Positions 1 through 64,000 of a DNA stretch of 64,000 bases are shown here, piece by piece. The notes under the pieces were generated by a model. The model had not been told where the DNA came from, searched no databases, and saw only the letters and a program-made list of their open reading frames with translations. Position 1 is the stretch's first letter, and each line of letters starts with the position of its first letter. Source of the DNA: Myxococcaceae bacterium. GTDB taxonomy: Bacteria; Myxococcota; Myxococcia; Myxococcales; Myxococcaceae. Made by a program: the position numbers and the translations under genes. The stretch is taken from positions 1 through 64,000 of the forward strand of contig JAEUJQ010000021.1 in the NCBI GenBank assembly GCA_016793095.1, written 5' to 3'.

Positions 1-59
1 GCAAGTCGTACCGCCGGAGGACCGCTGAGGAGGCGAAGAAGGCCAAGACGAAGAAGTAG
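1..59 (+). CDS. 3' end of an unidentified gene (partial)
   Basis: Reading in the frame that starts at base 3 gives a very basic Lys/Arg/Ala tail that ends KKAKTKK at a TAG stop (57-59). Only 18 codons lie in the window, so the product cannot be named. Lysine-rich tails of this type occur on many nucleic-acid-binding proteins, but that is only a suggestion. An inverted repeat follows 15 bases after the stop. Confidence 0.5.
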   Translation, partial: KSYRRRTAEEAKKAKTKK

Positions 60-74
60 CCGCACGATGGGCTC

Positions 75-105
75 GTCGACCGCGGCTCAGCTCAGCGCGG
101 TCGAC
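75..105. terminator. Stem-loop after the partial gene
   Basis: Perfect 10-bp inverted repeat GTCGACCGCG (75-84) and CGCGGTCGAC (96-105) with an 11-base loop. It lies between the stop of the plus-strand gene and the 3' end of the minus-strand tRNA array, so it could end transcription from either side. There is no T-tract, so factor-independent function is uncertain. Confidence 0.5.
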
Positions 106-143
106 GGTCCAGATTTCTGCGGATCTGCGTGACCGCCTACAAG

Positions 144-216
144 TTGCGGGAGTCGGATTCGAACCGACGGCCTCCGGGGTATGAGCCCGGCGATCTGCCT
201 CCTGATCTATCCCGCG
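144..216 (-). tRNA. tRNA-fMet-like (anticodon CAT)
   Basis: 73 nt; anticodon loop CTCATAC. It carries the three hallmarks of bacterial initiator tRNA: an unpaired C1/A72 at the acceptor end, an A11:U24 pair in the D stem, and three consecutive G:C pairs (GGG/CCC) at the base of the anticodon stem. T loop is TTCGAAT. No CCA is encoded. It is the last gene of the array. A diverged relative with anticodon CAC lies at 54168-54240. Confidence 0.85.
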
Positions 217-241
217 ATGGACCTGTACAAAGCCGACGCAG

Positions 242-317
242 CGTTCCCGGAGGGACTCGAACCCCCGACCTCCTGGTCCGCAACCAGGCGCTCTCGTTCC
301 GGCTGAGCTACGGAAAC
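242..317 (-). tRNA. tRNA-Arg (anticodon GCG)
   Basis: 76 nt with intact acceptor (GTTTCCG/CGGGAAC, one wobble), anticodon stem CCTGG/CCAGG and loop TTGCGGA. The anticodon GCG reads CGC. Most bacteria instead read CGU/CGC/CGA with a single ACG tRNA whose A34 is deaminated to inosine, so this isoacceptor is unusual. Confidence 0.85.
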
Positions 318-320
318 ATG

Positions 321-394
321 TACGCAAGCAGGGAGTCGAACCCTGTCCCTCGGTGTGTAAGACCGATGCTCGACCGCTCGAGCTCCTCGCGCAT
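321..394 (-). tRNA. tRNA-Val (anticodon TAC)
   Basis: 74 nt; anticodon stem TCGGT/ACCGA with loop CTTACAC; T arm CAGGG/CCCTG with TTCGACT. The acceptor stem has one mismatch (C6/T67) and two wobble pairs, weaker than a typical housekeeping tRNA. Confidence 0.8.
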
Positions 395-395
395 G

Positions 396-467
396 TGCCG
401 ACCCTGGGATCGAACCAGGATGTCCCGCTCTTCAGGCGGACGCATGGACCACCACTGCCAGGTCGGC
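396..467 (-). tRNA. tRNA-Phe (anticodon GAA)
   Basis: 72 nt; acceptor GCCGACC/GGTCGGC fully paired, anticodon loop CTGAAGA. With a seven-pair acceptor the T stem has only four pairs; keeping five would force a C1/A72 mismatch instead. The T arm is therefore one base short of canonical. Confidence 0.75.
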
Positions 468-481
468 GAACAACAGCACTG

Positions 482-553
482 CGGTCCGTGCGGGAATCGA
501 ACCCGCCTCACTGCCGTGACAGGGCAGTCGCCTCGCCAGATGCGTCACAGACC
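482..553 (-). tRNA. tRNA-Asp (anticodon GTC)
   Basis: 72 nt; acceptor GGTCTGT/ACGGACC, anticodon stem CTGCC/GGCAG with loop CTGTCAC, T loop TTCGATT. The discriminator base is G, as expected for Asp. Confidence 0.85.
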
Positions 554-566
554 AGACATCAACAAA

Positions 567-637
567 TACGAGCGGAGGGAATCGAACCCCCGTCACGCGG
601 TCATCGGCCGCGGGCCCTGCCATTGGACGACGCTCCC
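567..637 (-). tRNA. tRNA-Ile (anticodon GAT)
   Basis: 71 nt; anticodon stem CGCGG/CCGCG with loop CCGATGA; D stem GTCC/GGGC; T loop TTCGATT. The acceptor end is imperfect, with G1·U72 and a G2/G71 mismatch, so aminoacylation may be poor. Confidence 0.75.
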
Positions 638-642
638 AACAG

Positions 643-714
643 TCAGGGCGGCAGGGATTGAACCTGCGATCTCTCGCTTCCGACGCGAGCGCGATACCGC
701 TTCGCTACACCCTG
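643..714 (-). tRNA. tRNA-Pro (anticodon CGG)
   Basis: 72 nt; acceptor CAGGGTG/CGCCCTG with discriminator A, anticodon stem CTCGC/GCGAG with loop GTCGGAA, T arm GCAGG/CCTGC with TTCAATC. It reads CCG, a common proline codon in a genome this GC-rich. Confidence 0.85.
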
Positions 715-718
715 ATGA

Positions 719-806
719 TGGACGGGGTGAGGATCGAACTCACCATGCTCGCTTTGCGAGCGGCGGGGTTACGGCCCGCTGGACCACCGTTGGTCGCATC
801 CCGTCC
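719..806 (-). tRNA. tRNA-Tyr (anticodon GTA)
   Basis: 88-nt class II tRNA. Acceptor GGACGGG/CCCGTCC is perfect, anticodon stem GCGGG/CCCGC has loop CCGTAAC, and the long variable arm forms its own hairpin (GCTCGC/GCGAGC). Discriminator is A. This is among the best formed members of the array. Confidence 0.9.
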
Positions 807-885
807 TTGTTCGCCGCGCGCTCTTTGCTGCCGGACGCGCGACGTTCACCACTGCTACTCGCGCTGTCAGAGAACGACGAAGAAG

Positions 886-956
886 AGCGGGAGGCGGGAA
901 TCGAACCCGCTTCTCCGGGAAGGCGTCCCGGTGCCCAGCCAATGGGCGACACCCGC
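886..956 (-). tRNA. tRNA-Gly (anticodon GCC)
   Basis: 71 nt; acceptor GCGGGTG/CTCCCGC with one T/T mismatch, discriminator U as expected for bacterial Gly, anticodon stem CCGGG/CCCGG with loop ACGCCTT, T loop TTCGATT. It is the promoter-proximal gene of the array. Confidence 0.85.
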
Positions 957-1017
957 GTGTGCACGGCAGGAAGGAGTCGAAGATGGGGTTGCGCTCGCCC
1001 GCCCGCTGAAACGCGAA

Positions 1018-1047
1018 GAGGCCGGGGAGCTTTCGCCACCCGGCCTC
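1018..1047 (-). terminator. Stem-loop between secreted-protein gene and tRNA array
   Basis: Perfect 9-bp inverted repeat with a 12-base loop, followed on the minus strand by a short CTTCGCGTTT run. It may terminate the upstream gene (1360-2277) or fold in the tRNA leader. Confidence 0.35.
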
Positions 1048-1094
1048 GTGAAGGTCTCCTCGGTGGAGAGCGTTCAGGAACCGGATCGCTGGCG

Positions 1095-1125
1095 AGGATA
1101 CGGGGTGCGCGGCTGACGCTCGCAA
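1095..1125 (-). promoter_or_regulatory. Possible sigma-70 promoter for the tRNA array
   Basis: On the minus strand TTGCGA (1120-1125) and TATCCT (1095-1100) are separated by 19 bp. Both hexamers deviate from consensus and the spacer is long, so this is a weak guess based on position. Confidence 0.25.
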
Positions 1126-1359
1126 CCCTTGAAGCTGCGATCGACCTGGTCGAGGCGCAACGACGCGCCCGCCAACGAGACCGCCGAGCCCCCTGCGGGG
1201 CACCACTTCGAGCTGAGCGCGATTGAAGTCATGGAAAGGTGCCTCGGCGCCGATGACGCGAGCGCCCTGAGAACCCTGACTGCGCGGAGAAGCCCAGCGC
1301 TGCGCCAGACACCGACCTGCGCGACCGTCAGTCAGTCGCCGAACGTGGCGCGGGCACCA

Positions 1360-2277
1360 TCACCGACCTCCGACCGCGGCAACCTCACACCACCAGGTGC
1401 TGATCCACAGATCCGCGATCGACTCGGTCTTCTGCCGGTCGGTGCCTTCGCGCGCGGCCCGGGCATTGAGGTAGCGCAGCCGGGCGGCGAAGGGGATCAA
1501 GGCAGCGTCGCGTTTGGCCCGACCGCACGCCTGGAGCGCCTGGAGCCGGGCCTGCTCGAGCTGCAGTGACAGGGCGCGAGCATTGCGAACGACGAAGGCG
1601 CCCTTCGGGTCGAGCGACGCCCCGACGGCCGGGTAGGTGCTCTCGAGGAACGTTGAGTAGATGCCCTGCCGGGCGGCGAGCACGAGGCGCGCGCGAGCGT
1701 CGGTCTCGTTGCTGAGCAGGTTGGGGTACCCCGCAAGCTCGAGGGCCATCCTGTCCTTCGAGGCGAGCTCCGACGGGCGTGCCCGAAACGAGGCGTAGGC
1801 GGCCGCGCCCGCAGCCGCGTACGAAGCCGACAGTCGCTCGGCGTCGAGGGGTCGAAGCGCCGTCTTCAGCTGCGGGAGCGAGGCGTAGATCGCGAAGAAG
1901 CGGCGCCCGTTCTTGAGCTCCTCTCGGGCGCGCACCAGCGCTTCGCCGTGCGTTCGTGCCGTCTCCGCGATGACGGGGTCGCTCGGCTCGAGCCCGCGCC
2001 ATGAGCCGAAAAGCTCGCCGGCTCGAAGGGCCAGGCCCTGGGTCACGCTCTCCTGGAGATCCATCGCGTACATGTCGTTCGCACGGGCCACGGAGGGAGC
2101 TCGACTGGTGTTGCGACCGCGCCTCGCGGTGAGAGGCGTCACGCGCCCCACCACGCCGCCGTCCGCCCAGGTGAGACTCACGGTGCGAAACTCCGCCTCT
2201 CGCGGGGTGGGCGGGGGCTTTGCGTGAGCCGTGAGCGCAGCGAAGAGGAGAAGGGTCGATGCGGACCTGATCGTCAC
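1360..2277 (-). CDS. Secreted hypothetical protein
   Basis: 305 aa starting at a GTG (2275-2277). Residues 1-19 form a signal peptide ending near AHA-KP, so export to the periplasm or outside is likely. The mature part has no motif I recognise. It is mostly Ala/Arg/Leu-rich and probably helical, with two cysteines (one near residue 250, one near the C-terminus). It stands alone between the tRNA array and a two-component gene pair, and no good Shine-Dalgarno sequence precedes the start. Function unknown. Confidence 0.6.
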   Translation of the reverse strand: MTIRSASTLLLFAALTAHAKPPPTPREAEFRTVSLTWADGGVVGRVTPLTARRGRNTSRAPSVARANDMYAMDLQESVTQGLALRAGELFGSWRGLEPSDPVIAETARTHGEALVRAREELKNGRRFFAIYASLPQLKTALRPLDAERLSASYAAAGAAAYASFRARPSELASKDRMALELAGYPNLLSNETDARARLVLAARQGIYSTFLESTYPAVGASLDPKGAFVVRNARALSLQLEQARLQALQACGRAKRDAALIPFAARLRYLNARAAREGTDRQKTESIADLWISTWWCEVAAVGGR

Positions 2278-2340
2278 CCAGCGATGTTAGCGCGGTTCGT
2301 GCGCGCGGCGTGCCCTTCGCCCTCGAGCTCACCCAGCAGG

Positions 2341-4140
2341 TCAGTGTGTCGATGGCGGCGGCATCGCGTAGATGCCCGAGGGCCGCTCCGCGTACCGGCC
2401 GCTCTGCAGCTCAGGGACGCCGATGAAGCTGTCGCTCGAGACCGCGGCGGCTCCAGCGGGCAGGACCAACGACACCGTCGTGCCCTTGCCCACCTCGGAC
2501 TTCACGTCGATCCGCCCGCCGAGGCGCTTGATGATGCCCCACGTGACGGTGAGCCCGAGCCCCTGCCCTTCACCCAGGCGCCGCGTGGTGAAGAACGGCT
2601 CGAAGATGCGGCTCACGTGCTCCGGCGCGATGCCCGTGCCCCGGTCTTCCACCTCGATGATCGTCGAGTCCTCGGTGTCCCGCGTCCTGATGAGCACGCC
2701 TTCGTCGCTCGTGGTCGCCTGGCGCGCGTTCTTGATGACGTTCTCGATGGCCCGCTCGAGCTGCAAGGGCACCACCATCACCTTCGAGCGTGACGCCAGG
2801 GACACCGACGCGCGGCTGGAAGGCCCGAGCGCCCGGTTCAGCGCCCGCTGCACGACCCCGTCCACCGACGTCGCCTCGATGCGCCCCTGCTCCTGGCGCG
2901 AGAGCTCGCGCAGGCTCTTCACGATGTCGCCGATGCGCGCCGCCCCCAGCAGCGCCTCGTCAACCACCTCGACGATCTCTGGCGTCTGACCGAGGTCGAG
3001 GGTGAGCGCCTTCAGCTTCTCGATGACGGTCTTCGTGTCTCCCCGCGCCAGCGCGTCCCGCGCTTCGGCCACGAAGTGGGACGCCGGCAGCATCTCGCCA
3101 ATCAACGAGTCCCGCAGCAGGCGGATGTTGGTGAGGACGAACGAGAGCGGGTTGTTGATCTCGTGCGCGGCGCCCGACGCGAGCTGACCGATCGAGGCGA
3201 GGCGCTCACTCTCGCGCAGCCGCTCTTCGAGCGAAGCCTGCTCCGTCAGGTCGCGGTACTGAACCACCGACGCCGGCGCGCCGCCGATCTCAGCCAGCGA
3301 CCGGCTCGCGCTGTAGGTCCGCCCGCTCACCTGCACCTGCGAGAGCTTGTTCCCGCCCGCCATCGGACACGCCACGCACGGCAGCTTCCGGCCGGCGAAC
3401 ACCTCGTAGCAGGGCCGCCCGATCAGCTCGTGCCACGCCCGCTTCCCCGAGGCCTCCTGGAACGCCTTGTTCGCGCGCCGAACGGTGTACCCCTCGAGCA
3501 CCACGGTCGGGTCGCGAATGGCGTCGAAGGTCGACTCCCACTCCTTCTTTCCCTGGGCGATGAGGCGCGTGCGGTCCGCGACCCGGCGCTCGAGGTCCTC
3601 GTTGTTCCGCTGCAGGCTCTCTCTCGCGTGCCGCAGCGACTCCTCGGTGCGCAGGTGCTGCACCGCCGCCGCGACGTGGGGCGCGAAGGCCTCGAGGTGG
3701 TCGAGCTCCTCCTGCGTGAAGGGCGGCATGCTCGTCGAGCGCACGCACTCCAGCACCCCGAGCAGCGTGTCCCCGAAGTTCAGGGGCACGGCGATGATCG
3801 AGGCGGTGATGAAGCCCGTCGCGCGATCGAAGATGTAGGCGTGATCACGCGAGGTGTTCACGTCGGCGACGAGCAGGGGCACTCCCTCGGCGGCGACCCT
3901 GCCTGCGATGCCCTCGCCTGGCGCGAGGGAGCGCTGCTCGAGCACCTCGCCGGCCCCGCCGTCCACCACCTCGAAGTTCAGCCGCCCGGTCTCGGCGTCG
4001 AGGAGGAAGAGGCTCGCGCCGTCAGCGCCGCAGAGCTCGGTCGCGCGGCTGACCGCGACGCGCCGCACGTTGGGCAACGCGAGCTGCGACGCGATCTCAC
4101 ACGAGTAGCGATTGAGCTGCTCAAGCCAATGCGCTCCCAT
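2341..4140 (-). CDS. GAF/PAS sensor histidine kinase
   Basis: 599-aa cytoplasmic kinase with no membrane segment. Order: GAF domain (about 20-165), coiled coil (165-200), PAS domain (205-300), HisKA with phospho-acceptor H326 in AAHEINNPLSF, and HATPase_c with N box at N471, DRGTGI (499-504) and GEGQGLGL (523-530). The PAS domain contains C244, C255 and C258 in a CPM-type cluster, which could bind a metal or respond to redox; this is inference. It is the second gene of an operon with the receiver protein at 4153-4659 (12-bp gap), its likely phosphorylation partner. Confidence 0.85.
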   Translation of the reverse strand: MGAHWLEQLNRYSCEIASQLALPNVRRVAVSRATELCGADGASLFLLDAETGRLNFEVVDGGAGEVLEQRSLAPGEGIAGRVAAEGVPLLVADVNTSRDHAYIFDRATGFITASIIAVPLNFGDTLLGVLECVRSTSMPPFTQEELDHLEAFAPHVAAAVQHLRTEESLRHARESLQRNNEDLERRVADRTRLIAQGKKEWESTFDAIRDPTVVLEGYTVRRANKAFQEASGKRAWHELIGRPCYEVFAGRKLPCVACPMAGGNKLSQVQVSGRTYSASRSLAEIGGAPASVVQYRDLTEQASLEERLRESERLASIGQLASGAAHEINNPLSFVLTNIRLLRDSLIGEMLPASHFVAEARDALARGDTKTVIEKLKALTLDLGQTPEIVEVVDEALLGAARIGDIVKSLRELSRQEQGRIEATSVDGVVQRALNRALGPSSRASVSLASRSKVMVVPLQLERAIENVIKNARQATTSDEGVLIRTRDTEDSTIIEVEDRGTGIAPEHVSRIFEPFFTTRRLGEGQGLGLTVTWGIIKRLGGRIDVKSEVGKGTTVSLVLPAGAAAVSSDSFIGVPELQSGRYAERPSGIYAMPPPSTH

Positions 4141-4152
4141 ACGCCCCCCGGG

Positions 4153-4659
4153 TCACGCGTCGAGCAGGATCGCTCCAGTCGAGTCGCGTCGCAGCGACGC
4201 GAGCTGCGGCTGAATGCGAACGAGGTGGTTCGAGAGGTTGCGCACCATCGCCAACAGGCGCCGGTTCTCCCGCTCGAGGTCCAGCTTCTCGAACGCCAGC
4301 GTCACCGTCACCTTCAGCTCGACGTCGTCCCAGGGCTTGGTGAGGAACCGGTAGATCTCGCCCTGGTTGATGGCGTCGATGGCCGTCTGCATGTCGGCGT
4401 GACCGGTGAGCGTGATGCGAACCGTCTCGGGGTAGCGGTCATGCACGATCTTGAGGAACTCGAGGCCGGTCATCTGCGGCATGAGGTGGTCCGAGATGAC
4501 CAGATCGAACCGCTCGGTCTTCATCAGCTCGAGCGCCTGAAGCGGGTCGTTCGCGGTGGTGATGGTGTAGGCCTCCCGCGACAGGGAGCGGCGAAGGGCG
4601 TTGCAGACATGCACCTCGTCGTCGACGATCAGGATCTTGCGTTCGTTCGGTGCCGTCAT
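4153..4659 (-). CDS. Single-domain response regulator with C-terminal coiled coil
   Basis: 168 aa. CheY-like receiver: D13-D14, phospho-acceptor D57 in SDHLMP, T84 and K108 in LTKPW. The tail (115-168) looks helical and has no DNA-binding domain, so output is probably protein-protein contact or phosphotransfer. I chose the ATG at 4659 because GGAGGAG sits 7 bases upstream; a longer open frame to 4776 has no such signal and non-protein-like composition. A near-consensus sigma-54 promoter lies 32 bases upstream. Confidence 0.85.
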   Translation of the reverse strand: MTAPNERKILIVDDEVHVCNALRRSLSREAYTITTANDPLQALELMKTERFDLVISDHLMPQMTGLEFLKIVHDRYPETVRITLTGHADMQTAIDAINQGEIYRFLTKPWDDVELKVTVTLAFEKLDLERENRRLLAMVRNLSNHLVRIQPQLASLRRDSTGAILLDA

Positions 4660-4691
4660 GGTCGCTCCTCCAGAGGGATGATCACCCCCGC

Positions 4692-4707
4692 TGCAACCGC
4701 GCTGCCA
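4692..4707 (-). promoter_or_regulatory. Sigma-54 promoter of the receiver/kinase operon
   Basis: TGGCAGCGCGGTTGCA on the minus strand: -24 TGGCA(G), five-base spacer, -12 TTGCA. Only one base differs from TGGCAC-N5-TTGCA. Predicted transcription start is near 4682, leaving a 22-nt leader that contains the ribosome-binding site. Confidence 0.75.
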
Positions 4708-4892
4708 CGTCGGGCGCCGTTGAGTTGACGCCGAACCCCGTGGATCTCCGCGGACTCCTGATGGGGTAGCCGGCACCTCCGGGGTCGTGACCCGAGGTCA
4801 AGGCCGACCGCCGGGTCGCTGACGCCCCGGGTAGTCAGCTGTCTCCCTAGGGAGCGGCGCGGAAAGCGCCGATGAGGGTCCGGGAGGCGTAC

Positions 4893-6299
4893 GTGAGCGA
4901 CGATTCCAGAGGACGGGTGCTGGTGATCGATGACGATGAGTCCATCGAGCGGCTCGTCGAGGCGATGCTGTCGCACCAGGGCTTCGAGGTCTCGCGCTGC
5001 GGGGACTACACGCAGGCGAAGGCGCGCGCCCTGGAGGCCCAGGTCGAGGTGGTGATGGTCGATCTCCACCTCGCGGAGCAGAGCGGCCTCGACGTGCTCG
5101 ACGCGGTGAAGCAGGCGAAGCCCGAGGTCGAGGTCATCGTGATGACCGGCGACGCGACCGCTCGAAACGCGATGGCGGCGGTGAAGCGCGGAGCGTGGGA
5201 CGTGGTGACCAAGCCGTTCGAGAGCTTCGCCGACGTCGCGGCGACGGTGGGCAAGGCGGCCGACCGCTGCCGGCTCAGGCGCCACGCCAGCGAGCTGGAG
5301 CGCCTGGTGATGGCGCCGCGCCCTGACGCCCTCGTCGGCGAGTCGGAGTCGATGCTCGAGGTGTTCCGGCTCATCGAGCGGGTCTCGCGCAGCTCGTCCA
5401 CCGTGCTGATCACCGGCGAGAGCGGCACTGGCAAAGAGCTGGTGGCGAACGCGATTCACAAGCGCAGCGCGCGCGCGCGATCGGCCTTCGTGGCGGTGAA
5501 CTGCTCGGCCCTGACGCCCACCCTGCTCGAGAGCGAGCTCTTCGGACACGTGAAGGGCTCGTTCACCGGCGCGACGAAGAACAAGCGAGGTCTGTTCGAG
5601 GCGGCCCATGGCGGCACGCTCTTCCTCGACGAGATCGGCGACATGCCGCTGGCGACCCAGGTCCACCTGCTCCGCGCGCTCCAGGAGGGAGAGGTGCGGC
5701 CAGTCGGCTCGACGAGCAGCGTGAAGGTGGACGTGCGGGTGATCGCCGCGACCAACGCCGAGCTCAAGCGGGCCATCGCGGCGGGGAGGTTCCGCGAAGA
5801 CCTCTTCTATCGCATCAATGTGGTCGCGATCCCCCTGCCAGCCCTGCGTACCCGGCCCGACGACGTGCCGCGGCTGGCGCAACACTTCCTGACCGACGCC
5901 GCCCAGCGGTCGCGGAAGCTGATCTCGCGCTTCAGCCCCGAGGCGCTGCGCCTGCTCGTCAACGCGCCCTGGCCTGGGAACGTGCGCGAGCTGCAGAACG
6001 TCGTCGAGCGTGCCGTCGTGTTGGCGCAGGGCGACGAGATCGGCCCCGAGCTGCTCCCGCCGACGCTCACGGCGCCGCCGCCCGCGCCGCCAGTCGATGA
6101 CGCGCCGCTGGTGCCGCTCCACGACGCGCGAAGGGCCTTCGAGCGCGACTACGTCGCCCGGGCCCTGCGCGCGGCCGGAGGTGACGTGAGCGCCGCGGCG
6201 GTCCTCGCGGGCGTCGATGCGAGCGTGTTCAAGAAGCTGGTGAAGGTCGCCCGCGCCGTCGACAACCCCGTGGACGCCCCGCGCGCGCTCGCCTCCTGA
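4893..6299 (+). CDS. NtrC-family sigma-54-dependent response regulator
   Basis: 468 aa from the GTG at 4893, preceded by GGGAGG with a 5-base gap; an in-frame ATG at 4872 would add seven residues. Receiver domain: phospho-acceptor D57 in VDLHL, T85, K107. AAA+ domain: Walker A GESGTGKE (175-182), sigma-54 contact loop GSFTGA (222-227, Ser in place of the common Ala), Walker [10 protein letters not shown] Fis-type helix-turn-helix ends the protein (about 420-460). It is divergent from the receiver/kinase operon, whose sigma-54 promoter it may activate. Confidence 0.9.
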
Positions 6300-6300
6300 C

Positions 6301-7383
6301 TCACTTCCCCGCGGGGATGACCTTCAGACGTCCGGCCCGGCGGGTGAGCACCACCTGGGTGCCGCGCTCGAGCGTGAGGGGATGAGAGAGCACCTGCTCG
6401 ACGTCGCCGACCCTGCCGCCGGGGATCTGGACCTGAAGCCGCCGCTCCGTGCACGCGCCCTTCACGCACCGCTTCACCTCGATCTGCACGTCGGTGACGA
6501 TGAGGCGCGCGTTCGGCAGCCAGCGGGACGTCGTCTGCACGACCTCACCCCAGGCGATCTCGTCGAGGGTGGCCTGGGGCTCGCGAGCCGGCGCCTGAGC
6601 CCACCCGGACGAGGCGACCAGCGTCAGCACAGGGGCGACGAGGGCCGCGGCACGACGGCGCCGCCCACGGAGCGCCAGCGTCACCAGCCCCAGCAGGCCC
6701 ACCCAGGAGAGCGACGGCGCCGACGAGCACCCCTGCTGCTCGCCCGAAGACGTCGGCGCTGACGGCGGCTGCGGCTTCCGGGCGGGGTACAGCGTCGCGA
6801 GCGCGGCGAGGTCATCAGGGCCCAGCTGGCCACGCCCGACCTCACCTGCGCGCAGCGACGGGAACATCACCGAGCTCACGTCGGTGTCGTTGTGCTCCAG
6901 CCCCAGCGCATGTCCCACCTCGTGCAGCATCATCGCCTGCAGATCGTGCCGCTGCCCGGCGAAGAGGGCAGCGCCAGGCTCACCGAAGGCTTCCTCTCCG
7001 TTGATGAGGATGTCGGCGTCGATGATCTCGTTGGTCTTCGCGTTCAGCGTCACCACGGTCGCCGCCAGGTTGCGCGCCTCGAAGGGCCAGTCCTTGAGCA
7101 CCACGATGGCGTTGGTGTTCTCGCCACCGAGCTCGAAGCCCGGCTCCGGTTCGCCCTGTCGCACCACCACCTCCACCGCCGCGGCGGCCTGGTCGAACGC
7201 CGCGACCGAGCGCTTCACCACGGCCACGGCGCCGGGCAGGTCGAGCAGGCGACCCAGGTTGCCGTCCACGACGAACTCCACCCTGCGCTCCCATCGCACC
7301 ACGTCGCCCTGGGAGTCCCTGCGCAGCTCGAAGCCGAAGGCAGGACCGGCGAGGAGCGCGATGACGAGGAACGACCGCGGCAT
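6301..7383 (-). CDS. Matrixin-type metalloprotease with internal MYXO-CTERM motif
   Basis: 360 aa. Signal peptide (1-17, cleavage near AFG), then an M10/matrixin-like catalytic region with zinc motif HEVGHALGLEH (154-164) and a following SVM Met-turn. Residues 219-244 resemble a MYXO-CTERM sorting tail: Cys-Ser-Ser, Pro, Trp, Leu-rich membrane segment, five Arg. Such tails normally end a protein, but here a second hydrophobic stretch (245-262) and a 98-residue extra domain follow. The shape suggests two adjacent genes joined in one frame. I placed the start at 7383 because it gives a compact signal peptide; an ATG at 7422 is possible. Confidence 0.75.
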   Translation of the reverse strand: MPRSFLVIALLAGPAFGFELRRDSQGDVVRWERRVEFVVDGNLGRLLDLPGAVAVVKRSVAAFDQAAAAVEVVVRQGEPEPGFELGGENTNAIVVLKDWPFEARNLAATVVTLNAKTNEIIDADILINGEEAFGEPGAALFAGQRHDLQAMMLHEVGHALGLEHNDTDVSSVMFPSLRAGEVGRGQLGPDDLAALATLYPARKPQPPSAPTSSGEQQGCSSAPSLSWVGLLGLVTLALRGRRRRAAALVAPVLTLVASSGWAQAPAREPQATLDEIAWGEVVQTTSRWLPNARLIVTDVQIEVKRCVKGACTERRLQVQIPGGRVGDVEQVLSHPLTLERGTQVVLTRRAGRLKVIPAGK

Positions 7384-7491
7384 GCCCACACCCGACGCAC
7401 TGTTCGTGCCGCGCGAAACCAACCGTCAGCTCGCGGGGTTGCTCGGTGAGGCGGGGTGGTCGCCGCGCCCCTGCGGTCGAAGCGGACCCGC

Positions 7492-8340
7492 TCAATCGAC
7501 GAAGAACATCGGGTCCCGCTGGGCCACGAAGTCGCGGATCCCCTCACGGGCCGCCTCGTCGAGCTCGGTGAACTGAATGCCCATGCCGGGGTGGTTGTCC
7601 GGGTGCTGATCGCTCACCTCCCGCACCCAGCGCACGAAGCCGCGGGCCTGCACGGCGACGCCAGAGGGCAAGGTGAAGTCGAGGTCGATGGCCGTCCCGA
7701 GGGGTTGCAGCATGACGGTCGCGACGAAGATCCCGCCCTCCGAAAGGTCCGCTGAGAAGGCGGTGGAGAAGTGGCTGTCGGTCTGCAGCTCGACGGCGGT
7801 CTGCATCTTCACGCGCCGCTGGTCGCGCCGTTGCTCCGGCCTCGCGGCCAGGACGGCTGACGTGAGCGCCGCTTCGATTCCCAGGGGCGATCCGATGGCG
7901 GTGGCGCCGACCGGCACCTCATCAGCGACCGGCAGCGTGTCGAGGACCTTCAGGGCGTGCGAGTCGGCCTCGAGACGGCGCCGCGCTTCACGCTCGTCGG
8001 ACTCGAGCTGTCCCGACAGCTCGGTCAGCAGGCGCTTCGTCACCACGAGGGTCTGCCGCAGCTGCGCCGTCGCCTCGCGGCGCACCTTGATGGCGTCTTC
8101 CCGGGCGCGTCGGGCCCGCTCGAAGGCGAGGTCGCTCACCTCCGGCACGACGACCCGCTTGAGCCGCGACGCCACCTCGTCAGCGCTGGCGCCAGACAGA
8201 TCGTCCGCCAACTGCCGCGCTCGTCGCGCGCGGGCCTCCAGCTCGGCCGCGAGGCTCCGCAGAGCGCCGAGCTCGCCCTTCAGCGCCCCCTCTTCCTTCC
8301 CCAGCTCGCGCTCGAGGCGTTCCAGATCGCCGTCCGTCAT
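7492..8340 (-). CDS. Coiled-coil PilZ-domain protein
   Basis: 282 aa. Residues 1-130 are a charged, Arg/Glu/Ala-rich coiled coil. Residues 165-275 are a PilZ domain with both c-di-GMP-binding motifs: RRDQRR (171-176) and DLSEGG (198-203). It is expected to bind c-di-GMP and signal by protein contact; its position next to fliA suggests a role in motility. Start ATG 8340 follows GAGGAG; an upstream in-frame ATG at 8439 would add a Cys/Trp/Arg-rich stretch unlike the rest. Confidence 0.85.
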   Translation of the reverse strand: MTDGDLERLERELGKEEGALKGELGALRSLAAELEARARRARQLADDLSGASADEVASRLKRVVVPEVSDLAFERARRAREDAIKVRREATAQLRQTLVVTKRLLTELSGQLESDEREARRRLEADSHALKVLDTLPVADEVPVGATAIGSPLGIEAALTSAVLAARPEQRRDQRRVKMQTAVELQTDSHFSTAFSADLSEGGIFVATVMLQPLGTAIDLDFTLPSGVAVQARGFVRWVREVSDQHPDNHPGMGIQFTELDEAAREGIRDFVAQRDPMFFVD

Positions 8341-8363
8341 CGTCTCCTCAGCCCAGCACGACT

Positions 8364-8379
8364 TGCAGCACCGATGCCC
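8364..8379 (-). promoter_or_regulatory. Possible sigma-54 promoter of the PilZ gene
   Basis: GGGCATCGGTGCTGCA on the minus strand keeps the invariant GG and GC at the right 10-base separation, but differs from consensus at both flanks. It lies 23 bases upstream of the start codon. Confidence 0.35.
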
Positions 8380-8426
8380 ACAGGCGGGCGGGCCAACCGC
8401 TCGACGCCACGCCCACCGTTGGCGCC

Positions 8427-8452
8427 CCACCTGAGTCACAGGTGACTCGTGG
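8427..8452. promoter_or_regulatory. 26-bp palindrome between fliA and the PilZ gene
   Basis: CCAC-CT-GAGTCAC-AG-GTGACTC-GTGG: 7-bp inner arms with a 2-base centre, flanked by a further 4-bp pair. The tiny loop fits a protein-binding operator better than a terminator, although it lies just after the fliA stop (8474). Confidence 0.45.
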
Positions 8453-8473
8453 GACGGCCCGGCCCCACGGTGC

Positions 8474-9172
8474 TCAGGCGGCGTTGGCGTTGGCGGTCGA
8501 GAGCAGCCCGCGCAGGTTCCTCAAGGCGTCTGCGTGCAACTGGCAGACGCGGGCCTCGCTGACCTCGAGCAGGCGCGCCACCTCGCGGAAGGTGAGCTCC
8601 TCGACGTAGTAGAGCGAGAGCAGCAGCTGGAGCCGCTGATCGAGCTGCCCGATGGCGTTCGCCAGGCGACGGCTCACCAGCGCCTTGTCGAGCCGGGCCT
8701 CTGCTCCATCTTCAGCCGAGGCCAGCTCGAGCGCCTCCACCAGGGGCACCAGCGGCTGGCGCAGCTGCTCGAGCTCGGCGAGATCCTCGATGGTGATCCC
8801 CAGCCTCGCGGCGAGCTCGTCGAGGGTGGGCTCACGGCCCAGCTCGCGGCCGAGCGCCCCACGCGCCTTGTCCACGCGCTCGGTGTCCGCGCGCAGCCGG
8901 CGCGGCAGGTGATCCATCTTCCGCAGCTCGTCCAGCATCGCCCCGCGAATCCGGTGCTCCGCGAAGCTCTCGAAGCGCACCGCCCGGCTTGCGTCGTACC
9001 GGCGGGCGGCCTCGAGCAAGCCGAGGGCGCCGACGCTCCAGAGATCGTCCGCGAGATCCCGCCCCACTCGCGCCGAGAGCTTGCGCGCCACCCGATCGAT
9101 GAGGCTCGCGTAGCGCTCGATCATCGCGTCATCGCTCGCCGGCATCGCGTAGGTGGCTTGCGCGCGGTTCAT
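8474..9172 (-). CDS. fliA: Flagellar sigma factor FliA (sigma-28)
   Basis: 232 aa, normal length for the family. Contains region 2 (DLWSVGALGLLEAARRYD, then FESFAEHRIRGAMLDELR), region 3 (PTLDELAARLGI) and region 4 with a C-terminal helix-turn-helix (LTFREVARLLEVSEARVCQL). It directs RNA polymerase to late genes such as flagellin and is held inactive by FlgM, encoded at 40479-40763. TGAGGG precedes the ATG. Last gene of the long minus-strand flagellar operon, 7 bp after flhG. Confidence 0.95.
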   Translation of the reverse strand: MNRAQATYAMPASDDAMIERYASLIDRVARKLSARVGRDLADDLWSVGALGLLEAARRYDASRAVRFESFAEHRIRGAMLDELRKMDHLPRRLRADTERVDKARGALGRELGREPTLDELAARLGITIEDLAELEQLRQPLVPLVEALELASAEDGAEARLDKALVSRRLANAIGQLDQRLQLLLSLYYVEELTFREVARLLEVSEARVCQLHADALRNLRGLLSTANANAA

Positions 9173-9179
9173 CGGGCCC

Positions 9180-10061
9180 TCAGAAGGCTTGTGGAGCTGC
9201 CGCCGCTTCCGGGGTCTCCCGCAGCAGGCGGTTCCAGAGGAACTTGAGGCCGCCGACGCTCGAGGCCGGCGGGTGCTCGGACAGCAGCTTGTCTGCGATC
9301 ACCTTGAGGGCGCGCGAGACGGGCGTCTGTGGGAACGCCTGCACCACCGGCTTCTGCATCAGGACCGCGCGCTGCAGGTTCTCGTCTCGGGGGATGTAGC
9401 CGAGCAGCTTGACGCGCGCCTTGAGGAAGCGCCGGGTGACGTTGCACAGCTTCTCGTAGATCTCCCGCGCCGCCTGCTCCGACGGCGCCGGGTTCACCAG
9501 CACGTTGAAGTGCTCGACCCCACCCTCGAGCGACAGCACCTTCACGGCGGCGTAGGCGTCGGTGAGCGAGGTCGGCTCGGGCGTCACCACGAGCACCGCC
9601 TCCTGCGCGCCGCCGACGAAGAAGAGCACGTTGTCGCCGATGCCCGCGCCGGTGTCGATCAGCACCAGATCGAACTGGTCTTCGATGGTGTCGAGCGCCG
9701 ACATGAACCGCATCTTCTGGGAGTCGTCGAGCACGGTGAGGCTGCGCACGCCGGAGCCGCCCGGGAGAATGCGAACGCCCTCGGGCCCGTGCGCCAGCAC
9801 CTGCTCGAGCTCTGCTGTGCCGTCGAGCAGGTGACCGAGGTGGTAGCGGGGGGTGAGGCCGAGGATGATCTCGACGTTGGCCAGGCCCAGGTCGCCGTCG
9901 ACGACCAGCACCCGCTTCCCCTGCTGCGCCGCGAGGGTCGCGAGGTTCGAGGTGACGTTCGTCTTGCCTACCCCGCCCTTGCCGCTGGTGACGGCGATCA
10001 CCCGTACGCCGCCGCCGCGACCCTGACTCATCAACTGCCTGAGGCTCTCTGCCTGGTCCAT
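9180..10061 (-). CDS. flhG: Flagellar number regulator FlhG (MinD-like ATPase)
   Basis: 293 aa. Deviant Walker A SGKGGVGKT (26-34), switch region with VDGDLGLANVE, and an N-terminal DQAESLR (2-8) matching the helix by which FlhG activates the FlhF GTPase. Members of the family act at the membrane and cytoplasm to limit flagellar number. It sits between flhF and fliA in one transcription unit, the usual arrangement. A second MinD-like protein in this cluster (20436-21389) lacks the DQAxxLR element. Confidence 0.92.
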   Translation of the reverse strand: MDQAESLRQLMSQGRGGGVRVIAVTSGKGGVGKTNVTSNLATLAAQQGKRVLVVDGDLGLANVEIILGLTPRYHLGHLLDGTAELEQVLAHGPEGVRILPGGSGVRSLTVLDDSQKMRFMSALDTIEDQFDLVLIDTGAGIGDNVLFFVGGAQEAVLVVTPEPTSLTDAYAAVKVLSLEGGVEHFNVLVNPAPSEQAAREIYEKLCNVTRRFLKARVKLLGYIPRDENLQRAVLMQKPVVQAFPQTPVSRALKVIADKLLSEHPPASSVGGLKFLWNRLLRETPEAAAAPQAF

Positions 10062-10078
10062 GACGTCTCCTGTGCTGC

Positions 10079-11293
10079 TCAGTGCTCCACCTGGGTGACC
10101 GACGGTGCCGCCGGCGGCTCGAACCTGCCGGCCACGAGCTCGACGAGCTGCGCGGTGGTGAGGGCGTGGATGTCGTCGGGCACGCGCTGCCCGTTCGTGA
10201 CGCAGGCGATCGGCCTGCCCACCGGGCCGAGGGCCGAGATGATCCCTCCCGGCTCAGCCGCCTCGTCGAGCTTCGTGAAGATCAGGCGCGAAGGCTTGAG
10301 CGCCGAGAAGCGCTTGCCCGCGGCGAGCAGCTCGCGCCCGCCCGTCGCGGCCGAGAGGCAGAGGTAGAGATCGATGCCCGGCACGACCCGCAGCAGCTCG
10401 GCCTGCCTGGCGATCTCGTCCTGGCGGCTGCGACCGGCGGTGTCGACGAGGACGAGGTCGGCGCCAGCGTACGCCTCGAGCGACCGCGCCAGCTCGTGAG
10501 CGTCGTGCGCGACCCGCGTCGGCACGTTCATCATCGCGCCGTAGCGGGCCACCTGATCGGCCGCGCCCACACGGTAGGTGTCCACCGTGACGAGCGCCAC
10601 CTTCAGCTTCGACTCCATCAGGGCGCGCGCGGCCATCTTCGCCAGCGTCGTCGTCTTGCCGACCCCGGTCGGGCCAACGAGGGCGATGACCCGACGCTGG
10701 CCGCCGAGCCACGGCGCGCGTGACGGGACGAGGCGCTCCGAGAGCAGCTCGCGCACCGAGTGCCAGAGCTGGCCAGGCTGCGTCCCGTGCGCGCCTGCCG
10801 ACAGCCGGAGCAGCTCCTCGGCGACGCTCGCCTCGATGCCGCGCGAGAGCAGGTGCTCGTACAGCCGCATCACCGGCTCGGGGAAGCGCAGCGACGAGCC
10901 GCTGTCACGCAGCGCCTGTTGCCGCATCTGCTGACGCATGCTCTCCACCACGCTGCGCAGGGCGATCAGCTCGTCAGCCACCACCCCCTGGGGATCCGGC
11001 GGCGGCTTCGGGGTGAGGTTGGGAGGAACGGGTGGCTCGAGGCCCGCGCCGGCGTAGCGCGCGCGGCCGTGAACCGCGGCGGGGGCCGGAGCCGCTGGCT
11101 GCGGCGGAGGTGTCGGTGCAGGTGGGGCAGGCGGCTCGACGGCGGCAGTGACCTCGATCTCCGGCTTCTTGAACAGGCCGCCGCCCACCTCCTGGGTGGA
11201 GAGGATGACGGCGTCAGGGCCCAGCGCCGCCTTCACCGCGGCGAGCGCGCTGCGGGTGTCCCTCGCCCTGAACGTCTTCACCATGGCCGTCAT
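10079..11293 (-). CDS. flhF: Flagellar SRP-type GTPase FlhF
   Basis: 404 aa. Variable basic N-terminus with a Pro-rich linker (50-100), then the NG domain: GPTGVGKTT (207-215), VDTYRVGA (237-244), DTAGRS (284-289) and TKLDEA. FlhF helps choose the site of flagellar assembly. Its ATG overlaps the flhA stop by 4 bp, so the two are translationally coupled, and GAGGGGAGAAG precedes the start. Confidence 0.93.
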   Translation of the reverse strand: MTAMVKTFRARDTRSALAAVKAALGPDAVILSTQEVGGGLFKKPEIEVTAAVEPPAPPAPTPPPQPAAPAPAAVHGRARYAGAGLEPPVPPNLTPKPPPDPQGVVADELIALRSVVESMRQQMRQQALRDSGSSLRFPEPVMRLYEHLLSRGIEASVAEELLRLSAGAHGTQPGQLWHSVRELLSERLVPSRAPWLGGQRRVIALVGPTGVGKTTTLAKMAARALMESKLKVALVTVDTYRVGAADQVARYGAMMNVPTRVAHDAHELARSLEAYAGADLVLVDTAGRSRQDEIARQAELLRVVPGIDLYLCLSAATGGRELLAAGKRFSALKPSRLIFTKLDEAAEPGGIISALGPVGRPIACVTNGQRVPDDIHALTTAQLVELVAGRFEPPAAPSVTQVEH

Positions 11294-13398
11294 CGCTTCT
11301 CCCCTCGCGTCACGAGCGGTGTGCTGCCCGACACTGCTTGCAAGGTCGCGGCCGGCTCCACGGCGGTGCCGGGCGTCAATTCCCGGGCGGACACGACGTT
11401 GAGGTCACCGACGAAACGCCCGAGAAAATCGAAGAGTGGACGGCGGAGGTCGGGCGGGGCGATGAGGACGACAGGCAGGTTGGCCGCCGAGAGTCTGGCG
11501 GCCTGCTGCTCGAGCGCGCCAATGAGGCGGCGCGCCGTTTCCACGTCGGGAGCGACCGCCGCCTCGCCGTCGTGCGCGCCAAGGGTCTGACGGAGCGTGT
11601 CCTCGGTGGGTCGATCGAGCACCAGGGCCTTCACCACGCCGCGCTCATCCACGAGCTTGCTGGTGATCTGCCGCGACAGCCGCCGGCGCGCCTGCTCGAC
11701 GAGGAAGCCGACGTCCTTGCTGCGCGGAGCCCCGTCGGCCACCGCTTCCAGCACCGAGCGCATGTCACGAATGGACACACCTTCACGCAGCAGCCCGCGG
11801 ACGACCCGCACCAGCTCGCCGAGGGTGACGGTGCCGGGCACCACGTCCTCGACGAGCTTGGGCGCGTCTTTCGCGGTCGCGGCGAGCAGCTCCTGGACCT
11901 CCTGTCGGCCGACGAGCTCGAAGGCGTTGCGCCGCACCACCTCGGACAGGTGCGTCACCAGCACGCTGGCGGGATCGACGAGCGTGAGGCCCGCCGCCTC
12001 GGCCGACGCGCGGTCCTTCAGCAGCACCCACTTCGCGGGCAGCCCGAACGCGGGCTCCTTCGCGGCGAGGCCGTCGATGGCCGGCGTCTTCCCTGTCGGG
12101 TCGAGCGCCATCAGCCGATCGAGGTACACCCGGCTCTTCGCGACCTCGACGCCGCGCAGGTTGACCCGGTACTCGGTGGGCTCGAGGCGCAGGTTGTCGC
12201 GCAGGTGCACGGCGGGCAGCACGATGCCGAGGTCCTGAGCGATCTGCTTGCGCAGCGCGGTGACGCGGCCGGGCACCTCGCCGCCCTTGTCCACGTCGAT
12301 GAGGGGGAGCAGCTGGTAGCCCACCTCGACCTCGAGCGTGTCGAGCTGCAGCACGTCCTGAATGCGCTCGGGGCGGCCCTCGGCGTCCTTCTCCTTCTTC
12401 GCGACGGGCTGGCCGGCGCGCTCCGCCTCGACCCGGTTCGCCCGCCGGGACAACGCGAAGAGGGTCAGCGCCACGGGGAGGAACACGCTCGCCGGCAGCC
12501 CCGGCAGCAGCGCGAGCAGCCCGAGCACCCCCGCCGTGTAGGTGAGCACCCGGCCGCGGCCGAACAACTGGCCCGACACCTGCGACCCCATGTCCGAGCC
12601 CGCGGCGCGCGTGACGAGAATACCCGCGGCCGTCGAGACGAGCAGCGCCGGCATCTGAGAGACCAGGCCATCGCCGATGGTGAGCAGGGTGTAGTTCTCG
12701 GCCGCCTTCGCGAGCGGCAGGTTGTCACGCAGGAGCCCGGCGACGAGGCCGCCGACGATGTTGATGGCGGTGATGACGAGGCCGGCGATGGCGTCGCCGC
12801 GCACGAACTTCGACGCGCCGTCCATCGCGCCGAAGAACTCCACCTCGCCGTCGAGGGCGGTGCGGCGCGCGCGGGCCTCCTTGTCGGTGATGGCGCCGGC
12901 GGCGAGGTCCGCGTCGATGGCCATCTGCTTGCCGGGCAGCGCGTCGAGGGTGAAGCGCGCCGCGACCTCGGACACGCGACCCGAGCCCTTGGTGATGACG
13001 GCGAAGTTGACGATGAGGAGGATGAGGAAGACGACCGCGCCGACGATGAGGCTGCCGCCGACGGCGAAGCGGCCGAAGGCCTCGATGACGTGGCCCGCCG
13101 CGCCAGGCCCGTCGCCGCCGTGGAGCAGGATGAGGCGCGTGGTGGCGACGTTCAGCGCGAGCCGGAACAGGGTGACGATGAGCAGCACCGACGGGAAGAC
13201 CGAGAACTCCATCGCCTTCGACAGGCCGAGGGCGATCAACAGCATCAGCACCGACAGCGCGATGTTCACCGCCAGCAGCGCGTCCAGCAGGAGGGGCGGC
13301 AGGGGGACCAGCATCACCGCCAGCACGCCGAGCACGGCGAGCGCGAGGAGTCCTTCGGCGGGCAGGCGCTGGGTGGGCGCTGCGACAGGGGTGCTCAT
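11290..13398 (-). CDS. flhA: Flagellar export gate protein FlhA
   Basis: 702 aa, typical length. The N-terminal half has eight hydrophobic segments with the conserved cytoplasmic FHIPEP-type loop region (GSGRVSEVAARFTLDALPGK). The C-terminal half is the soluble domain that docks late substrates with their chaperones. It works with FlhB, FliP, FliQ and FliR, all encoded just upstream in the same operon. Overlaps flhF and flhB by 4 bp on each side. Confidence 0.95.
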   Translation of the reverse strand: MSTPVAAPTQRLPAEGLLALAVLGVLAVMLVPLPPLLLDALLAVNIALSVLMLLIALGLSKAMEFSVFPSVLLIVTLFRLALNVATTRLILLHGGDGPGAAGHVIEAFGRFAVGGSLIVGAVVFLILLIVNFAVITKGSGRVSEVAARFTLDALPGKQMAIDADLAAGAITDKEARARRTALDGEVEFFGAMDGASKFVRGDAIAGLVITAINIVGGLVAGLLRDNLPLAKAAENYTLLTIGDGLVSQMPALLVSTAAGILVTRAAGSDMGSQVSGQLFGRGRVLTYTAGVLGLLALLPGLPASVFLPVALTLFALSRRANRVEAERAGQPVAKKEKDAEGRPERIQDVLQLDTLEVEVGYQLLPLIDVDKGGEVPGRVTALRKQIAQDLGIVLPAVHLRDNLRLEPTEYRVNLRGVEVAKSRVYLDRLMALDPTGKTPAIDGLAAKEPAFGLPAKWVLLKDRASAEAAGLTLVDPASVLVTHLSEVVRRNAFELVGRQEVQELLAATAKDAPKLVEDVVPGTVTLGELVRVVRGLLREGVSIRDMRSVLEAVADGAPRSKDVGFLVEQARRRLSRQITSKLVDERGVVKALVLDRPTEDTLRQTLGAHDGEAAVAPDVETARRLIGALEQQAARLSAANLPVVLIAPPDLRRPLFDFLGRFVGDLNVVSARELTPGTAVEPAATLQAVSGSTPLVTRGEKR

Positions 13399-14504
13399 GG
13401 TCCACTCCGTTCAGAGACAGCAGCTGGGCGGGGCTTCAGGGGCGCGGCGCTCGCGGCGCCGGGCTTGCGGCCAGTGACGCGGTAGACGAAGGCGAGGATC
13501 GCGGCGACCGCCCGGTAGGTCTCCGCGGGAATCGCCTTGCCGACCTTCACGCGCTTGAAGAGCAGCCGCGCGAGCATGATGTCCTCGACGATGGGAATGC
13601 CGTTCGCCCGCGCGAGCTCACGAATGGTCTCCGCCGTCTGCCCCTTGCCCTTGGCGATGACCCTCGGCGCCGCGCCCTCGTCCTTGCGGTAGCGGATCGC
13701 GACCGCGATGTGGGTAGGGTTCACCACCACCGCGTCGGCCCGCGGCACGTCGACCGCGATGCGCCCCTTCACGAGCTCGCGCGCGCGACGCTTGCGGCGA
13801 CCCTTGAGCATCGGATCGCCCTCGTCTTCCTTCAGCTCACGCTTCGCCTCTTCCTTCGTCATCTTGAGCTTCTCGCGGAAGCGCCAGTGCGAGAGCCCCA
13901 GCTCGGCGGCCGCGAAGACTCCCATCACCGCCACCACCCGGACCGCGACCTGCGTCATCGGACGGAAGACGGCGGCGAGCTGCACCTCGGGTGACGCGGT
14001 GAGCAGGCGCGGCAGCGACCAGAGGTCCTCTTTCACGGCCGAGGCGATCACCGCGACGACGGCCACCACCTTGAGGAAGAGCAGCCCCATGTCCGCGAGG
14101 AACTCCTTCGAGAAGGCGCGGAACAGCTTGTTGCCCGTCATGCGCTCGAAGTCGGGCAGCGCCAGCTCGGGCCAGAAGCGCCCACGCGTCTGGGCAGCGG
14201 TGACGGCGGTCGCGGCGACGGCGGCCACGGCGAGCACCAGCAGCGCCAGGCCGAACGGCGCGTAGAAGAAGCGCACGAGCCCGGCGAGGGGCCTGTCCAC
14301 CGACTGCAGGCTCTCGCGAGTGAGCGTCACCAGCGCGTCGCGCAGCCTGGGCGCGAGCACCATGAGGCTCACGAGCCCCGCCATCATCGCGGCGACGCCC
14401 GCGGTGTCTCGTCCCACCGGAATGCGGCCCTGGTCCCACGCCTCCTGCTCGCGTCGGGTCGAGATGAACTCGGTCTTCTCCGCATCGCTCTCGGTGTCGG
14501 CCAT
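13395..14504 (-). CDS. flhB: Flagellar export switch protein FlhB
   Basis: 369 aa. Four membrane segments followed by a cytoplasmic domain with the autocleavage motif NPTH (262-265), which switches export from rod/hook to filament substrates. The N-terminus (SDAEKTEFISTRREQEAWDQGRIP) fits the family. The C-terminal tail after residue 345 is Pro/Ala-rich and variable. It lies between fliR and flhA and overlaps flhA by 4 bp. Confidence 0.94.
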   Translation of the reverse strand: MADTESDAEKTEFISTRREQEAWDQGRIPVGRDTAGVAAMMAGLVSLMVLAPRLRDALVTLTRESLQSVDRPLAGLVRFFYAPFGLALLVLAVAAVAATAVTAAQTRGRFWPELALPDFERMTGNKLFRAFSKEFLADMGLLFLKVVAVVAVIASAVKEDLWSLPRLLTASPEVQLAAVFRPMTQVAVRVVAVMGVFAAAELGLSHWRFREKLKMTKEEAKRELKEDEGDPMLKGRRKRRARELVKGRIAVDVPRADAVVVNPTHIAVAIRYRKDEGAAPRVIAKGKGQTAETIRELARANGIPIVEDIMLARLLFKRVKVGKAIPAETYRAVAAILAFVYRVTGRKPGAASAAPLKPRPAAVSERSGP

Positions 14505-14507
14505 GGG

Positions 14508-15251
14508 CTACCCCGGGAGGAACTGGAGCGACGCCTGCGCGCACAGCGCGAGCGCGGAGGGAGCGGCGAGCCACAGCGCCCCGCCGCCGAAGAGGATGGA
14601 GACCGAGAAGCCGACGTTCGAGAAGTGCAGCTGCTGAGCCGCGCGCCCCAGCAGGCCGAGCGCGAGCTGGCCGAGGGTGGTGGCGGCCACGAAAGGGAAC
14701 CCGAGGCGAATGCCGAGCGCGATGGCGGCGAGGGCCTGGGTGACGGCGCCGCGGGCGAGCTCGGTGACCGACTCGATGGTGCCGGGTGGCACGACGACGA
14801 CCGAGCGCGCGAGCCACGACACCAGCTCGCGCTCGAGCCCGAGCGCCAGGGCCGCCGACAGGGCCAGCATGCGGAAGAGCTGCCCCAACGTGGTGGACTC
14901 GGCGCCGTTGAGCGGGTCGAGCAGCGCGCCGAAGCCGAGGCCCATGGTGAGCCCCGCGAGCTGCCCTGCCATCGCCGCCGCCTCGAGCGCGAAGCGCACC
15001 GCCAGCCCCGCGAAGAGGCCCATCAGCGTCTCGAGGAGCACCGCCACCAGCAGGCCGCCGAAGTGCGCCGGCAGCGTCGCGCGGGGAGCGCCGGCGCCGA
15101 GGAACGCGACGAGGCTCAACGACGCGCCGAGGGCGACCCGCACCTGCGCCGGGCCCACCGTCATGCCGAACAGCGGCGAGCCGATGACGAAGCCGAGGCT
15201 GCGGAACAGCACCAGGCCGAACCCCCAGGCGAGCGGCGCCAGCACCTCCAT
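14508..15251 (-). CDS. fliR: Flagellar export apparatus protein FliR
   Basis: 247 aa integral membrane protein with at least six hydrophobic segments. Together with FliP and FliQ it builds the export gate core inside the MS ring. Identified by length, topology and its place between fliQ and flhB; conserved short stretches such as GLTMGLGF and FPFVAATT support the call. Three bp separate it from flhB and from fliQ. Confidence 0.9.
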   Translation of the reverse strand: MEVLAPLAWGFGLVLFRSLGFVIGSPLFGMTVGPAQVRVALGASLSLVAFLGAGAPRATLPAHFGGLLVAVLLETLMGLFAGLAVRFALEAAAMAGQLAGLTMGLGFGALLDPLNGAESTTLGQLFRMLALSAALALGLERELVSWLARSVVVVPPGTIESVTELARGAVTQALAAIALGIRLGFPFVAATTLGQLALGLLGRAAQQLHFSNVGFSVSILFGGGALWLAAPSALALCAQASLQFLPG

Positions 15252-15254
15252 CGC

Positions 15255-15518
15255 TCACCCTCCCTGCGCCATGCGCTCGAAGGCGAAGCGCACGAAGGCC
15301 GCGAGGCGCTCGACCATCCACCCGCCCAGCACCGCGGCGACCCCGACGGTGGCCAGCACGCGCGGCAGGAAGCCCACGGCCGGGTCGTTGATCTGGGTGG
15401 CCGCCTGCAGCACGCCGACCCCCAGCCCCAGGATGAACAGCACGGCGAACATGGGGCCGCCGACGACCCCCACCAGCATCAGCCCTTCACGCAACAGCGT
15501 GGCCGCGGAGTCGTTCAC
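15255..15518 (-). CDS. fliQ: Flagellar export apparatus protein FliQ
   Basis: 87 aa with two transmembrane helices and the diagnostic LQAATQINDPAVGFLPR segment. Starts at a GTG (15516-15518) with GAGGAG 7 bases upstream; the GTGA overlaps the fliP stop by 4 bp. FliQ subunits wrap around the FliP-FliR core of the export gate. A longer frame upstream of this start is only fliP read in another phase. Confidence 0.93.
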   Translation of the reverse strand: MNDSAATLLREGLMLVGVVGGPMFAVLFILGLGVGVLQAATQINDPAVGFLPRVLATVGVAAVLGGWMVERLAAFVRFAFERMAQGG

Positions 15519-16198
15519 GAGAAGCTCCTCAAGATCGACTCGACAGTGAGGTGCCAACCGCCCGCGAGCAGGAAGACGCCCACCTTCAGCGGCAGCGACA
15601 CCATCGTCGGCGGCACCATCATCATGCCGAGCGCCATCAGGATCGCCGAGACGAGCAGGTCGATCAGCAGCATCGGCACCAGCACGAACAGGCCCATGCG
15701 GAAGGCGGTGGTGAGCTCGGACACCATGAACGCCGGGACGGCGATGGTGAGCGGCACCTCGTCTTCGCTCACCGGTCGGGGCGCGCCGGCGACGCCGTAG
15801 AACAGCTCGAGATCGGTGACCCTCACGTGCTTGAGCAGGAAGGTGCGCACGGGCGCCGACGCGCGCGTCACCGCCTCCTCGGCGCCGAGCCGGTCGTTCA
15901 TGTACGGGTCGAGCGCGTCGGTCCACACGGCGCTCGCGGTGGGCGCCATCACGAACGCCGAGAGGGCCAGCGCGAGCCCGATGACGACCTGGTTCGGCGG
16001 CAGCTGCGGCGTGCCGAGCCCCTGGCGGATGAAGGACAGGACGATGACGATGCGCGTGAAGCTGGTGATCGACAGCAGCAGCGCGGTCGCGAACGACAGC
16101 ACCGTCATCAGCAGGAAGAGCTTCACCGAGGCCGAGCCACCGCCGTTGACGGTGAGCTGAACGCCCGGCTCCGTGACCGCCAGCGCGAGCCCGTTCAC
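15515..16198 (-). CDS. fliP: Flagellar export apparatus protein FliP
   Basis: 227 aa. Family signature segments are visible: SFTRIVIVLSFIRQGLGTPQ, PPNQVVIGLALALS and the C-terminal PMLLIDLLVSAILMALGMMM. There is no long cleavable signal peptide. Overlaps fliO and fliQ by 4 bp each, so the fliO-P-Q genes are translationally coupled. Confidence 0.95.
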   Translation of the reverse strand: MNGLALAVTEPGVQLTVNGGGSASVKLFLLMTVLSFATALLLSITSFTRIVIVLSFIRQGLGTPQLPPNQVVIGLALALSAFVMAPTASAVWTDALDPYMNDRLGAEEAVTRASAPVRTFLLKHVRVTDLELFYGVAGAPRPVSEDEVPLTIAVPAFMVSELTTAFRMGLFVLVPMLLIDLLVSAILMALGMMMVPPTMVSLPLKVGVFLLAGGWHLTVESILRSFS

Positions 16199-16644
16199 GG
16201 CCCCACCCGGTTCAGGCCAGCGAGGCGCGCGCGCAGGTCCTGCTCCTCGACCGACTGCCCGAGCAGGCGCTCGAACTGCGAGACCGTCGGGGGCGCGCCG
16301 TCATCGAGCGGCTCGATGGGCTCGGGCGCATCGTGCACGGTGAGCAACTGCACGCCGGCCTCGCTCACGCCCATCACCAGCACGCGCCCATCGACGCGCA
16401 CGAGGCACATCGAACGGCGGGGCCCGAGCGAGAGGGACTCGACGAGCTGCATGCGACGCGTGGTGCGCGCGCGCCGGCGCGTCAGCACGAAGGCCACCAC
16501 CGCGAGCACCGCCAGCACCAGCCCGCCCGCCATCGGCCCCACCACGCCCTCACCCTGGCTCCCTGAGGGCGCTGGGCTCTCGACGAGCGCCTTCGTCGTC
16601 GTCGGCGTGGCGGGAGGCGTCAGCGGCGTGGCGTCGTCTTTCAT
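16195..16644 (-). CDS. fliO: Flagellar biosynthesis protein FliO
   Basis: 149 aa. A Thr/Pro-rich N-terminus, one transmembrane helix (about 37-55) followed by basic RRRARTTRR, then a small cytoplasmic domain (LGPRRSMCLVRVDGRVLVMGVS) typical of FliO. It stabilises FliP during gate assembly. No Shine-Dalgarno sequence precedes the ATG, and a sigma-54-like element ends 13 bases upstream of it. Confidence 0.88.
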   Translation of the reverse strand: MKDDATPLTPPATPTTTKALVESPAPSGSQGEGVVGPMAGGLVLAVLAVVAFVLTRRRARTTRRMQLVESLSLGPRRSMCLVRVDGRVLVMGVSEAGVQLLTVHDAPEPIEPLDDGAPPTVSQFERLLGQSVEEQDLRARLAGLNRVGP

Positions 16645-16657
16645 GCCGCTGCGTCAG

Positions 16658-16673
16658 TGCAGCGACCGCGCCA
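16658..16673 (-). promoter_or_regulatory. Possible sigma-54 promoter in front of fliO
   Basis: TGGCGCGGTCGCTGCA on the minus strand in the 119-bp gap between fliN and fliO. The GG and GC anchors are correctly spaced; -24 has G for A and -12 has CTGC for TTGC. The predicted start would leave only a 3-nt leader. Confidence 0.4.
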
Positions 16674-16763
16674 ATCAACCGACGACCCGTCAGGCGGAAG
16701 AGACACGAACGCCCCGCCTCCTCCTCGGAAGCAGGGCGACGTCCCCTCCCGGTCCCCCCCGTG

Positions 16764-17057
16764 CTACCGCAGCCGGGCGATGCGCTCGGCCCGGCTCACG
16801 ATGTCGGTGATGCGAACCCCGAACTTGTCGTTGATGACGACGGCCTCGCCGCGCGCCACCAGCCGGTCGTTGATGATGATGTCGAGCGGCTCGCCGGCCA
16901 CCTTGTCGAGCTCCACCACGCTGCCTGGCCCGAGGCTCAGCAGCTCGTTGATCGTCATGCGGGTGCGGCCGAGCTGCACCGTCACCTCGAGCGGAACGTC
17001 GAGCAACAGCTCGAAGCGCTGGTTCGATCGGGGTTCGTCGAGGGTCTGCGTTTCCAC
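16764..17057 (-). CDS. fliN: Flagellar motor switch protein FliN
   Basis: 97 aa, essentially one SpoA domain: VPLEVTVQLGRTRMTINELL followed by LGPGSVVELDKVAGEPLDI and VINDKFGVRITDI. FliN forms the lower C-ring with FliM and FliG and docks FliH for export. It is read after fliM (20-bp gap). Confidence 0.94.
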   Translation of the reverse strand: METQTLDEPRSNQRFELLLDVPLEVTVQLGRTRMTINELLSLGPGSVVELDKVAGEPLDIIINDRLVARGEAVVINDKFGVRITDIVSRAERIARLR

Positions 17058-17077
17058 GGGCGGTCCTTTCGATGAGG

Positions 17078-18124
17078 TCAGGCGGCTTTGTTGACGTAGC
17101 GGCTCGAGGGCCGGGGCGGGGCGGGGTCCGGCCGCGGCTCCTCAGCAGCCGGGGGGCCGAGGCCCTCGTCCAGCACGACCGCGTGGCTGCCGCCGACGAC
17201 GCGCGGCTGACCGAAGAGCTTGGGCCGGCCCTCGACCGAGACGGGCACCGGAGCGCCCTCGTCGGTGTCGAGGGTGATGACGTCGCCGACCCCGAGCTCG
17301 AGCACGCGCCGAACGCTCAGCCGCGTCTTGCCGAGCGCGACCGACACCTCGACGGGCACCTGGGCGAGCTCCGTCGCCAACCTCGCCGCGAAGCGGGAGT
17401 CGCTCACCGCGTTCACGCGCGGCGGGCTCGCGAGCAGCTTCTTCACGGGCTCGATGGCGGCGAAGGGAATGACGAGCTGCAGCCGCCCGGTCATCGCGCC
17501 GCTCACCTCGAAGGTGGTGAGGATGGCCGCCTCGTTGGGCGGGCCGATGATGGCGAGCCGCGGGTCGGACTCGAAGCGCAGCAGCTCGGGTGTCATGGGC
17601 AGCACGGGGGCCCAGGCGCGCGCCATGCCGTCGGTGAGCAGCGTCAGGAGCCGCTTGAGCACGAGCCGCTCGACGCTGGTGAGCTCGTGCCGCGCGTCAC
17701 CCACGTCATCGATCCGCACCTTGCGATCGCCCAGCGCGGCCGCGAGCAGCGCATCGCCGAGGCCCGGCTCGAGCACCACCAGCGCCAGGCCCTGCCCCGT
17801 CCCCAGCGCGATGACGCCGACGATGGTCGGGGGCGCGAGCAGCGAGTTGAAGTCCACCAGCTTGAGCAGCGTGGCAGGCGTCGACGCGAACTTGAGGTTG
17901 AGGCGGGTGCGCCCCGCGAGGCCCGTGCCGATCATCGAGGCGATCTGCTCGTTGATCGCGTCGAGCGTCGGCATCTGCCCGCGGATGATGCGGTCGCGGT
18001 TCGTGAGATCGTACGGCGCAGCGTTCGCAGCGCTGACGGCGCCGGGCGCGGGCTCCTCCGCCACCCGACCCTCCTTGATGGCGTCCATCAGGGCACTGAC
18101 TTCGTCGGCGTTCAGCGTGGCCAT
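17078..18124 (-). CDS. fliM: Flagellar motor switch protein FliM
   Basis: 348 aa. The N-terminal LNADEVSALM (4-13) corresponds to the CheY-P-binding peptide LSQxEIDALL. A middle CheC-like domain (about 45-235) and a C-terminal SpoA domain (VEVSVALGKTRLSVRRVLEL) follow. The extreme C-terminus (about 325-348) is Pro/Arg-rich and extends past the SpoA fold. Middle component of the C-ring that receives the chemotaxis signal; no chemotaxis genes are in this window. Confidence 0.95.
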   Translation of the reverse strand: MATLNADEVSALMDAIKEGRVAEEPAPGAVSAANAAPYDLTNRDRIIRGQMPTLDAINEQIASMIGTGLAGRTRLNLKFASTPATLLKLVDFNSLLAPPTIVGVIALGTGQGLALVVLEPGLGDALLAAALGDRKVRIDDVGDARHELTSVERLVLKRLLTLLTDGMARAWAPVLPMTPELLRFESDPRLAIIGPPNEAAILTTFEVSGAMTGRLQLVIPFAAIEPVKKLLASPPRVNAVSDSRFAARLATELAQVPVEVSVALGKTRLSVRRVLELGVGDVITLDTDEGAPVPVSVEGRPKLFGQPRVVGGSHAVVLDEGLGPPAAEEPRPDPAPPRPSSRYVNKAA

Positions 18125-18142
18125 GGTGTCGGTTCCCGTTCG

Positions 18143-18679
18143 CTACTGGATGACGATGTCGGTGACGAAGACGCCGCGCACCGGTGAGCCCGGGATCGCC
18201 TGGGCGAGCTTGTTGAGCAGGTCCTTCTTGGTGCGCTCGATGCCCTCGGAGCCGCGCAGGTCCTCCATCGTGCAGTCCGAGAGGTACGAGATGAACAGCT
18301 CGCGGATCTTCGGCATGTGCGCGGTCAGCTTGTCCTTGTCGAGCTCGACGCCGACCTCGAGCTCGAACGAGAGGCGCGCGTAGCGCTCGGCCTCGGGGTT
18401 CCTGAGGTGAACGACGAACTCGGGCAGCTTGACGGTCGGCCCCATGCCGATCGGCGCGACCGGGCCGTGCTCTCCACCGGCCGGAGCTGCGGCGGGCGGC
18501 TCGTGGCTCGCGGCGGCGGGGGTTGGCATCAGGAACAGCTTCGCCAGCACGCCCACCAGCAGGAGGCTGTTGAGCCCCAGCACGATGGGCACCAGCTTCG
18601 AGGGCTTCGGGCTCAGGCCGGCAGCCTCGAGGTCGGAGGCGCCGGGGGCAGCAGGGGCAGGGGCGGCAGCGTCACTCAT
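18143..18679 (-). CDS. fliL: Flagellar basal body-associated protein FliL
   Basis: 178 aa. Ala/Pro-rich cytoplasmic N-terminus, one transmembrane helix (about 30-50), a Pro/Ala/Gly linker, then the periplasmic FliL domain (LPEFVVHLRNPEAERYARL to the end). It supports stator function around the rod. I chose the ATG at 18679, preceded by GAGGTGA; an ATG 48 bases upstream would overlap the promoter candidate at 18710-18725. Confidence 0.9.
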   Translation of the reverse strand: MSDAAAPAPAAPGASDLEAAGLSPKPSKLVPIVLGLNSLLLVGVLAKLFLMPTPAAASHEPPAAAPAGGEHGPVAPIGMGPTVKLPEFVVHLRNPEAERYARLSFELEVGVELDKDKLTAHMPKIRELFISYLSDCTMEDLRGSEGIERTKKDLLNKLAQAIPGSPVRGVFVTDIVIQ

Positions 18680-18709
18680 TCGGTCACCTCGATCACGGGT
18701 GGGAGCCTG

Positions 18710-18725
18710 AGCAACGGCCATGCCC
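18710..18725 (-). promoter_or_regulatory. Sigma-54 promoter candidate for fliL-fliM-fliN
   Basis: GGGCATGGCCGTTGCT on the minus strand: -12 TTGCT is perfect and GG/GC spacing is correct; the -24 box differs at two positions. Predicted leader is about 20 nt and includes the fliL ribosome-binding site. Confidence 0.55.
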
Positions 18726-18811
18726 ACGATGACTCGAGGCGTTTCAGAGACTTCCGCGGTGCCATCGGGTTGACGCCGACCCGGCCCGCCGCCACGGGGA
18801 TGACGGCAGCC

Positions 18812-19582
18812 CTACTTCGCGACGGTGGACGAGATGTCGGACGAGTAGAAGTCGACGACCATCTCGACGCGGCGGTTCATCTCGCGGTGCTCGGGCGTGT
18901 CGTTGGGCACGAGCGGGTGGGCTGACGACATGCCGGCGGCGGTGAGGAGCTCGGCTGGCATCTGGTGGCCCTCCTCGAGGAAGGCGGTCACGGTGGACGC
19001 GCGCGCCGCCGAGAGCTCCCAGTTGTTGCGGAAGCGGGAAGCGACGCCCGACGCGTCGGTGTGCGCCTCGACGCGTACGGGTCGCTTCATCTGTTTGAGC
19101 TCCGACGCGATGGCGTCGAGCACGGGGATCATCTCGGGCCTCAGCGCCGCCTGGGCCGGGTCGAAGAAAGACGTCGCCGACAAGCGGATGGTGAGCTTGC
19201 CGTTGGCGAGCTCGACCGCCACCGACTGGGTGGCCTTCCGCTCCTGCAGGTACGCCTTGATCTTCTTCTCGATGCGGCGCTTCACCGCCTCGATCTGCTT
19301 GAGCGCCTCGGGAGCCGCCGTCGCGCGACCGGAGCCGCCAGCTGCGGCGACCATGCCCGCGGGCGGCCCCTGGAAGATGGGGAGCTCACCGACGCCGCCG
19401 GAGCCTGAGAAGTGCAACGCCCAGCGGATCGACTGCGAGGCCTGCACCACCCGCTTCTGATCGACGCGGCTGACCGAGTACATCACGACGAAGAACGCGA
19501 AGAGCAGCGTGATGAAGTCGGCGTAGCTCACGAGCCATCGTTCATGGTTCTCATGCTCTTCATGTTTGTGTTTCTTCGCCAT
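18812..19582 (-). CDS. motB: Flagellar stator protein MotB
   Basis: 256 aa. Basic N-terminus, one transmembrane helix with the essential proton-binding aspartate D22 in SYADFITLLFAFF, then a periplasmic OmpA-like peptidoglycan-binding domain (VRVEAHTDASG at about 169-179, ending NRRVEMVVDF). It pairs with MotA, whose gene is 2.5 kb away (22068-22841) instead of adjacent. The start lies 23 bp inside the end of the diguanylate cyclase gene and follows GAGGGTGG. Confidence 0.94.
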   Translation of the reverse strand: MAKKHKHEEHENHERWLVSYADFITLLFAFFVVMYSVSRVDQKRVVQASQSIRWALHFSGSGGVGELPIFQGPPAGMVAAAGGSGRATAAPEALKQIEAVKRRIEKKIKAYLQERKATQSVAVELANGKLTIRLSATSFFDPAQAALRPEMIPVLDAIASELKQMKRPVRVEAHTDASGVASRFRNNWELSAARASTVTAFLEEGHQMPAELLTAAGMSSAHPLVPNDTPEHREMNRRVEMVVDFYSSDISSTVAK

Positions 19583-20213
19583 GCACCACCCTCATCGACA
19601 CGGCGGAGCGCGCGTACTCAGGCCCACATGCCTTGCGACGACGCTTCAGCTCGTACATCTGCCGGTCGGCGTGGGTGATGAGCTCTTCGCAGGTTCGCCC
19701 GTCGACGGCGTACGAGGCCGCCCCGATGGACGCCACCACCGGGAACCCGCAGTCAGCGACCGCCAGGCGGCGCTCCAGGCGGGCCAACGCCGAGCCGAGG
19801 TTCGCGCGGGTGGCGTCGGGGAGGATGACCATGAACTCGTCTCCGCCCGTGCGGCACACCACGTCGTGCTCGCGGAAGGTCTCCACGAGCGCCGAGGCGA
19901 CGCTGCGCAGCACGAGATCGCCAACCTGGTGTCCCCGCGTGTCGTTGATCAGCTTGAAGTCGTCGAGGTCCACCACGAGCAGCGAGAAGCAGCCCTTCGC
20001 CCGCCGCGCGCGCGAGAGCTCCTCGGACAGCCGCTGCTCGAAGGCCCGGCGGTTGTGCAGCCCGGTGAGCGGGTCCCGATAGGCCAACGATCGCAGCGTC
20101 TCGAGCTCAGCGGTGGCCTCGGCCAGCGCCCGCTCGAGGCTCCTCACGCGCCTGAACGGATCTCCCAGCAGCCGTGCGCGCGTCATCGTCCGCATCACCC
20201 TGGCTCGTCTCAC
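19560..20213 (-). CDS. Diguanylate cyclase (GGDEF)
   Basis: 217 aa from a GTG with AGGGGG 6 bases upstream; ATG codons at 20195 and 20186 are alternatives. A short coiled coil (about 15-40) leads into a GGDEF domain with YRDPLTGLHNRR, active-site GGDEF (123-127) and the product-inhibition site RxxD five residues before it (REHD). It should make c-di-GMP and carries no sensor domain. It overlaps motB by 23 bp, so the two are probably co-translated. The much longer frame reaching 21833 upstream is antisense to other genes and was rejected. Confidence 0.9.
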   Translation of the reverse strand: MRRARVMRTMTRARLLGDPFRRVRSLERALAEATAELETLRSLAYRDPLTGLHNRRAFEQRLSEELSRARRAKGCFSLLVVDLDDFKLINDTRGHQVGDLVLRSVASALVETFREHDVVCRTGGDEFMVILPDATRANLGSALARLERRLAVADCGFPVVASIGAASYAVDGRTCEELITHADRQMYELKRRRKACGPEYARSAVSMRVVHGEETQT

Positions 20214-20258
20214 GTTCGACCCCCTGTCGAATGAGGCATCGACACGCTCGAGCGGTTT

Positions 20259-20274
20259 CGCAACCGGCGTGCCG
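20259..20274 (-). promoter_or_regulatory. Sigma-54 promoter of the diguanylate cyclase-motB pair
   Basis: CGGCACGCCGGTTGCG on the minus strand: -24 cGGCAC and -12 TTGC with a five-base spacer. It sits 45 bases upstream of the GTG start, giving a leader of about 35 nt that contains the AGGGGG ribosome-binding site. Confidence 0.6.
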
Positions 20275-20435
20275 GGCGCACTGTCACCGACCTGACGAGG
20301 CGAGGTGGGGGCTGATCGACCCACCCGGGCGGGGTTGACCCAGCGACCGGCCCCGAGAAGCCCCTGATCGGGCATCGCAATCAGCCTGAGCAAAGGGCTT
20401 GCACAGCCAGGCCTGTCGACTGGGAGGTCGTGCGG

Positions 20436-21389
20436 ATGACCAGGGCGGAGAGACTCATCTCCATCGGCGGCGGAAAGGGTGGCGTGGGCAAGAGTGTGCT
20501 CGCGGGCAACCTCGCCACGGCCCTGGCGCAGTCGGGCAAGCGCACGGTGCTGGTGGACGCCGATCTCGGCGCCCCCAACCTCCACACGATGTTCGGCATC
20601 GACAAGGCCGGCCCCACGCTGCAGTCCTTCATCGATCACGAGGTCGAGTCGCTCGACGAGGCGCGGGTGGAGACGTCGGTTCGTGGCCTGACGCTCGTGC
20701 GAGGGACCTCGGCCATCATCGGGGCGGCGAACATCGGCTTTCAGCAGAAGCAGCGCCTGCTTCGGCACCTCTGCGCACTGCAGGCCGACGTGGTGGTGGT
20801 GGACGTCGGCGCTGGCACCGGGTTCAACCAGCTCGATCTGTTCGACGTCGCTGATCAGAAGGTCGTGGTGATGACGCCGCAGCTCACGTCGATTCACAAC
20901 GCGTACGCGTTCGTGAAGGGCGCGGTCTTCCGCATCGCCGACCGCATCCTGAAGGCCCACGGCTTCGAGAAGGTGCTCGACGAGCGGGGCCACGAGGGTG
21001 AGACCGCGAGCCTGAAGCACCTGCTGCGCGACGTCATCGGGTGCTCGCCGAAGGTCGAGGCCGAGCTGCGCGAGACGCTCGAGCAGTTCCGGCTGAAGCT
21101 CTTCGGCAACCAGGTCTTCGACGTTCGCGAGGCCGGCATCTTCCGGGCGGTGGGGAAGATGATGGGCGACTTCCTGTCGGTGCCGGCGCCGTTGATCGGG
21201 TACGCGAGGGCGAGCCGCGCGGTGCACGAGTCGGTCAACCGCCGACAGCCCCTCCTGGCCGCGCTGCACAACGACGAGACGGGCCGCGCGTTCCGCGAGG
21301 TCGCCGCGGTGCTGCTCGCCGAGCCCATTCGACGCGGCACGTGGCCTGCACTGTTGCCGGACGCGCTTCAGGAGACGGCGGCTGCGTGA
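20436..21389 (+). CDS. MinD/ParA-family ATPase (FlhG paralogue)
   Basis: 317 aa from the ATG at 20436, 8 bases after GGGAGG; an in-frame GTG at 20430 is too close to that site. Deviant Walker A GGGKGGVGKS (11-20), VDADLGAPNLH switch and Walker B VVVDVGAGT. It resembles FlhG but lacks the N-terminal FlhF-activating motif and has about 30 extra C-terminal residues. It is on the plus strand with fliJ, inside an otherwise minus-strand flagellar block. A role in placing motility or division machinery is plausible but unproved. Confidence 0.8.
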   Translation: MTRAERLISIGGGKGGVGKSVLAGNLATALAQSGKRTVLVDADLGAPNLHTMFGIDKAGPTLQSFIDHEVESLDEARVETSVRGLTLVRGTSAIIGAANIGFQQKQRLLRHLCALQADVVVVDVGAGTGFNQLDLFDVADQKVVVMTPQLTSIHNAYAFVKGAVFRIADRILKAHGFEKVLDERGHEGETASLKHLLRDVIGCSPKVEAELRETLEQFRLKLFGNQVFDVREAGIFRAVGKMMGDFLSVPAPLIGYARASRAVHESVNRRQPLLAALHNDETGRAFREVAAVLLAEPIRRGTWPALLPDALQETAAA

Positions 21390-21402
21390 CGAGGAGAGAG
21401 TG

Positions 21403-21813
21403 ATGGTGCCCGTTCGGCTCGACGTGGTGGTGAAGGTGAAGCAGCGGGAGCAGGACCGCCGACTCGAGCGATTCTCGAACGATCTGCGCCAGGTCGAGGC
21501 CGCGAAGGAGGCGCTGCAGCAGGCCCAGCACGCGGCGAACACCGACAATCGCGTGACGGGCCTCGCGGCCGTGTGGAGCCTGGAAGAGGCCGCGCGCCAA
21601 CGCGCTGTCGCGCAGGTGCAGAGCGCGAAGGCCCGCCTGGACGAGGCCTCGAAGGCCGCCGAGACGTCTCGCGGCGAGTGGGCGAAGGCACGCAACAGCG
21701 CTGAAGCGGTTCGCCGGGTCGCGGACGCTCGCCGTGACGAGGTGGTGCGCGAGCTGAACCGGAAAGAGACGCGCGCCCTCGACGAGCTCGCCCTGCTGCG
21801 CCGACACGGCTGA
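21403..21813 (+). CDS. fliJ: FliJ-like export chaperone
   Basis: 136 aa, almost entirely coiled coil (Gln/Arg/Ala/Glu-rich), with the N-terminal pattern RLDVVVKVKQREQDRRLERF seen in FliJ proteins. FliJ is the stalk of the FliI ATPase and recycles chaperones. The ATG at 21403 follows GAGGAGAG. It is 13 bp downstream of the MinD-like gene and well separated from fliI and fliH, its usual neighbours. Confidence 0.7.
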   Translation: MVPVRLDVVVKVKQREQDRRLERFSNDLRQVEAAKEALQQAQHAANTDNRVTGLAAVWSLEEAARQRAVAQVQSAKARLDEASKAAETSRGEWAKARNSAEAVRRVADARRDEVVRELNRKETRALDELALLRRHG

Positions 21814-22067
21814 GCGGCCCGCCCTTCCATCACGGCCCCCTTCTCGTTCGAGCCCGCCGTCGCGCTCCTGGCGACCGGCCGAGGCTGGTTTCCTGGTGCG
21901 GTGTCTTCTTCGCTGCAGCGGACCCTTCCTGTCGCGCCCCCATGCGTCGGCGTCAGGGCCCGGGTCGGCGTGCTCGGGGAGGCGCTCTCCGCCGGGCAGG
22001 TCTGGCCACCACGCTGGCCCTCACGCCCGCCACACCACGCCCTCGAAGCGGGGCGCTGCCTCGTCGC

Positions 22068-22841
22068 CTAGGCGGCCTTCTTCTCGCCGTGGCTGTCGCC
22101 ATGGCCGCTGAGCGCCTTGAGCTTCTCCTCGAGCACGCGCGGGTTGAGGCCTTCCTGGATGGACAGCACCCCCTCGGCGATGAGCGTCTTGCGCTCCTTC
22201 TCGAGGGCGATGCGGCGCTTGATCTTGTTCGCCATGGGCAGGAACAGCAGGTTCGCCGCGCCGACGCCGTAGACGGTGGCGACGAAGGCGACGGCGATGC
22301 CGGGGCCGATGGCGTCGGGGTTCGAGAGGTTCTCCATCACGTGGATGAGGCCGAGCACGGCGCCGAGGATGCCGACGGTGGGCGCGAAGCCGCCGGCTGA
22401 CTCGTACACCTTCGCCCCCACGGTGTTCTCCTCGGCCTCGGCCTCGATCTGCCCCTCGAGCGCCGAGCGGGCCACCGCCGCATCGACGCCGTCCACCACG
22501 AAGCCCACCGCCCGCTTGAGGAAGGGGTCGCTGATCGACGCCAGCTTGCCCTCCAGCGCGAGCACACCGTCACGCCGGGCGATGGCCGCCATCTCGACCA
22601 ACTGGGCGACCAGGCCTCCGATGTCGATCTTCTCCTCCTTGAACACGGACTTGCCCAGCTTCAGCCCGCGCACGAAGTCGGCCTTCGGGAAGGCCACCAT
22701 GACGGCGCCGATGGTGCCGCCGATCACGATGATGAAGGCCGTCAACTGCATGAGCGAGCCTGCGTGGCCGCCTTCGAGCGCCTGGCCGCCGAGGATGGCG
22801 ACGATGGCGAGCGCGATTCCGCCGATTGAGAGGATGTCCAT
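22068..22841 (-). CDS. motA: Flagellar stator protein MotA
   Basis: 257 aa with four transmembrane segments and a large cytoplasmic loop. The C-terminal pore segment GGFAPTVGILGAVLGLIHVM and VAFVATVYGVGAANLLFLP are characteristic. The His/Lys-rich tail (SGHGDSHGEKK) is unusual. It is the last gene of the flgB-to-motA minus-strand operon, 3 bp after flbD. A 254-bp stretch (21814-22067) with no recognisable feature separates it from the convergent fliJ. Confidence 0.95.
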   Translation of the reverse strand: MDILSIGGIALAIVAILGGQALEGGHAGSLMQLTAFIIVIGGTIGAVMVAFPKADFVRGLKLGKSVFKEEKIDIGGLVAQLVEMAAIARRDGVLALEGKLASISDPFLKRAVGFVVDGVDAAVARSALEGQIEAEAEENTVGAKVYESAGGFAPTVGILGAVLGLIHVMENLSNPDAIGPGIAVAFVATVYGVGAANLLFLPMANKIKRRIALEKERKTLIAEGVLSIQEGLNPRVLEEKLKALSGHGDSHGEKKAA

Positions 22842-22844
22842 GAC

Positions 22845-23060
22845 TCAGCGCTCCCTGTTCCCGGGCACCACCTGAAGCCCCGTCGCCAGGCGGCGGCGGA
22901 ACTGCACGGTGCGGTTGATGATCTCCTCCACCGGCTCCTTCACCACCATGCGCACGCCGTTCGTGAAGGTGAGGACGGTGTCGGGCGTGTCCTCCACGAT
23001 GAGGACGAGGTCGGTGTTCACCACCGTCTCCTTGCCGTCGAGCTTCGTGACGCGAATCAT
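22845..23060 (-). CDS. flbD: FlbD/SwrD-family protein
   Basis: 71 aa, the normal size. Starts MIRVTKLDGKE, followed by NTDLVLIVEDTPDTVLTFTNG and VKEPVEEIINR, the family pattern. SwrD raises stator torque in Bacillus; here the gene directly precedes motA, which fits a stator-related role. This small protein is not the Caulobacter transcription factor also called FlbD. Confidence 0.88.
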   Translation of the reverse strand: MIRVTKLDGKETVVNTDLVLIVEDTPDTVLTFTNGVRMVVKEPVEEIINRTVQFRRRLATGLQVVPGNRER

Positions 23061-23077
23061 GGTGTCCTCCTGCCGTG

Positions 23078-23869
23078 TCAGACCTTCACGTCGATGCGAC
23101 CCTCGTGCCGGCGCGTGGGCGTCGGCGCGGTGACAGAGCTGCGTGGGGCTTCTGGCCGTCCTTCGGGCTCGAAGGGCTCAGGCTGCGACCGATCCGGCGC
23201 GTCGTGGCCCTGCCCCAGCGAGAACTCGCCGAGCGACAGGCCCTGGCTCGACAGCACCTCACGGAGCGCAGGGGCGTTCTCGACGACGAGCGGTGACGCG
23301 GGGCCCTCGACGCGCAGATCGGCGCGGTTCTCGTGCACGCGCACCTCGAGGTTGAGCGCGCCGGCCGCTTCGGTCTCGAGCGCCACCCGCACCACCTGAG
23401 CCTGCACGTCGAGCGTCAGTGAGGCGTCGTGGAGCGCGAGCTCCAGCAGCGCGTTCGCCGGGTCCACGGGCCTCGCGACCGACGCTGGCGTGGCCTCACC
23501 CGCGACCGTGACGGCCTGTGTCGTCGGAGCCGCGATTCGCTCGGGCACCATGAACGTGGGCCCCGGCTCGGTCTGCCGGTTCGCCTCGCGGCGGGAGTGC
23601 GGCTCGGGCTCCAGGGCGCGGCGGTCGGGCTTCCTCGCCGACGCCTCGCCGCCGGGGCTCTTCAGCTGGGTGGCGTGAGCCTCCTTCGCCGCCCCCTTGA
23701 GCGAAGCACCGTCGAGCAACGGTGGCCGCAGCGGGATCACCTGCGCGCGCTGGGCCGCCTCGAAGGCCTCGTCGAACGCAGGGCTCGAGCCCCTGCCCTG
23801 CTTGCCCTCAGGACGCTTCGACGGCGACCGCTTGAGGAACGACAGCTGGGTGGACTGGGCGCGTTTCAT
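23078..23869 (-). CDS. fliK: FliK-like hook-length control protein
   Basis: 263 aa. The N-terminal two-thirds are polar, Pro/Ala/Arg-rich and disordered, as in FliK rulers. The C-terminal region (about 165-225) contains an Flg_hook-type fold: LNLEVRVHENRADLRVEG, then LREVLSSQGLSLGEFSL. It ends with a basic, Pro-rich tail. FliK measures the hook and triggers the FlhB switch. Shorter than enteric FliK (about 400 aa). It lies between the MotE-like gene and flbD. Confidence 0.78.
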   Translation of the reverse strand: MKRAQSTQLSFLKRSPSKRPEGKQGRGSSPAFDEAFEAAQRAQVIPLRPPLLDGASLKGAAKEAHATQLKSPGGEASARKPDRRALEPEPHSRREANRQTEPGPTFMVPERIAAPTTQAVTVAGEATPASVARPVDPANALLELALHDASLTLDVQAQVVRVALETEAAGALNLEVRVHENRADLRVEGPASPLVVENAPALREVLSSQGLSLGEFSLGQGHDAPDRSQPEPFEPEGRPEAPRSSVTAPTPTRRHEGRIDVKV

Positions 23870-23879
23870 CGTGGCCTCC

Positions 23880-24827
23880 TCACTTCTTCTTCTTCGGCTC
23901 GGCGACCGGCGGCAGCGCGGCGATCGAGGCCACCAGATCTGCGGCGACGTCGGCCTTCACGTTGGCGAGCACCGCGCCCGAGTCCTTCGGGCTCATCTGC
24001 TGCAGCACCTGCGCGGCGAGCCGGGGCTCCATGCGGCTCACCAGCTGCGCCGCCTGGGCCGGCTTCATCGCCTTCATCGTCTTCGCGAGGCTCACGACGT
24101 TGGTGCCGACGACGGGGCCGCTCGGGGCGCGCGGGGCCGCTCCGTACCCACCCGGCGCCGGCCGCACGCCCTTCGACTCCTCGATCAACGCCTCGAGGCG
24201 CAGCGTCTCCTCCTTGAGCTGCTCGCGCGCCCGGCCGATCTCCGCGGCGGTCTCTTCGAGCTTCGCCCGCTCGGCTGCGAGCGCCTTGCGCTCCTCTTCG
24301 AGCTTCGCCTGGGCGGCCTTCTTCGCCACCGCCGACTTGCGCAGCTCCTCGCAGAGCGCGTTGGTGGTGATGGAGGGCGGTGGAGCGACCTCGGCGCGCG
24401 GCTCGACGCCGCCATCGGCAGCGCCTGCGGACGCGTGGCGTTCCTGGGGCTTCGCGTCGGGCGTTCCGTGCTGCTCGGGGTTCCCGTGTGCGCCCTTGAG
24501 CGGATCGACCGCAGCGCTCGCCTTGTTGTTCGCGGCCTTCTCGCTCGCGGCCTTGTCGCTGTCAGCCTTGTCTGCGGCAGCTTTGTCCCCGGCTTTGCTG
24601 CTCCCGGCCCTGGCGCTCCCGCTCTTCTCGCTCGCCGCCTTGTCAGCCGCGGCCTTGTCGGCGGCGGCCTTCGCAGCGGCCTCTTTCGCCGCGGCGTCCT
24701 TCGCGTTGCCGTGCCCCAGCTCCTTCCCCTTCGGCACGTCGATGACGGGCTCGTCTGGGTGCTTCGGGGGAATGGGGGGCGTCGGATCGTCGATGGCGAG
24801 GACGAGGACGACGAAGGCGCTAAGCAT
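23880..24827 (-). CDS. MotE-like protein with Ala/Lys/Asp repeats
   Basis: 315 aa. N-terminal hydrophobic anchor (1-11), then a region of AAADKAA/ASEK-type repeats (about 43-107), a coiled coil (158-215), and a C-terminal MgtE_N-like helical domain (MKPAQAAQLVSRMEPRLAAQ, QMSPKDSGAVLANV) as in MotE/FliG-N-like proteins. In other bacteria MotE stabilises a stator component. Its place between fliI and fliK supports a flagellar role. It overlaps fliI by 8 bp. Confidence 0.7.
   Translation of the reverse strand: MLSAFVVLVLAIDDPTPPIPPKHPDEPVIDVPKGKELGHGNAKDAAAKEAAAKAAADKAAADKAASEKSGSARAGSSKAGDKAAADKADSDKAASEKAANNKASAAVDPLKGAHGNPEQHGTPDAKPQERHASAGAADGGVEPRAEVAPPPSITTNALCEELRKSAVAKKAAQAKLEEERKALAAERAKLEETAAEIGRAREQLKEETLRLEALIEESKGVRPAPGGYGAAPRAPSGPVVGTNVVSLAKTMKAMKPAQAAQLVSRMEPRLAAQVLQQMSPKDSGAVLANVKADVAADLVASIAALPPVAEPKKKK
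24507..24701 (-). repeat. Low-complexity repeat inside the MotE-like gene
   Basis: Imperfect repeats of a 12-15 bp unit (gcggccttgtc on the plus strand) encoding AADKAA/ASEKAA-like peptides. Such tracts can expand or contract by slippage. The peptide is expected to form a long alanine-rich helix or spacer. Confidence 0.6.
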
Positions 24828-26193
24828 GACGGGCCTCCTTCACGACGCTGGTGAGGGGCTCGCGCACGGGGCTGCTCCCTGCGGGGACCAGCGTCTTGCC
24901 GAGCTCCTCGAGCGCTTCTCCAAACGAGACATGCCGGCCGGGCTCCTGGCGGAGGAAGCCGTTGAGCGGGTGGATGACCTTCAGCGCGTGATCGACGCGC
25001 GGGTTCGACCCCTGCACGTAGGCGCCCACCTCGACGAGGTCCGCGGCCTCGCGGTAGGTCGCCAGCACCTCGCGCGCCGACGAGGCCAGCTCGCGATGAC
25101 GGGGAACGGTGACGTCGGACATCACGCGGCTGACCGACGAGAGCACGTCGACGGCGGGGAAGTGCCCTGCCCCCGCGAGCTTCCGCGAGAGCACGACGTG
25201 CCCGTCGAGGATGGCCTTCGCCGCGTCCACCACCGGGTCGGTGAGATCGTCACCCTCGGCGAGCACCGTGTAGAGCGCGGTGATGCTGCCCTTGCCTTCG
25301 TCGTTGCCAGCGCGCTCGACCAGGCGCGGCATCAGCGCGAACACCGACGGTGGGTACCCCTTCGACGTCGGCGGCTCGCCGGCCGCGAGCCCGATCTCGC
25401 GCTGCGCCATGCAGACGCGCGAGAGCGAGTCCACCAGCAGCATGACCTTCAGCCCCTGCGCGCGGAAGTGCTCGGCCACGGCCGTCGCCGCCATCGCCGC
25501 GCGGACCCGCACCAGCGGCGGCTCGTCGGCCGTCGCCACCACCACGACGCTGCGCGCCAGACCTTCGCCGAGATCGCGCTCGACGAACTCCCGCACCTCG
25601 CGACCGCGCTCCCCCACCAGGCCGACGACGATGACGTCGGCGCTCGCGTGACGGGCGACCATGCCGAGCAGCACGCTCTTGCCGACGCCAGGACCCGCGA
25701 GCACGCCCAGGCGCTGGCCTTCACCGACCGTCAGGAGCGTGTCGATGGCCTTGATGCCCAGCGGCATCGGCTCGGCGATCCGGCGGCGCTGCATGGCCGG
25801 TGGTGGTTTGCCGTTGAGCGAGGCCCGGCGCGTGAGGGGAATCGACGGCCCCCCGTCGATGGGTCGCATGCCTGCGTCCACCACGCGCCCCAGCAGCCCC
25901 TCGCCGACCGGCACCTCGGCGGCGCTCTGGCGCGGCACCACCGGACAGCCTTCACAGATGCCCTGCATCTCTCCGAAGGGCATCAGCAGCGCGTTGGCGC
26001 CCGCGAAGCCCACCACCTCTGCCGGCACCCGACGCTCGGGCGTCACCTTGATCTCGCACGAGGTGCCGACGGGCACGCGGGGCAGCGCCGCCTCGACCAC
26101 CAGGCCCGTCGCGCGCAGCACGCGTCCCTGCAAGGGGAGCGGCTCAGACGCCTTGAGCGCACGCTCGAGCCCCTCGAGATCGAAGAGGCTCAC
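24820..26193 (-). CDS. fliI: Flagellum-specific ATPase FliI
   Basis: 457 aa. Beta-barrel N-domain, then an F1-beta-like ATPase with Walker A AGPGVGKS (166-173), VVGLVGERGREVREF, LLVDSLSR (Walker B) and the T3SS/F1 signature PSVFALMPRLVERAG. It energises substrate unfolding and chaperone release at the export gate, with FliH as regulator. It overlaps fliH by 4 bp and the MotE-like gene by 8 bp. Confidence 0.95.
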   Translation of the reverse strand: MSLFDLEGLERALKASEPLPLQGRVLRATGLVVEAALPRVPVGTSCEIKVTPERRVPAEVVGFAGANALLMPFGEMQGICEGCPVVPRQSAAEVPVGEGLLGRVVDAGMRPIDGGPSIPLTRRASLNGKPPPAMQRRRIAEPMPLGIKAIDTLLTVGEGQRLGVLAGPGVGKSVLLGMVARHASADVIVVGLVGERGREVREFVERDLGEGLARSVVVVATADEPPLVRVRAAMAATAVAEHFRAQGLKVMLLVDSLSRVCMAQREIGLAAGEPPTSKGYPPSVFALMPRLVERAGNDEGKGSITALYTVLAEGDDLTDPVVDAAKAILDGHVVLSRKLAGAGHFPAVDVLSSVSRVMSDVTVPRHRELASSAREVLATYREAADLVEVGAYVQGSNPRVDHALKVIHPLNGFLRQEPGRHVSFGEALEELGKTLVPAGSSPVREPLTSVVKEARHA

Positions 26194-26924
26194 GGAGCGT
26201 CCCCCTTGAGCGCGCCGTCGAGCCCGCGCTTGAGCTCCTCGAGGCGCGTCGTGAGCCGGCCGTCCACCATCGCGTTCTCGGACTCGACGACGCAGTCGCC
26301 GTGCTCCAGGGTCGCGTCGGCCACCACGTCCACCTGCATCAGCGTGAGGCCCAGCTTCTGGCGGCCTTCGGTCGAGCCCACGACCTCGGCGTCGTCGGGG
26401 TGGAGCTTGATGACGAGGTGGCGCGCGTCACCGAGGCGGCGGACCGCCGAACGAACCAGCGCGAAGAGGGGCTCGGGGCGTGCGCTGACCTCGAGCTCGA
26501 GGATCCGCTTCGCGATCTGGAAGCCGATCTCCAGCGCGTCCGCGCGGGCCTGCTCTGCGAGGCGGGCGGCCTCCGAGCGCAGGTTCTCGACCGCGGCCGT
26601 CAGCTTCCGGGTGTCACGGAGCGAAAGAGGCGGCGGCGGCGCCGAGGGCAGCGGCATCATCGCGGCCAGGGGCGAGCCCTCTCCCGGAAGCGGGGAGGGC
26701 ACGGGCGTCGGGCTCGCGGCGACGGCAGGCGGCACGGGCGGCACGGGCGCCGGCGCAGGCTGCGGCTGAGACGGCGCCGCGTGGTGCTGGGTGGGCCACG
26801 GCGGTGGTGGCGCGGCGGGCGGCGTGCGACGCGGCAGGCGCTGGAAGTGGGCTGGCAGCGCCTCACCTTCGACCTTCGGGTCGCCGAGGAATGCGGGGGA
26901 GCGGAGGCGTGGGGTCGCGGACAT
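26190..26924 (-). CDS. fliH: Flagellar assembly protein FliH
   Basis: 244 aa. A long Pro/Ala-rich N-terminus (30-100) precedes the coiled-coil and FliH domain (LRSEAARLAEQARADALEIG, ending GDCVVESENAMVDGRLTTR). FliH binds FliI and the C-ring protein FliN. The proline tract is longer than usual. Sits 7 bp after fliG and is coupled to fliI by a 4-bp overlap. Confidence 0.88.
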   Translation of the reverse strand: MSATPRLRSPAFLGDPKVEGEALPAHFQRLPRRTPPAAPPPPWPTQHHAAPSQPQPAPAPVPPVPPAVAASPTPVPSPLPGEGSPLAAMMPLPSAPPPPLSLRDTRKLTAAVENLRSEAARLAEQARADALEIGFQIAKRILELEVSARPEPLFALVRSAVRRLGDARHLVIKLHPDDAEVVGSTEGRQKLGLTLMQVDVVADATLEHGDCVVESENAMVDGRLTTRLEELKRGLDGALKGDAP

Positions 26925-26931
26925 GAGAGCC

Positions 26932-27972
26932 TCAGACCAGCTTGTCCGTCGCGCGGATGATGGTGATCTTGCCCTTCTCGGACAGCTCGAGCGCCAGCCG
27001 AGTCATGGCCTGCTGCGCCTGCTCGACGATCGACAGCTTCACGGGCCCCATCGCAGCGATGTCGTCTTGCAGCATCTGCGCCGCGCGCGACGACATGTTC
27101 TTGAACAGCTTGGCGCGCAGCTCCTCTGACGCGCCCTTGAGCGCCAGCGGCAGCTGGTTGGGGTCGGCGTCCTTCAGCATCGTCTGGATGTCGCGGTCGG
27201 TGAGGCGGGTGAGGTCGTCGAAGGTGAAGAGCTTGGCGCGCAGATCCGCCGCCAGGTTCGGGTCGTCCTTCTCGATGGCCTCCATCACCTCCTGCTGCTG
27301 GGCGGCGGACGCGCGGCGCAGCACCTCGAGCGCCGCGCCCTTGCCGTCCACCCGGCGCATGCCCTCGGCCACCACGGCCTGCAGCTCGGCGGTGAGCGCG
27401 CTCCGCACCTCGCGGAGCACCTCGGGCGCCACCGACTCGACGGTGGCCATGCGACGCACGATGGCCGGCCGGTTCGCCTCTGGGACGTGCATCATCACGG
27501 CGGCCGCGCGATCGGGCGCCATGGCGGAGAGCACCAGCGCGACGGTCTGCGGCTGCTCGCGCGCGAGCACCATGGCCAGAGCTTCGGGATCTGCCTCGGT
27601 GATGGGCCCCAGCACCTCGTCGGGCGGGGGCGGAGCGGCGACGCCATCGAACGCACGGCGCGCGATCTCGGGCCCGAGCGCCGCCGACGCGACCTCACGG
27701 AGCACCTGGTCGCCACCAACGAGGTCGCCCGCCAGCCCCTGCATGCCGTCCACGAACGCCTTGAGCGCGTCGGTGACGAGCGGCGCCGGCGTGCGCTTGA
27801 GCTCCCTCGCCCCAGCGGCGACGCGGCGCACCTCGTCTTCGTCGAGCAGCTTGAAGACCTCGGTCGCGAGCTCAGGGCCGAGGCTGAGCAGCACCGCCGC
27901 CGCGCGAACCGCGCCGGGCCCCTTCGCCACCTCGCCAGTCTGCTGCGCTGTCACGTTTGCGCCGTCGGCCAT
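26932..27972 (-). CDS. fliG: Flagellar motor switch protein FliG
   Basis: 346 aa with the three-part FliG layout: N-terminal domain binding FliF (VRAAAVLLSLGPELATEVFK), middle domain with MHVPEANRPAIVRRM, and C-terminal torque domain with the charged helix TFDDLTRLTDRDIQTML. It converts stator ion flow into rotation. Three bp after fliF. Confidence 0.95.
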   Translation of the reverse strand: MADGANVTAQQTGEVAKGPGAVRAAAVLLSLGPELATEVFKLLDEDEVRRVAAGARELKRTPAPLVTDALKAFVDGMQGLAGDLVGGDQVLREVASAALGPEIARRAFDGVAAPPPPDEVLGPITEADPEALAMVLAREQPQTVALVLSAMAPDRAAAVMMHVPEANRPAIVRRMATVESVAPEVLREVRSALTAELQAVVAEGMRRVDGKGAALEVLRRASAAQQQEVMEAIEKDDPNLAADLRAKLFTFDDLTRLTDRDIQTMLKDADPNQLPLALKGASEELRAKLFKNMSSRAAQMLQDDIAAMGPVKLSIVEQAQQAMTRLALELSEKGKITIIRATDKLV

Positions 27973-27975
27973 GAC

Positions 27976-29577
27976 TCACCTCGCCTGCTGGTTCTCGACC
28001 TGGATCCACGCCCGCAGGATGTGGGCGGCACGCACCGGGTCGGTCTTCGCGAGCTCACGCGCCCGCTCCCGCACAGCCGTCACCGGGTCCGGCAGGGCCT
28101 TTGGCTCCTCGGGCACCGGCAGCTCGGCCGGCTTCGCAGTTCCTGCCTCGATGGCCCCGACCTCACGCGCGGTGCTCTCGAGCTCCGACACCCGTGCGCC
28201 CGGCCGCAGCACCAGCTCGGCCTGCGTCGGCCGGCGGCTGCGCAGCACGAAGAACAGCGCGGCGCCGATCGCCAGCAGGGCGCCTGCGCCGATGGCGGCG
28301 TACGCCCACACCGGCAGCGTCGGCGTCTCGGCGACCACCGGGGGCGGCTGCTCGGCGGACTGGCTGAAGACGGCCGACGAGATCTCCAGCTTGTCACCGC
28401 GCGCCTCGTCGAACCCGACCGCGCGACGGACGAGCTCACCCAGGCGCTGCACCTCGGCGCCGTCGCGCGGCTTCCCGTCCACGCCGTCGAGCAGCACGGC
28501 CACCGAGAGCCTCGAGAGGCGCGGCGCCCGCTGAACCGTGCGCGTGGTGGTGCGGGAGATCTCGTAGTTCCGGGTCTCCTCGTTCGCGTTGACGTTCTTC
28601 GTCTGCGTCTGGCCGGGCTGCTGCGCGTTGGGGCCCAGAGGCTGGTTCGCCGCCGCGCCCACCACGCCCGAGGGCGTGCGCTTCTGCGACTGCTCGTTCT
28701 GCGTGTTCGTCGAGACGCGCTCGGACTTGAGCACCTGGCCGTCTGGATCGAAGGCGTCGGCGGTCGCCTGGACCTCCGACGCGTCCACCTCGGCCGTCAC
28801 CCGCGCCACCACCTGCCCCGCGCCCACCGCCGGCTCGAGCAGGGACACCACGCGCTGCTCGAGGTCCTTCTCGAGGCGCTTCTGAAAGCCCGCCGCCTGG
28901 TCGCCCCAGCTCTCCTCGGCAGACAGCACCGACCCGCGCGAGTCGACGATGGTGACGGCGCTGGGAGAGAGCGACGGCACCCCCGACGCCACGAGGTGGC
29001 GCACGCCGAGCAGCTCGCGCTCGTCGAGGCGTCGGCCCGGGTGCAGGTTCAACACGACGGCCGCCGAGGCCTGCCGCTCCTCGCCCCGGAAGACGCCCTT
29101 CTCGGGCAGCACGAGGTGCACCCGCGCCGAGCGCACGCCCGCGAGCTTACCCAGCGTGCGCGCCAGCTCGCCCTCGGTGGCCCGCCGCAGGTTCACCTTC
29201 TGCGTGAACTCCGAGACGCCGAAGTCGCCCTTGTCGAAGAGCTCGAAGCCCGTGCCTCCCGAGCGGGGCAGGCCGTCGGCCGACAAGAGCAGCCGCACGT
29301 CGTAGACGCGCGACGCCGGCACCGAGAGCGCCGAGCCGCCCGCCTCGAAGCGGTGGGGCACCGACGCGGTCTTCAGGCGCGCGCCGATCTCGGCGGAGTC
29401 TTCGGGTGACAGGTTGGTGAAGGCGTACTGGTACTCGCCCCCCGACGAGAGGGCGCTCGCGGCCACCGCGATGCCGATCACCAGGGCCGCCGTGAGGCCG
29501 ACGCCCACCTTGAGCCCGCGGGGCAGCGCGGCCAGCTTCTTCGGCAACTCGGCGAGCTGTTTCTGGAGTGGTTCCAT
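27976..29577 (-). CDS. fliF: Flagellar MS-ring protein FliF
   Basis: 533 aa. Two transmembrane helices (about 33-50 and 410-430) bracket a large periplasmic region with ring-building motifs, including FELFDKGDFGVSEFTQKVN and RRATEGELARTLGKL. The C-terminal tail binds FliG. MS-ring assembly is the first step of flagellar construction and houses the export gate. Lies between fliE and fliG. Confidence 0.95.
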   Translation of the reverse strand: MEPLQKQLAELPKKLAALPRGLKVGVGLTAALVIGIAVAASALSSGGEYQYAFTNLSPEDSAEIGARLKTASVPHRFEAGGSALSVPASRVYDVRLLLSADGLPRSGGTGFELFDKGDFGVSEFTQKVNLRRATEGELARTLGKLAGVRSARVHLVLPEKGVFRGEERQASAAVVLNLHPGRRLDERELLGVRHLVASGVPSLSPSAVTIVDSRGSVLSAEESWGDQAAGFQKRLEKDLEQRVVSLLEPAVGAGQVVARVTAEVDASEVQATADAFDPDGQVLKSERVSTNTQNEQSQKRTPSGVVGAAANQPLGPNAQQPGQTQTKNVNANEETRNYEISRTTTRTVQRAPRLSRLSVAVLLDGVDGKPRDGAEVQRLGELVRRAVGFDEARGDKLEISSAVFSQSAEQPPPVVAETPTLPVWAYAAIGAGALLAIGAALFFVLRSRRPTQAELVLRPGARVSELESTAREVGAIEAGTAKPAELPVPEEPKALPDPVTAVRERARELAKTDPVRAAHILRAWIQVENQQAR

Positions 29578-29587
29578 CGGCCTGGCC

Positions 29588-29929
29588 TCAGACGCTCATC
29601 CGCATGATCTCGTGGTACGCCTCGACGACCTTGTTGCGGACCTTCGTCGCCACCCGCATCGCGACGTCTGCCTTCTCGAGCGACAGCGACAGCTCGTGCA
29701 GGTTGCCGGCCCCCATCGCCGCCTTCTCGGCCTCGCGGTCCGCGGCGAGCTGCAGCTCATCGACGCCGCGGATGGCGTTCGCCAGGGTCGCGCTGAAGTC
29801 GTGAGTCGGCGCTCCGCCCAGCTCGCTCACCTTCCCCGCCTCGGTCGCGCGCCGGGCTTCCTGAGCGGGCGACGTCGTCTCGACGCTGGCGCCGAACTCG
29901 ACGGTGTTGACGGGAATGGACTTGAGCAT
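29588..29929 (-). CDS. fliE: Flagellar hook-basal body protein FliE
   Basis: 113 aa, typical size. Conserved C-terminal half: LSLEKADVAMRVATKVRNKV followed by VEAYHEIMRMSV. FliE links the MS ring to the rod. It lies 5 bp after flgC. Confidence 0.92.
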   Translation of the reverse strand: MLKSIPVNTVEFGASVETTSPAQEARRATEAGKVSELGGAPTHDFSATLANAIRGVDELQLAADREAEKAAMGAGNLHELSLSLEKADVAMRVATKVRNKVVEAYHEIMRMSV

Positions 29930-29934
29930 GGCCG

Positions 29935-30342
29935 TTACCTCGCGATGTCCAGCGCGCGCTGCGCCATCGTCTTGAGCGTGTCGACCGCGGTGGCGTTCGC
30001 GTCGTACGAGCGCGAGGCCGACATGAGGTTGACGACCTCGTGAATGGGGTTCACGTCGGGCAGCGTGACGAAGCCCGTCGCGTCCGCGTCAGGGTGGCCC
30101 GGCAGGTACACGCGCTTGCCAGGCCCCTCGTCGGCCTTGAGCTCGGCCACGCGCACCTCGGCGGGGCCTTCATGGCCCTCCACCGGAATGCTCTCGAAGA
30201 CCGGGTCGATGCGCTTGTAGGGCTCGCCGTCGGGGCCGCGGGTCGTCTCGGCGTTCGCGAGGTTCGACGACGCAGCGTTGACGCGCGCGCGTTCGGCCGA
30301 CAGGCCCGAGCCGCTGATGCGCAGTGCAGAGAGGAAGTCCAT
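29935..30342 (-). CDS. flgC: Proximal rod protein FlgC
   Basis: 135 aa. N-terminal rod/hook motif MDFLSALRISGSGLSAERARVNAASSNLAN-type helix and C-terminal VNPIHEVVNLMSASRSYDAN, both diagnostic of FlgC. Secreted by the flagellar pathway, so no signal peptide. 34 bp after flgB. Confidence 0.94.
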   Translation of the reverse strand: MDFLSALRISGSGLSAERARVNAASSNLANAETTRGPDGEPYKRIDPVFESIPVEGHEGPAEVRVAELKADEGPGKRVYLPGHPDADATGFVTLPDVNPIHEVVNLMSASRSYDANATAVDTLKTMAQRALDIAR

Positions 30343-30376
30343 CGTGCGTCTCCTTGGTTCTCACCCGAAGCCGGGT

Positions 30377-30721
30377 TCAGCCGACGCCGTCGTTCGCCAC
30401 GTACTTGAGGATGGCGAGCTTCTTCCCGGCGGCGCGGGCCGCGGCGCCGTACTGCAGGCCGTTCTCCGCCATCGCCACCATCGTGCGGTCGAGATCGACC
30501 GAGTTGTCGTCCATGCCGGCGAGGCCAGGCACCTCGTTCACGTGGGCCTTCAGCGCTTCCCCGCCGTCGCTGCTCCGCATCGCTGCGTCGAAGTCGAGGT
30601 CCTTCTCCTTGAACCCGGGCGTGTCGATGTTCGCTGCGTTGGAGGCCAGCACGTTCTGACGGTACAGCCGCGCGTCCATCGCTCGTGACAGCAGCGTCAA
30701 CGCGTTGTCGAAGAGCTTCAT
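30377..30721 (-). CDS. flgB: Proximal rod protein FlgB
   Basis: 114 aa from the ATG at 30721 (MKLFDNALTLLSRAMDARL), which matches FlgB N-termini; an in-frame ATG 30 bases upstream would lie inside the promoter candidate. Contains NVLASNAANIDTPGFKEKDLDF. First gene of the minus-strand operon flgB-flgC-fliE-fliF-fliG-fliH-fliI-motE-fliK-flbD-motA. No Shine-Dalgarno sequence is visible before the start. Confidence 0.93.
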   Translation of the reverse strand: MKLFDNALTLLSRAMDARLYRQNVLASNAANIDTPGFKEKDLDFDAAMRSSDGGEALKAHVNEVPGLAGMDDNSVDLDRTMVAMAENGLQYGAAARAAGKKLAILKYVANDGVG

Positions 30722-30734
30722 GCCTGACGGGTCG

Positions 30735-30750
30735 TGCGAGGCACGTGCCA
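30735..30750 (-). promoter_or_regulatory. Sigma-54 promoter of the flgB operon
   Basis: TGGCACGTGCCTCGCA on the minus strand: the -24 box TGGCACG is perfect and -12 TCGCA has one change from TTGCA. It ends 13 bases before the flgB start, which implies a leader of only about 3 nt. Confidence 0.6.
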
Positions 30751-30841
30751 CGCGCTCAGCGGCCGGAAGCGCGCGGTGGATCAGGGAACGCGCGAGCGTC
30801 AGGCTGAGCGACGGGCTGTGGGAACGAGCCCGTCGCCGGCG

Positions 30842-32173
30842 TCAGGGCTCTGGCACCCCGGCGGCGCGCGCGCGGCTCACCGTCGAGAGCGCGGCGGCGA
30901 GGTCGAGCTGCTGGGTGGCTTCCTTCATCGCGACCTGGGCCCGATCGAGCACGTCGTCTCGGGGCTCCGGCTTCGCCTTCGGCAGCCTCTTCTCGACGAG
31001 GGGCGCCTTGAGCCTGGTGGCGGCGAAGTCGCGAACGACCGCCGCGCGAACCGGGTCGCCTGCGCGGGTGTAGTACTCCACCAGCCGCTCGAGGTGCTCC
31101 TTGAGGCGCGGCGGTGTCACCCGGTCCGTCACCGACGCCAGCAGGTTGGCGGCGAAGGCGTGCGCACCGAAGGTCGCGGAGACCTCGGCGACGCGCCGCA
31201 CCAACGCCACGTCCTTCACCGGCCCCGACTCACGCTGGTAGCCGAGGAAGACCTCGAGCCCGAGGGCTTGCACCTCGACGTCCGGCGACTCCAGCGCCCG
31301 CGCGCTCACCCCGGCGCACACCTCGGGCCAGGCGGGACAGACCGGATCGCGGCGCAGCTCGCCGAGGCGGGCCAGCAGCACCTGCGCCCCGCCCTTCAGA
31401 TCGCCGCTCAGTGACAACGCGCGCGCGAACCGCAGCTCGAGCTCGGTGCGCATCGGCTCCGGCATGCCCGTCGGGTCGTAGATGCGCTGCACGTCCTCGT
31501 CACCACAGCCCGCCAGCTCGCACACGCGGACGCGCGCTACCCGGCCGAAGAAGTCGCGCCGCCCGGCGGCCTGGTAGTGAGCGAGCGCCTCGAGCGGGTC
31601 GCGCCTCAGCACCAGATCGCCCAGCCGCAGCATCGCGAAGGCGTCGGTGTTCTGCTCGATGACGCCACGGAGAGCCTGCTCGGCTTCTGCGAGCTTGCCC
31701 GCCTGCATCAGACACTCGGCGACCCCCACCGGATGGCTGCCGGGACATGAGCGGCCGTACGCGTGACGGTCGGGTGGGTAGTGCCACGCCACCCCCGTCG
31801 CCCTGGGCTCGTCATGCGGCAGCCCCCGCAGCTCGACCAGCTCGAGCGCGACCACGTCACCAGCCTGACGGGGGTGGACCTCGAAGCGCGCCGTGCGACA
31901 GCTCAAGACGAGCGCGCCGTCACGAACCACACGCCGGGGGCACAGCTGCGTCTTCGGCACCAGCTTGCGCAGCGCCTCGGCGCCTTCGCTCGCCCGCAGT
32001 CGAACCTCGGCGCGCCAGGTGTCGACCTCGACGTCGAGCCTCGAGATCTTCACCTCGATCCGCTCGATGGCGGCGGCGGTGAGCAGCAACGCGCTCTCGT
32101 TGGCCGAGGGCGTCCGGGGCGGAGGCCGCGTCGGAGCCGCAGTCAGCGCGAGGGCGAGCGCACAGGAGAGCAC
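30842..32173 (-). CDS. Secreted hypothetical protein with helical repeats
   Basis: 443 aa. Residues 1-13 form a short signal peptide. The mature part begins with a beta-rich section containing paired cysteines (CPRRVVRDGALVLSC), then an alpha-helical stretch with TPR/Sel1-like pairs (CLMQAGKLAEAEQALRGVIE, FARALSLSGDLKGGAQVLLA). Such repeats usually mediate protein binding. It lies between the flgB operon and the sigma-54 activator gene, so a motility link is possible, but no known flagellar protein matches. Function unknown. Confidence 0.6.
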   Translation of the reverse strand: MLSCALALALTAAPTRPPPRTPSANESALLLTAAAIERIEVKISRLDVEVDTWRAEVRLRASEGAEALRKLVPKTQLCPRRVVRDGALVLSCRTARFEVHPRQAGDVVALELVELRGLPHDEPRATGVAWHYPPDRHAYGRSCPGSHPVGVAECLMQAGKLAEAEQALRGVIEQNTDAFAMLRLGDLVLRRDPLEALAHYQAAGRRDFFGRVARVRVCELAGCGDEDVQRIYDPTGMPEPMRTELELRFARALSLSGDLKGGAQVLLARLGELRRDPVCPAWPEVCAGVSARALESPDVEVQALGLEVFLGYQRESGPVKDVALVRRVAEVSATFGAHAFAANLLASVTDRVTPPRLKEHLERLVEYYTRAGDPVRAAVVRDFAATRLKAPLVEKRLPKAKPEPRDDVLDRAQVAMKEATQQLDLAAALSTVSRARAAGVPEP

Positions 32174-32209
32174 GGCGTCACCGGTTGCAACCGCCGTTCC
32201 GCGGGCGCG

Positions 32210-33481
<1,272 letters not shown>

Positions 33482-33535
33482 GGTGGCTCCTGCCTGAGAG
33501 TCGTTGGGTGAGTTCCCGTCCCTGGAGTGCGCGTC

Positions 33536-33551
33536 AGCAATCTGCTTGCCA
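33536..33551 (-). promoter_or_regulatory. Sigma-54 promoter of the activator gene
   Basis: TGGCAAGCAGATTGCT on the minus strand: -24 TGGCA(A), -12 TTGCT, five-base spacer; one mismatch. Leader of about 44 nt. Together with the site at 33757-33772 this is the main recognisable content of the 352-bp divergent gap 33482-33833. Confidence 0.7.
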
Positions 33552-33756
33552 CCCGCCAGAACCCTGACATTTCGCCGGGTCAGCGCGCTGACGGAGCGGC
33601 TGGGCGTGGGTCAACTCACTCCCCCCGTCGTTCCGCCCGCACTGCACGTCCCCTGTGAGAGCGGTTGAGCAGGGTAGGCGAGTACAGCCCGACCCACCTG
33701 ATCGCGAATGACCCGTCGCAAGAGTTGCGTCGCCCGGTTCGCGTCATGCTTCTGGC

Positions 33757-33772
33757 AGGCAACCCGTTTGCA
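33757..33772 (+). promoter_or_regulatory. Sigma-54 promoter of the kinase-rod operon
   Basis: AGGCAACCCGTTTGCA on the plus strand: -12 TTGCA perfect, GG/GC spacing correct, two changes in the -24 box. Predicted start near 33783, just before a GTG at 33786 and 51 bases before the better ribosome-binding site of the GTG at 33834. Confidence 0.5.
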
Positions 33773-33833
33773 GTGCGCGTCGGGCGTGACTGATCCGAAC
33801 GCCACCGCACCGAGCCCGAGCCAGGAGCACTGG

Positions 33834-35804
33834 GTGGACGAGCGGCTCCAGCGAATGCTCGAGGAGCTGCCGCTCGGCGTCGTCCACCTCGATGAAGAGG
33901 GCCGGGTCCAGCACCACAACGCCTCGGCGACGATGCTCTTCGATGGCCCGAACGGGCTCGAGCTCGAGCGGATCCTGCGGGACATGTGTGCTCGGGCCGA
34001 CCAGAGCCCCGAGCCGATCGAGACCGCGCTGTCGTTCGGGCACCACGGAGAGGTGCGGGTGCTCGTCTCACGCGCCACCTGTCTCAACGGCCACCTCGCG
34101 ATCCTCGAGCGAAACACCGTGGCGCGTGCGCGCGCAGAGAGCAGGGTGATGCGGTCCCTGCTGTCCGCGGCGACCGAGGCGGTGACGCCTCAGCAGGCGG
34201 CCCACCGCGCCCTCTCCACGCTGGCGGTGTCGCTGGCGGGCTCCTCCCTCGTCCTCTACGAGCTGAACGCCCCGAGGCGCGAGCTGGAGTGTCTCGCCCA
34301 CGTCAACGTCTCGCACGATCACACCGCGCTGCTCGGCCCACGCCCCCTCGATGGCCAGTCGCTGGTGAGCCGGGTGGTGCTGCTGGGTCAACCGCTCCAC
34401 GTCGCCAACCTGTCGCGGTCCTTCTTCTCGCTCGAGCGCGGTCTGCGGGGTGGAGATCGGCTCGCGGCCCTCGCGCTCCCCGTCAAGGCGAACGAGGAGC
34501 TCCTCGGCGCGCTCTACGTGGTCGGCCCCCGCGGCATGCTCACGGACGGAGAGGTGAAGCTGGTGCAGGGCCTCGCCGACGCGGTGGGCGCCCTCATCTC
34601 TCACAGCCGCCGCGACAACGCCCTGCGGGCCCATCAGCGCTCGCTGCAGTCGCTGCTCGACAACCTGCCCGACGCCATCTTCGAGCGGAACGACGAGGGC
34701 CTCATCACGGTCGCGGCCGGCCAGGTCCAGGCGCTGACCGACAAGCCGCCCAGCTCGCTCCTCGGCACCCGCCTCACCTCCATCGTCGCGGAGGAGGACC
34801 GCGAGCGCTTCGACGAGATGCTGGGGGCCCTCTCCGACACCGCAGCGGTGCTGGGCGAGTTCTCGGTGCTGCGCGGCGAGGCGCGCGTCTCGTGCGAGGT
34901 GTCGGCCTGGGTGACGACGAACGACAGCGGCCAGCACCTGGTGCGCGCCATCTTCCGTGACGTGTCGAGCCGCAAGCAGCTCGAAGCGGACGTGCAGCGG
35001 GCCCGTGACACCGCCATCAAGCGCGACCGCCTGGCGCTCATCGGCCAGCTCGCCGCCGGCGTCGCGCATGAGATCAACAACCCGCTCTCGTTCGTGAAGT
35101 CGAACCTGTCGCTGGTGCCCGACGTGCTGAGCGATCTCAACCAGTCGCTCGAGAAGATCATCGCCGCCTCTGACACGAAGAGCCGCGACCGCGCGCTCGA
35201 CGGCCTCAAGACCCTCGCGACCGACCTCGTAGACATGGCCACCGAGACGATGGAGGGCGTCGAGCGCATCGCCGTCATCGTCGCCTCGCTCAAAGGGACC
35301 GCGCGCAGCCGCACCGACGAGAACCACCAGGTCTTCGACCCCGTGCAGCCCATCACCCAGGCCACCCAGTTCTTCACTGGCGGGCGCCACTGCAAAGACC
35401 TCGTGTCGTTGTCGCTGCCGACGCTGCCGCCGGTGATCGGGGAGCCCGGCGGGCTGTCGCAGATCATCCTCAACCTGCTCGACAACGCCTACGACGCGAC
35501 GCAGGGCGCCACCAACAAGTCGGCGCGCATCGTCGTGAGCGGCGAGGCGAAGGACGACCGGGTGCTGCTCAAGGTGACGGACAACGGCTCGGGGATTCCG
35601 CCGCACGTCCAGGCGCACCTCTTTGAGCCCTTCTTCACCACGAAGGACATCGGCAAGGGCACGGGCCTCGGCCTGCACATCAGCCACGAGCTGGCGGGCC
35701 GCTTCGGTGGCCGGCTTCGCTTCGAGACCTCGCCGAGCGGCACCACCTTCATCGTCGAGCTGGTCCGCGCCCCACCCGAAGAAGACGAGGTTCCTCATGG
35801 CTGA
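33834..35804 (+). CDS. PAS-GAF-PAS sensor histidine kinase
   Basis: 656 aa from the GTG at 33834, preceded by AGGAG at a 6-base distance; a GTG at 33786 or ATG at 33708 would extend it. Soluble. PAS (about 5-95), GAF (110-255), PAS (270-375), HisKA with H412 in GVAHEINNPLSF, HATPase_c with NLLDNAYDAT, DNGSGI and GKGTGLGL. First gene of the plus-strand flagellar operon, overlapping flgF by 8 bp. It may signal to a sigma-54 activator in the manner of FleS or FlrB; the nearby activator has no receiver, so the true partner is unclear. Confidence 0.87.
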   Translation: MDERLQRMLEELPLGVVHLDEEGRVQHHNASATMLFDGPNGLELERILRDMCARADQSPEPIETALSFGHHGEVRVLVSRATCLNGHLAILERNTVARARAESRVMRSLLSAATEAVTPQQAAHRALSTLAVSLAGSSLVLYELNAPRRELECLAHVNVSHDHTALLGPRPLDGQSLVSRVVLLGQPLHVANLSRSFFSLERGLRGGDRLAALALPVKANEELLGALYVVGPRGMLTDGEVKLVQGLADAVGALISHSRRDNALRAHQRSLQSLLDNLPDAIFERNDEGLITVAAGQVQALTDKPPSSLLGTRLTSIVAEEDRERFDEMLGALSDTAAVLGEFSVLRGEARVSCEVSAWVTTNDSGQHLVRAIFRDVSSRKQLEADVQRARDTAIKRDRLALIGQLAAGVAHEINNPLSFVKSNLSLVPDVLSDLNQSLEKIIAASDTKSRDRALDGLKTLATDLVDMATETMEGVERIAVIVASLKGTARSRTDENHQVFDPVQPITQATQFFTGGRHCKDLVSLSLPTLPPVIGEPGGLSQIILNLLDNAYDATQGATNKSARIVVSGEAKDDRVLLKVTDNGSGIPPHVQAHLFEPFFTTKDIGKGTGLGLHISHELAGRFGGRLRFETSPSGTTFIVELVRAPPEEDEVPHG

Positions 35805-36504
35805 CGGCATGTACGTCTCGATGAACGGCGCAGCGGCGCGCGCCGCCCAGCTCGAGTCCGTCTCAGACAACCTCGCCAACGCCCAGACACCGGGCTTCAA
35901 GGCCTCCCGCCCGGTCTTCCAGTCGTTCCTCGCCGAGTCCGGTGAGGCCGAGCTCGCCTACCCGGCGGTGGTGAGGGCGTCAGTGGATCTGCGGCCAGGC
36001 GCCACGATGGTGACGGGCAACCAGACCGATGTGATGCCTGACCCCGGCGCGTTCTTCGCCATCACCCTGCCCGACGGCACCCAGGGCTTCACCCGCGCCG
36101 GCCGGCTCATCGCCGACGCGACCGGGCTGCTGACCGTTAACGGCCGCCCGATCATGGGCCAGAACGGCCAGGCGGTCTCGCTGCCACCCGGCGCTCCCTG
36201 GAGCGTCGATCAGAAGGGCGCGATCCTGTCGAACGGCCTGGAGGTCGGTCGCCTCGCGTTGTTCCAGCTCCCCCCGAACGTCGAGCGGGTCGGCGAGTCG
36301 ATGCTGCGACTGACGGACGGCGGCCAGGCGCTGCCTGTCGAGGCGAAGGTGCGGCCCGGTGAGCTCGAGCTCTCGAACGCGAGCCCCCTCGAAGCGGCGG
36401 TGCAGATGATCTCCGCCCAGCGGAGCTTCGACTCCTCCATGCAGGCGGTGCAGACCTACCGGCGCATGGACGAGCGCGCCAACGAGCTCGGCCGCGTGCG
36501 TTGA
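35797..36504 (+). CDS. flgF: Proximal rod protein FlgF
   Basis: 235 aa. Starts MADGMYVSMNGAAARAAQLE, then SVSDNLANAQTPGFK, and ends with the rod-type helix ASPLEAAVQMISAQRSFDSS. Similar to FlgG but shorter, and placed directly before flgG. GACGAGG precedes the ATG. A longer upstream extension of this frame runs antisense-like through the kinase gene and was not used. Confidence 0.9.
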   Translation: MADGMYVSMNGAAARAAQLESVSDNLANAQTPGFKASRPVFQSFLAESGEAELAYPAVVRASVDLRPGATMVTGNQTDVMPDPGAFFAITLPDGTQGFTRAGRLIADATGLLTVNGRPIMGQNGQAVSLPPGAPWSVDQKGAILSNGLEVGRLALFQLPPNVERVGESMLRLTDGGQALPVEAKVRPGELELSNASPLEAAVQMISAQRSFDSSMQAVQTYRRMDERANELGRVR

Positions 36505-36547
36505 AGCGGAACCCACCCGACGTTCCACCCTGAAGCGAGGTCTCTCG

Positions 36548-37333
36548 ATGCTGCGCTCTCTCTACACCGCCGCGACTGGCATGGACGCCCAGCAGACGCG
36601 AATGGACGTCACCGCGAACAACCTCGCGAACGCGAACACCACCGGCTTCAAGAAGGAGCGGGCCGAGTTCGAGGATCTCATGAGCACCGTCCTCGCGGTG
36701 CCCACCGCACCGGACCCGACGTCCCCCTCGGCGCCCACCCCGCTCGAGGTGGGCCTTGGCGTGCGCACCGCCTCCACCACGCGCTCCCAGGCCCAGGGCG
36801 AGCTGCTCAACACGAAGAACCCGCTCGACGTGGCGGTCGAGGGCACGGGCTTCTTCGCCGTGCGTCAACCGAATGGCGACCTCGCCTACACCCGCGCGGG
36901 CAACTTCCGCGTCGACGCCACCGGCCGGCTCGTGACCGCGCACGGCGAGACCGTGGAGCCGGACATCACCGTGCCCTCCGACGCGACGTCCGTCACCATC
37001 GAGCGCGACGGCACCGTCTCCGCGCGGGTGCCGGGGCGCGATCAGCCTGAAGAGCTCGGGACGCTCGAGCTGACCCTCTTCCCGAACCCCGGCGGCATGA
37101 TCAGCCTGGGCCGCAACCTGCTGGCCGCGACGCCAGCCTCGGGGGATCCGCTGCGCGTGAAGCCCGGCGACCAGGGCTCTGGTTCCCTCGCTCAGGGCTT
37201 CCTCGAGAACTCCAACGTGCAGGCCGTCGAGGAGATGATCAGCATGATCTCCACCCAGCGCGCCTACGAGATGAACTCGAAGGTCATTCAGACCGCGGAT
37301 CAGATGTTGCAGCGCCTCACCTCACTGAGGTGA
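36548..37333 (+). CDS. flgG: Distal rod protein FlgG
   Basis: 261 aa, the standard length. MLRSLYTAATGMDAQQTRMD, VTANNLANANTTGFKKERAEF and the C-terminal ENSNVQAVEEMISMISTQRA are diagnostic. Forms the distal rod below the P and L rings. Start follows AGCGAGG. Confidence 0.96.
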   Translation: MLRSLYTAATGMDAQQTRMDVTANNLANANTTGFKKERAEFEDLMSTVLAVPTAPDPTSPSAPTPLEVGLGVRTASTTRSQAQGELLNTKNPLDVAVEGTGFFAVRQPNGDLAYTRAGNFRVDATGRLVTAHGETVEPDITVPSDATSVTIERDGTVSARVPGRDQPEELGTLELTLFPNPGGMISLGRNLLAATPASGDPLRVKPGDQGSGSLAQGFLENSNVQAVEEMISMISTQRAYEMNSKVIQTADQMLQRLTSLR

Positions 37334-37336
37334 CTC

Positions 37337-37948
37337 ATGACGCTGGCCGCCGGGATCGTGACGCTGCTGCTCGCTGCGGGTGACCGCAACCTGGTGATCG
37401 AGGCGATTCAGGCGTCCAGTGACGTGAGTCACCGCGTCGAGGTGGTCGAGTCGCACCTGGGGCTGCCCAGCGGGTGTGTTCCGCGGCGCGTCCTCGTCGA
37501 CGATGCCGCCCGGGCGTCGGGGGTCCTCGGCCTTGGAGTCGAAGGCACCTCGACGCGCGGGCGTTGTGAAGGGCGGGGCTGGGCGCGGGTGCGGGTGTTC
37601 GCGCCGGCCTGGGTCACGACGCGGGCGCTCAAGGGTGGCGAGCGGCTCGAGGGAGCGATCAGCCAGGTGGAGCGCGAACGTGGCAGCGCCGCCGCTCCCC
37701 TGACGGAGCTGGACCCCGGCGCGCTCGCCGCCACCAGCCTGGCGAAGGGGCTGGTCCTCGAGGCCCGCCATGTTCGCGGCAGCGGCCCGGGGCCCGGCGA
37801 CCGCGTGAGCGTGATCGTCGAGCACGGCGAGATCCAGCTCGAGCAGGACGGGGTGTTGGTGGCCTGCGCGAAGACCTGCGCGCGCCTCGGCAACGGCCAT
37901 CGGGTCGAGGGCGAGCTGGTGAACGGAAAGCTGAAGGTGACGCCATGA
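37337..37948 (+). CDS. flgA: P-ring chaperone FlgA
   Basis: 203 aa. Short N-terminal hydrophobic segment (signal peptide ending near AAG), then a C-terminal SAF-like domain (GALAATSLAKGLVLEARHV, GDRVSVIVEHGEIQL, GHRVEGELVNGKLKV). FlgA acts in the periplasm to help FlgI polymerise. 3 bp after flgG and overlapping flgH by 4 bp. Confidence 0.87.
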   Translation: MTLAAGIVTLLLAAGDRNLVIEAIQASSDVSHRVEVVESHLGLPSGCVPRRVLVDDAARASGVLGLGVEGTSTRGRCEGRGWARVRVFAPAWVTTRALKGGERLEGAISQVERERGSAAAPLTELDPGALAATSLAKGLVLEARHVRGSGPGPGDRVSVIVEHGEIQLEQDGVLVACAKTCARLGNGHRVEGELVNGKLKVTP

Positions 37949-38682
37949 AGCCCACGACGAGGCCGCCGCGCCCCACCCCGCTCCCGACGCTCCGACCGGC
38001 CGGCTCGCGGCGGCTGCGCCTGCTCGCGCTGCTCGCGTTGTTCTCTGCGTGCGGCGTCAAGCACATCGCGAAGTACGAGCCGAAGAAGCGGGTGTACGAG
38101 GCCCCGCCAGCCGTCACGACCACCGAGGGCCAGGCCGAGGGCAGCCTGTTCCGCGCCAACGAGCGCGCGGCCCTCCTCTTCACCGACGCCCGCGCCCGCA
38201 GCGCCAACGATCTCGTCGTCGTGCGCGTCGAGGAGCTCGCGGACGCCCAGCGGCGCGCCGACACCGACCTCAAGCGCAACTCGAAGATGTCCGCCGACGT
38301 GCGCGCGTTCCTCTCGGCCGCGGGCCAGCCGGGTACTGACGTCACGGCAGGCGCGAATGGAGGCGTGGAGTCCAACTTCCAGGGGCTCGGCACGATGCAG
38401 CGCTCGGAGCGGTTGATGGCGACGGTGCCGGCCGTGGTCCGCCAGGTGCTGCCCAACGGGAACCTCTTCATCGAGGGCCACCGCGTGGTGCTGGTGAACC
38501 AGGAAGAGCACCACTTCTACATCTCGGGCGTCGTCCGCCCCATCGACATCGACGAGACCAACAGCATCAAGTCGAGCCTGGTGGCCGACGCCGAGGTCGA
38601 GTTCACCGCCACCGGCAACCTGAGCGACAACGAGCGGCAGGGCTGGCTGAGCCGCTTCGCGAACTGGATCTGGCCGTTCTGA
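37945..38682 (+). CDS. flgH: L-ring lipoprotein FlgH
   Basis: 245 aa. Extended basic N-terminus, hydrophobic segment and lipobox LFSAC with lipidated C36. Mature region has DLVVVRVEELADAQRRADTD, MATVPAVVRQVLPNGNLFIEG and the SGVVRPIDIDETNSIKSSLV segment typical of FlgH. Forms the outer-membrane bushing, confirming a diderm envelope. Confidence 0.94.
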   Translation: MKPTTRPPRPTPLPTLRPAGSRRLRLLALLALFSACGVKHIAKYEPKKRVYEAPPAVTTTEGQAEGSLFRANERAALLFTDARARSANDLVVVRVEELADAQRRADTDLKRNSKMSADVRAFLSAAGQPGTDVTAGANGGVESNFQGLGTMQRSERLMATVPAVVRQVLPNGNLFIEGHRVVLVNQEEHHFYISGVVRPIDIDETNSIKSSLVADAEVEFTATGNLSDNERQGWLSRFANWIWPF

Positions 38683-38692
38683 AGGAGCGCCC

Positions 38693-39781
38693 ATGCGTCG
38701 AACGCTCGCCATCATCGTCTGCCTGTTGCTCGCGACGCCGGCGGCCGCCGCGACGGCGCGCGTGAAGGAGCTCGCCCAGGTGCAGGGGGTGCGTGAGAAC
38801 GAGCTCTATGGCTACGGCCTCGTCGTCGGCCTCCAGGGCACCGGCGACACCGACCGCGTCATCGCGAGCCAGTCCATCGCGGCCATGCTGACCCGCCTCG
38901 GCCTCAAGGTGGACTCGCGCGAGGTGCGCAGCCGGAACGTCGCCGCCGTCATGGTGACCGCCCGCCTCGCCACCTACTCCCGCTCGGGCGCGCGGCTCGA
39001 CGTGAACGTCTCGTCCATCGGGAACGCCCGCAGCCTCGCCGGTGGGGTGCTGCTCCTCACGCCGCTGACCGCTGCAGACGGCCAGGTCTACGCGACGGCC
39101 CAGGGCGCGCTGCAGGTCGGCGGCTTCGACATCGGCGCGCTCGGCAACCAGGTGCGCCGGAACCAGACCAACTCAGGGCGCGTGCCGCAGGGGGCGGTGG
39201 TCGAGCGGGCCTTCACGCCGTCGCTGCCCGGCGGCCCGGTGCTGCTGGGCCTGCGCACGCCAGACCTCTCGACCGCGGTGCGCATCGCGCAGGCCATCGA
39301 GGCGAAGTACGGCGAGGGCTCGGCCACCGCGCTCGACCCCGCGGCCGTCGAGGTGAAGCCGCCCGACACCTTCAAGGGCAAGGCGCTCGTCATGCTCGCC
39401 GAGATCGAGACCCTCGAGATCGAGATCGTGCAGCGCGCGAAGGTGGTCATCAACGAACGCACCGGCACCGTCGTGGCTGGCGAGCGGGTGCGGCTGCGCG
39501 GCGCCACCGTCGCTCACGGAGGGCTCACCATCACCATCGCCCAGCGTCCGCTCATCTCCCAGCCAGCGCCCTTCAGCGCCGGGTCCACCGTCGCCACCCA
39601 GTACGCCGACCTCAACGCGCAAGAGGAGCGCGCCAACGCGGTCGCGCTCAAGTCCACGAGCACCGTCGAGGACCTCACCAAGGCCCTCAACGCCCTCAAC
39701 GTGACGCCGCGTGATCTCGTCTCCATCCTCCAGGCCCTGCACGCCGCTGGGGCCCTCGACGCCGACCTCGAGGTGCTCTGA
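38693..39781 (+). CDS. flgI: P-ring protein FlgI
   Basis: 362 aa. Signal peptide (1-19, AAA cleavage), then ARVKELAQVQGVRENELYGY and GLVVGLQGTGDTD, both hallmark segments, and a C-terminal VEDLTKALNALNVTPRDLVS. Assembles around the rod in the peptidoglycan layer. Overlaps flgJ by one base. Confidence 0.96.
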   Translation: MRRTLAIIVCLLLATPAAAATARVKELAQVQGVRENELYGYGLVVGLQGTGDTDRVIASQSIAAMLTRLGLKVDSREVRSRNVAAVMVTARLATYSRSGARLDVNVSSIGNARSLAGGVLLLTPLTAADGQVYATAQGALQVGGFDIGALGNQVRRNQTNSGRVPQGAVVERAFTPSLPGGPVLLGLRTPDLSTAVRIAQAIEAKYGEGSATALDPAAVEVKPPDTFKGKALVMLAEIETLEIEIVQRAKVVINERTGTVVAGERVRLRGATVAHGGLTITIAQRPLISQPAPFSAGSTVATQYADLNAQEERANAVALKSTSTVEDLTKALNALNVTPRDLVSILQALHAAGALDADLEVL

Positions 39782-40482
39782 TGGGGCTGCTCGACGCCGC
39801 CAGCACGCTCCAGCACGCGACCGACCCGCGCAGGGAAGCAGCGCGCGAGCTCGAGTCGCTGGTGATGAAGCAGCTCCTCGCCGCGTCCGGCGCCTTCAAG
39901 GGCGGCGAGGCGGCCGGCTCGGGCGTCTGGGCGGACCTGATGAACGAGGCGGTGGCGAGCTCCGTCACCCGTAGCGGTCAGGGGCTGGGCCTCGCGTCGA
40001 TGCTGGAACAGTCGCTGCCCGCCACCCAGCCGGCCGAGGTGATCGGGCTGGTCGCGGGAGCAGGCACCGTCAGCAGCGGCTTTGGCGCCCGCGTGGATCC
40101 GATCGACGGCAGTCGCAGCTTCCATTACGGCGTCGACGTCGCCGCCGGCGAGGGCACGCCGATCCTCGCCGCGGCAGCGGGGGTCGTCGTGCAGGCCGGA
40201 CCGCGCGGTGGCTATGGGAACGCGGTCGAGGTCGCCCACCCGGATGGCACCACCACCCTGTATGCGCACGCCTCCGACCTGTCGGTGGGCGTCGGACAGC
40301 GGGTCGAGGCGGGTCAGATTCTCGGCGCGGTGGGCCACACCGGCCGAAGCACTGGTGATCACTTGCACTTCGAGGTGAGGAGTCACGGGCAGCCCATCGA
40401 TCCACGACGTGCCCTTCAGAAATATGGCGCGCGTGTCGATGAAACGGACGGGGAGAACCCCCCGAAGGGTGGTGGCCCGTGA
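39781..40482 (+). CDS. flgJ: FlgJ rod-capping domain fused to an M23 peptidase
   Basis: 233 aa. Residues 20-80 match the FlgJ N-terminal rod-binding domain (ARELESLVMKQLLAASGAF). Residues 95-215 form a LytM/M23 zinc endopeptidase with HYGVD (H115, D119) and HLHFE (H194, H196), all catalytic ligands present. Enteric FlgJ instead carries a glucosaminidase; here local peptidoglycan opening for the rod would be by peptide-crosslink cleavage. No signal peptide, in line with export through the flagellar apparatus. Overlaps flgM by 3 bp. Confidence 0.88.
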   Translation: MGLLDAASTLQHATDPRREAARELESLVMKQLLAASGAFKGGEAAGSGVWADLMNEAVASSVTRSGQGLGLASMLEQSLPATQPAEVIGLVAGAGTVSSGFGARVDPIDGSRSFHYGVDVAAGEGTPILAAAAGVVVQAGPRGGYGNAVEVAHPDGTTTLYAHASDLSVGVGQRVEAGQILGAVGHTGRSTGDHLHFEVRSHGQPIDPRRALQKYGARVDETDGENPPKGGGP

Positions 40483-40763
40483 AAGTCCGTGACGTCAGTC
40501 AGATTGAGGTGCCGCAAGCGAGCTCGGGACCGGCGCAGACGCGCGCGAAGGAAGATCGTGTCAGCCTCGAGCGCACCCGCCAGGTCAAGGAGGCCATCGA
40601 TCGCGCGCGCGTCTCGGCCGGCGCGGGCCGGGCGGCCCAGCTGCAGGCGCTGGAAGCGTCGATCAAGAACGGCGCGCTCAAGCCTTCCCCTTCACAGATC
40701 GCCGAGAAGCTCCTCCAGGCCGCCGAGGTGGACGCGCGCCTGCGAGCCCTGCTCGACGACTAG
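40479..40763 (+). CDS. flgM: Anti-sigma factor FlgM
   Basis: 94 aa starting at a GTG that overlaps the flgJ stop (GTGA); AGGGTGG lies just upstream. The C-terminal two-thirds match FlgM: EDRVSLERTRQVKEAIDRAR and NGALKPSPSQIAEKLLQAAE. It binds FliA until exported through the completed hook-basal body. Confidence 0.88.
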   Translation: MKVRDVSQIEVPQASSGPAQTRAKEDRVSLERTRQVKEAIDRARVSAGAGRAAQLQALEASIKNGALKPSPSQIAEKLLQAAEVDARLRALLDD

Positions 40764-40769
40764 CCCACC

Positions 40770-41246
40770 ATGACCCTCCTCGCCGAGACCCTGACGTCGT
40801 TCGCTGCGCTCGAGGAGGCCCTGCTGGGAGAGCTGACCCGCATCGAGAAGGAGCGCGAGTTCCTGCGACGCCTGGACACGGTGCACCTGCTGGAGTCCAC
40901 CCTCGAGGGCACCCGCTTCAACGAGCGCCTGCACGAGCTGCTGCAGAAGGCCCAGGCGGCGTTGGGGGCGCTGTGCACCGAGGCAGGCGCCGAGGCCCCG
41001 AACGCGGAGGCGCTGGCGCGAGTGGCCCCTGAACCGGGCGCCAGCGTGCAGGCGGCCGTCGATGCCGCGAAGCTCGCCGGCGGCCGGCTGCAGCACGCCC
41101 AGGACTTCAACCGCGAAGTCACCACCCGCGCCCTCGCGCTGGTGCGCAGCCTCGAGCAGCGCCTGCCGGCGAACGGCGCCGCGTACGGCAGGCACGGCGT
41201 CGCCCTCTCGCCCGGCCGGGCCGTCACCACCTCGCGGAGGGCCTGA
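40770..41246 (+). CDS. flgN: FlgN-like chaperone
   Basis: 158 aa, helical, with the FlgN pattern LLGELTRIEKEREFLRRLDT and a long central helix. FlgN escorts the hook-filament junction proteins FlgK and FlgL, encoded immediately downstream. The last 30 residues are basic and look disordered. 6 bp after flgM. Confidence 0.85.
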   Translation: MTLLAETLTSFAALEEALLGELTRIEKEREFLRRLDTVHLLESTLEGTRFNERLHELLQKAQAALGALCTEAGAEAPNAEALARVAPEPGASVQAAVDAAKLAGGRLQHAQDFNREVTTRALALVRSLEQRLPANGAAYGRHGVALSPGRAVTTSRRA

Positions 41247-41249
41247 GCC

Positions 41250-42638
41250 ATGGCCGACCTCTTCGCCCTGCTCTCCTGGTCCAGCTCGAGCCTCTCGGCC
41301 CACCGCGCGACGACCGCGACCCACAGCCACAACCTGCAGAACGCGAACACCCAGGGCTTCTCCCGCCAGCGCGGCAACCTGGCGGCCACCCTGCCGGCTG
41401 ATCGCTTCGGCGGCTCCTTCATCGGCCGCGGCGTGGCGATGGGCGTCATCTCGCAGGCCCGCGACGGCTTCGTCGAGCGTCAGCTGCCTGACGCCCTGGC
41501 GGCCTCGGCCCGGTCGAGCGCCCAGGCCAGCGCCCTCGAGGGCCTGACCGCGCTCGATCCCGACGGCGGCGCGGGGCTCACCAACGCCCTCTCGTCCTTC
41601 TACTCGTCGCTCCGGCAGCTCTCTCAGGCGCCTGGCGACGTGGGCACGCGGCAGGCGTTCCTCGGCACCGCCCGCACCGTCGCGCTCACCTTCAACCGCG
41701 CCTCGCAGAACGTCGTCAACGCCCGGAACGGGCTCGACACGCAGCTCTCGGCGAACGCCAGGCGGGTGAGCGACCTCGCGCGCAGCCTCGCGGACCTGAA
41801 CCGGCAGGTGCGGGTCGAGACGGGCTCGGGCGGCGCGCCGAACGATCTGCTCGATGCCCGCCAGCGCGTGCAGGACGAGCTGGTCTCGCTCACTGGAGCG
41901 CAGGTCATCCCCGACGGCGAAGGCAACGTGAACCTGCAGCTCGACGGCGGCGCGCTGGTGAACGGCGAGCTCGCGGCCTCGCTCTCGACCCAGGTGAACG
42001 TCGCGAACGGCGGCCACCTCTCGCTCGTGCTCACGCCAGCGGGCAGCGCGACGGGCGCGGTGCTCTCGACCCTGGGCGGCACGATGGGCGGACAGCTCGA
42101 CGCGCGGGACGGCGCGCTGCGCACCGCCGAGGCCAGCCTCGACACCCTCGCGCTCGACTTCGCGAACGCCGTCAACACCGCGCACCAGGCGGGCTTCGGG
42201 CTCGACGGCGTCAGCGGGCGGCCCCTCTTCACCGTCGGGGCTGGCGCCGCGCGCACCCTCGCGGTCGATCCCGCCATGCTCGCCGACCCGCGCCGCCTGG
42301 CCGCAGCCGGGAGCGCCGCTGGTGTGCCTGGTGACGCGTCGAACCTCTTCGGCCTCATCCAGACCGAGAGCCAGGCGCTCAGCAACGGCCTCGATGTGTT
42401 CGCCGGCATCGCCTCGGCCATCGCGACGTGGGGTAGCCAGGTGCAGACCGCGCGCACCGCCGCCGAGCGGGACGGCGCCGTGATGACGCAGCTCGAGAGC
42501 CTGCGCGAGTCGGTGTCGGGCGTCTCCATCGACGAGGAGCTCGTCGCCCTGACGCAGTCGCAGCGCGCCTTCGAGGCGGTGATGAAGGTGATCAAGACGA
42601 CCGACGAGATGCTCGAAACCCTGATGTCGCTGAAGTGA
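41250..42638 (+). CDS. flgK: Hook-filament junction protein FlgK
   Basis: 462 aa. N-terminal heptad region (RATTATHSHNLQNANTQGFS) and the C-terminal SGVSIDEELVALTQSQRAFE followed by VMKVIKTTDEMLETLMSLK are diagnostic. About 85 residues shorter than enteric FlgK, the loss being in the central variable domains. 3 bp after flgN. Confidence 0.94.
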   Translation: MADLFALLSWSSSSLSAHRATTATHSHNLQNANTQGFSRQRGNLAATLPADRFGGSFIGRGVAMGVISQARDGFVERQLPDALAASARSSAQASALEGLTALDPDGGAGLTNALSSFYSSLRQLSQAPGDVGTRQAFLGTARTVALTFNRASQNVVNARNGLDTQLSANARRVSDLARSLADLNRQVRVETGSGGAPNDLLDARQRVQDELVSLTGAQVIPDGEGNVNLQLDGGALVNGELAASLSTQVNVANGGHLSLVLTPAGSATGAVLSTLGGTMGGQLDARDGALRTAEASLDTLALDFANAVNTAHQAGFGLDGVSGRPLFTVGAGAARTLAVDPAMLADPRRLAAAGSAAGVPGDASNLFGLIQTESQALSNGLDVFAGIASAIATWGSQVQTARTAAERDGAVMTQLESLRESVSGVSIDEELVALTQSQRAFEAVMKVIKTTDEMLETLMSLK

Positions 42639-42651
42639 GCCGGGAGGGCCC

Positions 42652-43533
42652 ATGCGAGTCACCGACCGCCAGCTGTTCCAGAACGCGGCCCGCGAGGCCC
42701 AGGCGTCGAAGAGCCGGGTCGAGGCCGCCCGGCGCGAGGTCTCGACGGGGCTGCGTGTCGAGAAGCCCGAAGATGACCCGGCCGCGGCGAGCCTCATCGT
42801 CCTCACCCGCCAGCAGGGGGACCGCGAGGACGCGCTCACGAAGGCGATGGGCGCAGCGTTCGACGAGCTGGGCAGCGCCGACGCCGCCCTCTCGGGCGTG
42901 AGCGACGCCCTCGCCCGGGCCCGCGAGCTGGCGGTTCAGCTCTCCAACGCGACCTACAGCGCGAACGAGCGCGCCGGCGCCGCGAAGGAGATCGACGGGC
43001 TCCGCGCCACCGTCATCGGCCTGATGAACACCAAGGCGGGCCACCGCTACGTGTTCGGCGGCTACCAGGACGGAGCGCCCCCCTTCACGCAGGCGGGCGC
43101 CTACGTCGGTGACACGGGCGTTCGGCAGGTGGAGGTGGCGCCGGGCGTCCTGGCGGACGCGTCGGTGCGCGCGGACGTGGCGGTGTCGGGCGTCGGCGGC
43201 GGCGTCGACGTGTTGGCGCTGCTGCAGACCCTCTCGACGGCCCTCACCGCGAACAACGTCGGTCAGATCCAGGGCACGCTCGACGGGCTCGACACCGGCA
43301 TCAAGCAGGTCGCCCTCGCACGCTCGACGGTCGGGAGCAGCCAGCTCGTCCTCGAAGCCGCGACCGCGGCGTCGATGACGGCCGGGCTCGCCGCCGAGAC
43401 CCGCCGCGCGAACCTGTCGGACGCCGATCTCATCGGCGCCTCGGTGCGGCTCGCCCAGGCCCAGCAGGCCCTCGACGCGTCCCTCACCGCGTCGGCGAAG
43501 AGCTTCCAGCTCTCGCTCCTCGACAAGCTGTGA
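42652..43533 (+). CDS. flgL: Hook-filament junction protein FlgL
   Basis: 293 aa. Flagellin-like N-terminus (MRVTDRQLFQNAAREAQASK, VSTGLRVEKPEDDPAAASLI) and C-terminal helix (DLIGASVRLAQAQQALDASL). It joins FlgK to the filament. GGGAGGG precedes the start. Followed after 4 bp by an uncharacterised 761-aa gene. Confidence 0.93.
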   Translation: MRVTDRQLFQNAAREAQASKSRVEAARREVSTGLRVEKPEDDPAAASLIVLTRQQGDREDALTKAMGAAFDELGSADAALSGVSDALARARELAVQLSNATYSANERAGAAKEIDGLRATVIGLMNTKAGHRYVFGGYQDGAPPFTQAGAYVGDTGVRQVEVAPGVLADASVRADVAVSGVGGGVDVLALLQTLSTALTANNVGQIQGTLDGLDTGIKQVALARSTVGSSQLVLEAATAASMTAGLAAETRRANLSDADLIGASVRLAQAQQALDASLTASAKSFQLSLLDKL

Positions 43534-43537
43534 TGCC

Positions 43538-45823
43538 ATGGCCGGGCTCGCCTACAGACTGAGGCCCACGGAGGAAGACCGCCGCGGCGATCCCCGGACC
43601 CGCCGCCTCATGTCCCTGTTCCGCGCGCGCCTGCGGGTGCTCCGGCACACCCTCGACGAGACGACGCTCGCCGCCGTCGAGGTGATGCCTGCGCTCTTCC
43701 ACGCCACCTTCCCCTGGCCGCAGCTCAAGACCGAGCCGCCCGGGGTGGAAGGCGTGCGGGCCTCGCTGCGCTGGATGAAGCTGGCGCGGCGGTTCGATCT
43801 GCCCGCCCCGGTGGGCATTCAGCGCGACCGCAGGTTGATCGCGGCGCTCCTCATCACCCCACGCAGCGACGGCCTCGACGTGCACGTCGTGCCGACGCCC
43901 AACCTCACCCCCGGCGACGAGCAGCGCATCGCCACCCGGGCCCGGGCCGTCGAGATCCTGTTCCGGCGGCGGCTGCTCCCCATCAGCATCACCCCGACCG
44001 GTCCCTCCGCGCAGCCCTACGACTCCGCGTCGCGCTCGCGGCTGATCGCCACCGGCGTGCTCCTCGCCGGCCGCCTGCCGGACGTCTTCTTCGGCCCGAC
44101 CGGCCCCACCATCGACCCGCTCGCGTCCGAGCCGTGGCGCACCGCGCCCACGCCCTTCTCTCGCGCGCTGGGGTTGCTCTCACTCGAGCCGTGGCCGAAC
44201 GGAGAGACGGCCGAGCTCGAGGAGATGGCCGACTTCGCCCACGCGGTCGACATGCCCATCTCGGCCTTCTCCGACCCCGACCTCTTCGCCGCTGCCCGCG
44301 CCGCGCTGCGCTCGCGGACCCCCGGGCTGCCGTTCGCTACCTGCGCGCTCGCCTCGACGAACCCCAGGGTGCGCCTCGCCGCGCACCGCCTCGCGCGCCA
44401 CTTCGGCCCGGCGCTGCCCCTCCCTGAGGCCCACACCGAGCCCCTCACCGCCGACGCAATCGTCACCCTGGGGCGCGGGCTCGCGCTCGAGCTCGCCCGC
44501 GCCGTGCGCCGCACCTCCGTGATCGAGGAGCAACGCCACCTGCGGCTGATCCTCTCGCATGAGGTGCTGGCCGGGGGCCTTCCGCGGGTGGTGCTCGCTC
44601 CGCTGCGCGCCGCGCTGGGCCGCGTCAAGAAGGGCAACGAGGTGCCGCCCCTCACCGAGACGACCCACCGGGGCGCCGTCGAGGTCCGGTTGCCCCAGGG
44701 AGGCGTGCTGGGCCGCGGCCGCGACCGCCCGCAGGCGTGGGTGCGCGCGCTGACCCTCGTCTCACACGTGCTCGAGCGCCCCTGGGTGCCGGCATCGGGC
44801 GCCGCGACGTGGCGTCGGATGACGACGCGACTCACCGAGCCGATCGCCCGCAAGTCGCTCGTCATCAAGGTGACGCCGCGGCCCCTCGACGGGCCCCCGT
44901 ATGATCCGCTGAACCGGGGCCGCTGGCGCGACGTCGCGTTCGACAAGTCCCTCGTCATCTCCCTGCGGCCACGCGGGCGCCCATCGGCGCGCGAGGTCGA
45001 GCCCCATGACCTGCCGCTCCTGGTGATCCGCGAGACCCTCGCGGGCAGCGCCATCGACTTCGCGGCGCATGACACCGACGCCCAGTCGGTCGAGGCGCGG
45101 CTGACGAGGCTGGCGCGACGGGTCCGCGCGACCGTGCCGCACGGGAAGACCCTGGCGGTCGAGCTCGCGGGCTTCGTCTACTCGGTGGACCAGCAGCGGA
45201 TGAAGAAGGTGCCGTTCGAGTGCTTCGCGCGGCGTCCGGTGAAGGTCGTCCTCGACTTCGAGGCACCCGATCTCGGGGCGGCGGCCTCGCAGAGCCGAGA
45301 GGTCTCCGGGGTGCCCGGGCAGCTCCAGTGCCTCGTGTGGACGGGCGACGACCCGATCGCCCACGTGCTCTACCTCGAAGAGACAGGCCTCGTGTTCCGC
45401 GAGGAGGTGCCCCTCGTCAACGTCGAGGCCCACGTGTCCGAAGCCCAGCGCCTGTTGCGGGCCGGCGACGCGTGCGCCCTCGCCGTGCGCGCCGCCGACG
45501 AGGCGGTGATGCAGGCGCTTCAGACGACGGGCGTGCCTGACGTCGCCCTGTCGATCTCAGGCAACCTGCCATTCGATCTCGAGGTCGAGCTCGACGGCGA
45601 GCGCTACGGGGGGAAGTCGAAGCTGTCGTGGGCGGCGGCGGCGCTGGCGACGACGGCGAAGTGGCCCCTCGGCACCCGCGGGCGCATCGTGATCGAGCAC
45701 CTCGACATCACCGTGGGCCGTGGAGCCGACGAACGCCCGCCGAGCGGCCTCGAGCGGCTGGTCGCGCGCGCCCTGGTCCTCCGCCGGCTCGATGCCCACA
45801 TCAGAGCCCTCACTCGCACCTAG
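43538..45823 (+). CDS. Uncharacterised 761-aa protein between flgL and fliC
   Basis: No signal peptide, membrane segment or domain that I recognise. Arg-rich (many RxxR pairs) and mixed alpha/beta by eye. A motif TP-x6-PYD-x3-R occurs twice (about residues 152-165 and 446-460), each time followed within 10-20 residues by a hydrophobic strand, which hints at an internal duplication. The last 150 residues look beta-rich and acidic. Four bp after flgL and 74 bp before flagellin, so it is co-expressed with the filament genes. A role in flagellin modification, secretion or filament assembly is conceivable; nothing in the sequence proves it. Confidence 0.85.
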   Translation: MAGLAYRLRPTEEDRRGDPRTRRLMSLFRARLRVLRHTLDETTLAAVEVMPALFHATFPWPQLKTEPPGVEGVRASLRWMKLARRFDLPAPVGIQRDRRLIAALLITPRSDGLDVHVVPTPNLTPGDEQRIATRARAVEILFRRRLLPISITPTGPSAQPYDSASRSRLIATGVLLAGRLPDVFFGPTGPTIDPLASEPWRTAPTPFSRALGLLSLEPWPNGETAELEEMADFAHAVDMPISAFSDPDLFAAARAALRSRTPGLPFATCALASTNPRVRLAAHRLARHFGPALPLPEAHTEPLTADAIVTLGRGLALELARAVRRTSVIEEQRHLRLILSHEVLAGGLPRVVLAPLRAALGRVKKGNEVPPLTETTHRGAVEVRLPQGGVLGRGRDRPQAWVRALTLVSHVLERPWVPASGAATWRRMTTRLTEPIARKSLVIKVTPRPLDGPPYDPLNRGRWRDVAFDKSLVISLRPRGRPSAREVEPHDLPLLVIRETLAGSAIDFAAHDTDAQSVEARLTRLARRVRATVPHGKTLAVELAGFVYSVDQQRMKKVPFECFARRPVKVVLDFEAPDLGAAASQSREVSGVPGQLQCLVWTGDDPIAHVLYLEETGLVFREEVPLVNVEAHVSEAQRLLRAGDACALAVRAADEAVMQALQTTGVPDVALSISGNLPFDLEVELDGERYGGKSKLSWAAAALATTAKWPLGTRGRIVIEHLDITVGRGADERPPSGLERLVARALVLRRLDAHIRALTRT

Positions 45824-45848
45824 GGAGAATCCGAGGCGGTGCCGACAA
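45821..45848 (+). promoter_or_regulatory. Possible FliA (sigma-28) promoter of flagellin
   Basis: GCCGACAA (45841-45848) matches the sigma-28 -10 box GCCGATAA at 7 of 8 bases. The upstream TAGG (45821-45824), 16 bases away, is a poor -35 match. The start would be near 45855, leaving a 40-nt leader with the fliC ribosome-binding site AGGAGA. Confidence 0.4.
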
Positions 45849-45897
45849 GAAGCGTGGAGGGGACGAACCAGTCTCCTCATCAACAGGAGAAACCCTC

Positions 45898-46725
45898 ATG
45901 GCGATGTCAATTCGAACCAACGTCTCGTCCCTCAACGCGCAGCGCAACATGTACCAGACCCAGAACCAGCTCGACTCGTCGCTGTCGCGACTGTCGAGCG
46001 GCTACCGCATCACCAAGGCCGGTGATGACGCCGCCGGCCTCGGCATCAGCGTGAACCTCGAGGCGCAGATCCGCAGCTACAACCAGGGCGCCCGCAACGC
46101 CAACGACGGCATCTCGCTGATCCAGACGGCCGAAGCGGCGCTGAACGAGCAGTCGAACATGGTCACCCGGCTCCGTGAGCTGGCGATGCAGAGCGCCTCG
46201 GACGGCATCGGCAACACCGAGCGCGGCTACATCCAGGACGAGGTCGCCGAGCAGGTCGCCGAGATCGAGCGCGTCGCGCAGGCGACCGAGTTCAACGGCC
46301 AGAAGCTCCTCGACGGCAGCGCGGCGACCCTGGACTTCCAGGTCGGCATCCGCAACGTCGCCGCGAACGACCGCATCACCGTCACCACCGTTGACGCGAC
46401 GACCGCAACGCTGGGCATCGCCGGCCTGGACCTCTCCTCGAAGGCGAACGCGCAGACGGCGCTCGGCACCCTGGACACCGCGCTGCAGACCCTCTCGTCC
46501 GCGCGCGCGACGCTGGGCGCGGCCGGCAACCGGTTCACCTCGGCGGTCGCCTCGATCCAGGCCTCGTCCGAGAGCCTCTCCGCCGCGAACAGCCGCATCC
46601 GCGACGTGGACGTGGCCGAAGAGACCAGCCGCATGGCGCGCTCGCAGGTGCTGATGCAGGCCGGCGTCTCGGTGCTCTCGCAGGCGAACCAGATGCCGCA
46701 GGTCGCCCTCAAGCTGCTCGGGTGA
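45898..46725 (+). CDS. fliC: Flagellin FliC
   Basis: 275 aa, a minimal flagellin: N-terminal D0/D1 (SIRTNVSSLNAQRNMYQTQN, LSRLSSGYRITKAGDDAAGL), a very short middle, and C-terminal D1/D0 (RIRDVDVAEETSRMARSQVL, ending VALKLLG). Surface D2/D3 domains are absent, so the filament should be thin and smooth. Only copy in the window. ATG at 45898 with AGGAGA 8 bases upstream. Confidence 0.97.
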   Translation: MAMSIRTNVSSLNAQRNMYQTQNQLDSSLSRLSSGYRITKAGDDAAGLGISVNLEAQIRSYNQGARNANDGISLIQTAEAALNEQSNMVTRLRELAMQSASDGIGNTERGYIQDEVAEQVAEIERVAQATEFNGQKLLDGSAATLDFQVGIRNVAANDRITVTTVDATTATLGIAGLDLSSKANAQTALGTLDTALQTLSSARATLGAAGNRFTSAVASIQASSESLSAANSRIRDVDVAEETSRMARSQVLMQAGVSVLSQANQMPQVALKLLG

Positions 46726-46752
46726 TGACGACGCGGTGAACGACTGATGGGG

Positions 46753-46779
46753 CCCGCGGCGGAGCACCACCGCCGCGGG
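46753..46779 (+). terminator. Strong hairpin after fliC
   Basis: Perfect 10-bp stem CCCGCGGCGG/CCGCCGCGGG with a 7-base loop, 27 bp after the fliC stop, followed by TT. It could terminate or attenuate transcription between flagellin and fliD and stabilise the fliC mRNA 3' end. Confidence 0.65.
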
Positions 46780-46820
46780 TTCCCGCATGACGAAGGACTC
46801 GAGGGAGGAGGCGGAATCAC

Positions 46821-48179
46821 ATGCCCATCGACGCGAGCTTCAGAGCAGGTGGTCTCGCCTCCGGTCTCGACTCGAACAACATCATCGACACCCTCGTCTC
46901 GCTCGAGAAGCGCCCCATCGACATGCTGTCGAAGCGGCAGCAGGCGCTCAAGGCGCAGGTGAGCCTGCTGGGCGATCTGGCCTCGAAGCTCTCGAGCCTG
47001 TCCACGGCGGCCGGCAACCTGCAGTCGAAGGGCGTGCTCGCGCTCAAGGCCTCGAGCTCGCCGACGAGCTTCTCGGTGACGCCGACGACGGGTGGCGCGG
47101 CGGGGCGCTACTCGGTCGAGGTGACCGGCCTCGCCTCGGCCGCGAAGGCGCGCAGCCAGGCGTTCGCGACCGGCGACGCGCCCATCACCGGCGGCACGCT
47201 GGACCTCTCGGTGATGGGCTCGAACTACCAGGTCACCATCACCGACGGCATGACCCTCACCGAGGTGGCGACGGCGATCAACCAGTCGGGCGCGCCGGTG
47301 AACGCGAGCGTGCTGGCGAGCGGCACCAGCCACTACCTCACGCTCACCAACCGTGACACCGGCTACCCGTTGACGGGCGCGCCGGGCGACGCGCTGGGCA
47401 TCTCGATGACGACGACGGGCACGCAGGGCACGGCGCTCGCGCTCGGCATCACCCAGCAGGCGACCAACGCGACCTTCCTGGTCGACGGTCTGCCGATGAC
47501 GCGGACGAGCAACGAGGTGACGGGGGCGATCCCCGGCGTCACCCTGAGCCTCAAGAGCCTGGGCGCGGCCGAAGACGTCGTGCTGGGCTACGACTACGAG
47601 GCCACGCAGAAGAACCTGCAGGCCTTCGTCACCGCCTACAACGAGGTGCAGGCGCTCGTGCAGAAGCAGCTCGCGGTCAAGCCCGAGTCGAACCGCGGCG
47701 CGATGCTGGCGGGTGACGCCGTCGTGCGCAACCTCCAGTCCACGCTTCAGCGCATCGTCTCCACCACGGTCCCCGGCCTGGCCACCGTGCGCTCCCTCGC
47801 GGACCTCGGCGTGCAGACGAGCCGAGACGGCTCGCTCACCATCGACACCACCAAGCTGCAGGCCGCCGTCGCCCGTGAGCCCGGCTCGGTGAACGCGCTC
47901 TTCGGGAAGGCCACCACGGGCCTCGGCGATGTCGTCGAGGGCCTCGTCGACACCTTCACCGACCCGGTGAACGGCCTCATCACCGCGCGCAAGTCGGGGC
48001 TCAACGACAACATCAGGGCGATGGACAGCCAGCTCGAGCGCCTCGACGCGCGGCTGGCCGGCTACCGGCAGAACCTCATCCGCCAGTTCGCCGCGATGGA
48101 GCAGGTCGTCAGCGGCATCAAGTCCATCGGCAACTACCTGACGAACAACCCCTTCCCGAAGATCGGAGGCAACGAATGA
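46821..48179 (+). CDS. fliD: Filament cap protein FliD
   Basis: 452 aa. N-terminal FliD_N (FRAGGLASGLDSNNIIDTLV, LEKRPIDMLSKRQ) and C-terminal FliD_C ending LDARLAGYRQNLIRQFAAME. Caps the growing filament and folds flagellin. GGGAGGAGG precedes the ATG. Overlaps fliS by 4 bp. Confidence 0.95.
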   Translation: MPIDASFRAGGLASGLDSNNIIDTLVSLEKRPIDMLSKRQQALKAQVSLLGDLASKLSSLSTAAGNLQSKGVLALKASSSPTSFSVTPTTGGAAGRYSVEVTGLASAAKARSQAFATGDAPITGGTLDLSVMGSNYQVTITDGMTLTEVATAINQSGAPVNASVLASGTSHYLTLTNRDTGYPLTGAPGDALGISMTTTGTQGTALALGITQQATNATFLVDGLPMTRTSNEVTGAIPGVTLSLKSLGAAEDVVLGYDYEATQKNLQAFVTAYNEVQALVQKQLAVKPESNRGAMLAGDAVVRNLQSTLQRIVSTTVPGLATVRSLADLGVQTSRDGSLTIDTTKLQAAVAREPGSVNALFGKATTGLGDVVEGLVDTFTDPVNGLITARKSGLNDNIRAMDSQLERLDARLAGYRQNLIRQFAAMEQVVSGIKSIGNYLTNNPFPKIGGNE

Positions 48180-48562
48180 ACGCCGCACGCGCCTACGCGA
48201 AGACCCAGAACGAGACCGCCTCGAAGGAGCGGCTGATGGCGCTGCTGTTCGAGAAGGCGCTGCTGCACATGCGCACCGGCGCCGCGGACCTCGAGGCCGG
48301 CCGCGTGTACGAAGGGAAGACCGCGATGACGAAGGCGGGCGACATCGTCGCCGAACTCTCAGCCACGCTCGATGTGACGAAGGCGCCCGAGCTGGGCCAG
48401 GTGTTGAAGGACGTCTACCTCTTCGTCTGCGGGCGGCTGGTGAAGGCGGCCGCGACGGGTCAAGCCGAGGCCGCGCGTGAGGCCGAGCGGGTGTTCGCGC
48501 CCGTCGCCGAGGCGTTCACCTCAGCCGTCGCGCAGCTGGGCCCCCAGCCGGTGGCGCCGTGA
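48176..48562 (+). CDS. fliS: Flagellin chaperone FliS
   Basis: 128 aa four-helix protein with the family start AYAKTQNETASKERLMALLF and DVYLFVCGRLVKAA in the last helices. Binds the flagellin C-terminus in the cytoplasm. Coupled to fliD and to the next gene by overlapping ATGA/GTGA. Confidence 0.92.
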   Translation: MNAARAYAKTQNETASKERLMALLFEKALLHMRTGAADLEAGRVYEGKTAMTKAGDIVAELSATLDVTKAPELGQVLKDVYLFVCGRLVKAAATGQAEAAREAERVFAPVAEAFTSAVAQLGPQPVAP

Positions 48563-48843
48563 CGCCACGCTCACCGCTCGACGCGCTCGTCGAGGCGCTC
48601 ACGACCGTGCAGTCCGCGCTGGCGTCCGGTGACGCCGTCGCCGCTGCGGCAGCGATGGACACCGCGGTGGCGGCCATGCGTGAGGCCGAGGCTCAGGCGC
48701 TCTCACCCGCGCGCGTCGCACCTCAGGCGACCCGGCTGCTCGAGGCCTGCGCGACGCAAGCGAAGGCGCTGAACGAGCAGCTCCTGGGATCGATGGAAGA
48801 GCTGAGCGTCTCGGCGCGCGCCCACTCGGCGTATCGGCGCTGA
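48559..48843 (+). CDS. fliT: FliT-like chaperone
   Basis: 94 aa, all helical, starting at a GTG overlapping the fliS stop. Sequence similarity to FliT is weak; the call rests on size, helical Ala/Glu-rich composition and the conserved position after fliD and fliS. FliT normally binds FliD. Confidence 0.6.
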   Translation: MTPRSPLDALVEALTTVQSALASGDAVAAAAAMDTAVAAMREAEAQALSPARVAPQATRLLEACATQAKALNEQLLGSMEELSVSARAHSAYRR

Positions 48844-48851
48844 AGAGCTCC

Positions 48852-48868
48852 GCGGCATCCTCAGCCGC
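48852..48868. terminator. Small hairpin between convergent genes
   Basis: GCGGC/GCCGC with a 7-base loop fills the 25-bp gap between the fliT-like stop and the stop of the minus-strand gene at 48869. Its position fits a bidirectional terminator; the stem is short and there is no T-tract. Confidence 0.3.
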
Positions 48869-49537
48869 TCAGCCTCGAATCAGCCGGGGGACATTCACGC
48901 GGGCGTCACCCTCGACCGCTGCGCCAACGACGAACGCAGCGCCGACCTTCCCTCCCACGCTCAGCTCTCCATCGCGGGCCCCGACATGGAGCGCGGTCTC
49001 GGCACCGAAACCGACCAGGACCTCGCCGCCCAGCCCGACGCCCGCCAGCGCGTGGTCGAACCGGCCCTCCACACCACCTCGCAGCCCGACGAAGGCCTCC
49101 GCCGCCCCGCCCATGGACGCGTGACCGTCCCCGAGCCCCCCGCTCAGCGCGAGGCGCTGGGAGGCCCCCAGGAAGCCGGTCGCTGCCAGGCTGAAGGGGC
49201 CGCTCGACAACGAGGCCCGACCCTCGAGCCCGACCTTCACCGCCTCCGCGACGCCCGCCTGGATCCCCGCCCTGCTCAAGCGGAGCGCGAGCCCGACAGC
49301 GCCGCTCGCTGCGGCCTGTCCCTGGAGGTCGACACCGCCCGTGTGGTGACTGGCGCTCGCGCCCACCCATCCGCCGGCGCTGCCTGGCTCCCTGGCCCCG
49401 CGCGCGCCGACGAACACATCGACCGGCGATGTGGGCTGGCTCGGAACGGGGGCTGGCTGGGTGGCGGCCTGCTCGACGGCCTGCGTGGCCTGCGAGGCGG
49501 TGGTCCGAATGGCATTCGAGAGTGACGAGAGGCGCAT
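48869..49537 (-). CDS. Gly/Ala-rich hypothetical protein
   Basis: 222 aa from the ATG at 49537 (MRLSSLSNAIRTT); in-frame ATGs at 49573 and 49579 are possible. No cysteine, no clear signal peptide. After a Thr/Gln/Pro-rich N-terminus, residues 70-222 are Gly/Ala/Val-rich with regularly spaced glycines (SAGGWVGASASHHTGGVDL, LGGEVLVGFGAETALHVGA), which suggests a beta-barrel-like or glycine-zipper structure. Possibly exported by a non-Sec route. Function unknown. Confidence 0.55.
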   Translation of the reverse strand: MRLSSLSNAIRTTASQATQAVEQAATQPAPVPSQPTSPVDVFVGARGAREPGSAGGWVGASASHHTGGVDLQGQAAASGAVGLALRLSRAGIQAGVAEAVKVGLEGRASLSSGPFSLAATGFLGASQRLALSGGLGDGHASMGGAAEAFVGLRGGVEGRFDHALAGVGLGGEVLVGFGAETALHVGARDGELSVGGKVGAAFVVGAAVEGDARVNVPRLIRG

Positions 49538-49643
49538 GGAGACAAGACGCCTCAGCCCGCTGCGGCGAGCCATGGTCATTTCATCGAGGGTTCCGGACGG
49601 CGCGCTGGAAGGCAATCGCGTCATGCGGTAAGGCAAGCCTGTC

Positions 49644-50720
49644 ATGACCAGGCCGCCCCCCAACCGGGTGAAGGAGCTTCGGGAGGCCCGGGGCCTGTCT
49701 CAGCGCGAGCTCGCCGCGCAGAGCCAGCTGTCCCGTCAGAGCCTCGGCGCCATCGAAGCGGGACGCGCGACGCCCGCCGTGGACGTGGCGCTGCGCATCG
49801 CCCGGGCGCTCGAGGCGCCGGTCGAGACTCTCTTCGGCGCAACGGATCAGCACCTCGACGCGACGCTCTCGGCCCAGGCCGCCGGTCCCCGCGTCGCCCT
49901 CGCGCACCTCGAGGACCGCTGGGTCGCCCTGCCCTTGTCTGGGGACGAGGTGCGCCAGACCGCTGACGGCCTGCTCGGGGCGGTGAAGGGGCGGCGGGCG
50001 TCAGTGCAGCCGCTGCGGCCGCTCCCCGAGCTGCGTGAGAACGTCGTGCTCACCGGCTGCGCGACCGGGCTCTCGCCCCTCTGCGATCGCCTGAACCAGG
50101 GCCGGGGCCCGGGGCGCTTCCGCTGGCGCTCCTGCTCCAGCTCGGCGGCGCTCGAGGCGCTGGGCGGCGGCTTCGCCCACGTCGCCGGGGTGCACGAGGT
50201 GGACGACGCCTCAGCGCCGCAGCGCGCCCGGGGCCGCGCCGTGGTGACGCTCGCGGGCTGGGAGGCAGGGCTGCTCACGCGCCCAGATGACGCGGGCCGC
50301 ATTCGCGACGTGGGCGATCTCGCGCGACGCGACGTTCGCCTGGTGATTCGGGAGCCCGGCGCCGGTGCGCGGAGGCTGCTCGAACGCCACGCCCGTGCGG
50401 CCGGACTCCCGCTGGCACACCTCCACGCAGCACCGTTGGTGGCCTCGGGTCACCTCGAGGTCGCCCGCGCCATCGCGATGAACGCCGCCGACGTGGGTGT
50501 GGCGACGCGTGACGCGGCCCTCGCCTGGGGGCTGCGCTTCGTCCCGCTCGCCGAGGAGCGCTTCGACCTGGTGCTGCCTGCCCCGCTCCTGGCGGACCCT
50601 CGGATCGCGCGCCTCTTCGACGTGCTCTCGTCGAAGGCCATGCGCGCCGAGCTGTCTGCCCTCGGCTACGACGTGCACGAGACGGGGCGGCTCGTGACGG
50701 GTGGCCGGCACGATGCGTGA
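49644..50720 (+). CDS. XRE-family regulator with substrate-binding-like domain
   Basis: 358 aa. N-terminal XRE helix-turn-helix (about 8-62: KELREARGLSQRELAAQSQL, IEAGRATPAVDVALRIARAL). The remainder (about 130-345) resembles a PBP-like ligand domain as found in molybdate-responsive one-component regulators (DVRLVIREPGAGARRLLERH, GHLEVARAIAMNAADVGVAT). It heads the molybdate operon and overlaps the porin gene by 8 bp, so it probably controls the operon in response to molybdate or tungstate. The ligand is inferred from context. Confidence 0.82.
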   Translation: MTRPPPNRVKELREARGLSQRELAAQSQLSRQSLGAIEAGRATPAVDVALRIARALEAPVETLFGATDQHLDATLSAQAAGPRVALAHLEDRWVALPLSGDEVRQTADGLLGAVKGRRASVQPLRPLPELRENVVLTGCATGLSPLCDRLNQGRGPGRFRWRSCSSSAALEALGGGFAHVAGVHEVDDASAPQRARGRAVVTLAGWEAGLLTRPDDAGRIRDVGDLARRDVRLVIREPGAGARRLLERHARAAGLPLAHLHAAPLVASGHLEVARAIAMNAADVGVATRDAALAWGLRFVPLAEERFDLVLPAPLLADPRIARLFDVLSSKAMRAELSALGYDVHETGRLVTGGRHDA

Positions 50721-52071
50721 CGGGCTGGCCGTCATCGGGTTGCTCCTGGCCTCGAGCGCCGTGGCGCAGCCGGCCGACGTGCCGTGGCGGGCGTCCGAGA
50801 AGCTCGGCCTCACGTGGCTCCGCTTCGGCCTCGAGCACCGCGTCCGCGCCGAGCACCTCGCGCACGACTTCCGCCACGACGGAGACTCGTCGGGCCTCTC
50901 GCTGCGATCGCTGCTCTCAGCCGAGCTGCGGCTCGCGAGCCTCGTGGTGGGCGCCGAGCTGCAGGACGCACGCGGCTGGTTCCCCTCGAGCACGCCGCTC
51001 AACACCACGCACGTCAACCCGCTCGAGCCGCTGCAGGCCTACGCCGGGCTCCGGCTCGCGGGCGTGGTGGAGGCGGGCGACACGCTCTCGCTCAGCGCTG
51101 GCAGGCTCACCCTCGACGTCGGCAGCCGGCGCCTCGTCGCGCGCAACGAGTTCCGCAACACCATCAACGCCTTCACCGGCGTCGACGCCTGGTGGGCCAG
51201 CGCCGCGGGCGACCTCGTCCGTGGGTTCGCGGCCATCCCCGTTCAGCGGCGGCCCTCGCAGCGGGACGCGCTGGCGACGGCACGCGTCGAGATCGATCGC
51301 GAGAACACGAACGCGCTGGTCTGGGGTGTCTTCCTGCAGAGCCGGCCGTTGAACGCGCGAGTGCAGCTCGACGCCGCGGTGTTCGGGCTCCACGAACGGG
51401 ACGGAGAGGTGGCGTCGTCGAACCGGCAGCTGGTCACCCAGACCCTCCGCGCGCTGCGAGCTCCCCACGCTGGCGCCCTCGACTTCCAGCTCGAGGTGAT
51501 GACCCAGCTCGGCGCCTCGCACGCCACTGCGGCGGCGAGCGACACGACGCCCCTCCGGCACGTCGCCTTCGGCGCCCACGCCGAGCTCGGCTTCCGCTTC
51601 GCCGTGCCCTGGGAGCCACGCGCGCTGCTGCAGTACGACTACGCGAGCGGCGATGCGAACCCGGACGACGGCGTGAATGGCCGCTTCGACCCGTTGTTCG
51701 GCGCCCGCCGGTTTGATCTGACGCCGACGGGCCTCTGGGGCGCGCTGCCGCGGTCGAACATCAACACGCCGGGCTTGCGCGTCGAAGTACATCCTCACCC
51801 GCGCGTCGATGCCTTCGTCGCGTGGAGGGTGATGTGGCTGGCCTCGGCGCGCGACGCGTGGACCGTCACCGGGCTGCGGGATCCGACTGGCCGCGCTGGC
51901 GCCTTCCTCGGGCAGCAGGGCGACGCGCGGCTGCGCTGGCACGTCTTTCCACGGAACCTGTCCGTCGAGGTGGGCGGCGCGCTGCTCGTTCCAGGCACCT
52001 TCGTGGTCGCCAACCAGGGGAGCTGGGCTCCGTCGCTCTACGCGTACTCGCAGCTCGTCGGGAGCCTCTGA
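50713..52071 (+). CDS. Outer-membrane alginate-export-type beta-barrel protein
   Basis: 452 aa. Signal peptide (1-18, AVA-QP), then a beta-barrel pattern of alternating residues rich in aromatic/Arg/Asp turns (FGLEHRVRAEHLAHDFRHD, WEPRALLQYDYASGDANPDD, FGARRFDLTP). The DYASGDxxPxDGxxxxFDPLFG region is typical of the alginate_export family. In this operon a pore for molybdate or another anion is more likely than alginate export. The final codon is followed directly by the modA start. Confidence 0.8.
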   Translation: MRDGLAVIGLLLASSAVAQPADVPWRASEKLGLTWLRFGLEHRVRAEHLAHDFRHDGDSSGLSLRSLLSAELRLASLVVGAELQDARGWFPSSTPLNTTHVNPLEPLQAYAGLRLAGVVEAGDTLSLSAGRLTLDVGSRRLVARNEFRNTINAFTGVDAWWASAAGDLVRGFAAIPVQRRPSQRDALATARVEIDRENTNALVWGVFLQSRPLNARVQLDAAVFGLHERDGEVASSNRQLVTQTLRALRAPHAGALDFQLEVMTQLGASHATAAASDTTPLRHVAFGAHAELGFRFAVPWEPRALLQYDYASGDANPDDGVNGRFDPLFGARRFDLTPTGLWGALPRSNINTPGLRVEVHPHPRVDAFVAWRVMWLASARDAWTVTGLRDPTGRAGAFLGQQGDARLRWHVFPRNLSVEVGGALLVPGTFVVANQGSWAPSLYAYSQLVGSL

Positions 52072-52824
52072 ATGGACCGACGCTCCGTCCTCATCCTCCT
52101 CGTCCTCGTCGCCCCGGGGTGCCGACGAGCGCCTGCGTCGCCGCCCCTTCGCGTCGCGGCGGCGTCCGATCTCACCCCGGCGTTCGAGCAGCTCGGTCGC
52201 GACTTTCAGCGAGCGTCTGGCGCCGAGGTGACGTTCTCGTTCGGCTCCTCAGGCCTCCTCGCAAAGCAACTCCGGGAGGGCGCGCCGTTCGATCTCTTCG
52301 CCGCGGCCAACATCGCGTTCGTCGACGAGGCGATCGGCGCCGGCGCGTGTGACGCCACGACGAAGCGGGTCTGGGCGCGTGGCCGCATCGCGCTGTGGAG
52401 CAAGAAGGGCGTGCGGGCGCTCGAGGCCCTGGCCGACGAGCGCATTCATCGCATCGCCGTCGCCAACCCTGCGCACGCGCCCTACGGCCTCGCAGCGAAG
52501 CAGGCGCTGACGGGGGCGAACCTCTGGAGCGCGCTCGAGCCGAAGCTGGTGCTGGCCGAGAACGTGCGCCAGGCCCTGCAGTTCGCCGAAACGGGCAACG
52601 CCGACGCTGCGATCGTCGCGTACTCGCTGGTGCTGAGCGGTGACCCGAGCGCCTGGACGTTGATCGACGATGGCCTGCACGCGCCCATCGACCAGGCGCT
52701 GGTGGAGTGCACCCGCGGCGCGAACCGGGAGGGCGGCGCGGCCTTCGCGCGCTTCCTCACCTCGGCCGAGGCCCGCGGGGTGATGGAGCGCTTCGGGTTC
52801 TCCATGCCTGCGGAGCCGCGATGA
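52072..52824 (+). CDS. modA: Molybdate-binding lipoprotein ModA
   Basis: 250 aa. Lipobox VAPGC with C17. Family motifs LRVAAASDLTPAFEQLGRDF, FSFGSSGLLAKQLREGAPFD, DLFAAAN, and VANPAHAPYGLAAKQAL. Binds molybdate (or tungstate) in the periplasm and hands it to ModBC. Overlaps modB by 4 bp. Confidence 0.93.
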   Translation: MDRRSVLILLVLVAPGCRRAPASPPLRVAAASDLTPAFEQLGRDFQRASGAEVTFSFGSSGLLAKQLREGAPFDLFAAANIAFVDEAIGAGACDATTKRVWARGRIALWSKKGVRALEALADERIHRIAVANPAHAPYGLAAKQALTGANLWSALEPKLVLAENVRQALQFAETGNADAAIVAYSLVLSGDPSAWTLIDDGLHAPIDQALVECTRGANREGGAAFARFLTSAEARGVMERFGFSMPAEPR

Positions 52825-53486
52825 GCTGGGCGCCTCTCCTGCTCTCGTTCCAGGTCGCGCTGGTGGCCACCACGCTCGCGACGGTGCTGGGCGTCGGCCT
52901 CGCCGGCGTGCTGGCGCGCGCCCGCTTCACCGGCCGCGATCTGCTCGACGGGCTCATCACCGCGCCCATGGTGCTGCCACCGACGGTGCTCGGGTACTGG
53001 CTGCTCCACGTGGTGGGGCGCGAGACGGTGGTGGGCCGCTGCTGGGAGGCAGTCGCCGGCACGAGCCTGGTGTTCTCGAAGAGCGCCGCGGTGCTCGCGG
53101 GCGCGGTGGCGGCCCTGCCGTTCATCGTGAAGTCCGCGCGCGCGGCGATGGAGGAGGTGGACCCCACCCTGCTGGGCGCGGCGGCGACGCTCGGCGCAGG
53201 CCCCACCCGCTCGTTCTTCACGGTGCTGTTGCCGCTCAGCCGCAACGGCATTCTCGCCGGGGTGACGCTGGGCTTCGCGCGCGCCCTGGGCGACTTCGGC
53301 GTGACGTTGATGATCGCCGGCAACATCCCCGGTCTCACGCAGACCGGCGCGCTCGCCATCTACGACGCGGTCCAGGCCAACCGCGACGCCGAAGCGGGCG
53401 GCATGGCGGCGGTGATGGCGGGCCTCGCGGTGGCCGCGCTCTACGCAGGCACGAAGCTCGTTCGCCGGAGGGCGCATGGTTGGTGA
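52821..53486 (+). CDS. modB: Molybdate ABC permease ModB
   Basis: 221 aa with five or six transmembrane helices. Contains the ABC coupling segment TLGAGPTRSFFTVLLPLSRN followed by GILAGVTLGFARALGDFG. Start ATG overlaps the modA stop (ATGA). Overlaps modC by 11 bp. Confidence 0.93.
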   Translation: MSWAPLLLSFQVALVATTLATVLGVGLAGVLARARFTGRDLLDGLITAPMVLPPTVLGYWLLHVVGRETVVGRCWEAVAGTSLVFSKSAAVLAGAVAALPFIVKSARAAMEEVDPTLLGAAATLGAGPTRSFFTVLLPLSRNGILAGVTLGFARALGDFGVTLMIAGNIPGLTQTGALAIYDAVQANRDAEAGGMAAVMAGLAVAALYAGTKLVRRRAHGW

Positions 53487-54132
53487 CGCCGGTGTGCTCT
53501 CGGTCCGTGCGGTGGTGCCCGGCGCGAAGCCAGACCGGCCCCGCCTCGACGTCAGGCTGTCGTTCGACGTCGGCCTGACCGCGGTGATGGGTCGGTCCGG
53601 CGCCGGGAAGACGACGCTGCTCCTGACGATCGCCGGGCTGGTGAGACCAGCGACGGCGCGGATCACGCTCGGCGACGCCATGCTGGATGACGGCGCTGCC
53701 GTCTTCGTGCCTCCGCACCGCCGGCGCACGGCCCTGGTGTTTCAGACCCTCGCGCTCTTCCCGCACCTGAGCGCCTGGAAGAACGTCGCCTACGGCTTGC
53801 CGCGCGGCCCCGACGACCGTGACCGCGCGCTCGCGTGGTTGAAGCGCGCACGGGTGGAGCACCTCGCCGACCGCGCCCCGTCGACGTTGTCGGGTGGAGA
53901 GGCCCAGCGCGTCGCCCTCGCGCGCGCCCTCGCCTCCGAGCCCCGCGCGCTGCTCCTCGACGAGCCGTTCTCAGCCCTCGACGCGTCGCTGCGCGCCGAG
54001 CTGGGCGCCGAGCTCGCCGCGCTGGTGAAGTCCCTCGCCATTCCCGCCGTGCTCGTCACCCACCACCACGAAGATGCCCAGACGCTCACCTCGAGCATCA
54101 TCGAGCTCGAGGCCGGCCGCGTGCGCGCGTGA
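53476..54132 (+). CDS. modC: Molybdate ABC ATPase ModC (short form)
   Basis: 218 aa. Walker A GRSGAGKTT (39-47), Q-loop VFQTLALFPHLS, signature LSGGEAQR, Walker B LLLDEPFSALD and switch His in VTHHHEDA. It stops right after the nucleotide-binding domain; the C-terminal MOP molybdate-binding domain of the 350-aa enteric type is absent. Last protein gene of the operon; two tRNA-like genes begin 36 bp downstream on the same strand. Confidence 0.92.
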   Translation: MVGDAGVLSVRAVVPGAKPDRPRLDVRLSFDVGLTAVMGRSGAGKTTLLLTIAGLVRPATARITLGDAMLDDGAAVFVPPHRRRTALVFQTLALFPHLSAWKNVAYGLPRGPDDRDRALAWLKRARVEHLADRAPSTLSGGEAQRVALARALASEPRALLLDEPFSALDASLRAELGAELAALVKSLAIPAVLVTHHHEDAQTLTSSIIELEAGRVRA

Positions 54133-54167
54133 CGTCAGGCCCTGGGCGGCGGCGGGCGGAGCTCGAT

Positions 54168-54240
54168 CGCGGGAGAGCTCAGCAGGCAGATCGCCGGGCT
54201 CACACGCCGGAGGCCGTCGGTTCGACTCCGACTCCCGCAA
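54168..54240 (+). tRNA. Initiator-like tRNA with anticodon CAC (probably degenerate)
   Basis: 73 nt, identical to the array tRNA-fMet (144-216) at 67 positions. It keeps the C1/A72 acceptor mismatch and G-rich anticodon stem, but the anticodon is CAC (reads GUG), U8 is G, A11 is C (C11/U24 unpaired) and one anticodon-stem pair becomes G/G. These changes suggest a decaying copy; a GUG-reading initiator is the exciting alternative. Confidence 0.6.
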
Positions 54241-54244
54241 TGTC

Positions 54245-54329
54245 GTCCAGGTCGATGAAATCGGGAGACACGCCGCGCTCAGACCGCGGTGGCTTCACGA
54301 GCGTGCAGGTTCGACTCCCGCCCTGGACA
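54245..54329 (+). tRNA. tRNA-Leu-like gene (anticodon CAG), degenerate
   Basis: 85-nt class II shape: acceptor GTCCAGG/CCTGGAC perfect with discriminator A, anticodon stem CCGCG/CGCGG with loop CTCAGAC, short variable hairpin GCT/AGC, T loop TTCGACT. The D stem barely pairs and the T stem has an A/C mismatch. It follows the initiator-like gene after 4 bp. Probably poorly functional. Confidence 0.6.
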
Positions 54330-54347
54330 CCGGGAGGCGGACCGCCA

Positions 54348-54629
54348 TCAGCCGCAGCGTGACGAGAAGTCCGAGTACACGAAGCGCACGCAGCACCCGG
54401 CGCTCTGACAGGTGGACGGGGTCGGGTTCCACCCTTCGCCCCGCACGCACCGCCTGATCCCCTCGGCCGCGCTCTCGGTGGACTCGCGGCAGTCGGCCAC
54501 GCACGACGCCACCGTCTCGGCGAAACACGACCGCTGCCACCAGGTGCACAGCGTCTGGCAGTCGGCCTCGGAGTTGACCGCGCACGCCGACAGGCCCACC
54601 GTGACGACGATCAACACGAGCGCGCGCAT
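54348..54629 (-). CDS. Small cysteine-rich lipoprotein
   Basis: 93 aa. Signal peptide with lipobox LSAC (C16), then ten further cysteines in a 75-residue mature chain (ADCQTLCTWWQRSC, CVADC, CQSAGCC), so it is likely disulfide-bonded. Small Cys-rich lipoproteins of this type are common in myxobacteria. No function can be assigned. Confidence 0.65.
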   Translation of the reverse strand: MRALVLIVVTVGLSACAVNSEADCQTLCTWWQRSCFAETVASCVADCRESTESAAEGIRRCVRGEGWNPTPSTCQSAGCCVRFVYSDFSSRCG

Positions 54630-54663
54630 GCCCGCATTCTGGCGCGCGGCCGCGGCGCTGTCT

Positions 54664-55482
54664 TCAGAGGCTGGCCAGCGCGACGCGGTAGAGGGCGCGG
54701 TAGCCCATGCGCGGCGCGGGCTCGAAGCGATCGGCGTGGAAAAGATCGCCCAGCACCTGCGCGCCCTTCTCGGAGTCCTTGAGCGCCAGCATCGCCTTCT
54801 CGAGCTCGGTCACCATCGGTCCCGTCATCGCCATCGAGACCGCCACGCCGTCGTTGGGAGCCTCGTCGGTGAAGGCGAGCACCTTGAACTTCGCGCTCGC
54901 GCCGGCCCAGACCTCGTCGATGCCGGTCACGTCGGGGTGCCCCGCCCGCGCCGCCGCCGCGAAGATGCTCGTCACGTCGATGGCCCCCTTCGCCACGAGC
55001 TCGAGCGCGGCCTTGTAGCTGCCGACGAAGTCCTGCCGGAAGAAGAGCTTCGCAGGGTCCTGGCCGTGCTCACGGAGCCACGCCATCGGCAACAGGTAGC
55101 CTCCGACGGAGTCGCGATCGCTCCAGGCGGCGGTCGTACCCTGCAGGGAGTCCTTCGTGACGTTCGCGTCGGCGCGGCAGACGAGCGCCGCGCGGTAGGT
55201 CGAGGCTCCGCCGCGCACGCCGCGCACCAGCACCCGCACGCCCATCGCCTCGATGCGCGCGCAGACGAACGGGGGCGCCCAGGCGGCGTCCACCTTGCCG
55301 CCGAGCAGGTCCTTCGCCAGCGTCTCGTACGAGGCGGGGACGATCACCTCGGCCGGCTTGCCCAGCGCGTCGGACAGGTAGCTCTGCAAAGGCGCGGCGC
55401 GGACCTGCACGTCACCCAGGGTCGGCGGCAGCGCGAAGCGAAAGGTGGTGCGGTTGGGTCTGGGAGGATTCGAGGTGGCCAT
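54664..55482 (-). CDS. PhnD-like substrate-binding protein without signal peptide
   Basis: 272 aa. Matches the phosphate/phosphonate-binding PhnD fold: FALPPTLGDVQVRAAPLQSY, LLGGKVDAAWAPPFVCARIE, and the conserved VGSYKAALELVAKGAIDVTS. There is no signal peptide or lipobox, and no permease or ATPase nearby, so it may be a cytoplasmic sensor rather than a transporter part. ATG at 55482 overlaps the TerB-like stop. Confidence 0.75.
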   Translation of the reverse strand: MATSNPPRPNRTTFRFALPPTLGDVQVRAAPLQSYLSDALGKPAEVIVPASYETLAKDLLGGKVDAAWAPPFVCARIEAMGVRVLVRGVRGGASTYRAALVCRADANVTKDSLQGTTAAWSDRDSVGGYLLPMAWLREHGQDPAKLFFRQDFVGSYKAALELVAKGAIDVTSIFAAAARAGHPDVTGIDEVWAGASAKFKVLAFTDEAPNDGVAVSMAMTGPMVTELEKAMLALKDSEKGAQVLGDLFHADRFEPAPRMGYRALYRVALASL

Positions 55483-56306
55483 CACGCCTCCGCCGCCAGC
55501 TTCTTGACGTCGTCATCATCCAGCCCGAGCGCGCTCTGCAGCAGCTCGAGCACTCGCAGCTCGGCCTTGCCGGGTGCGCCGTCGGAGTTCGCGACCCGAA
55601 CGCCGAGCTGGTACGCCTTGCGCCGCTGACCACGGGTGGTGAGCCCCCGCGCGAGGGCCGCGAGGCGACGCGGCAGCCCCTCTGCCGCCAGGTTGGAGAT
55701 CGCCTCCTTGAGGGCTGCTTCGGCGGCCGCTCTGGAGAGCCCCGCGAACGCTGGATCGCCGGCGAGGTTCTCGAACATCGTCACCAGCTCGGCCTCGTGC
55801 ACGATCCCATCGGCCGCGCCCACCAGCACCATCGTCTCGGTGAAGAGCTGCTCCGGCGGCTCGCCCAGCACCGCGGTGAGCGACTCGCCCTTCTGCACCA
55901 CGTCCACCATGCGCTGGACCTCGTCCTCGGAGATCCCCAGCGCCGCCTGGATCGTCTTGAGCAGCCCCAGCTCTTCGCGCGTGGCGCGGCGATCGGCGAA
56001 GGCCACCGACGCGGCGAGGCCGAACGCGAGCAAGCGGTTGCGGTGCTCGGGCAGGCGCTCGCGCAGGCTGGCGAGCACGTCTTCGAGCCGCTTCGCCTCG
56101 GACAGCCGCTTCGCCGACGCCTCGACGAGGGCGTTGAGCGCCTCGGCGTCGGTGCCTTCGAACTCGGGGCGATCGATGACGCGGGCGATCAGGATCTGCA
56201 GCTCACGCGGCGCGACCTCTCCGTCGGCGCTCGCGGCGAGCATCATCGCCTCGATGAGGGCCGCGTTGCGCTCTGCCTTCGCCTTCTCGATCGTCTCAAA
56301 CGCCAT
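55482..56306 (-). CDS. TerB-like double-domain protein
   Basis: 274 aa, all alpha. Two TerB/TerD-associated helical repeats are visible: ALIEAMMLAASADGEVAPRE (about 16-120) and ETMVLVGAADGIVHEAELVT (about 155-265), each with the acidic D-G-x-V/A-x-x-E pattern seen in tellurite-resistance TerB domains. Such domains may sense metals or membrane stress. It overlaps ttcA by 11 bp and is coupled to the PhnD-like gene. Confidence 0.7.
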   Translation of the reverse strand: MAFETIEKAKAERNAALIEAMMLAASADGEVAPRELQILIARVIDRPEFEGTDAEALNALVEASAKRLSEAKRLEDVLASLRERLPEHRNRLLAFGLAASVAFADRRATREELGLLKTIQAALGISEDEVQRMVDVVQKGESLTAVLGEPPEQLFTETMVLVGAADGIVHEAELVTMFENLAGDPAFAGLSRAAAEAALKEAISNLAAEGLPRRLAALARGLTTRGQRRKAYQLGVRVANSDGAPGKAELRVLELLQSALGLDDDDVKKLAAEA

Positions 56307-57162
56307 GGGTGTCCCCCCGGCCAGCGGCAGCCGCGGCCTCGCCTACCTTGAGCGGCACCAACGCTCCAGCGTCTTTCAGCTGGGCCCGCGGCGGGGCCTC
56401 CTCGGTCGGCGCCCGCCACAGCTGCTGGTCGAGCAGGTGGGAGACGTGCAGGTTGCCCATGGCCGAGAGGATCGAGCTCTTCACGTTGGGGATCTCCCTC
56501 GAGAGCTCCTCGACGAGCCGCTTCACCCGCTGGCGCTGCAGGTTCTCCTGCGAGCCGCAGAGATCGCAGGGGATGAGGGGGAAGCCCTTCAGCTCGGCGA
56601 AGCGCGCGATGTCGGCTTCCGCGGCGTAGCAGAGCGGGCGAATCACGGTGTTGCGCCCGTCGTCGCTGTGCAGCAGCGGCGGCATGGTGGCCGACGCGCC
56701 CGCGAAGAAGAGGTTGAGCAGGTAGGTGTGGATGAGATCGTCGCGGTGGTGGCCGAGCGCGATCTTGTTGCAGCCGAGATCGACGGCCGCGTTGTACAGA
56801 ATGCCGCGACGCAGCCGGCTGCACAGCGAGCACTGCGTCTGCCCCGGCTTCAGCTTGTCGAGCACGATGCTGTAGGTGTCCTCCTTCAGCATCCGGTAGG
56901 CGTAGCCGTTCTGCCGCAGCCAGCCCTCGAGCAGGTGGCCCGGAAAGCCGGGGTGCCCCTGGTCGAGGTTGACGGCGATGAGCTCGAACTTCACCGGGGC
57001 GCGGCGGCGCAGCTGCTCGAGCCCGTGCAGCAGCGTGTACGAGTCCTTGCCGCCGGACAGGCAGACCATGATCCGATCGCCGTCGGCGACGAGGCCCCAG
57101 TCGGCGATGGCCTTGCCCATGGCCGACACGATGTTCTTTTCCAGCTTGTCGAGCTCGTTCAT
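56296..57162 (-). CDS. ttcA: tRNA 2-thiocytidine synthetase TtcA
   Basis: 288 aa. PP-loop SGGKDS (36-41), cysteines C110 and C113 (CSLC) and C198 (PCDLCG) that hold the iron-sulfur cluster in TtcA. The enzyme thiolates C32 of certain tRNAs, including some Arg and Ser species. I placed the start at 57162 (MNELDKLEKNIVSAMGKAI); longer frames upstream read antisense through the next gene. It begins the operon with the TerB-like and PhnD-like genes. Confidence 0.9.
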   Translation of the reverse strand: MNELDKLEKNIVSAMGKAIADWGLVADGDRIMVCLSGGKDSYTLLHGLEQLRRRAPVKFELIAVNLDQGHPGFPGHLLEGWLRQNGYAYRMLKEDTYSIVLDKLKPGQTQCSLCSRLRRGILYNAAVDLGCNKIALGHHRDDLIHTYLLNLFFAGASATMPPLLHSDDGRNTVIRPLCYAAEADIARFAELKGFPLIPCDLCGSQENLQRQRVKRLVEELSREIPNVKSSILSAMGNLHVSHLLDQQLWRAPTEEAPPRAQLKDAGALVPLKVGEAAAAAGRGDTHGV

Positions 57163-57223
57163 CGCTGGTTCCGGTGCGCCGCGCCCGTAGCCCAAAGCCG
57201 CGGTTGTTGCTAGTCGCCCGCCC

Positions 57224-58375
57224 GTGCCGATTCCTGAAGTGGTGGTGGACGTCACCCGCGCGTCCCAGCTCGACGAGGTGAAGGACCGGCTGGCCCACGT
57301 GCAGGACCTCGCGGTGGACGTCGAGGCCGACTCGATGCACCACTTCCGGGCGAGCCTGTGCTTCGTGCAGGTGGGCACCGATGAGCGCATCTTCCTTCTG
57401 GACACGCTGGTGCCCGAGGTGCGGGTGAGCGCGCTGGCCGAGGTGTTCGCCGACGAGGCGCGCACCAAGGTGTTCCATGCGGCGATGGGCGATCTGCAGT
57501 ACCTCGCCGAGGCGGGCATCCGCGTGGCGGGGCTGTTCGACACGCACCGGGCGGCCACGCTGCTCAACTGGCCGAAGGTGGGCCTGGGCGACCTGGTGAG
57601 CGAGAAGCTGGGCGCGACCCTGAAGAAGGAGCACCAACAGGCGGACTTCTCGGTGCGCCCGCTGCCGGGCGAGCTGCGCGCATACATCGCTGACGACGTG
57701 CGCTACCTGACGACGCTGGGGCGCATGGTGAAGCAGGCCTGCCGAGACGCCGACATTCTCGAGGAGGTCGAGCTCGACTGCGCCCGCATGTGCGCGGAGG
57801 CCCAGGTGCGGCCCGACCTGACGAAGGCCGAGCTCAAGATCCCGAAGCAGGGGCTCAACCCGAAGCAGGCACAGCTCGCCACGGCCATCGGCCAGCGCCT
57901 GCACACGCTGCGCTTGCGCCTCGCCGAGCAGGCTGACGTGCCGATGGGCCGCATGTTGTCGAACACCGCGCTCGGAGAGGTCGCCGCCCGCGCCCCGACG
58001 ACCCTGAAGGACCTCGCCCGCATCAAGAACGTGCGCGGCCAGTTCGCGAGGGACCACGGTGACGAGGTGGTGGCGCTGGTGCGTGAGGCCATCGACGCAC
58101 AGCGCGCCGGCAGCCTCGAGCTGCAGGAAGAGGAGAAGCGCGAGCGCGAGCCAGGCAAGCGCCGCCGCGAAGAGGCGCTGCTCGCGTTCCGGAAAGAGGC
58201 CGCGGCGAAGCGCAACGTGACGGGCTCGGTGGTGCTGTCGAACCCGCTGGTGGCCGAGATCGCCTCGCTCGATCCACGCGATCCGGAGCAGCTCGTCGCC
58301 CTGCCCTTCTTCGGGAGGAAGCGCCTCGCGCTCTACGGCGAGGCCATCGTCGCGACCCTGGCTGCGGTGCGCTGA
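57224..58375 (+). CDS. rnd: Ribonuclease D
   Basis: 383 aa starting at a GTG. DEDDy exonuclease domain: DVEAD (32-36), VFHAAMGDLQYL, and YIADDVRYL. HRDC domains follow: LTKAELKIPKQGLNPKQAQL region, then LKDLARIKNVRGQFARDHGD. It trims tRNA and other small RNA 3' ends. Divergent from ttcA, another tRNA-related gene. Overlaps the AEC gene by one base. Confidence 0.9.
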   Translation: MPIPEVVVDVTRASQLDEVKDRLAHVQDLAVDVEADSMHHFRASLCFVQVGTDERIFLLDTLVPEVRVSALAEVFADEARTKVFHAAMGDLQYLAEAGIRVAGLFDTHRAATLLNWPKVGLGDLVSEKLGATLKKEHQQADFSVRPLPGELRAYIADDVRYLTTLGRMVKQACRDADILEEVELDCARMCAEAQVRPDLTKAELKIPKQGLNPKQAQLATAIGQRLHTLRLRLAEQADVPMGRMLSNTALGEVAARAPTTLKDLARIKNVRGQFARDHGDEVVALVREAIDAQRAGSLELQEEEKREREPGKRRREEALLAFRKEAAAKRNVTGSVVLSNPLVAEIASLDPRDPEQLVALPFFGRKRLALYGEAIVATLAAVR

Positions 58376-59286
58376 TGCTGGGCCTGTTGCTCGGGTGCTT
58401 CGCGCTCGGGGCCCTCGCGCGGCGGGTCTCGTCGATCCCCAGAGAGACGCCGAAGGTGCTCAACGCGTGGGTGCTGAACGTCTCGCTTCCGGCGCTGGTG
58501 CTGAAGGCCGTGCACGCGGTGCCGCTCGAGCCGCGGTTCCTCCTCGGGGCGGCGGTGCTGTGGGCGCTCTTCGGCGTCGCGGCGCTGGCGGCTGTCTTCG
58601 CGGTCAGGCGCGGCTGGGCGACGCGGGAGGTGGCTGGCGCGCTCGCGCTCAGCGTGGGCCTCGGGAACACCGCCTTCGTTGGCGTGCCGCTCGTCGAGAT
58701 GCTCGGCGGCGCCGCGGCCGTGGGCCCGGCCGTGATGTTCGATCAGCTCGGCAGCTTCCTCGTCTTCGCGGCGGGCGCGCTGCCCTTCGCGATGCTGTTC
58801 GGTGGCGAGCGGGCGCGCGCCTCGGTGGTGGTGAAGCGGGTGGTGACGTTCCCGCCCTTCCTCGCGCTCACCCTCGCGCTGCTGCTGCGCCCCGTGGCGT
58901 TTCCCGCCGGGGTGGACGTGCTCCTCGCGCGCTTCGCAGACATGCTGACGCCGCTCGCCCTGGTCTCCGTCGGCTGGCAACTGGAGCTCGCCGGGCTCGC
59001 GGGCAATCGGGGGAAGCTGCTCGCGGCGCTGTGCTGGAAGCTGGGCGTCGCGCCAGCGGCGATGTTGGGCGTGCTGCTGGCGACGGGCGGCGGAGCGCTG
59101 ACGCTCAACGACCGCGTCGCCGTCGCGCAGGCGGCGATGGCGCCGATGGTGACGGCGGCGGTGCTGGCGGCTGAGTACCGACTGGCCGCGCCGCTCTCGG
59201 CCGCGCTGGCGGCGGTGGGCGCGCTCGCCTCGTTCGCGACGGTGCCGGCGTGGTGGGCGTTGACCGGGCGTTTCCTCGCGCCGTGA
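58375..59286 (+). CDS. AEC-family (auxin-efflux-carrier-like) permease
   Basis: 303 aa with about ten hydrophobic segments. Family features: N-terminal LGALARR, the AWVLNVSLPALVLKAVHAVP segment and the GLGNTAFVGVPLVEMLGG repeat half. Proteins of this family export organic acids or amino acids; the substrate cannot be told. It shares its first base with the ribonuclease D stop. Confidence 0.82.
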   Translation: MLGLLLGCFALGALARRVSSIPRETPKVLNAWVLNVSLPALVLKAVHAVPLEPRFLLGAAVLWALFGVAALAAVFAVRRGWATREVAGALALSVGLGNTAFVGVPLVEMLGGAAAVGPAVMFDQLGSFLVFAAGALPFAMLFGGERARASVVVKRVVTFPPFLALTLALLLRPVAFPAGVDVLLARFADMLTPLALVSVGWQLELAGLAGNRGKLLAALCWKLGVAPAAMLGVLLATGGGALTLNDRVAVAQAAMAPMVTAAVLAAEYRLAAPLSAALAAVGALASFATVPAWWALTGRFLAP

Positions 59287-59360
59287 CGTACGGTCTGTCC
59301 ATGCGGAAAGCACCGAGCCCACGTGATTCGATGCCGTCGAGCCGCGGCGGGCGGCGTTTC

Positions 59361-59732
59361 ATGCTGGTCGCGGCGCGACGGAGAGCGATTGGCCTCCTCT
59401 TTCTGGTGGCGACCGCATGCGACAACCGCGGCTCGGCCGGTGCGGCGTGCATCGTCGAGGGCGGCCTGCTCAACCCCAGCTACCGCTGCAACGATGCGCT
59501 CGTCTGCAACACCGGCCGGCAGCCGCCGGTCTGCGAGCTGGCGAACGTGGGGACGGGCGGCGCGCCCTGCGGCAGCGATCGCAACTGCCAGGTCCAGCTC
59601 TGGTGTCCACCGGCTTCGATGGCCACCTGCGCGACGCGGCTGAAAGAAGGCGAGGCCTGTCCGGCGGGCGTCGGCTGCGAGCAGGGGCTCTCCTGCGTGA
59701 AGGGTGACGCCGGGATCGTCTGTCAGCGCTGA
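59361..59732 (+). CDS. Cysteine-rich lipoprotein
   Basis: 123 aa from the ATG at 59361, which gives a compact signal peptide with lipobox VATAC (C20); an ATG at 59301 would add 20 residues. The mature chain has about eleven cysteines in EGF/Dickkopf-like spacing (CNDALVCN, CELANVGTGGAPCGSDRNC, CPAGVGCEQGLSCVKG), a pattern common in myxobacterial surface lipoproteins. Role unknown. Confidence 0.6.
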   Translation: MLVAARRRAIGLLFLVATACDNRGSAGAACIVEGGLLNPSYRCNDALVCNTGRQPPVCELANVGTGGAPCGSDRNCQVQLWCPPASMATCATRLKEGEACPAGVGCEQGLSCVKGDAGIVCQR

Positions 59733-59933
59733 GGCGGAGCCGAGCAGGAACCTCTCCGGTCGACCACCCGCTCGTCATCCGGGTCGACGAAGGGCACCAG
59801 AGGTCGGTCCTCGTCGACACGAGGCCGCGCGTGCGACACCGGCCAGCAGAGGCTCGAGGCGCAGCCCGAGGCCTTGAAGACTCTCCGAGCTGGAGCGCAC
59901 CGGGGGCCCGTCCGTGGGCTCGGAGGTCGAGCG

Positions 59934-59949
59934 CCTCCCGAACGGGAGG
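59934..59949 (-). terminator. Tetraloop hairpin after the 59964 gene
   Basis: CCTCCC-GAAC-GGGAGG lies 15 bp beyond the stop of the minus-strand gene at 59964. There is no T-tract. The rest of the 231-bp gap 59733-59963 shows no convincing gene. Confidence 0.4.
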
Positions 59950-59963
59950 ACGCGGCGAGCGCG

Positions 59964-60716
59964 CTACGGCAGCTCGACGTCGGTGAGCCCGTGCTTCTGC
60001 GCAAAGGCGCGCGCCTCGGCGGCGTCGGCGAAGGAGCGCATGACGTCATAGGGCCGGTACTGCGTCTCCCTGCCGCGCTTCAGCTCGATGACGGGCCGCG
60101 CCACCTCGCCCCAGGGGCAGAGATCGAGCAGCTTCGGCACCGCGGGGCTCGCCTCGGCGGCCTTGCAGCGCTCGCAGCGCTTCGGCCCCCGCGCGCAGTG
60201 CAGCGGCTTGAGCGCGCGGATGGCGAGGCAGTCGGGCCCGCGCACCGACTGGGCGCCGTGGGGCCCGTTGCCCTCGACGCGCTCGTGCACGGCGTACACG
60301 TTGAAGTTGGTCTCGGGCTCGGGCACCGGGAGCGGCATCGCCTCGCCGAAGCGGCCGGAGAGCCAGACGCGGCACGGCTCGGCGTCGCCGCAGAGCATCC
60401 GCAGGCGCTCGTCGAGGGGCACCCCGAGGGCGCCGTCGCTGAAGCCCACGGTCTTCGCGGGCGGCGAGGCGTGGACCCCGATGGCCCCCACGCGGCGCGG
60501 CTCGCGCCAGATGGTGAAGGGGAGCTTCACCGGCCCGCGGACGGCGCGGAGCCACGCGTCGAAGCCCGGGTCATTGACCGTCGGGCCGGGGCCAAAGAGG
60601 GGGGCGACGGCGTCCTGCTTGAGCATGGGCACTCCTGCGTCGGGGGCCGCGGCGTGCGCGCCGGTGGCCAGGAGGGTCACGAGCGCGACGGCGGCGGTGG
60701 CTCGAAGGGCGTGCAT
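59964..60716 (-). CDS. Secreted hypothetical protein
   Basis: 250 aa. Signal peptide (1-22, cleavage near AHA). The mature region has six cysteines, including a CARGPKRCERC cluster that may bind metal or form disulfides, and a central LDERLRMLCGDAEPCRVWLS segment. No family recognised. It is 3 bp downstream of the DUF2461 gene and probably co-transcribed. Confidence 0.65.
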   Translation of the reverse strand: MHALRATAAVALVTLLATGAHAAAPDAGVPMLKQDAVAPLFGPGPTVNDPGFDAWLRAVRGPVKLPFTIWREPRRVGAIGVHASPPAKTVGFSDGALGVPLDERLRMLCGDAEPCRVWLSGRFGEAMPLPVPEPETNFNVYAVHERVEGNGPHGAQSVRGPDCLAIRALKPLHCARGPKRCERCKAAEASPAVPKLLDLCPWGEVARPVIELKRGRETQYRPYDVMRSFADAAEARAFAQKHGLTDVELP

Positions 60717-60719
60717 GGA

Positions 60720-61421
60720 TCAGCCGAGGAGCTTCTGCGCGAAGCCCCACTTCACCAGCGGCGCGGCGGCCTCGGCCTGGGTGAGCACCCAGTCCTTGAA
60801 GGCAGCGGTGTGCCGCACCTTCGCGGGAATGCTGGCGTTGCTCAGCGCGAGGCCCTTGCGCTTGAGGAGCTCGATGCGCGGGTGCGCGGGGTCCACGCCG
60901 ACGGGGGCACGCTTGAGCGTCTCCATGGCGTCGGGCGCGAGGCCCACCTTCGCCGCGTCATCGACGAGGCGCTGGATGACGGCGCCGGTCTTCTCGTCGA
61001 GCAGCTTCTTCCGCAGGCGGAGGAGCTGCGCCGGCTCGAAGGCGTAGAAGCCGAAGGCCACGAGCTCATCGAGGCCGAGGTGCACATAGAGCGCCGCGGG
61101 GCCCTCCATGGGGCCGAAGCCCTCGAAGGGGAACATCGCCGAGATGTTCGTCTTGTAGGGGCTCTTGTCCTTCGAGAAGCGCACGTCGCGGTTGAGCCGG
61201 AAGAACTTCGCCGGACCCAGCGTGCGCCCGTGGAGCTTCGCCAGCGGCGCGGCGAGCTCGGCGAAGAGGGCCTGCATCGGCTCGACCCAGAGCTGCTGGT
61301 ACCCGGCCTTGTGGGACTGGAACCAGTCGCGGCTCTGGGCCATGGCGAGTCCCCGGAACCAGGCGAGGCCCTCCTTCGGGAAGCCGGTGAAGCGACCGGG
61401 GACGGGGACTCGCGGTGGCAT
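60720..61421 (-). CDS. DUF2461 (TIGR02453) family protein
   Basis: 233 aa. Family pattern: FPKEGLAWFRGLAMAQSRDW, KFFRLNRDVRFSKDKSPYK (the conserved R-D-x-RFSKDKSPYKT core), and YVHLGLDELVAFGFYAFEP. Widespread conserved cytoplasmic protein of unknown function. A 100-bp gap (61422-61521) separates it from the thioesterase gene. Confidence 0.85.
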   Translation of the reverse strand: MPPRVPVPGRFTGFPKEGLAWFRGLAMAQSRDWFQSHKAGYQQLWVEPMQALFAELAAPLAKLHGRTLGPAKFFRLNRDVRFSKDKSPYKTNISAMFPFEGFGPMEGPAALYVHLGLDELVAFGFYAFEPAQLLRLRKKLLDEKTGAVIQRLVDDAAKVGLAPDAMETLKRAPVGVDPAHPRIELLKRKGLALSNASIPAKVRHTAAFKDWVLTQAEAAAPLVKWGFAQKLLG

Positions 61422-61521
61422 GAGGCAGAGAGAATACGCGGTTCAATCCGGGAAAGCCGAGGTGGAACTCGCGAGGGCGCGCGACGCGGCCGAACGAGGG
61501 CGGCCTGGTCGGCAGGCGCTG

Positions 61522-61932
61522 TCAGCGAGGCGGCAGCGAGTAGGTCACCACCGCGTGCGCGCAGGGCTCCTCGCTCGACGCGGACCGCAACGACACCTCT
61601 CCGACCGCGAGCGAGCGGCCGAGCTTGAGCATCGAGGCCTCGGCGACGAGATCCTCTGGCTGGGGCCTGCGCAGGAAGTTGATGGACAGGTTGGTCGTCA
61701 CGGCGAGCGGCACCTCGCCGATGGCCGAGAGCACGAGCGCGTACATCGCCGTGTCGGCGAGCGTCATCATCGTCGGCCCTGAGAGGGTCCCGCCCGGGCG
61801 GAGCTGCTTCGGGTGGTACTCGAGCAGCAGCTCGGCACGGCGCCCATCGGCGTGGCGCACCTTCGGGGTCTTCGCGCCGGGGAACTGCCTCGCGAGGAAC
61901 GCCTCGATGTCCGCTGCCGTCATGCCCGCCAT
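61522..61932 (-). CDS. PaaI-like hotdog thioesterase
   Basis: 136 aa from the ATG at 61932, preceded by AAGGAGAAGC. Hotdog core: LRPGGTLSGPTMMTLADTAM (the G-x-x-S-G-P-x-M-x-x-L-x-D active-site helix, D as catalytic residue) and VTTNLSINFLRRPQPEDLVA. It should hydrolyse an acyl-CoA; substrate unknown. Its leader and start are part of a sequence repeated 142 bp upstream. Confidence 0.8.
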   Translation of the reverse strand: MAGMTAADIEAFLARQFPGAKTPKVRHADGRRAELLLEYHPKQLRPGGTLSGPTMMTLADTAMYALVLSAIGEVPLAVTTNLSINFLRRPQPEDLVAEASMLKLGRSLAVGEVSLRSASSEEPCAHAVVTYSLPPR

Positions 61933-61979
61933 GGCCCGCTTCTCCTTCGCGGCAGCCCGCCACACAAGCCCGACCCTGG
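61928..61979. repeat. Direct repeat, copy 1 (thioesterase leader)
   Basis: 52 bp, about 79% identical to 62070-62121. On the minus strand it carries the thioesterase ribosome-binding site and ATG (AGGAGAAGCGGGCCATGGC) and a shared GGCTTGTGTGGCGGGC block that may be promoter sequence. Confidence 0.6.
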
Positions 61980-62069
61980 TGGACACGCGTCGCTCCGATG
62001 ATGGACGGCGTTCGTTCCGAGAGGTCGCCTCGTTCGCCAGGTCACTCGCGACTGGCCGAGGGCGGTGGC

Positions 62070-62121
62070 GCCATGCTCCGCTTCTCCTGTCCGGCGGCCC
62101 GCCATACAAGCCGGCCCATGC
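62070..62121. repeat. Direct repeat, copy 2 (gene-start remnant)
   Basis: Second copy, with AGGAGAAGCGGAGCATGGC on the minus strand. The ATG here opens only a 10-codon frame before a stop, so this looks like the abandoned 5' end of a duplicated gene. Its other end overlaps the first codon of the plus-strand gene at 62118. Confidence 0.55.
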
Positions 62122-63437
62122 TCCTCTCAGACGCCGATCGCGCCGCCGTGCTCGACGTCGCGCGCGCAGTGCAGGCGGACTTCGCGCTCCGCTTCCCGGG
62201 CGACCACGGCACGAGGCAACCGCTGCACGTCGTTTACGGGGGCCTGCACCTCTTCACCGCCCAGACGCCGGCGAAGCTGGGGCAGGTCGCCCGCGCGATG
62301 CTCGAGGCGTACGCACCGACGCCCGAGGCGCTGGCCAGCGTCTTCGGCCTGCGTGACGAGATCGCCAGCGAGGTGCACACGCGCTTGACGCACAAGCTCG
62401 AGACCGAGCCGGTCGAGGACTACCGCCTCGACGCCGAGGACGGGTACGGGCACCGCTCCGACGACGAAGAAGACGGCCACGCGCGCGCCGCCGCCGAGCA
62501 GGTCGCCCACCTGCTCGCCTCGGGCAAGGCGCCACCGTTCCTCGGGCTGCGCGTCAAGCCGCTCTCTGCCGAGCTCGCGCCGCGGGCGCTCCGGACCCTC
62601 GAGGTGTTCTTCTCGACGCTCGGCGGTCGCACGCCTCCAGGCTTCATCGTCACGCTCCCCAAGGTGAGCGATCGCCGGCAGGTCGAGGCGCTCGCCGCCG
62701 CGCTCGAGGTCATCGAGGGCAGGCTCGGGCTGCCGAGCGGCGCGCTCAAGCTCGAGGTGATGATCGAGTCCGCGCCCGGGTTGTGGGAAGCGACCGGCAT
62801 GCTGCTGCTCCCGCTGCTCGTGGAGGCAGCCCGCGGTCGTCTCTTCGGCGCGCACGTCGGCGCCTACGACTACACCGCCTCGATGGACGTCGCGGCCCCG
62901 ATGCAGCGGCTCGATCACCCCGCGTGCGATCACCTGCGACACCTGATGAAGACGGCCTTCTCAGGCACTGGCGTCTTCCTGGCAGACGGCGCGACCACGC
63001 AGCTCCCCATCGCGCCGCACAAGGGCGCGGGGCTCTCCGACGCTCAGCGCGCCGAGAACACGACGGTCGTCCACGAGGCCTGGCGGGCCCACGCGGCGAA
63101 CATCGTGCACGCGCTCGATCAGGGCTTCTTCCAGGGGTGGGACCTGCACCCGGGCCAGCTCGTGCCCCGCTTCGCCCTCTCGTACGCGTTCTTCAGCTCG
63201 AACCGCGAGGCGATGACGAAGCGCTTGTCGAACTTCATCGCCCAGCTGGGGCGCGCGACGAACGTGGGCGCGACCTTCGACGACGCAGCGACGGGCCAGG
63301 GCCTGCTCAACTTCTTCCTGCGCGGGTGGTCGTGCGGTGCGCTCACCGACGCGGAGGTGCAGGCGACGGGCCTCTCGCTCGAAGAGCTGCGCACCCGCGA
63401 CTTCGGCGCGATCGTGAAGCAACGGCAGCGCCGCTGA
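62118..63437 (+). CDS. HpcH/HpaI aldolase-like protein (DUF6986 type)
   Basis: 439 aa. A TIM-barrel enzyme resembling citrate lyase beta/HpcH-HpaI: RLDAEDGYG (acidic metal-site motif, corresponding to F-E-D-x-x), LRVKPLSAEL, LKLEVMIESAPGLWEATGML (catalytic Glu) and GAHVGAYDYTASM. Proteins of this kind were once labelled phosphoenolpyruvate kinase; the reaction is not established. No clear Shine-Dalgarno sequence; an ATG at 62073 lies in the repeat. Confidence 0.75.
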   Translation: MLLSDADRAAVLDVARAVQADFALRFPGDHGTRQPLHVVYGGLHLFTAQTPAKLGQVARAMLEAYAPTPEALASVFGLRDEIASEVHTRLTHKLETEPVEDYRLDAEDGYGHRSDDEEDGHARAAAEQVAHLLASGKAPPFLGLRVKPLSAELAPRALRTLEVFFSTLGGRTPPGFIVTLPKVSDRRQVEALAAALEVIEGRLGLPSGALKLEVMIESAPGLWEATGMLLLPLLVEAARGRLFGAHVGAYDYTASMDVAAPMQRLDHPACDHLRHLMKTAFSGTGVFLADGATTQLPIAPHKGAGLSDAQRAENTTVVHEAWRAHAANIVHALDQGFFQGWDLHPGQLVPRFALSYAFFSSNREAMTKRLSNFIAQLGRATNVGATFDDAATGQGLLNFFLRGWSCGALTDAEVQATGLSLEELRTRDFGAIVKQRQRR

Positions 63438-63458
63438 GGCCGTCGGCGCGGGCCGACC

Positions 63459-63788
63459 TCAGCTCTTGAGGGGCCCGCCGGCGTCCACCTTCGCGATGAC
63501 CTCTTTCGTCAGGTCCTCTCCGGTCGACCAGACGACAGCGCCCTTCTCGAGCACCACCTCGAGGCCCTTCTTCTTCGCGAGCTCGGCGACGATGGGGCGT
63601 GCGCGGTCCATCAGCGCCTGCCGGAGCGCGATGCGCCGCTGCTCGAGCTGGGCGAGCACCTCGCGCTTCTTGTCGTCGGGTTGGCTCTTCGCCTCGTTCC
63701 ACGTCTTCTCGAGCGACTTCGCAGCCTCGGCCCCCACCTTGCTCGTATCGAGGAGCTGCGCGGTGTCGAGGATCCCGGTCGTAGCCAT
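63459..63788 (-). CDS. OmpH/Skp-like coiled-coil protein
   Basis: 109 aa. Follows the OmpH layout: short strand ILDTAQLLDTSKVG, a long charged helical hairpin (KSLEKTWNEAKSQPDDKKRE, EQRRIALRQAL) and the C-terminal KKKGLEVVLEKGAVVWSTG closing strand. It lacks a signal peptide, unlike periplasmic Skp, so it may be cytoplasmic or its start may be misplaced. Confidence 0.7.
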   Translation of the reverse strand: MATTGILDTAQLLDTSKVGAEAAKSLEKTWNEAKSQPDDKKREVLAQLEQRRIALRQALMDRARPIVAELAKKKGLEVVLEKGAVVWSTGEDLTKEVIAKVDAGGPLKS

Positions 63789-63825
63789 ATGGACGAGTCC
63801 TAATCCTCCGGCCTAGGGTGGCGCC

Positions 63826-64000
63826 ATGCCCAATGTGTCTGGCCCGAACGGCCGCCGCCCGCTCCCCTCGACCACCGCCACCGACTCGACCAGCGCCGCC
63901 ACCTCGACGACCCCGTCGGGGCCGGCCGCTCCTCTGAACACCTCGTTGCCCGCGGGCTGGGCAGCAGGCACGGGCGTCCGCGGCACCGTGGACCCGAGCG
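63826..64000 (+). CDS. 5' end of a Thr/Ser/Pro-rich protein (partial)
   Basis: ATG at 63826, open to the window edge (58 codons). The N-terminus is low-complexity Thr/Ser/Pro/Ala with no signal peptide, similar in style to the N-terminus of the protein at 48869-49537. It is divergent from the OmpH-like gene with a 37-bp gap. Function cannot be judged. Confidence 0.55.
   Translation, partial: MPNVSGPNGRRPLPSTTATDSTSAATSTTPSGPAAPLNTSLPAGWAAGTGVRGTVDPS

Follow-up and report, generated by a model that had tools for sequence, protein, structure and literature searches.

Class I (CyaA-type) adenylate cyclases are recognised by the Pfam families PF12633 (Adenyl_cycl_N) and PF01295 (Adenylate_cycl), and their N-terminal domain contains a GS...SDxD metal-binding loop followed by a GGExxGS...EEFYR segment. 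The catalytic hallmarks of the polymerase-β nucleotidyltransferase superfamily are a GS/GG signature and three acidic residues (PMC11646218). In the few papers found, class I cyclases are tied to motility only through cAMP, as for Vibrio cholerae CyaA (PMC13079933), and literature searches of partial coverage turned up neither a class I cyclase nor a relative described in a flagellar operon. A second relevant system is the flagellin control module CsrA-FliW, which fills the flgL-fliC interval in one family (f11) of the phylum, where it lies upstream of an intact class I cyclase.

Here, we analysed a 64,000-nucleotide stretch of a Myxococcaceae bacterium genome (G000; the stretch is referred to as the window) that encodes a large protein, termed X, between flgL and fliC. 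X is very probably a remote homologue or descendant of a class I adenylate cyclase that has lost the active site.

Gene context of X and the fliC promoter

The X gene starts with an ATG 4 bp past the flgL stop codon (Table 1). Pfam assignments gave the gene order FlgI, FlgJ/M23, FlgM, FlgN, FlgK, FlgL, X, FliC, FliD, FliS, which places X in the filament operon as a preceding sequence-only reading of the window had stated. The GC contents at the three codon positions (0.75/0.53/0.93) were similar to those of the neighbouring genes, and the dN/dS ratio of X between two close genomes was 0.11 versus 0.10 for FlgK. As judged from its sequence, the gene is real and under purifying selection. Further upstream, an M23 peptidase domain is fused to a FlgJ-like rod-binding segment (39781-40482). 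A 146-bp fragment of the X gene (44644-44789) recurs with 94.5% identity and a broken frame on another contig of the same genome (C19; locus L030, 1503-1647), where it sits upstream of an unrelated gene.

Table 1. Features of the X locus and intact cyclases of family f11; positions refer to the window unless a locus (L) is named.
Feature	Position	Strand	Basis
flgL, partner upstream of X	42652..43533	+	PF00669 + PF00700
X, pseudo-class-I-adenylate-cyclase-like flagellar-locus protein, 761 aa	43538..45823	+	ORF/translation; relatives in the flgL-fliC slot of 27 genomes; hhalign to class I cyclases
Predicted N-terminal nucleotidyltransferase-like domain, about residues 40-190	43655..44107	+	hhalign of residues 1-230; AF2; VIA-align
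Site of missing GS...SDxD metal-binding loop (8 residues lost), X (P0001) residues 107-114, D114 left	43856..43879	+	cyclase/X alignment
Site of missing second segment GGExxGS...EEFYR (about 15-20 residues), X (P0001) residues 156-162	44003..44023	+	cyclase/X alignment; low-pLDDT loop 156-160
C-terminal region, residues 431-761, common to flagellar-slot cyclases; GPPxDxLNRG motif of long-form proteins	44828..45820	+	hhalign; AF2
Candidate σ28-like fliC promoter, TAGG-N16-GCCGACAA, whose -35 element overlaps the stop codon of X	45821..45848	+	core conservation
fliC, partner downstream of X	45898..46725	+	PF00669 + PF00700
Intact class I adenylate cyclases in the filament operon, one family (f11) of the phylum	L080 7894-11161; L090 4906-7842; L094 5278-7437		

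The co-transcription with the filament genes proposed earlier is likely for flgL; fliC probably has, in addition, its own σ28-like promoter, which would begin at the stop codon of X. The candidate promoter scores 9 of 12 in the window, which is not beyond shuffled sequences, and its support is the conservation of the GTGCCGA core in relatives. This core is followed by a stem-loop, GAGGGGAC-GAACCA-GTCTCCTC (45857-45878). Most Myxococcaceae-type fliC leaders have a stem-loop 9-13 nt past the GTGCCGA core, with differing arm sequences. The stem-loop is absent from G068, which has no X, and leader hairpins are also present in cyclase-bearing genomes. RNAalifold analysis of a MAFFT alignment of the fliC leaders gave no consensus stem.

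Distribution of X and linkage to flagellar genes

The first search with X hit 24 genomes out of 99, counting its source genome. Applied to 195 genomes from the phylum, a profile built from 19 X relatives (A1) retrieved 29 hits, comprising 27 X genomes, the intact cyclase of G099, and one locus in G085 (E = 4e-4) that was taken as a chance hit because this genome has no flagellin and the locus is not flagellar. Flagellin was found in 27/27 X genomes versus 51/195 genomes overall (Fisher P = 2e-19, a value that ignores shared ancestry). According to flagellin-domain coordinates, flgL and fliC flank X on a single contig in 18 of the 27 genomes; both flanks are visible on split contigs in three, and in the other six the contig ends on one side with one flank visible. 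With the exception of an additional copy in G171, no X was located outside the flgL/fliC neighbourhood in any of the 27 genomes. This strict linkage to flagellar genes strongly implies a flagellar role, which we regard as highly probable.

Occurrence in other flagellated Myxococcota, named beforehand as a check on the sequence-only reading, was thereby confirmed. Absence from related flagellar loci had been named as counter-evidence; the slot is conserved in 27 genomes, yet some flagellated relatives (e.g. G068, G182, G116 and G189) have neither X nor the cyclase, so X is not essential for a flagellum. A scan of named genomes found nothing with the X sequence alone and seven loci with the family alignment; named carriers include the MAGs Myxococcales bacterium SJ252, Myxococcaceae bacterium SSF57 and SSF41, and Anaeromyxobacter sp. 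RBG_16_69_14, which agrees with the placement in Myxococcota made by the sequence-only reading. X was not found in a plasmid collection.

In addition to X in the flagellar slot, G171 carries the second copy outside the flagellar locus, in a 1256-aa protein composed of a zinc ribbon, a Ser/Thr protein kinase and the X domain (L081, 7215-10985, minus strand). This fusion suggests that the X domain is able to work as a module for regulation or binding.

Remote homology to class I adenylate cyclases

Searches with X gave no match at E values up to 10 in Pfam, NCBIfam or PDB sequences, and PDB sequence searches with X, the X profile or an intact cyclase returned no relative. The best match of the X family to PF12633, the cyclase N-terminal domain, was sub-threshold (E = 0.035, and 0.03 in G027); X itself lies below the curated PF12633/PF01295 cut-offs and is not assigned to the class I cyclases by Pfam. 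The resemblance of its N-terminus to E. coli CyaA was first noticed by eye. An hhalign comparison of profiles from 23 X proteins and six class I cyclases yielded a Prob of 93.5 (P = 2.2e-7) over 684 collinear columns, whereas shuffled or reversed control profiles gave a Prob of 0.1 or less. The signal was highest for residues 1-230 (Prob 95.5, P = 1.6e-8), with a collinear order of LLPxLLH, PxG, a β-strand LDxxV, a helix and AGxxP; with gammaproteobacterial CyaA alone, the match was weaker and restricted to the N-terminus (Prob 61). Residues 430-761 matched the flagellar-slot cyclases (P = 4.2e-5) and did not match the C-terminus of gammaproteobacterial CyaA, and the middle region gave no independent hhalign match to class I cyclases. 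The X profile also picked up the intact cyclase of G099 (E = 9.9e-6) at the site where PF12633 scores 1.6e-46. The sequence-only reading had described a large gene lacking any recognisable domain, which holds for Pfam and NCBIfam and fails at the level of profile-profile comparison; the clear match to a characterised family that was to speak against it amounts to this remote similarity, with X below the Pfam thresholds.

Within the phylum, a PF12633 match above the cut-off was confined to three genomes (G099, G100 and G105), in each case in a gene between flgL and fliC with the order flgL-csrA-fliW-cyclase-fliC. The G099 protein matches both PF12633 and PF01295 and carries the motif MGSMGTLAQTSRSDLDLWV. 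X occurs in genomes without an intact class I cyclase. CsrA and FliW were not found in 20 of 20 X genomes checked, including the whole G000 genome, and X is itself neither FliW nor CsrA (no PF02623 or PF02599 match), with no sequence relation to the module. As both proteins are also absent from G068 and G182, which are flagellated and have no X, the loss of CsrA-FliW is not specific to X genomes, and X need not be its substitute.

Loss of the active site

When 21 X proteins were aligned with six class I cyclases, the GSxxxxxQxxxSDxD loop was absent from 21/21 X proteins, most of them with an eight-residue deletion. Of this loop, the second acidic position alone remains (D114; D or E in 86% of X members). 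The second segment, GGExxGSxxxxLLxEEFYR with its conserved acidic residues ((E/D)EFYR variant), is deleted in all aligned X proteins, and no strictly conserved acidic residue was found elsewhere within residues 40-190. Thus, neither the GS/GG signature nor the set of catalytic acidic residues is present. Because both the GS...SDxD loop and the second acidic segment are lost, the alignment predicts with high confidence that X has no cyclase activity. The window genome encodes 20 class III cyclase domains above cut-off and therefore need not lack cAMP.

Predicted structure of X

An AlphaFold2 model of X built from eight sequences had a pLDDT of 84.5. The best VIA-align matches of residues ~40-190 were the MntA antitoxin, AAD(9) and AadA, with Z scores of 5.6-7.0, a Z of 7 being moderate and within the range in which, as the tool warns, a common arrangement can be matched. 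Most of the matches listed at Z 5 or more were polymerase-β-type nucleotidyltransferases. The N-terminal domain is accordingly modelled with a nucleotidyltransferase fold, at moderate Z; it differs from these proteins in having neither the GS/GG signature nor the Asp pair. A separate model of the C-terminal region (pLDDT 80.2) gave best listed matches mostly to RNase H/actin-like modules (Z 5.6 or less; Foldseek, E = 1.3e-3), which were too weak to name the fold.

The absence of glycosyltransferase and methyltransferase motifs stated earlier was reproduced in Pfam and NCBIfam (E up to 10). Neither was among the listed structural matches, and that listing excludes neither. The internal duplication postulated from the TP-x6-PYD-x3-R string, which is present twice in X of the window (residues 152 and 446), was rejected: the N- and C-terminal halves of the family profile are dissimilar (Prob 0.2), and the string is doubled only in the window protein, its closest relative keeping just the second copy and most others neither.

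Discussion

The cyclase ancestry and the loss of the active site are well supported by alignments and models. We propose that an ancestral class I adenylate cyclase seated between flgL and fliC gave rise to X. The cyclase architecture would have been retained, with the N-terminal nucleotidyltransferase-like domain, a helical middle and the C-terminal region of the flagellar-slot cyclases, while the metal- and nucleotide-binding loops were lost, so that X would make no cAMP. Presumably translated together with FlgL and working in the cytoplasm, the scaffold may have been kept to bind a protein of the filament stage (FliC, FlgL or a chaperone). In this way X may tune flagellin synthesis or export in genomes without the CsrA-FliW switch. 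A non-catalytic pseudo-cyclase acting as regulator or adaptor is, overall, the best explanation and a reasonably probable one; the narrower claim that X acts on flagellin production as regulator or adaptor is held more tentatively, at somewhat less than an even chance.

Four other readings of the locus were weighed. That the resemblance to cyclases reflects chance or a shared simple topology, with X an unrelated new family, would agree with X alone being sub-threshold and with structural Z scores below 8, but is made very improbable by the profile match, which is collinear over the full length and has clean controls, the reciprocal HMM hit, the independent structural hits and the intact cyclases in the identical slot. 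X could still be catalytic, as an altered nucleotidyltransferase that uses other residues to modify flagellin or some other protein, and both the predicted fold and the retention of D114 as D or E would fit; with the GS signature, the first Asp and the second acidic segment gone in all aligned members, and no other strictly conserved acidic residue within residues 40-190, we consider this improbable.

The remaining two alternatives concern chaperone and RNA-binding roles. That X is a chaperone or export/assembly factor dedicated to FlgL/FliC, with the cyclase scaffold reused only as a binding surface and with no regulatory task, is rather unlikely: the position between flgL and fliC, the 4-bp coupling to flgL, the strict flagellin linkage and the lost active site speak for it, whereas the usual chaperones FlgN and FliS are already encoded in the operon and known flagellar chaperones are far smaller than the 650-760 aa of X. 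A role as RNA-binding regulator of fliC via the leader hairpin would draw on the stem-loop in most Myxococcaceae-type leaders, the lack of CsrA or FliW in X genomes, and the α-β3-α order of residues 350-412 with weak dsRBD matches (Z 4.1-4.2). A dsRBD in this segment found no support in Pfam, however, short-form X proteins lack part of it, and the aligned leaders gave no consensus stem in RNAalifold and form hairpins in cyclase-bearing genomes too; we give this reading little credence.

Within the preferred reading of X as a pseudo-cyclase regulator or adaptor, one history would be that a cAMP-forming cyclase, once part of the filament operon beside csrA-fliW, lost catalysis and, with the loss of CsrA-FliW, itself became the flagellin-control protein, which would directly sense the fliC leader or proteins of the filament; as a specific scenario, this is unlikely. 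The earlier interpretation of X is partly supported: action on flagellin or filament production is plausible from operon position and conservation, and the specific task is a guess.

The analysis names a previously unannotated protein family of the flagellar locus and connects a flagellar operon with the class I adenylate cyclases. As a pseudo-enzyme and its likely active counterpart share one gene slot, the step from enzyme to non-enzyme is directly testable, and X bears on flagellin control in bacteria without CsrA-FliW.
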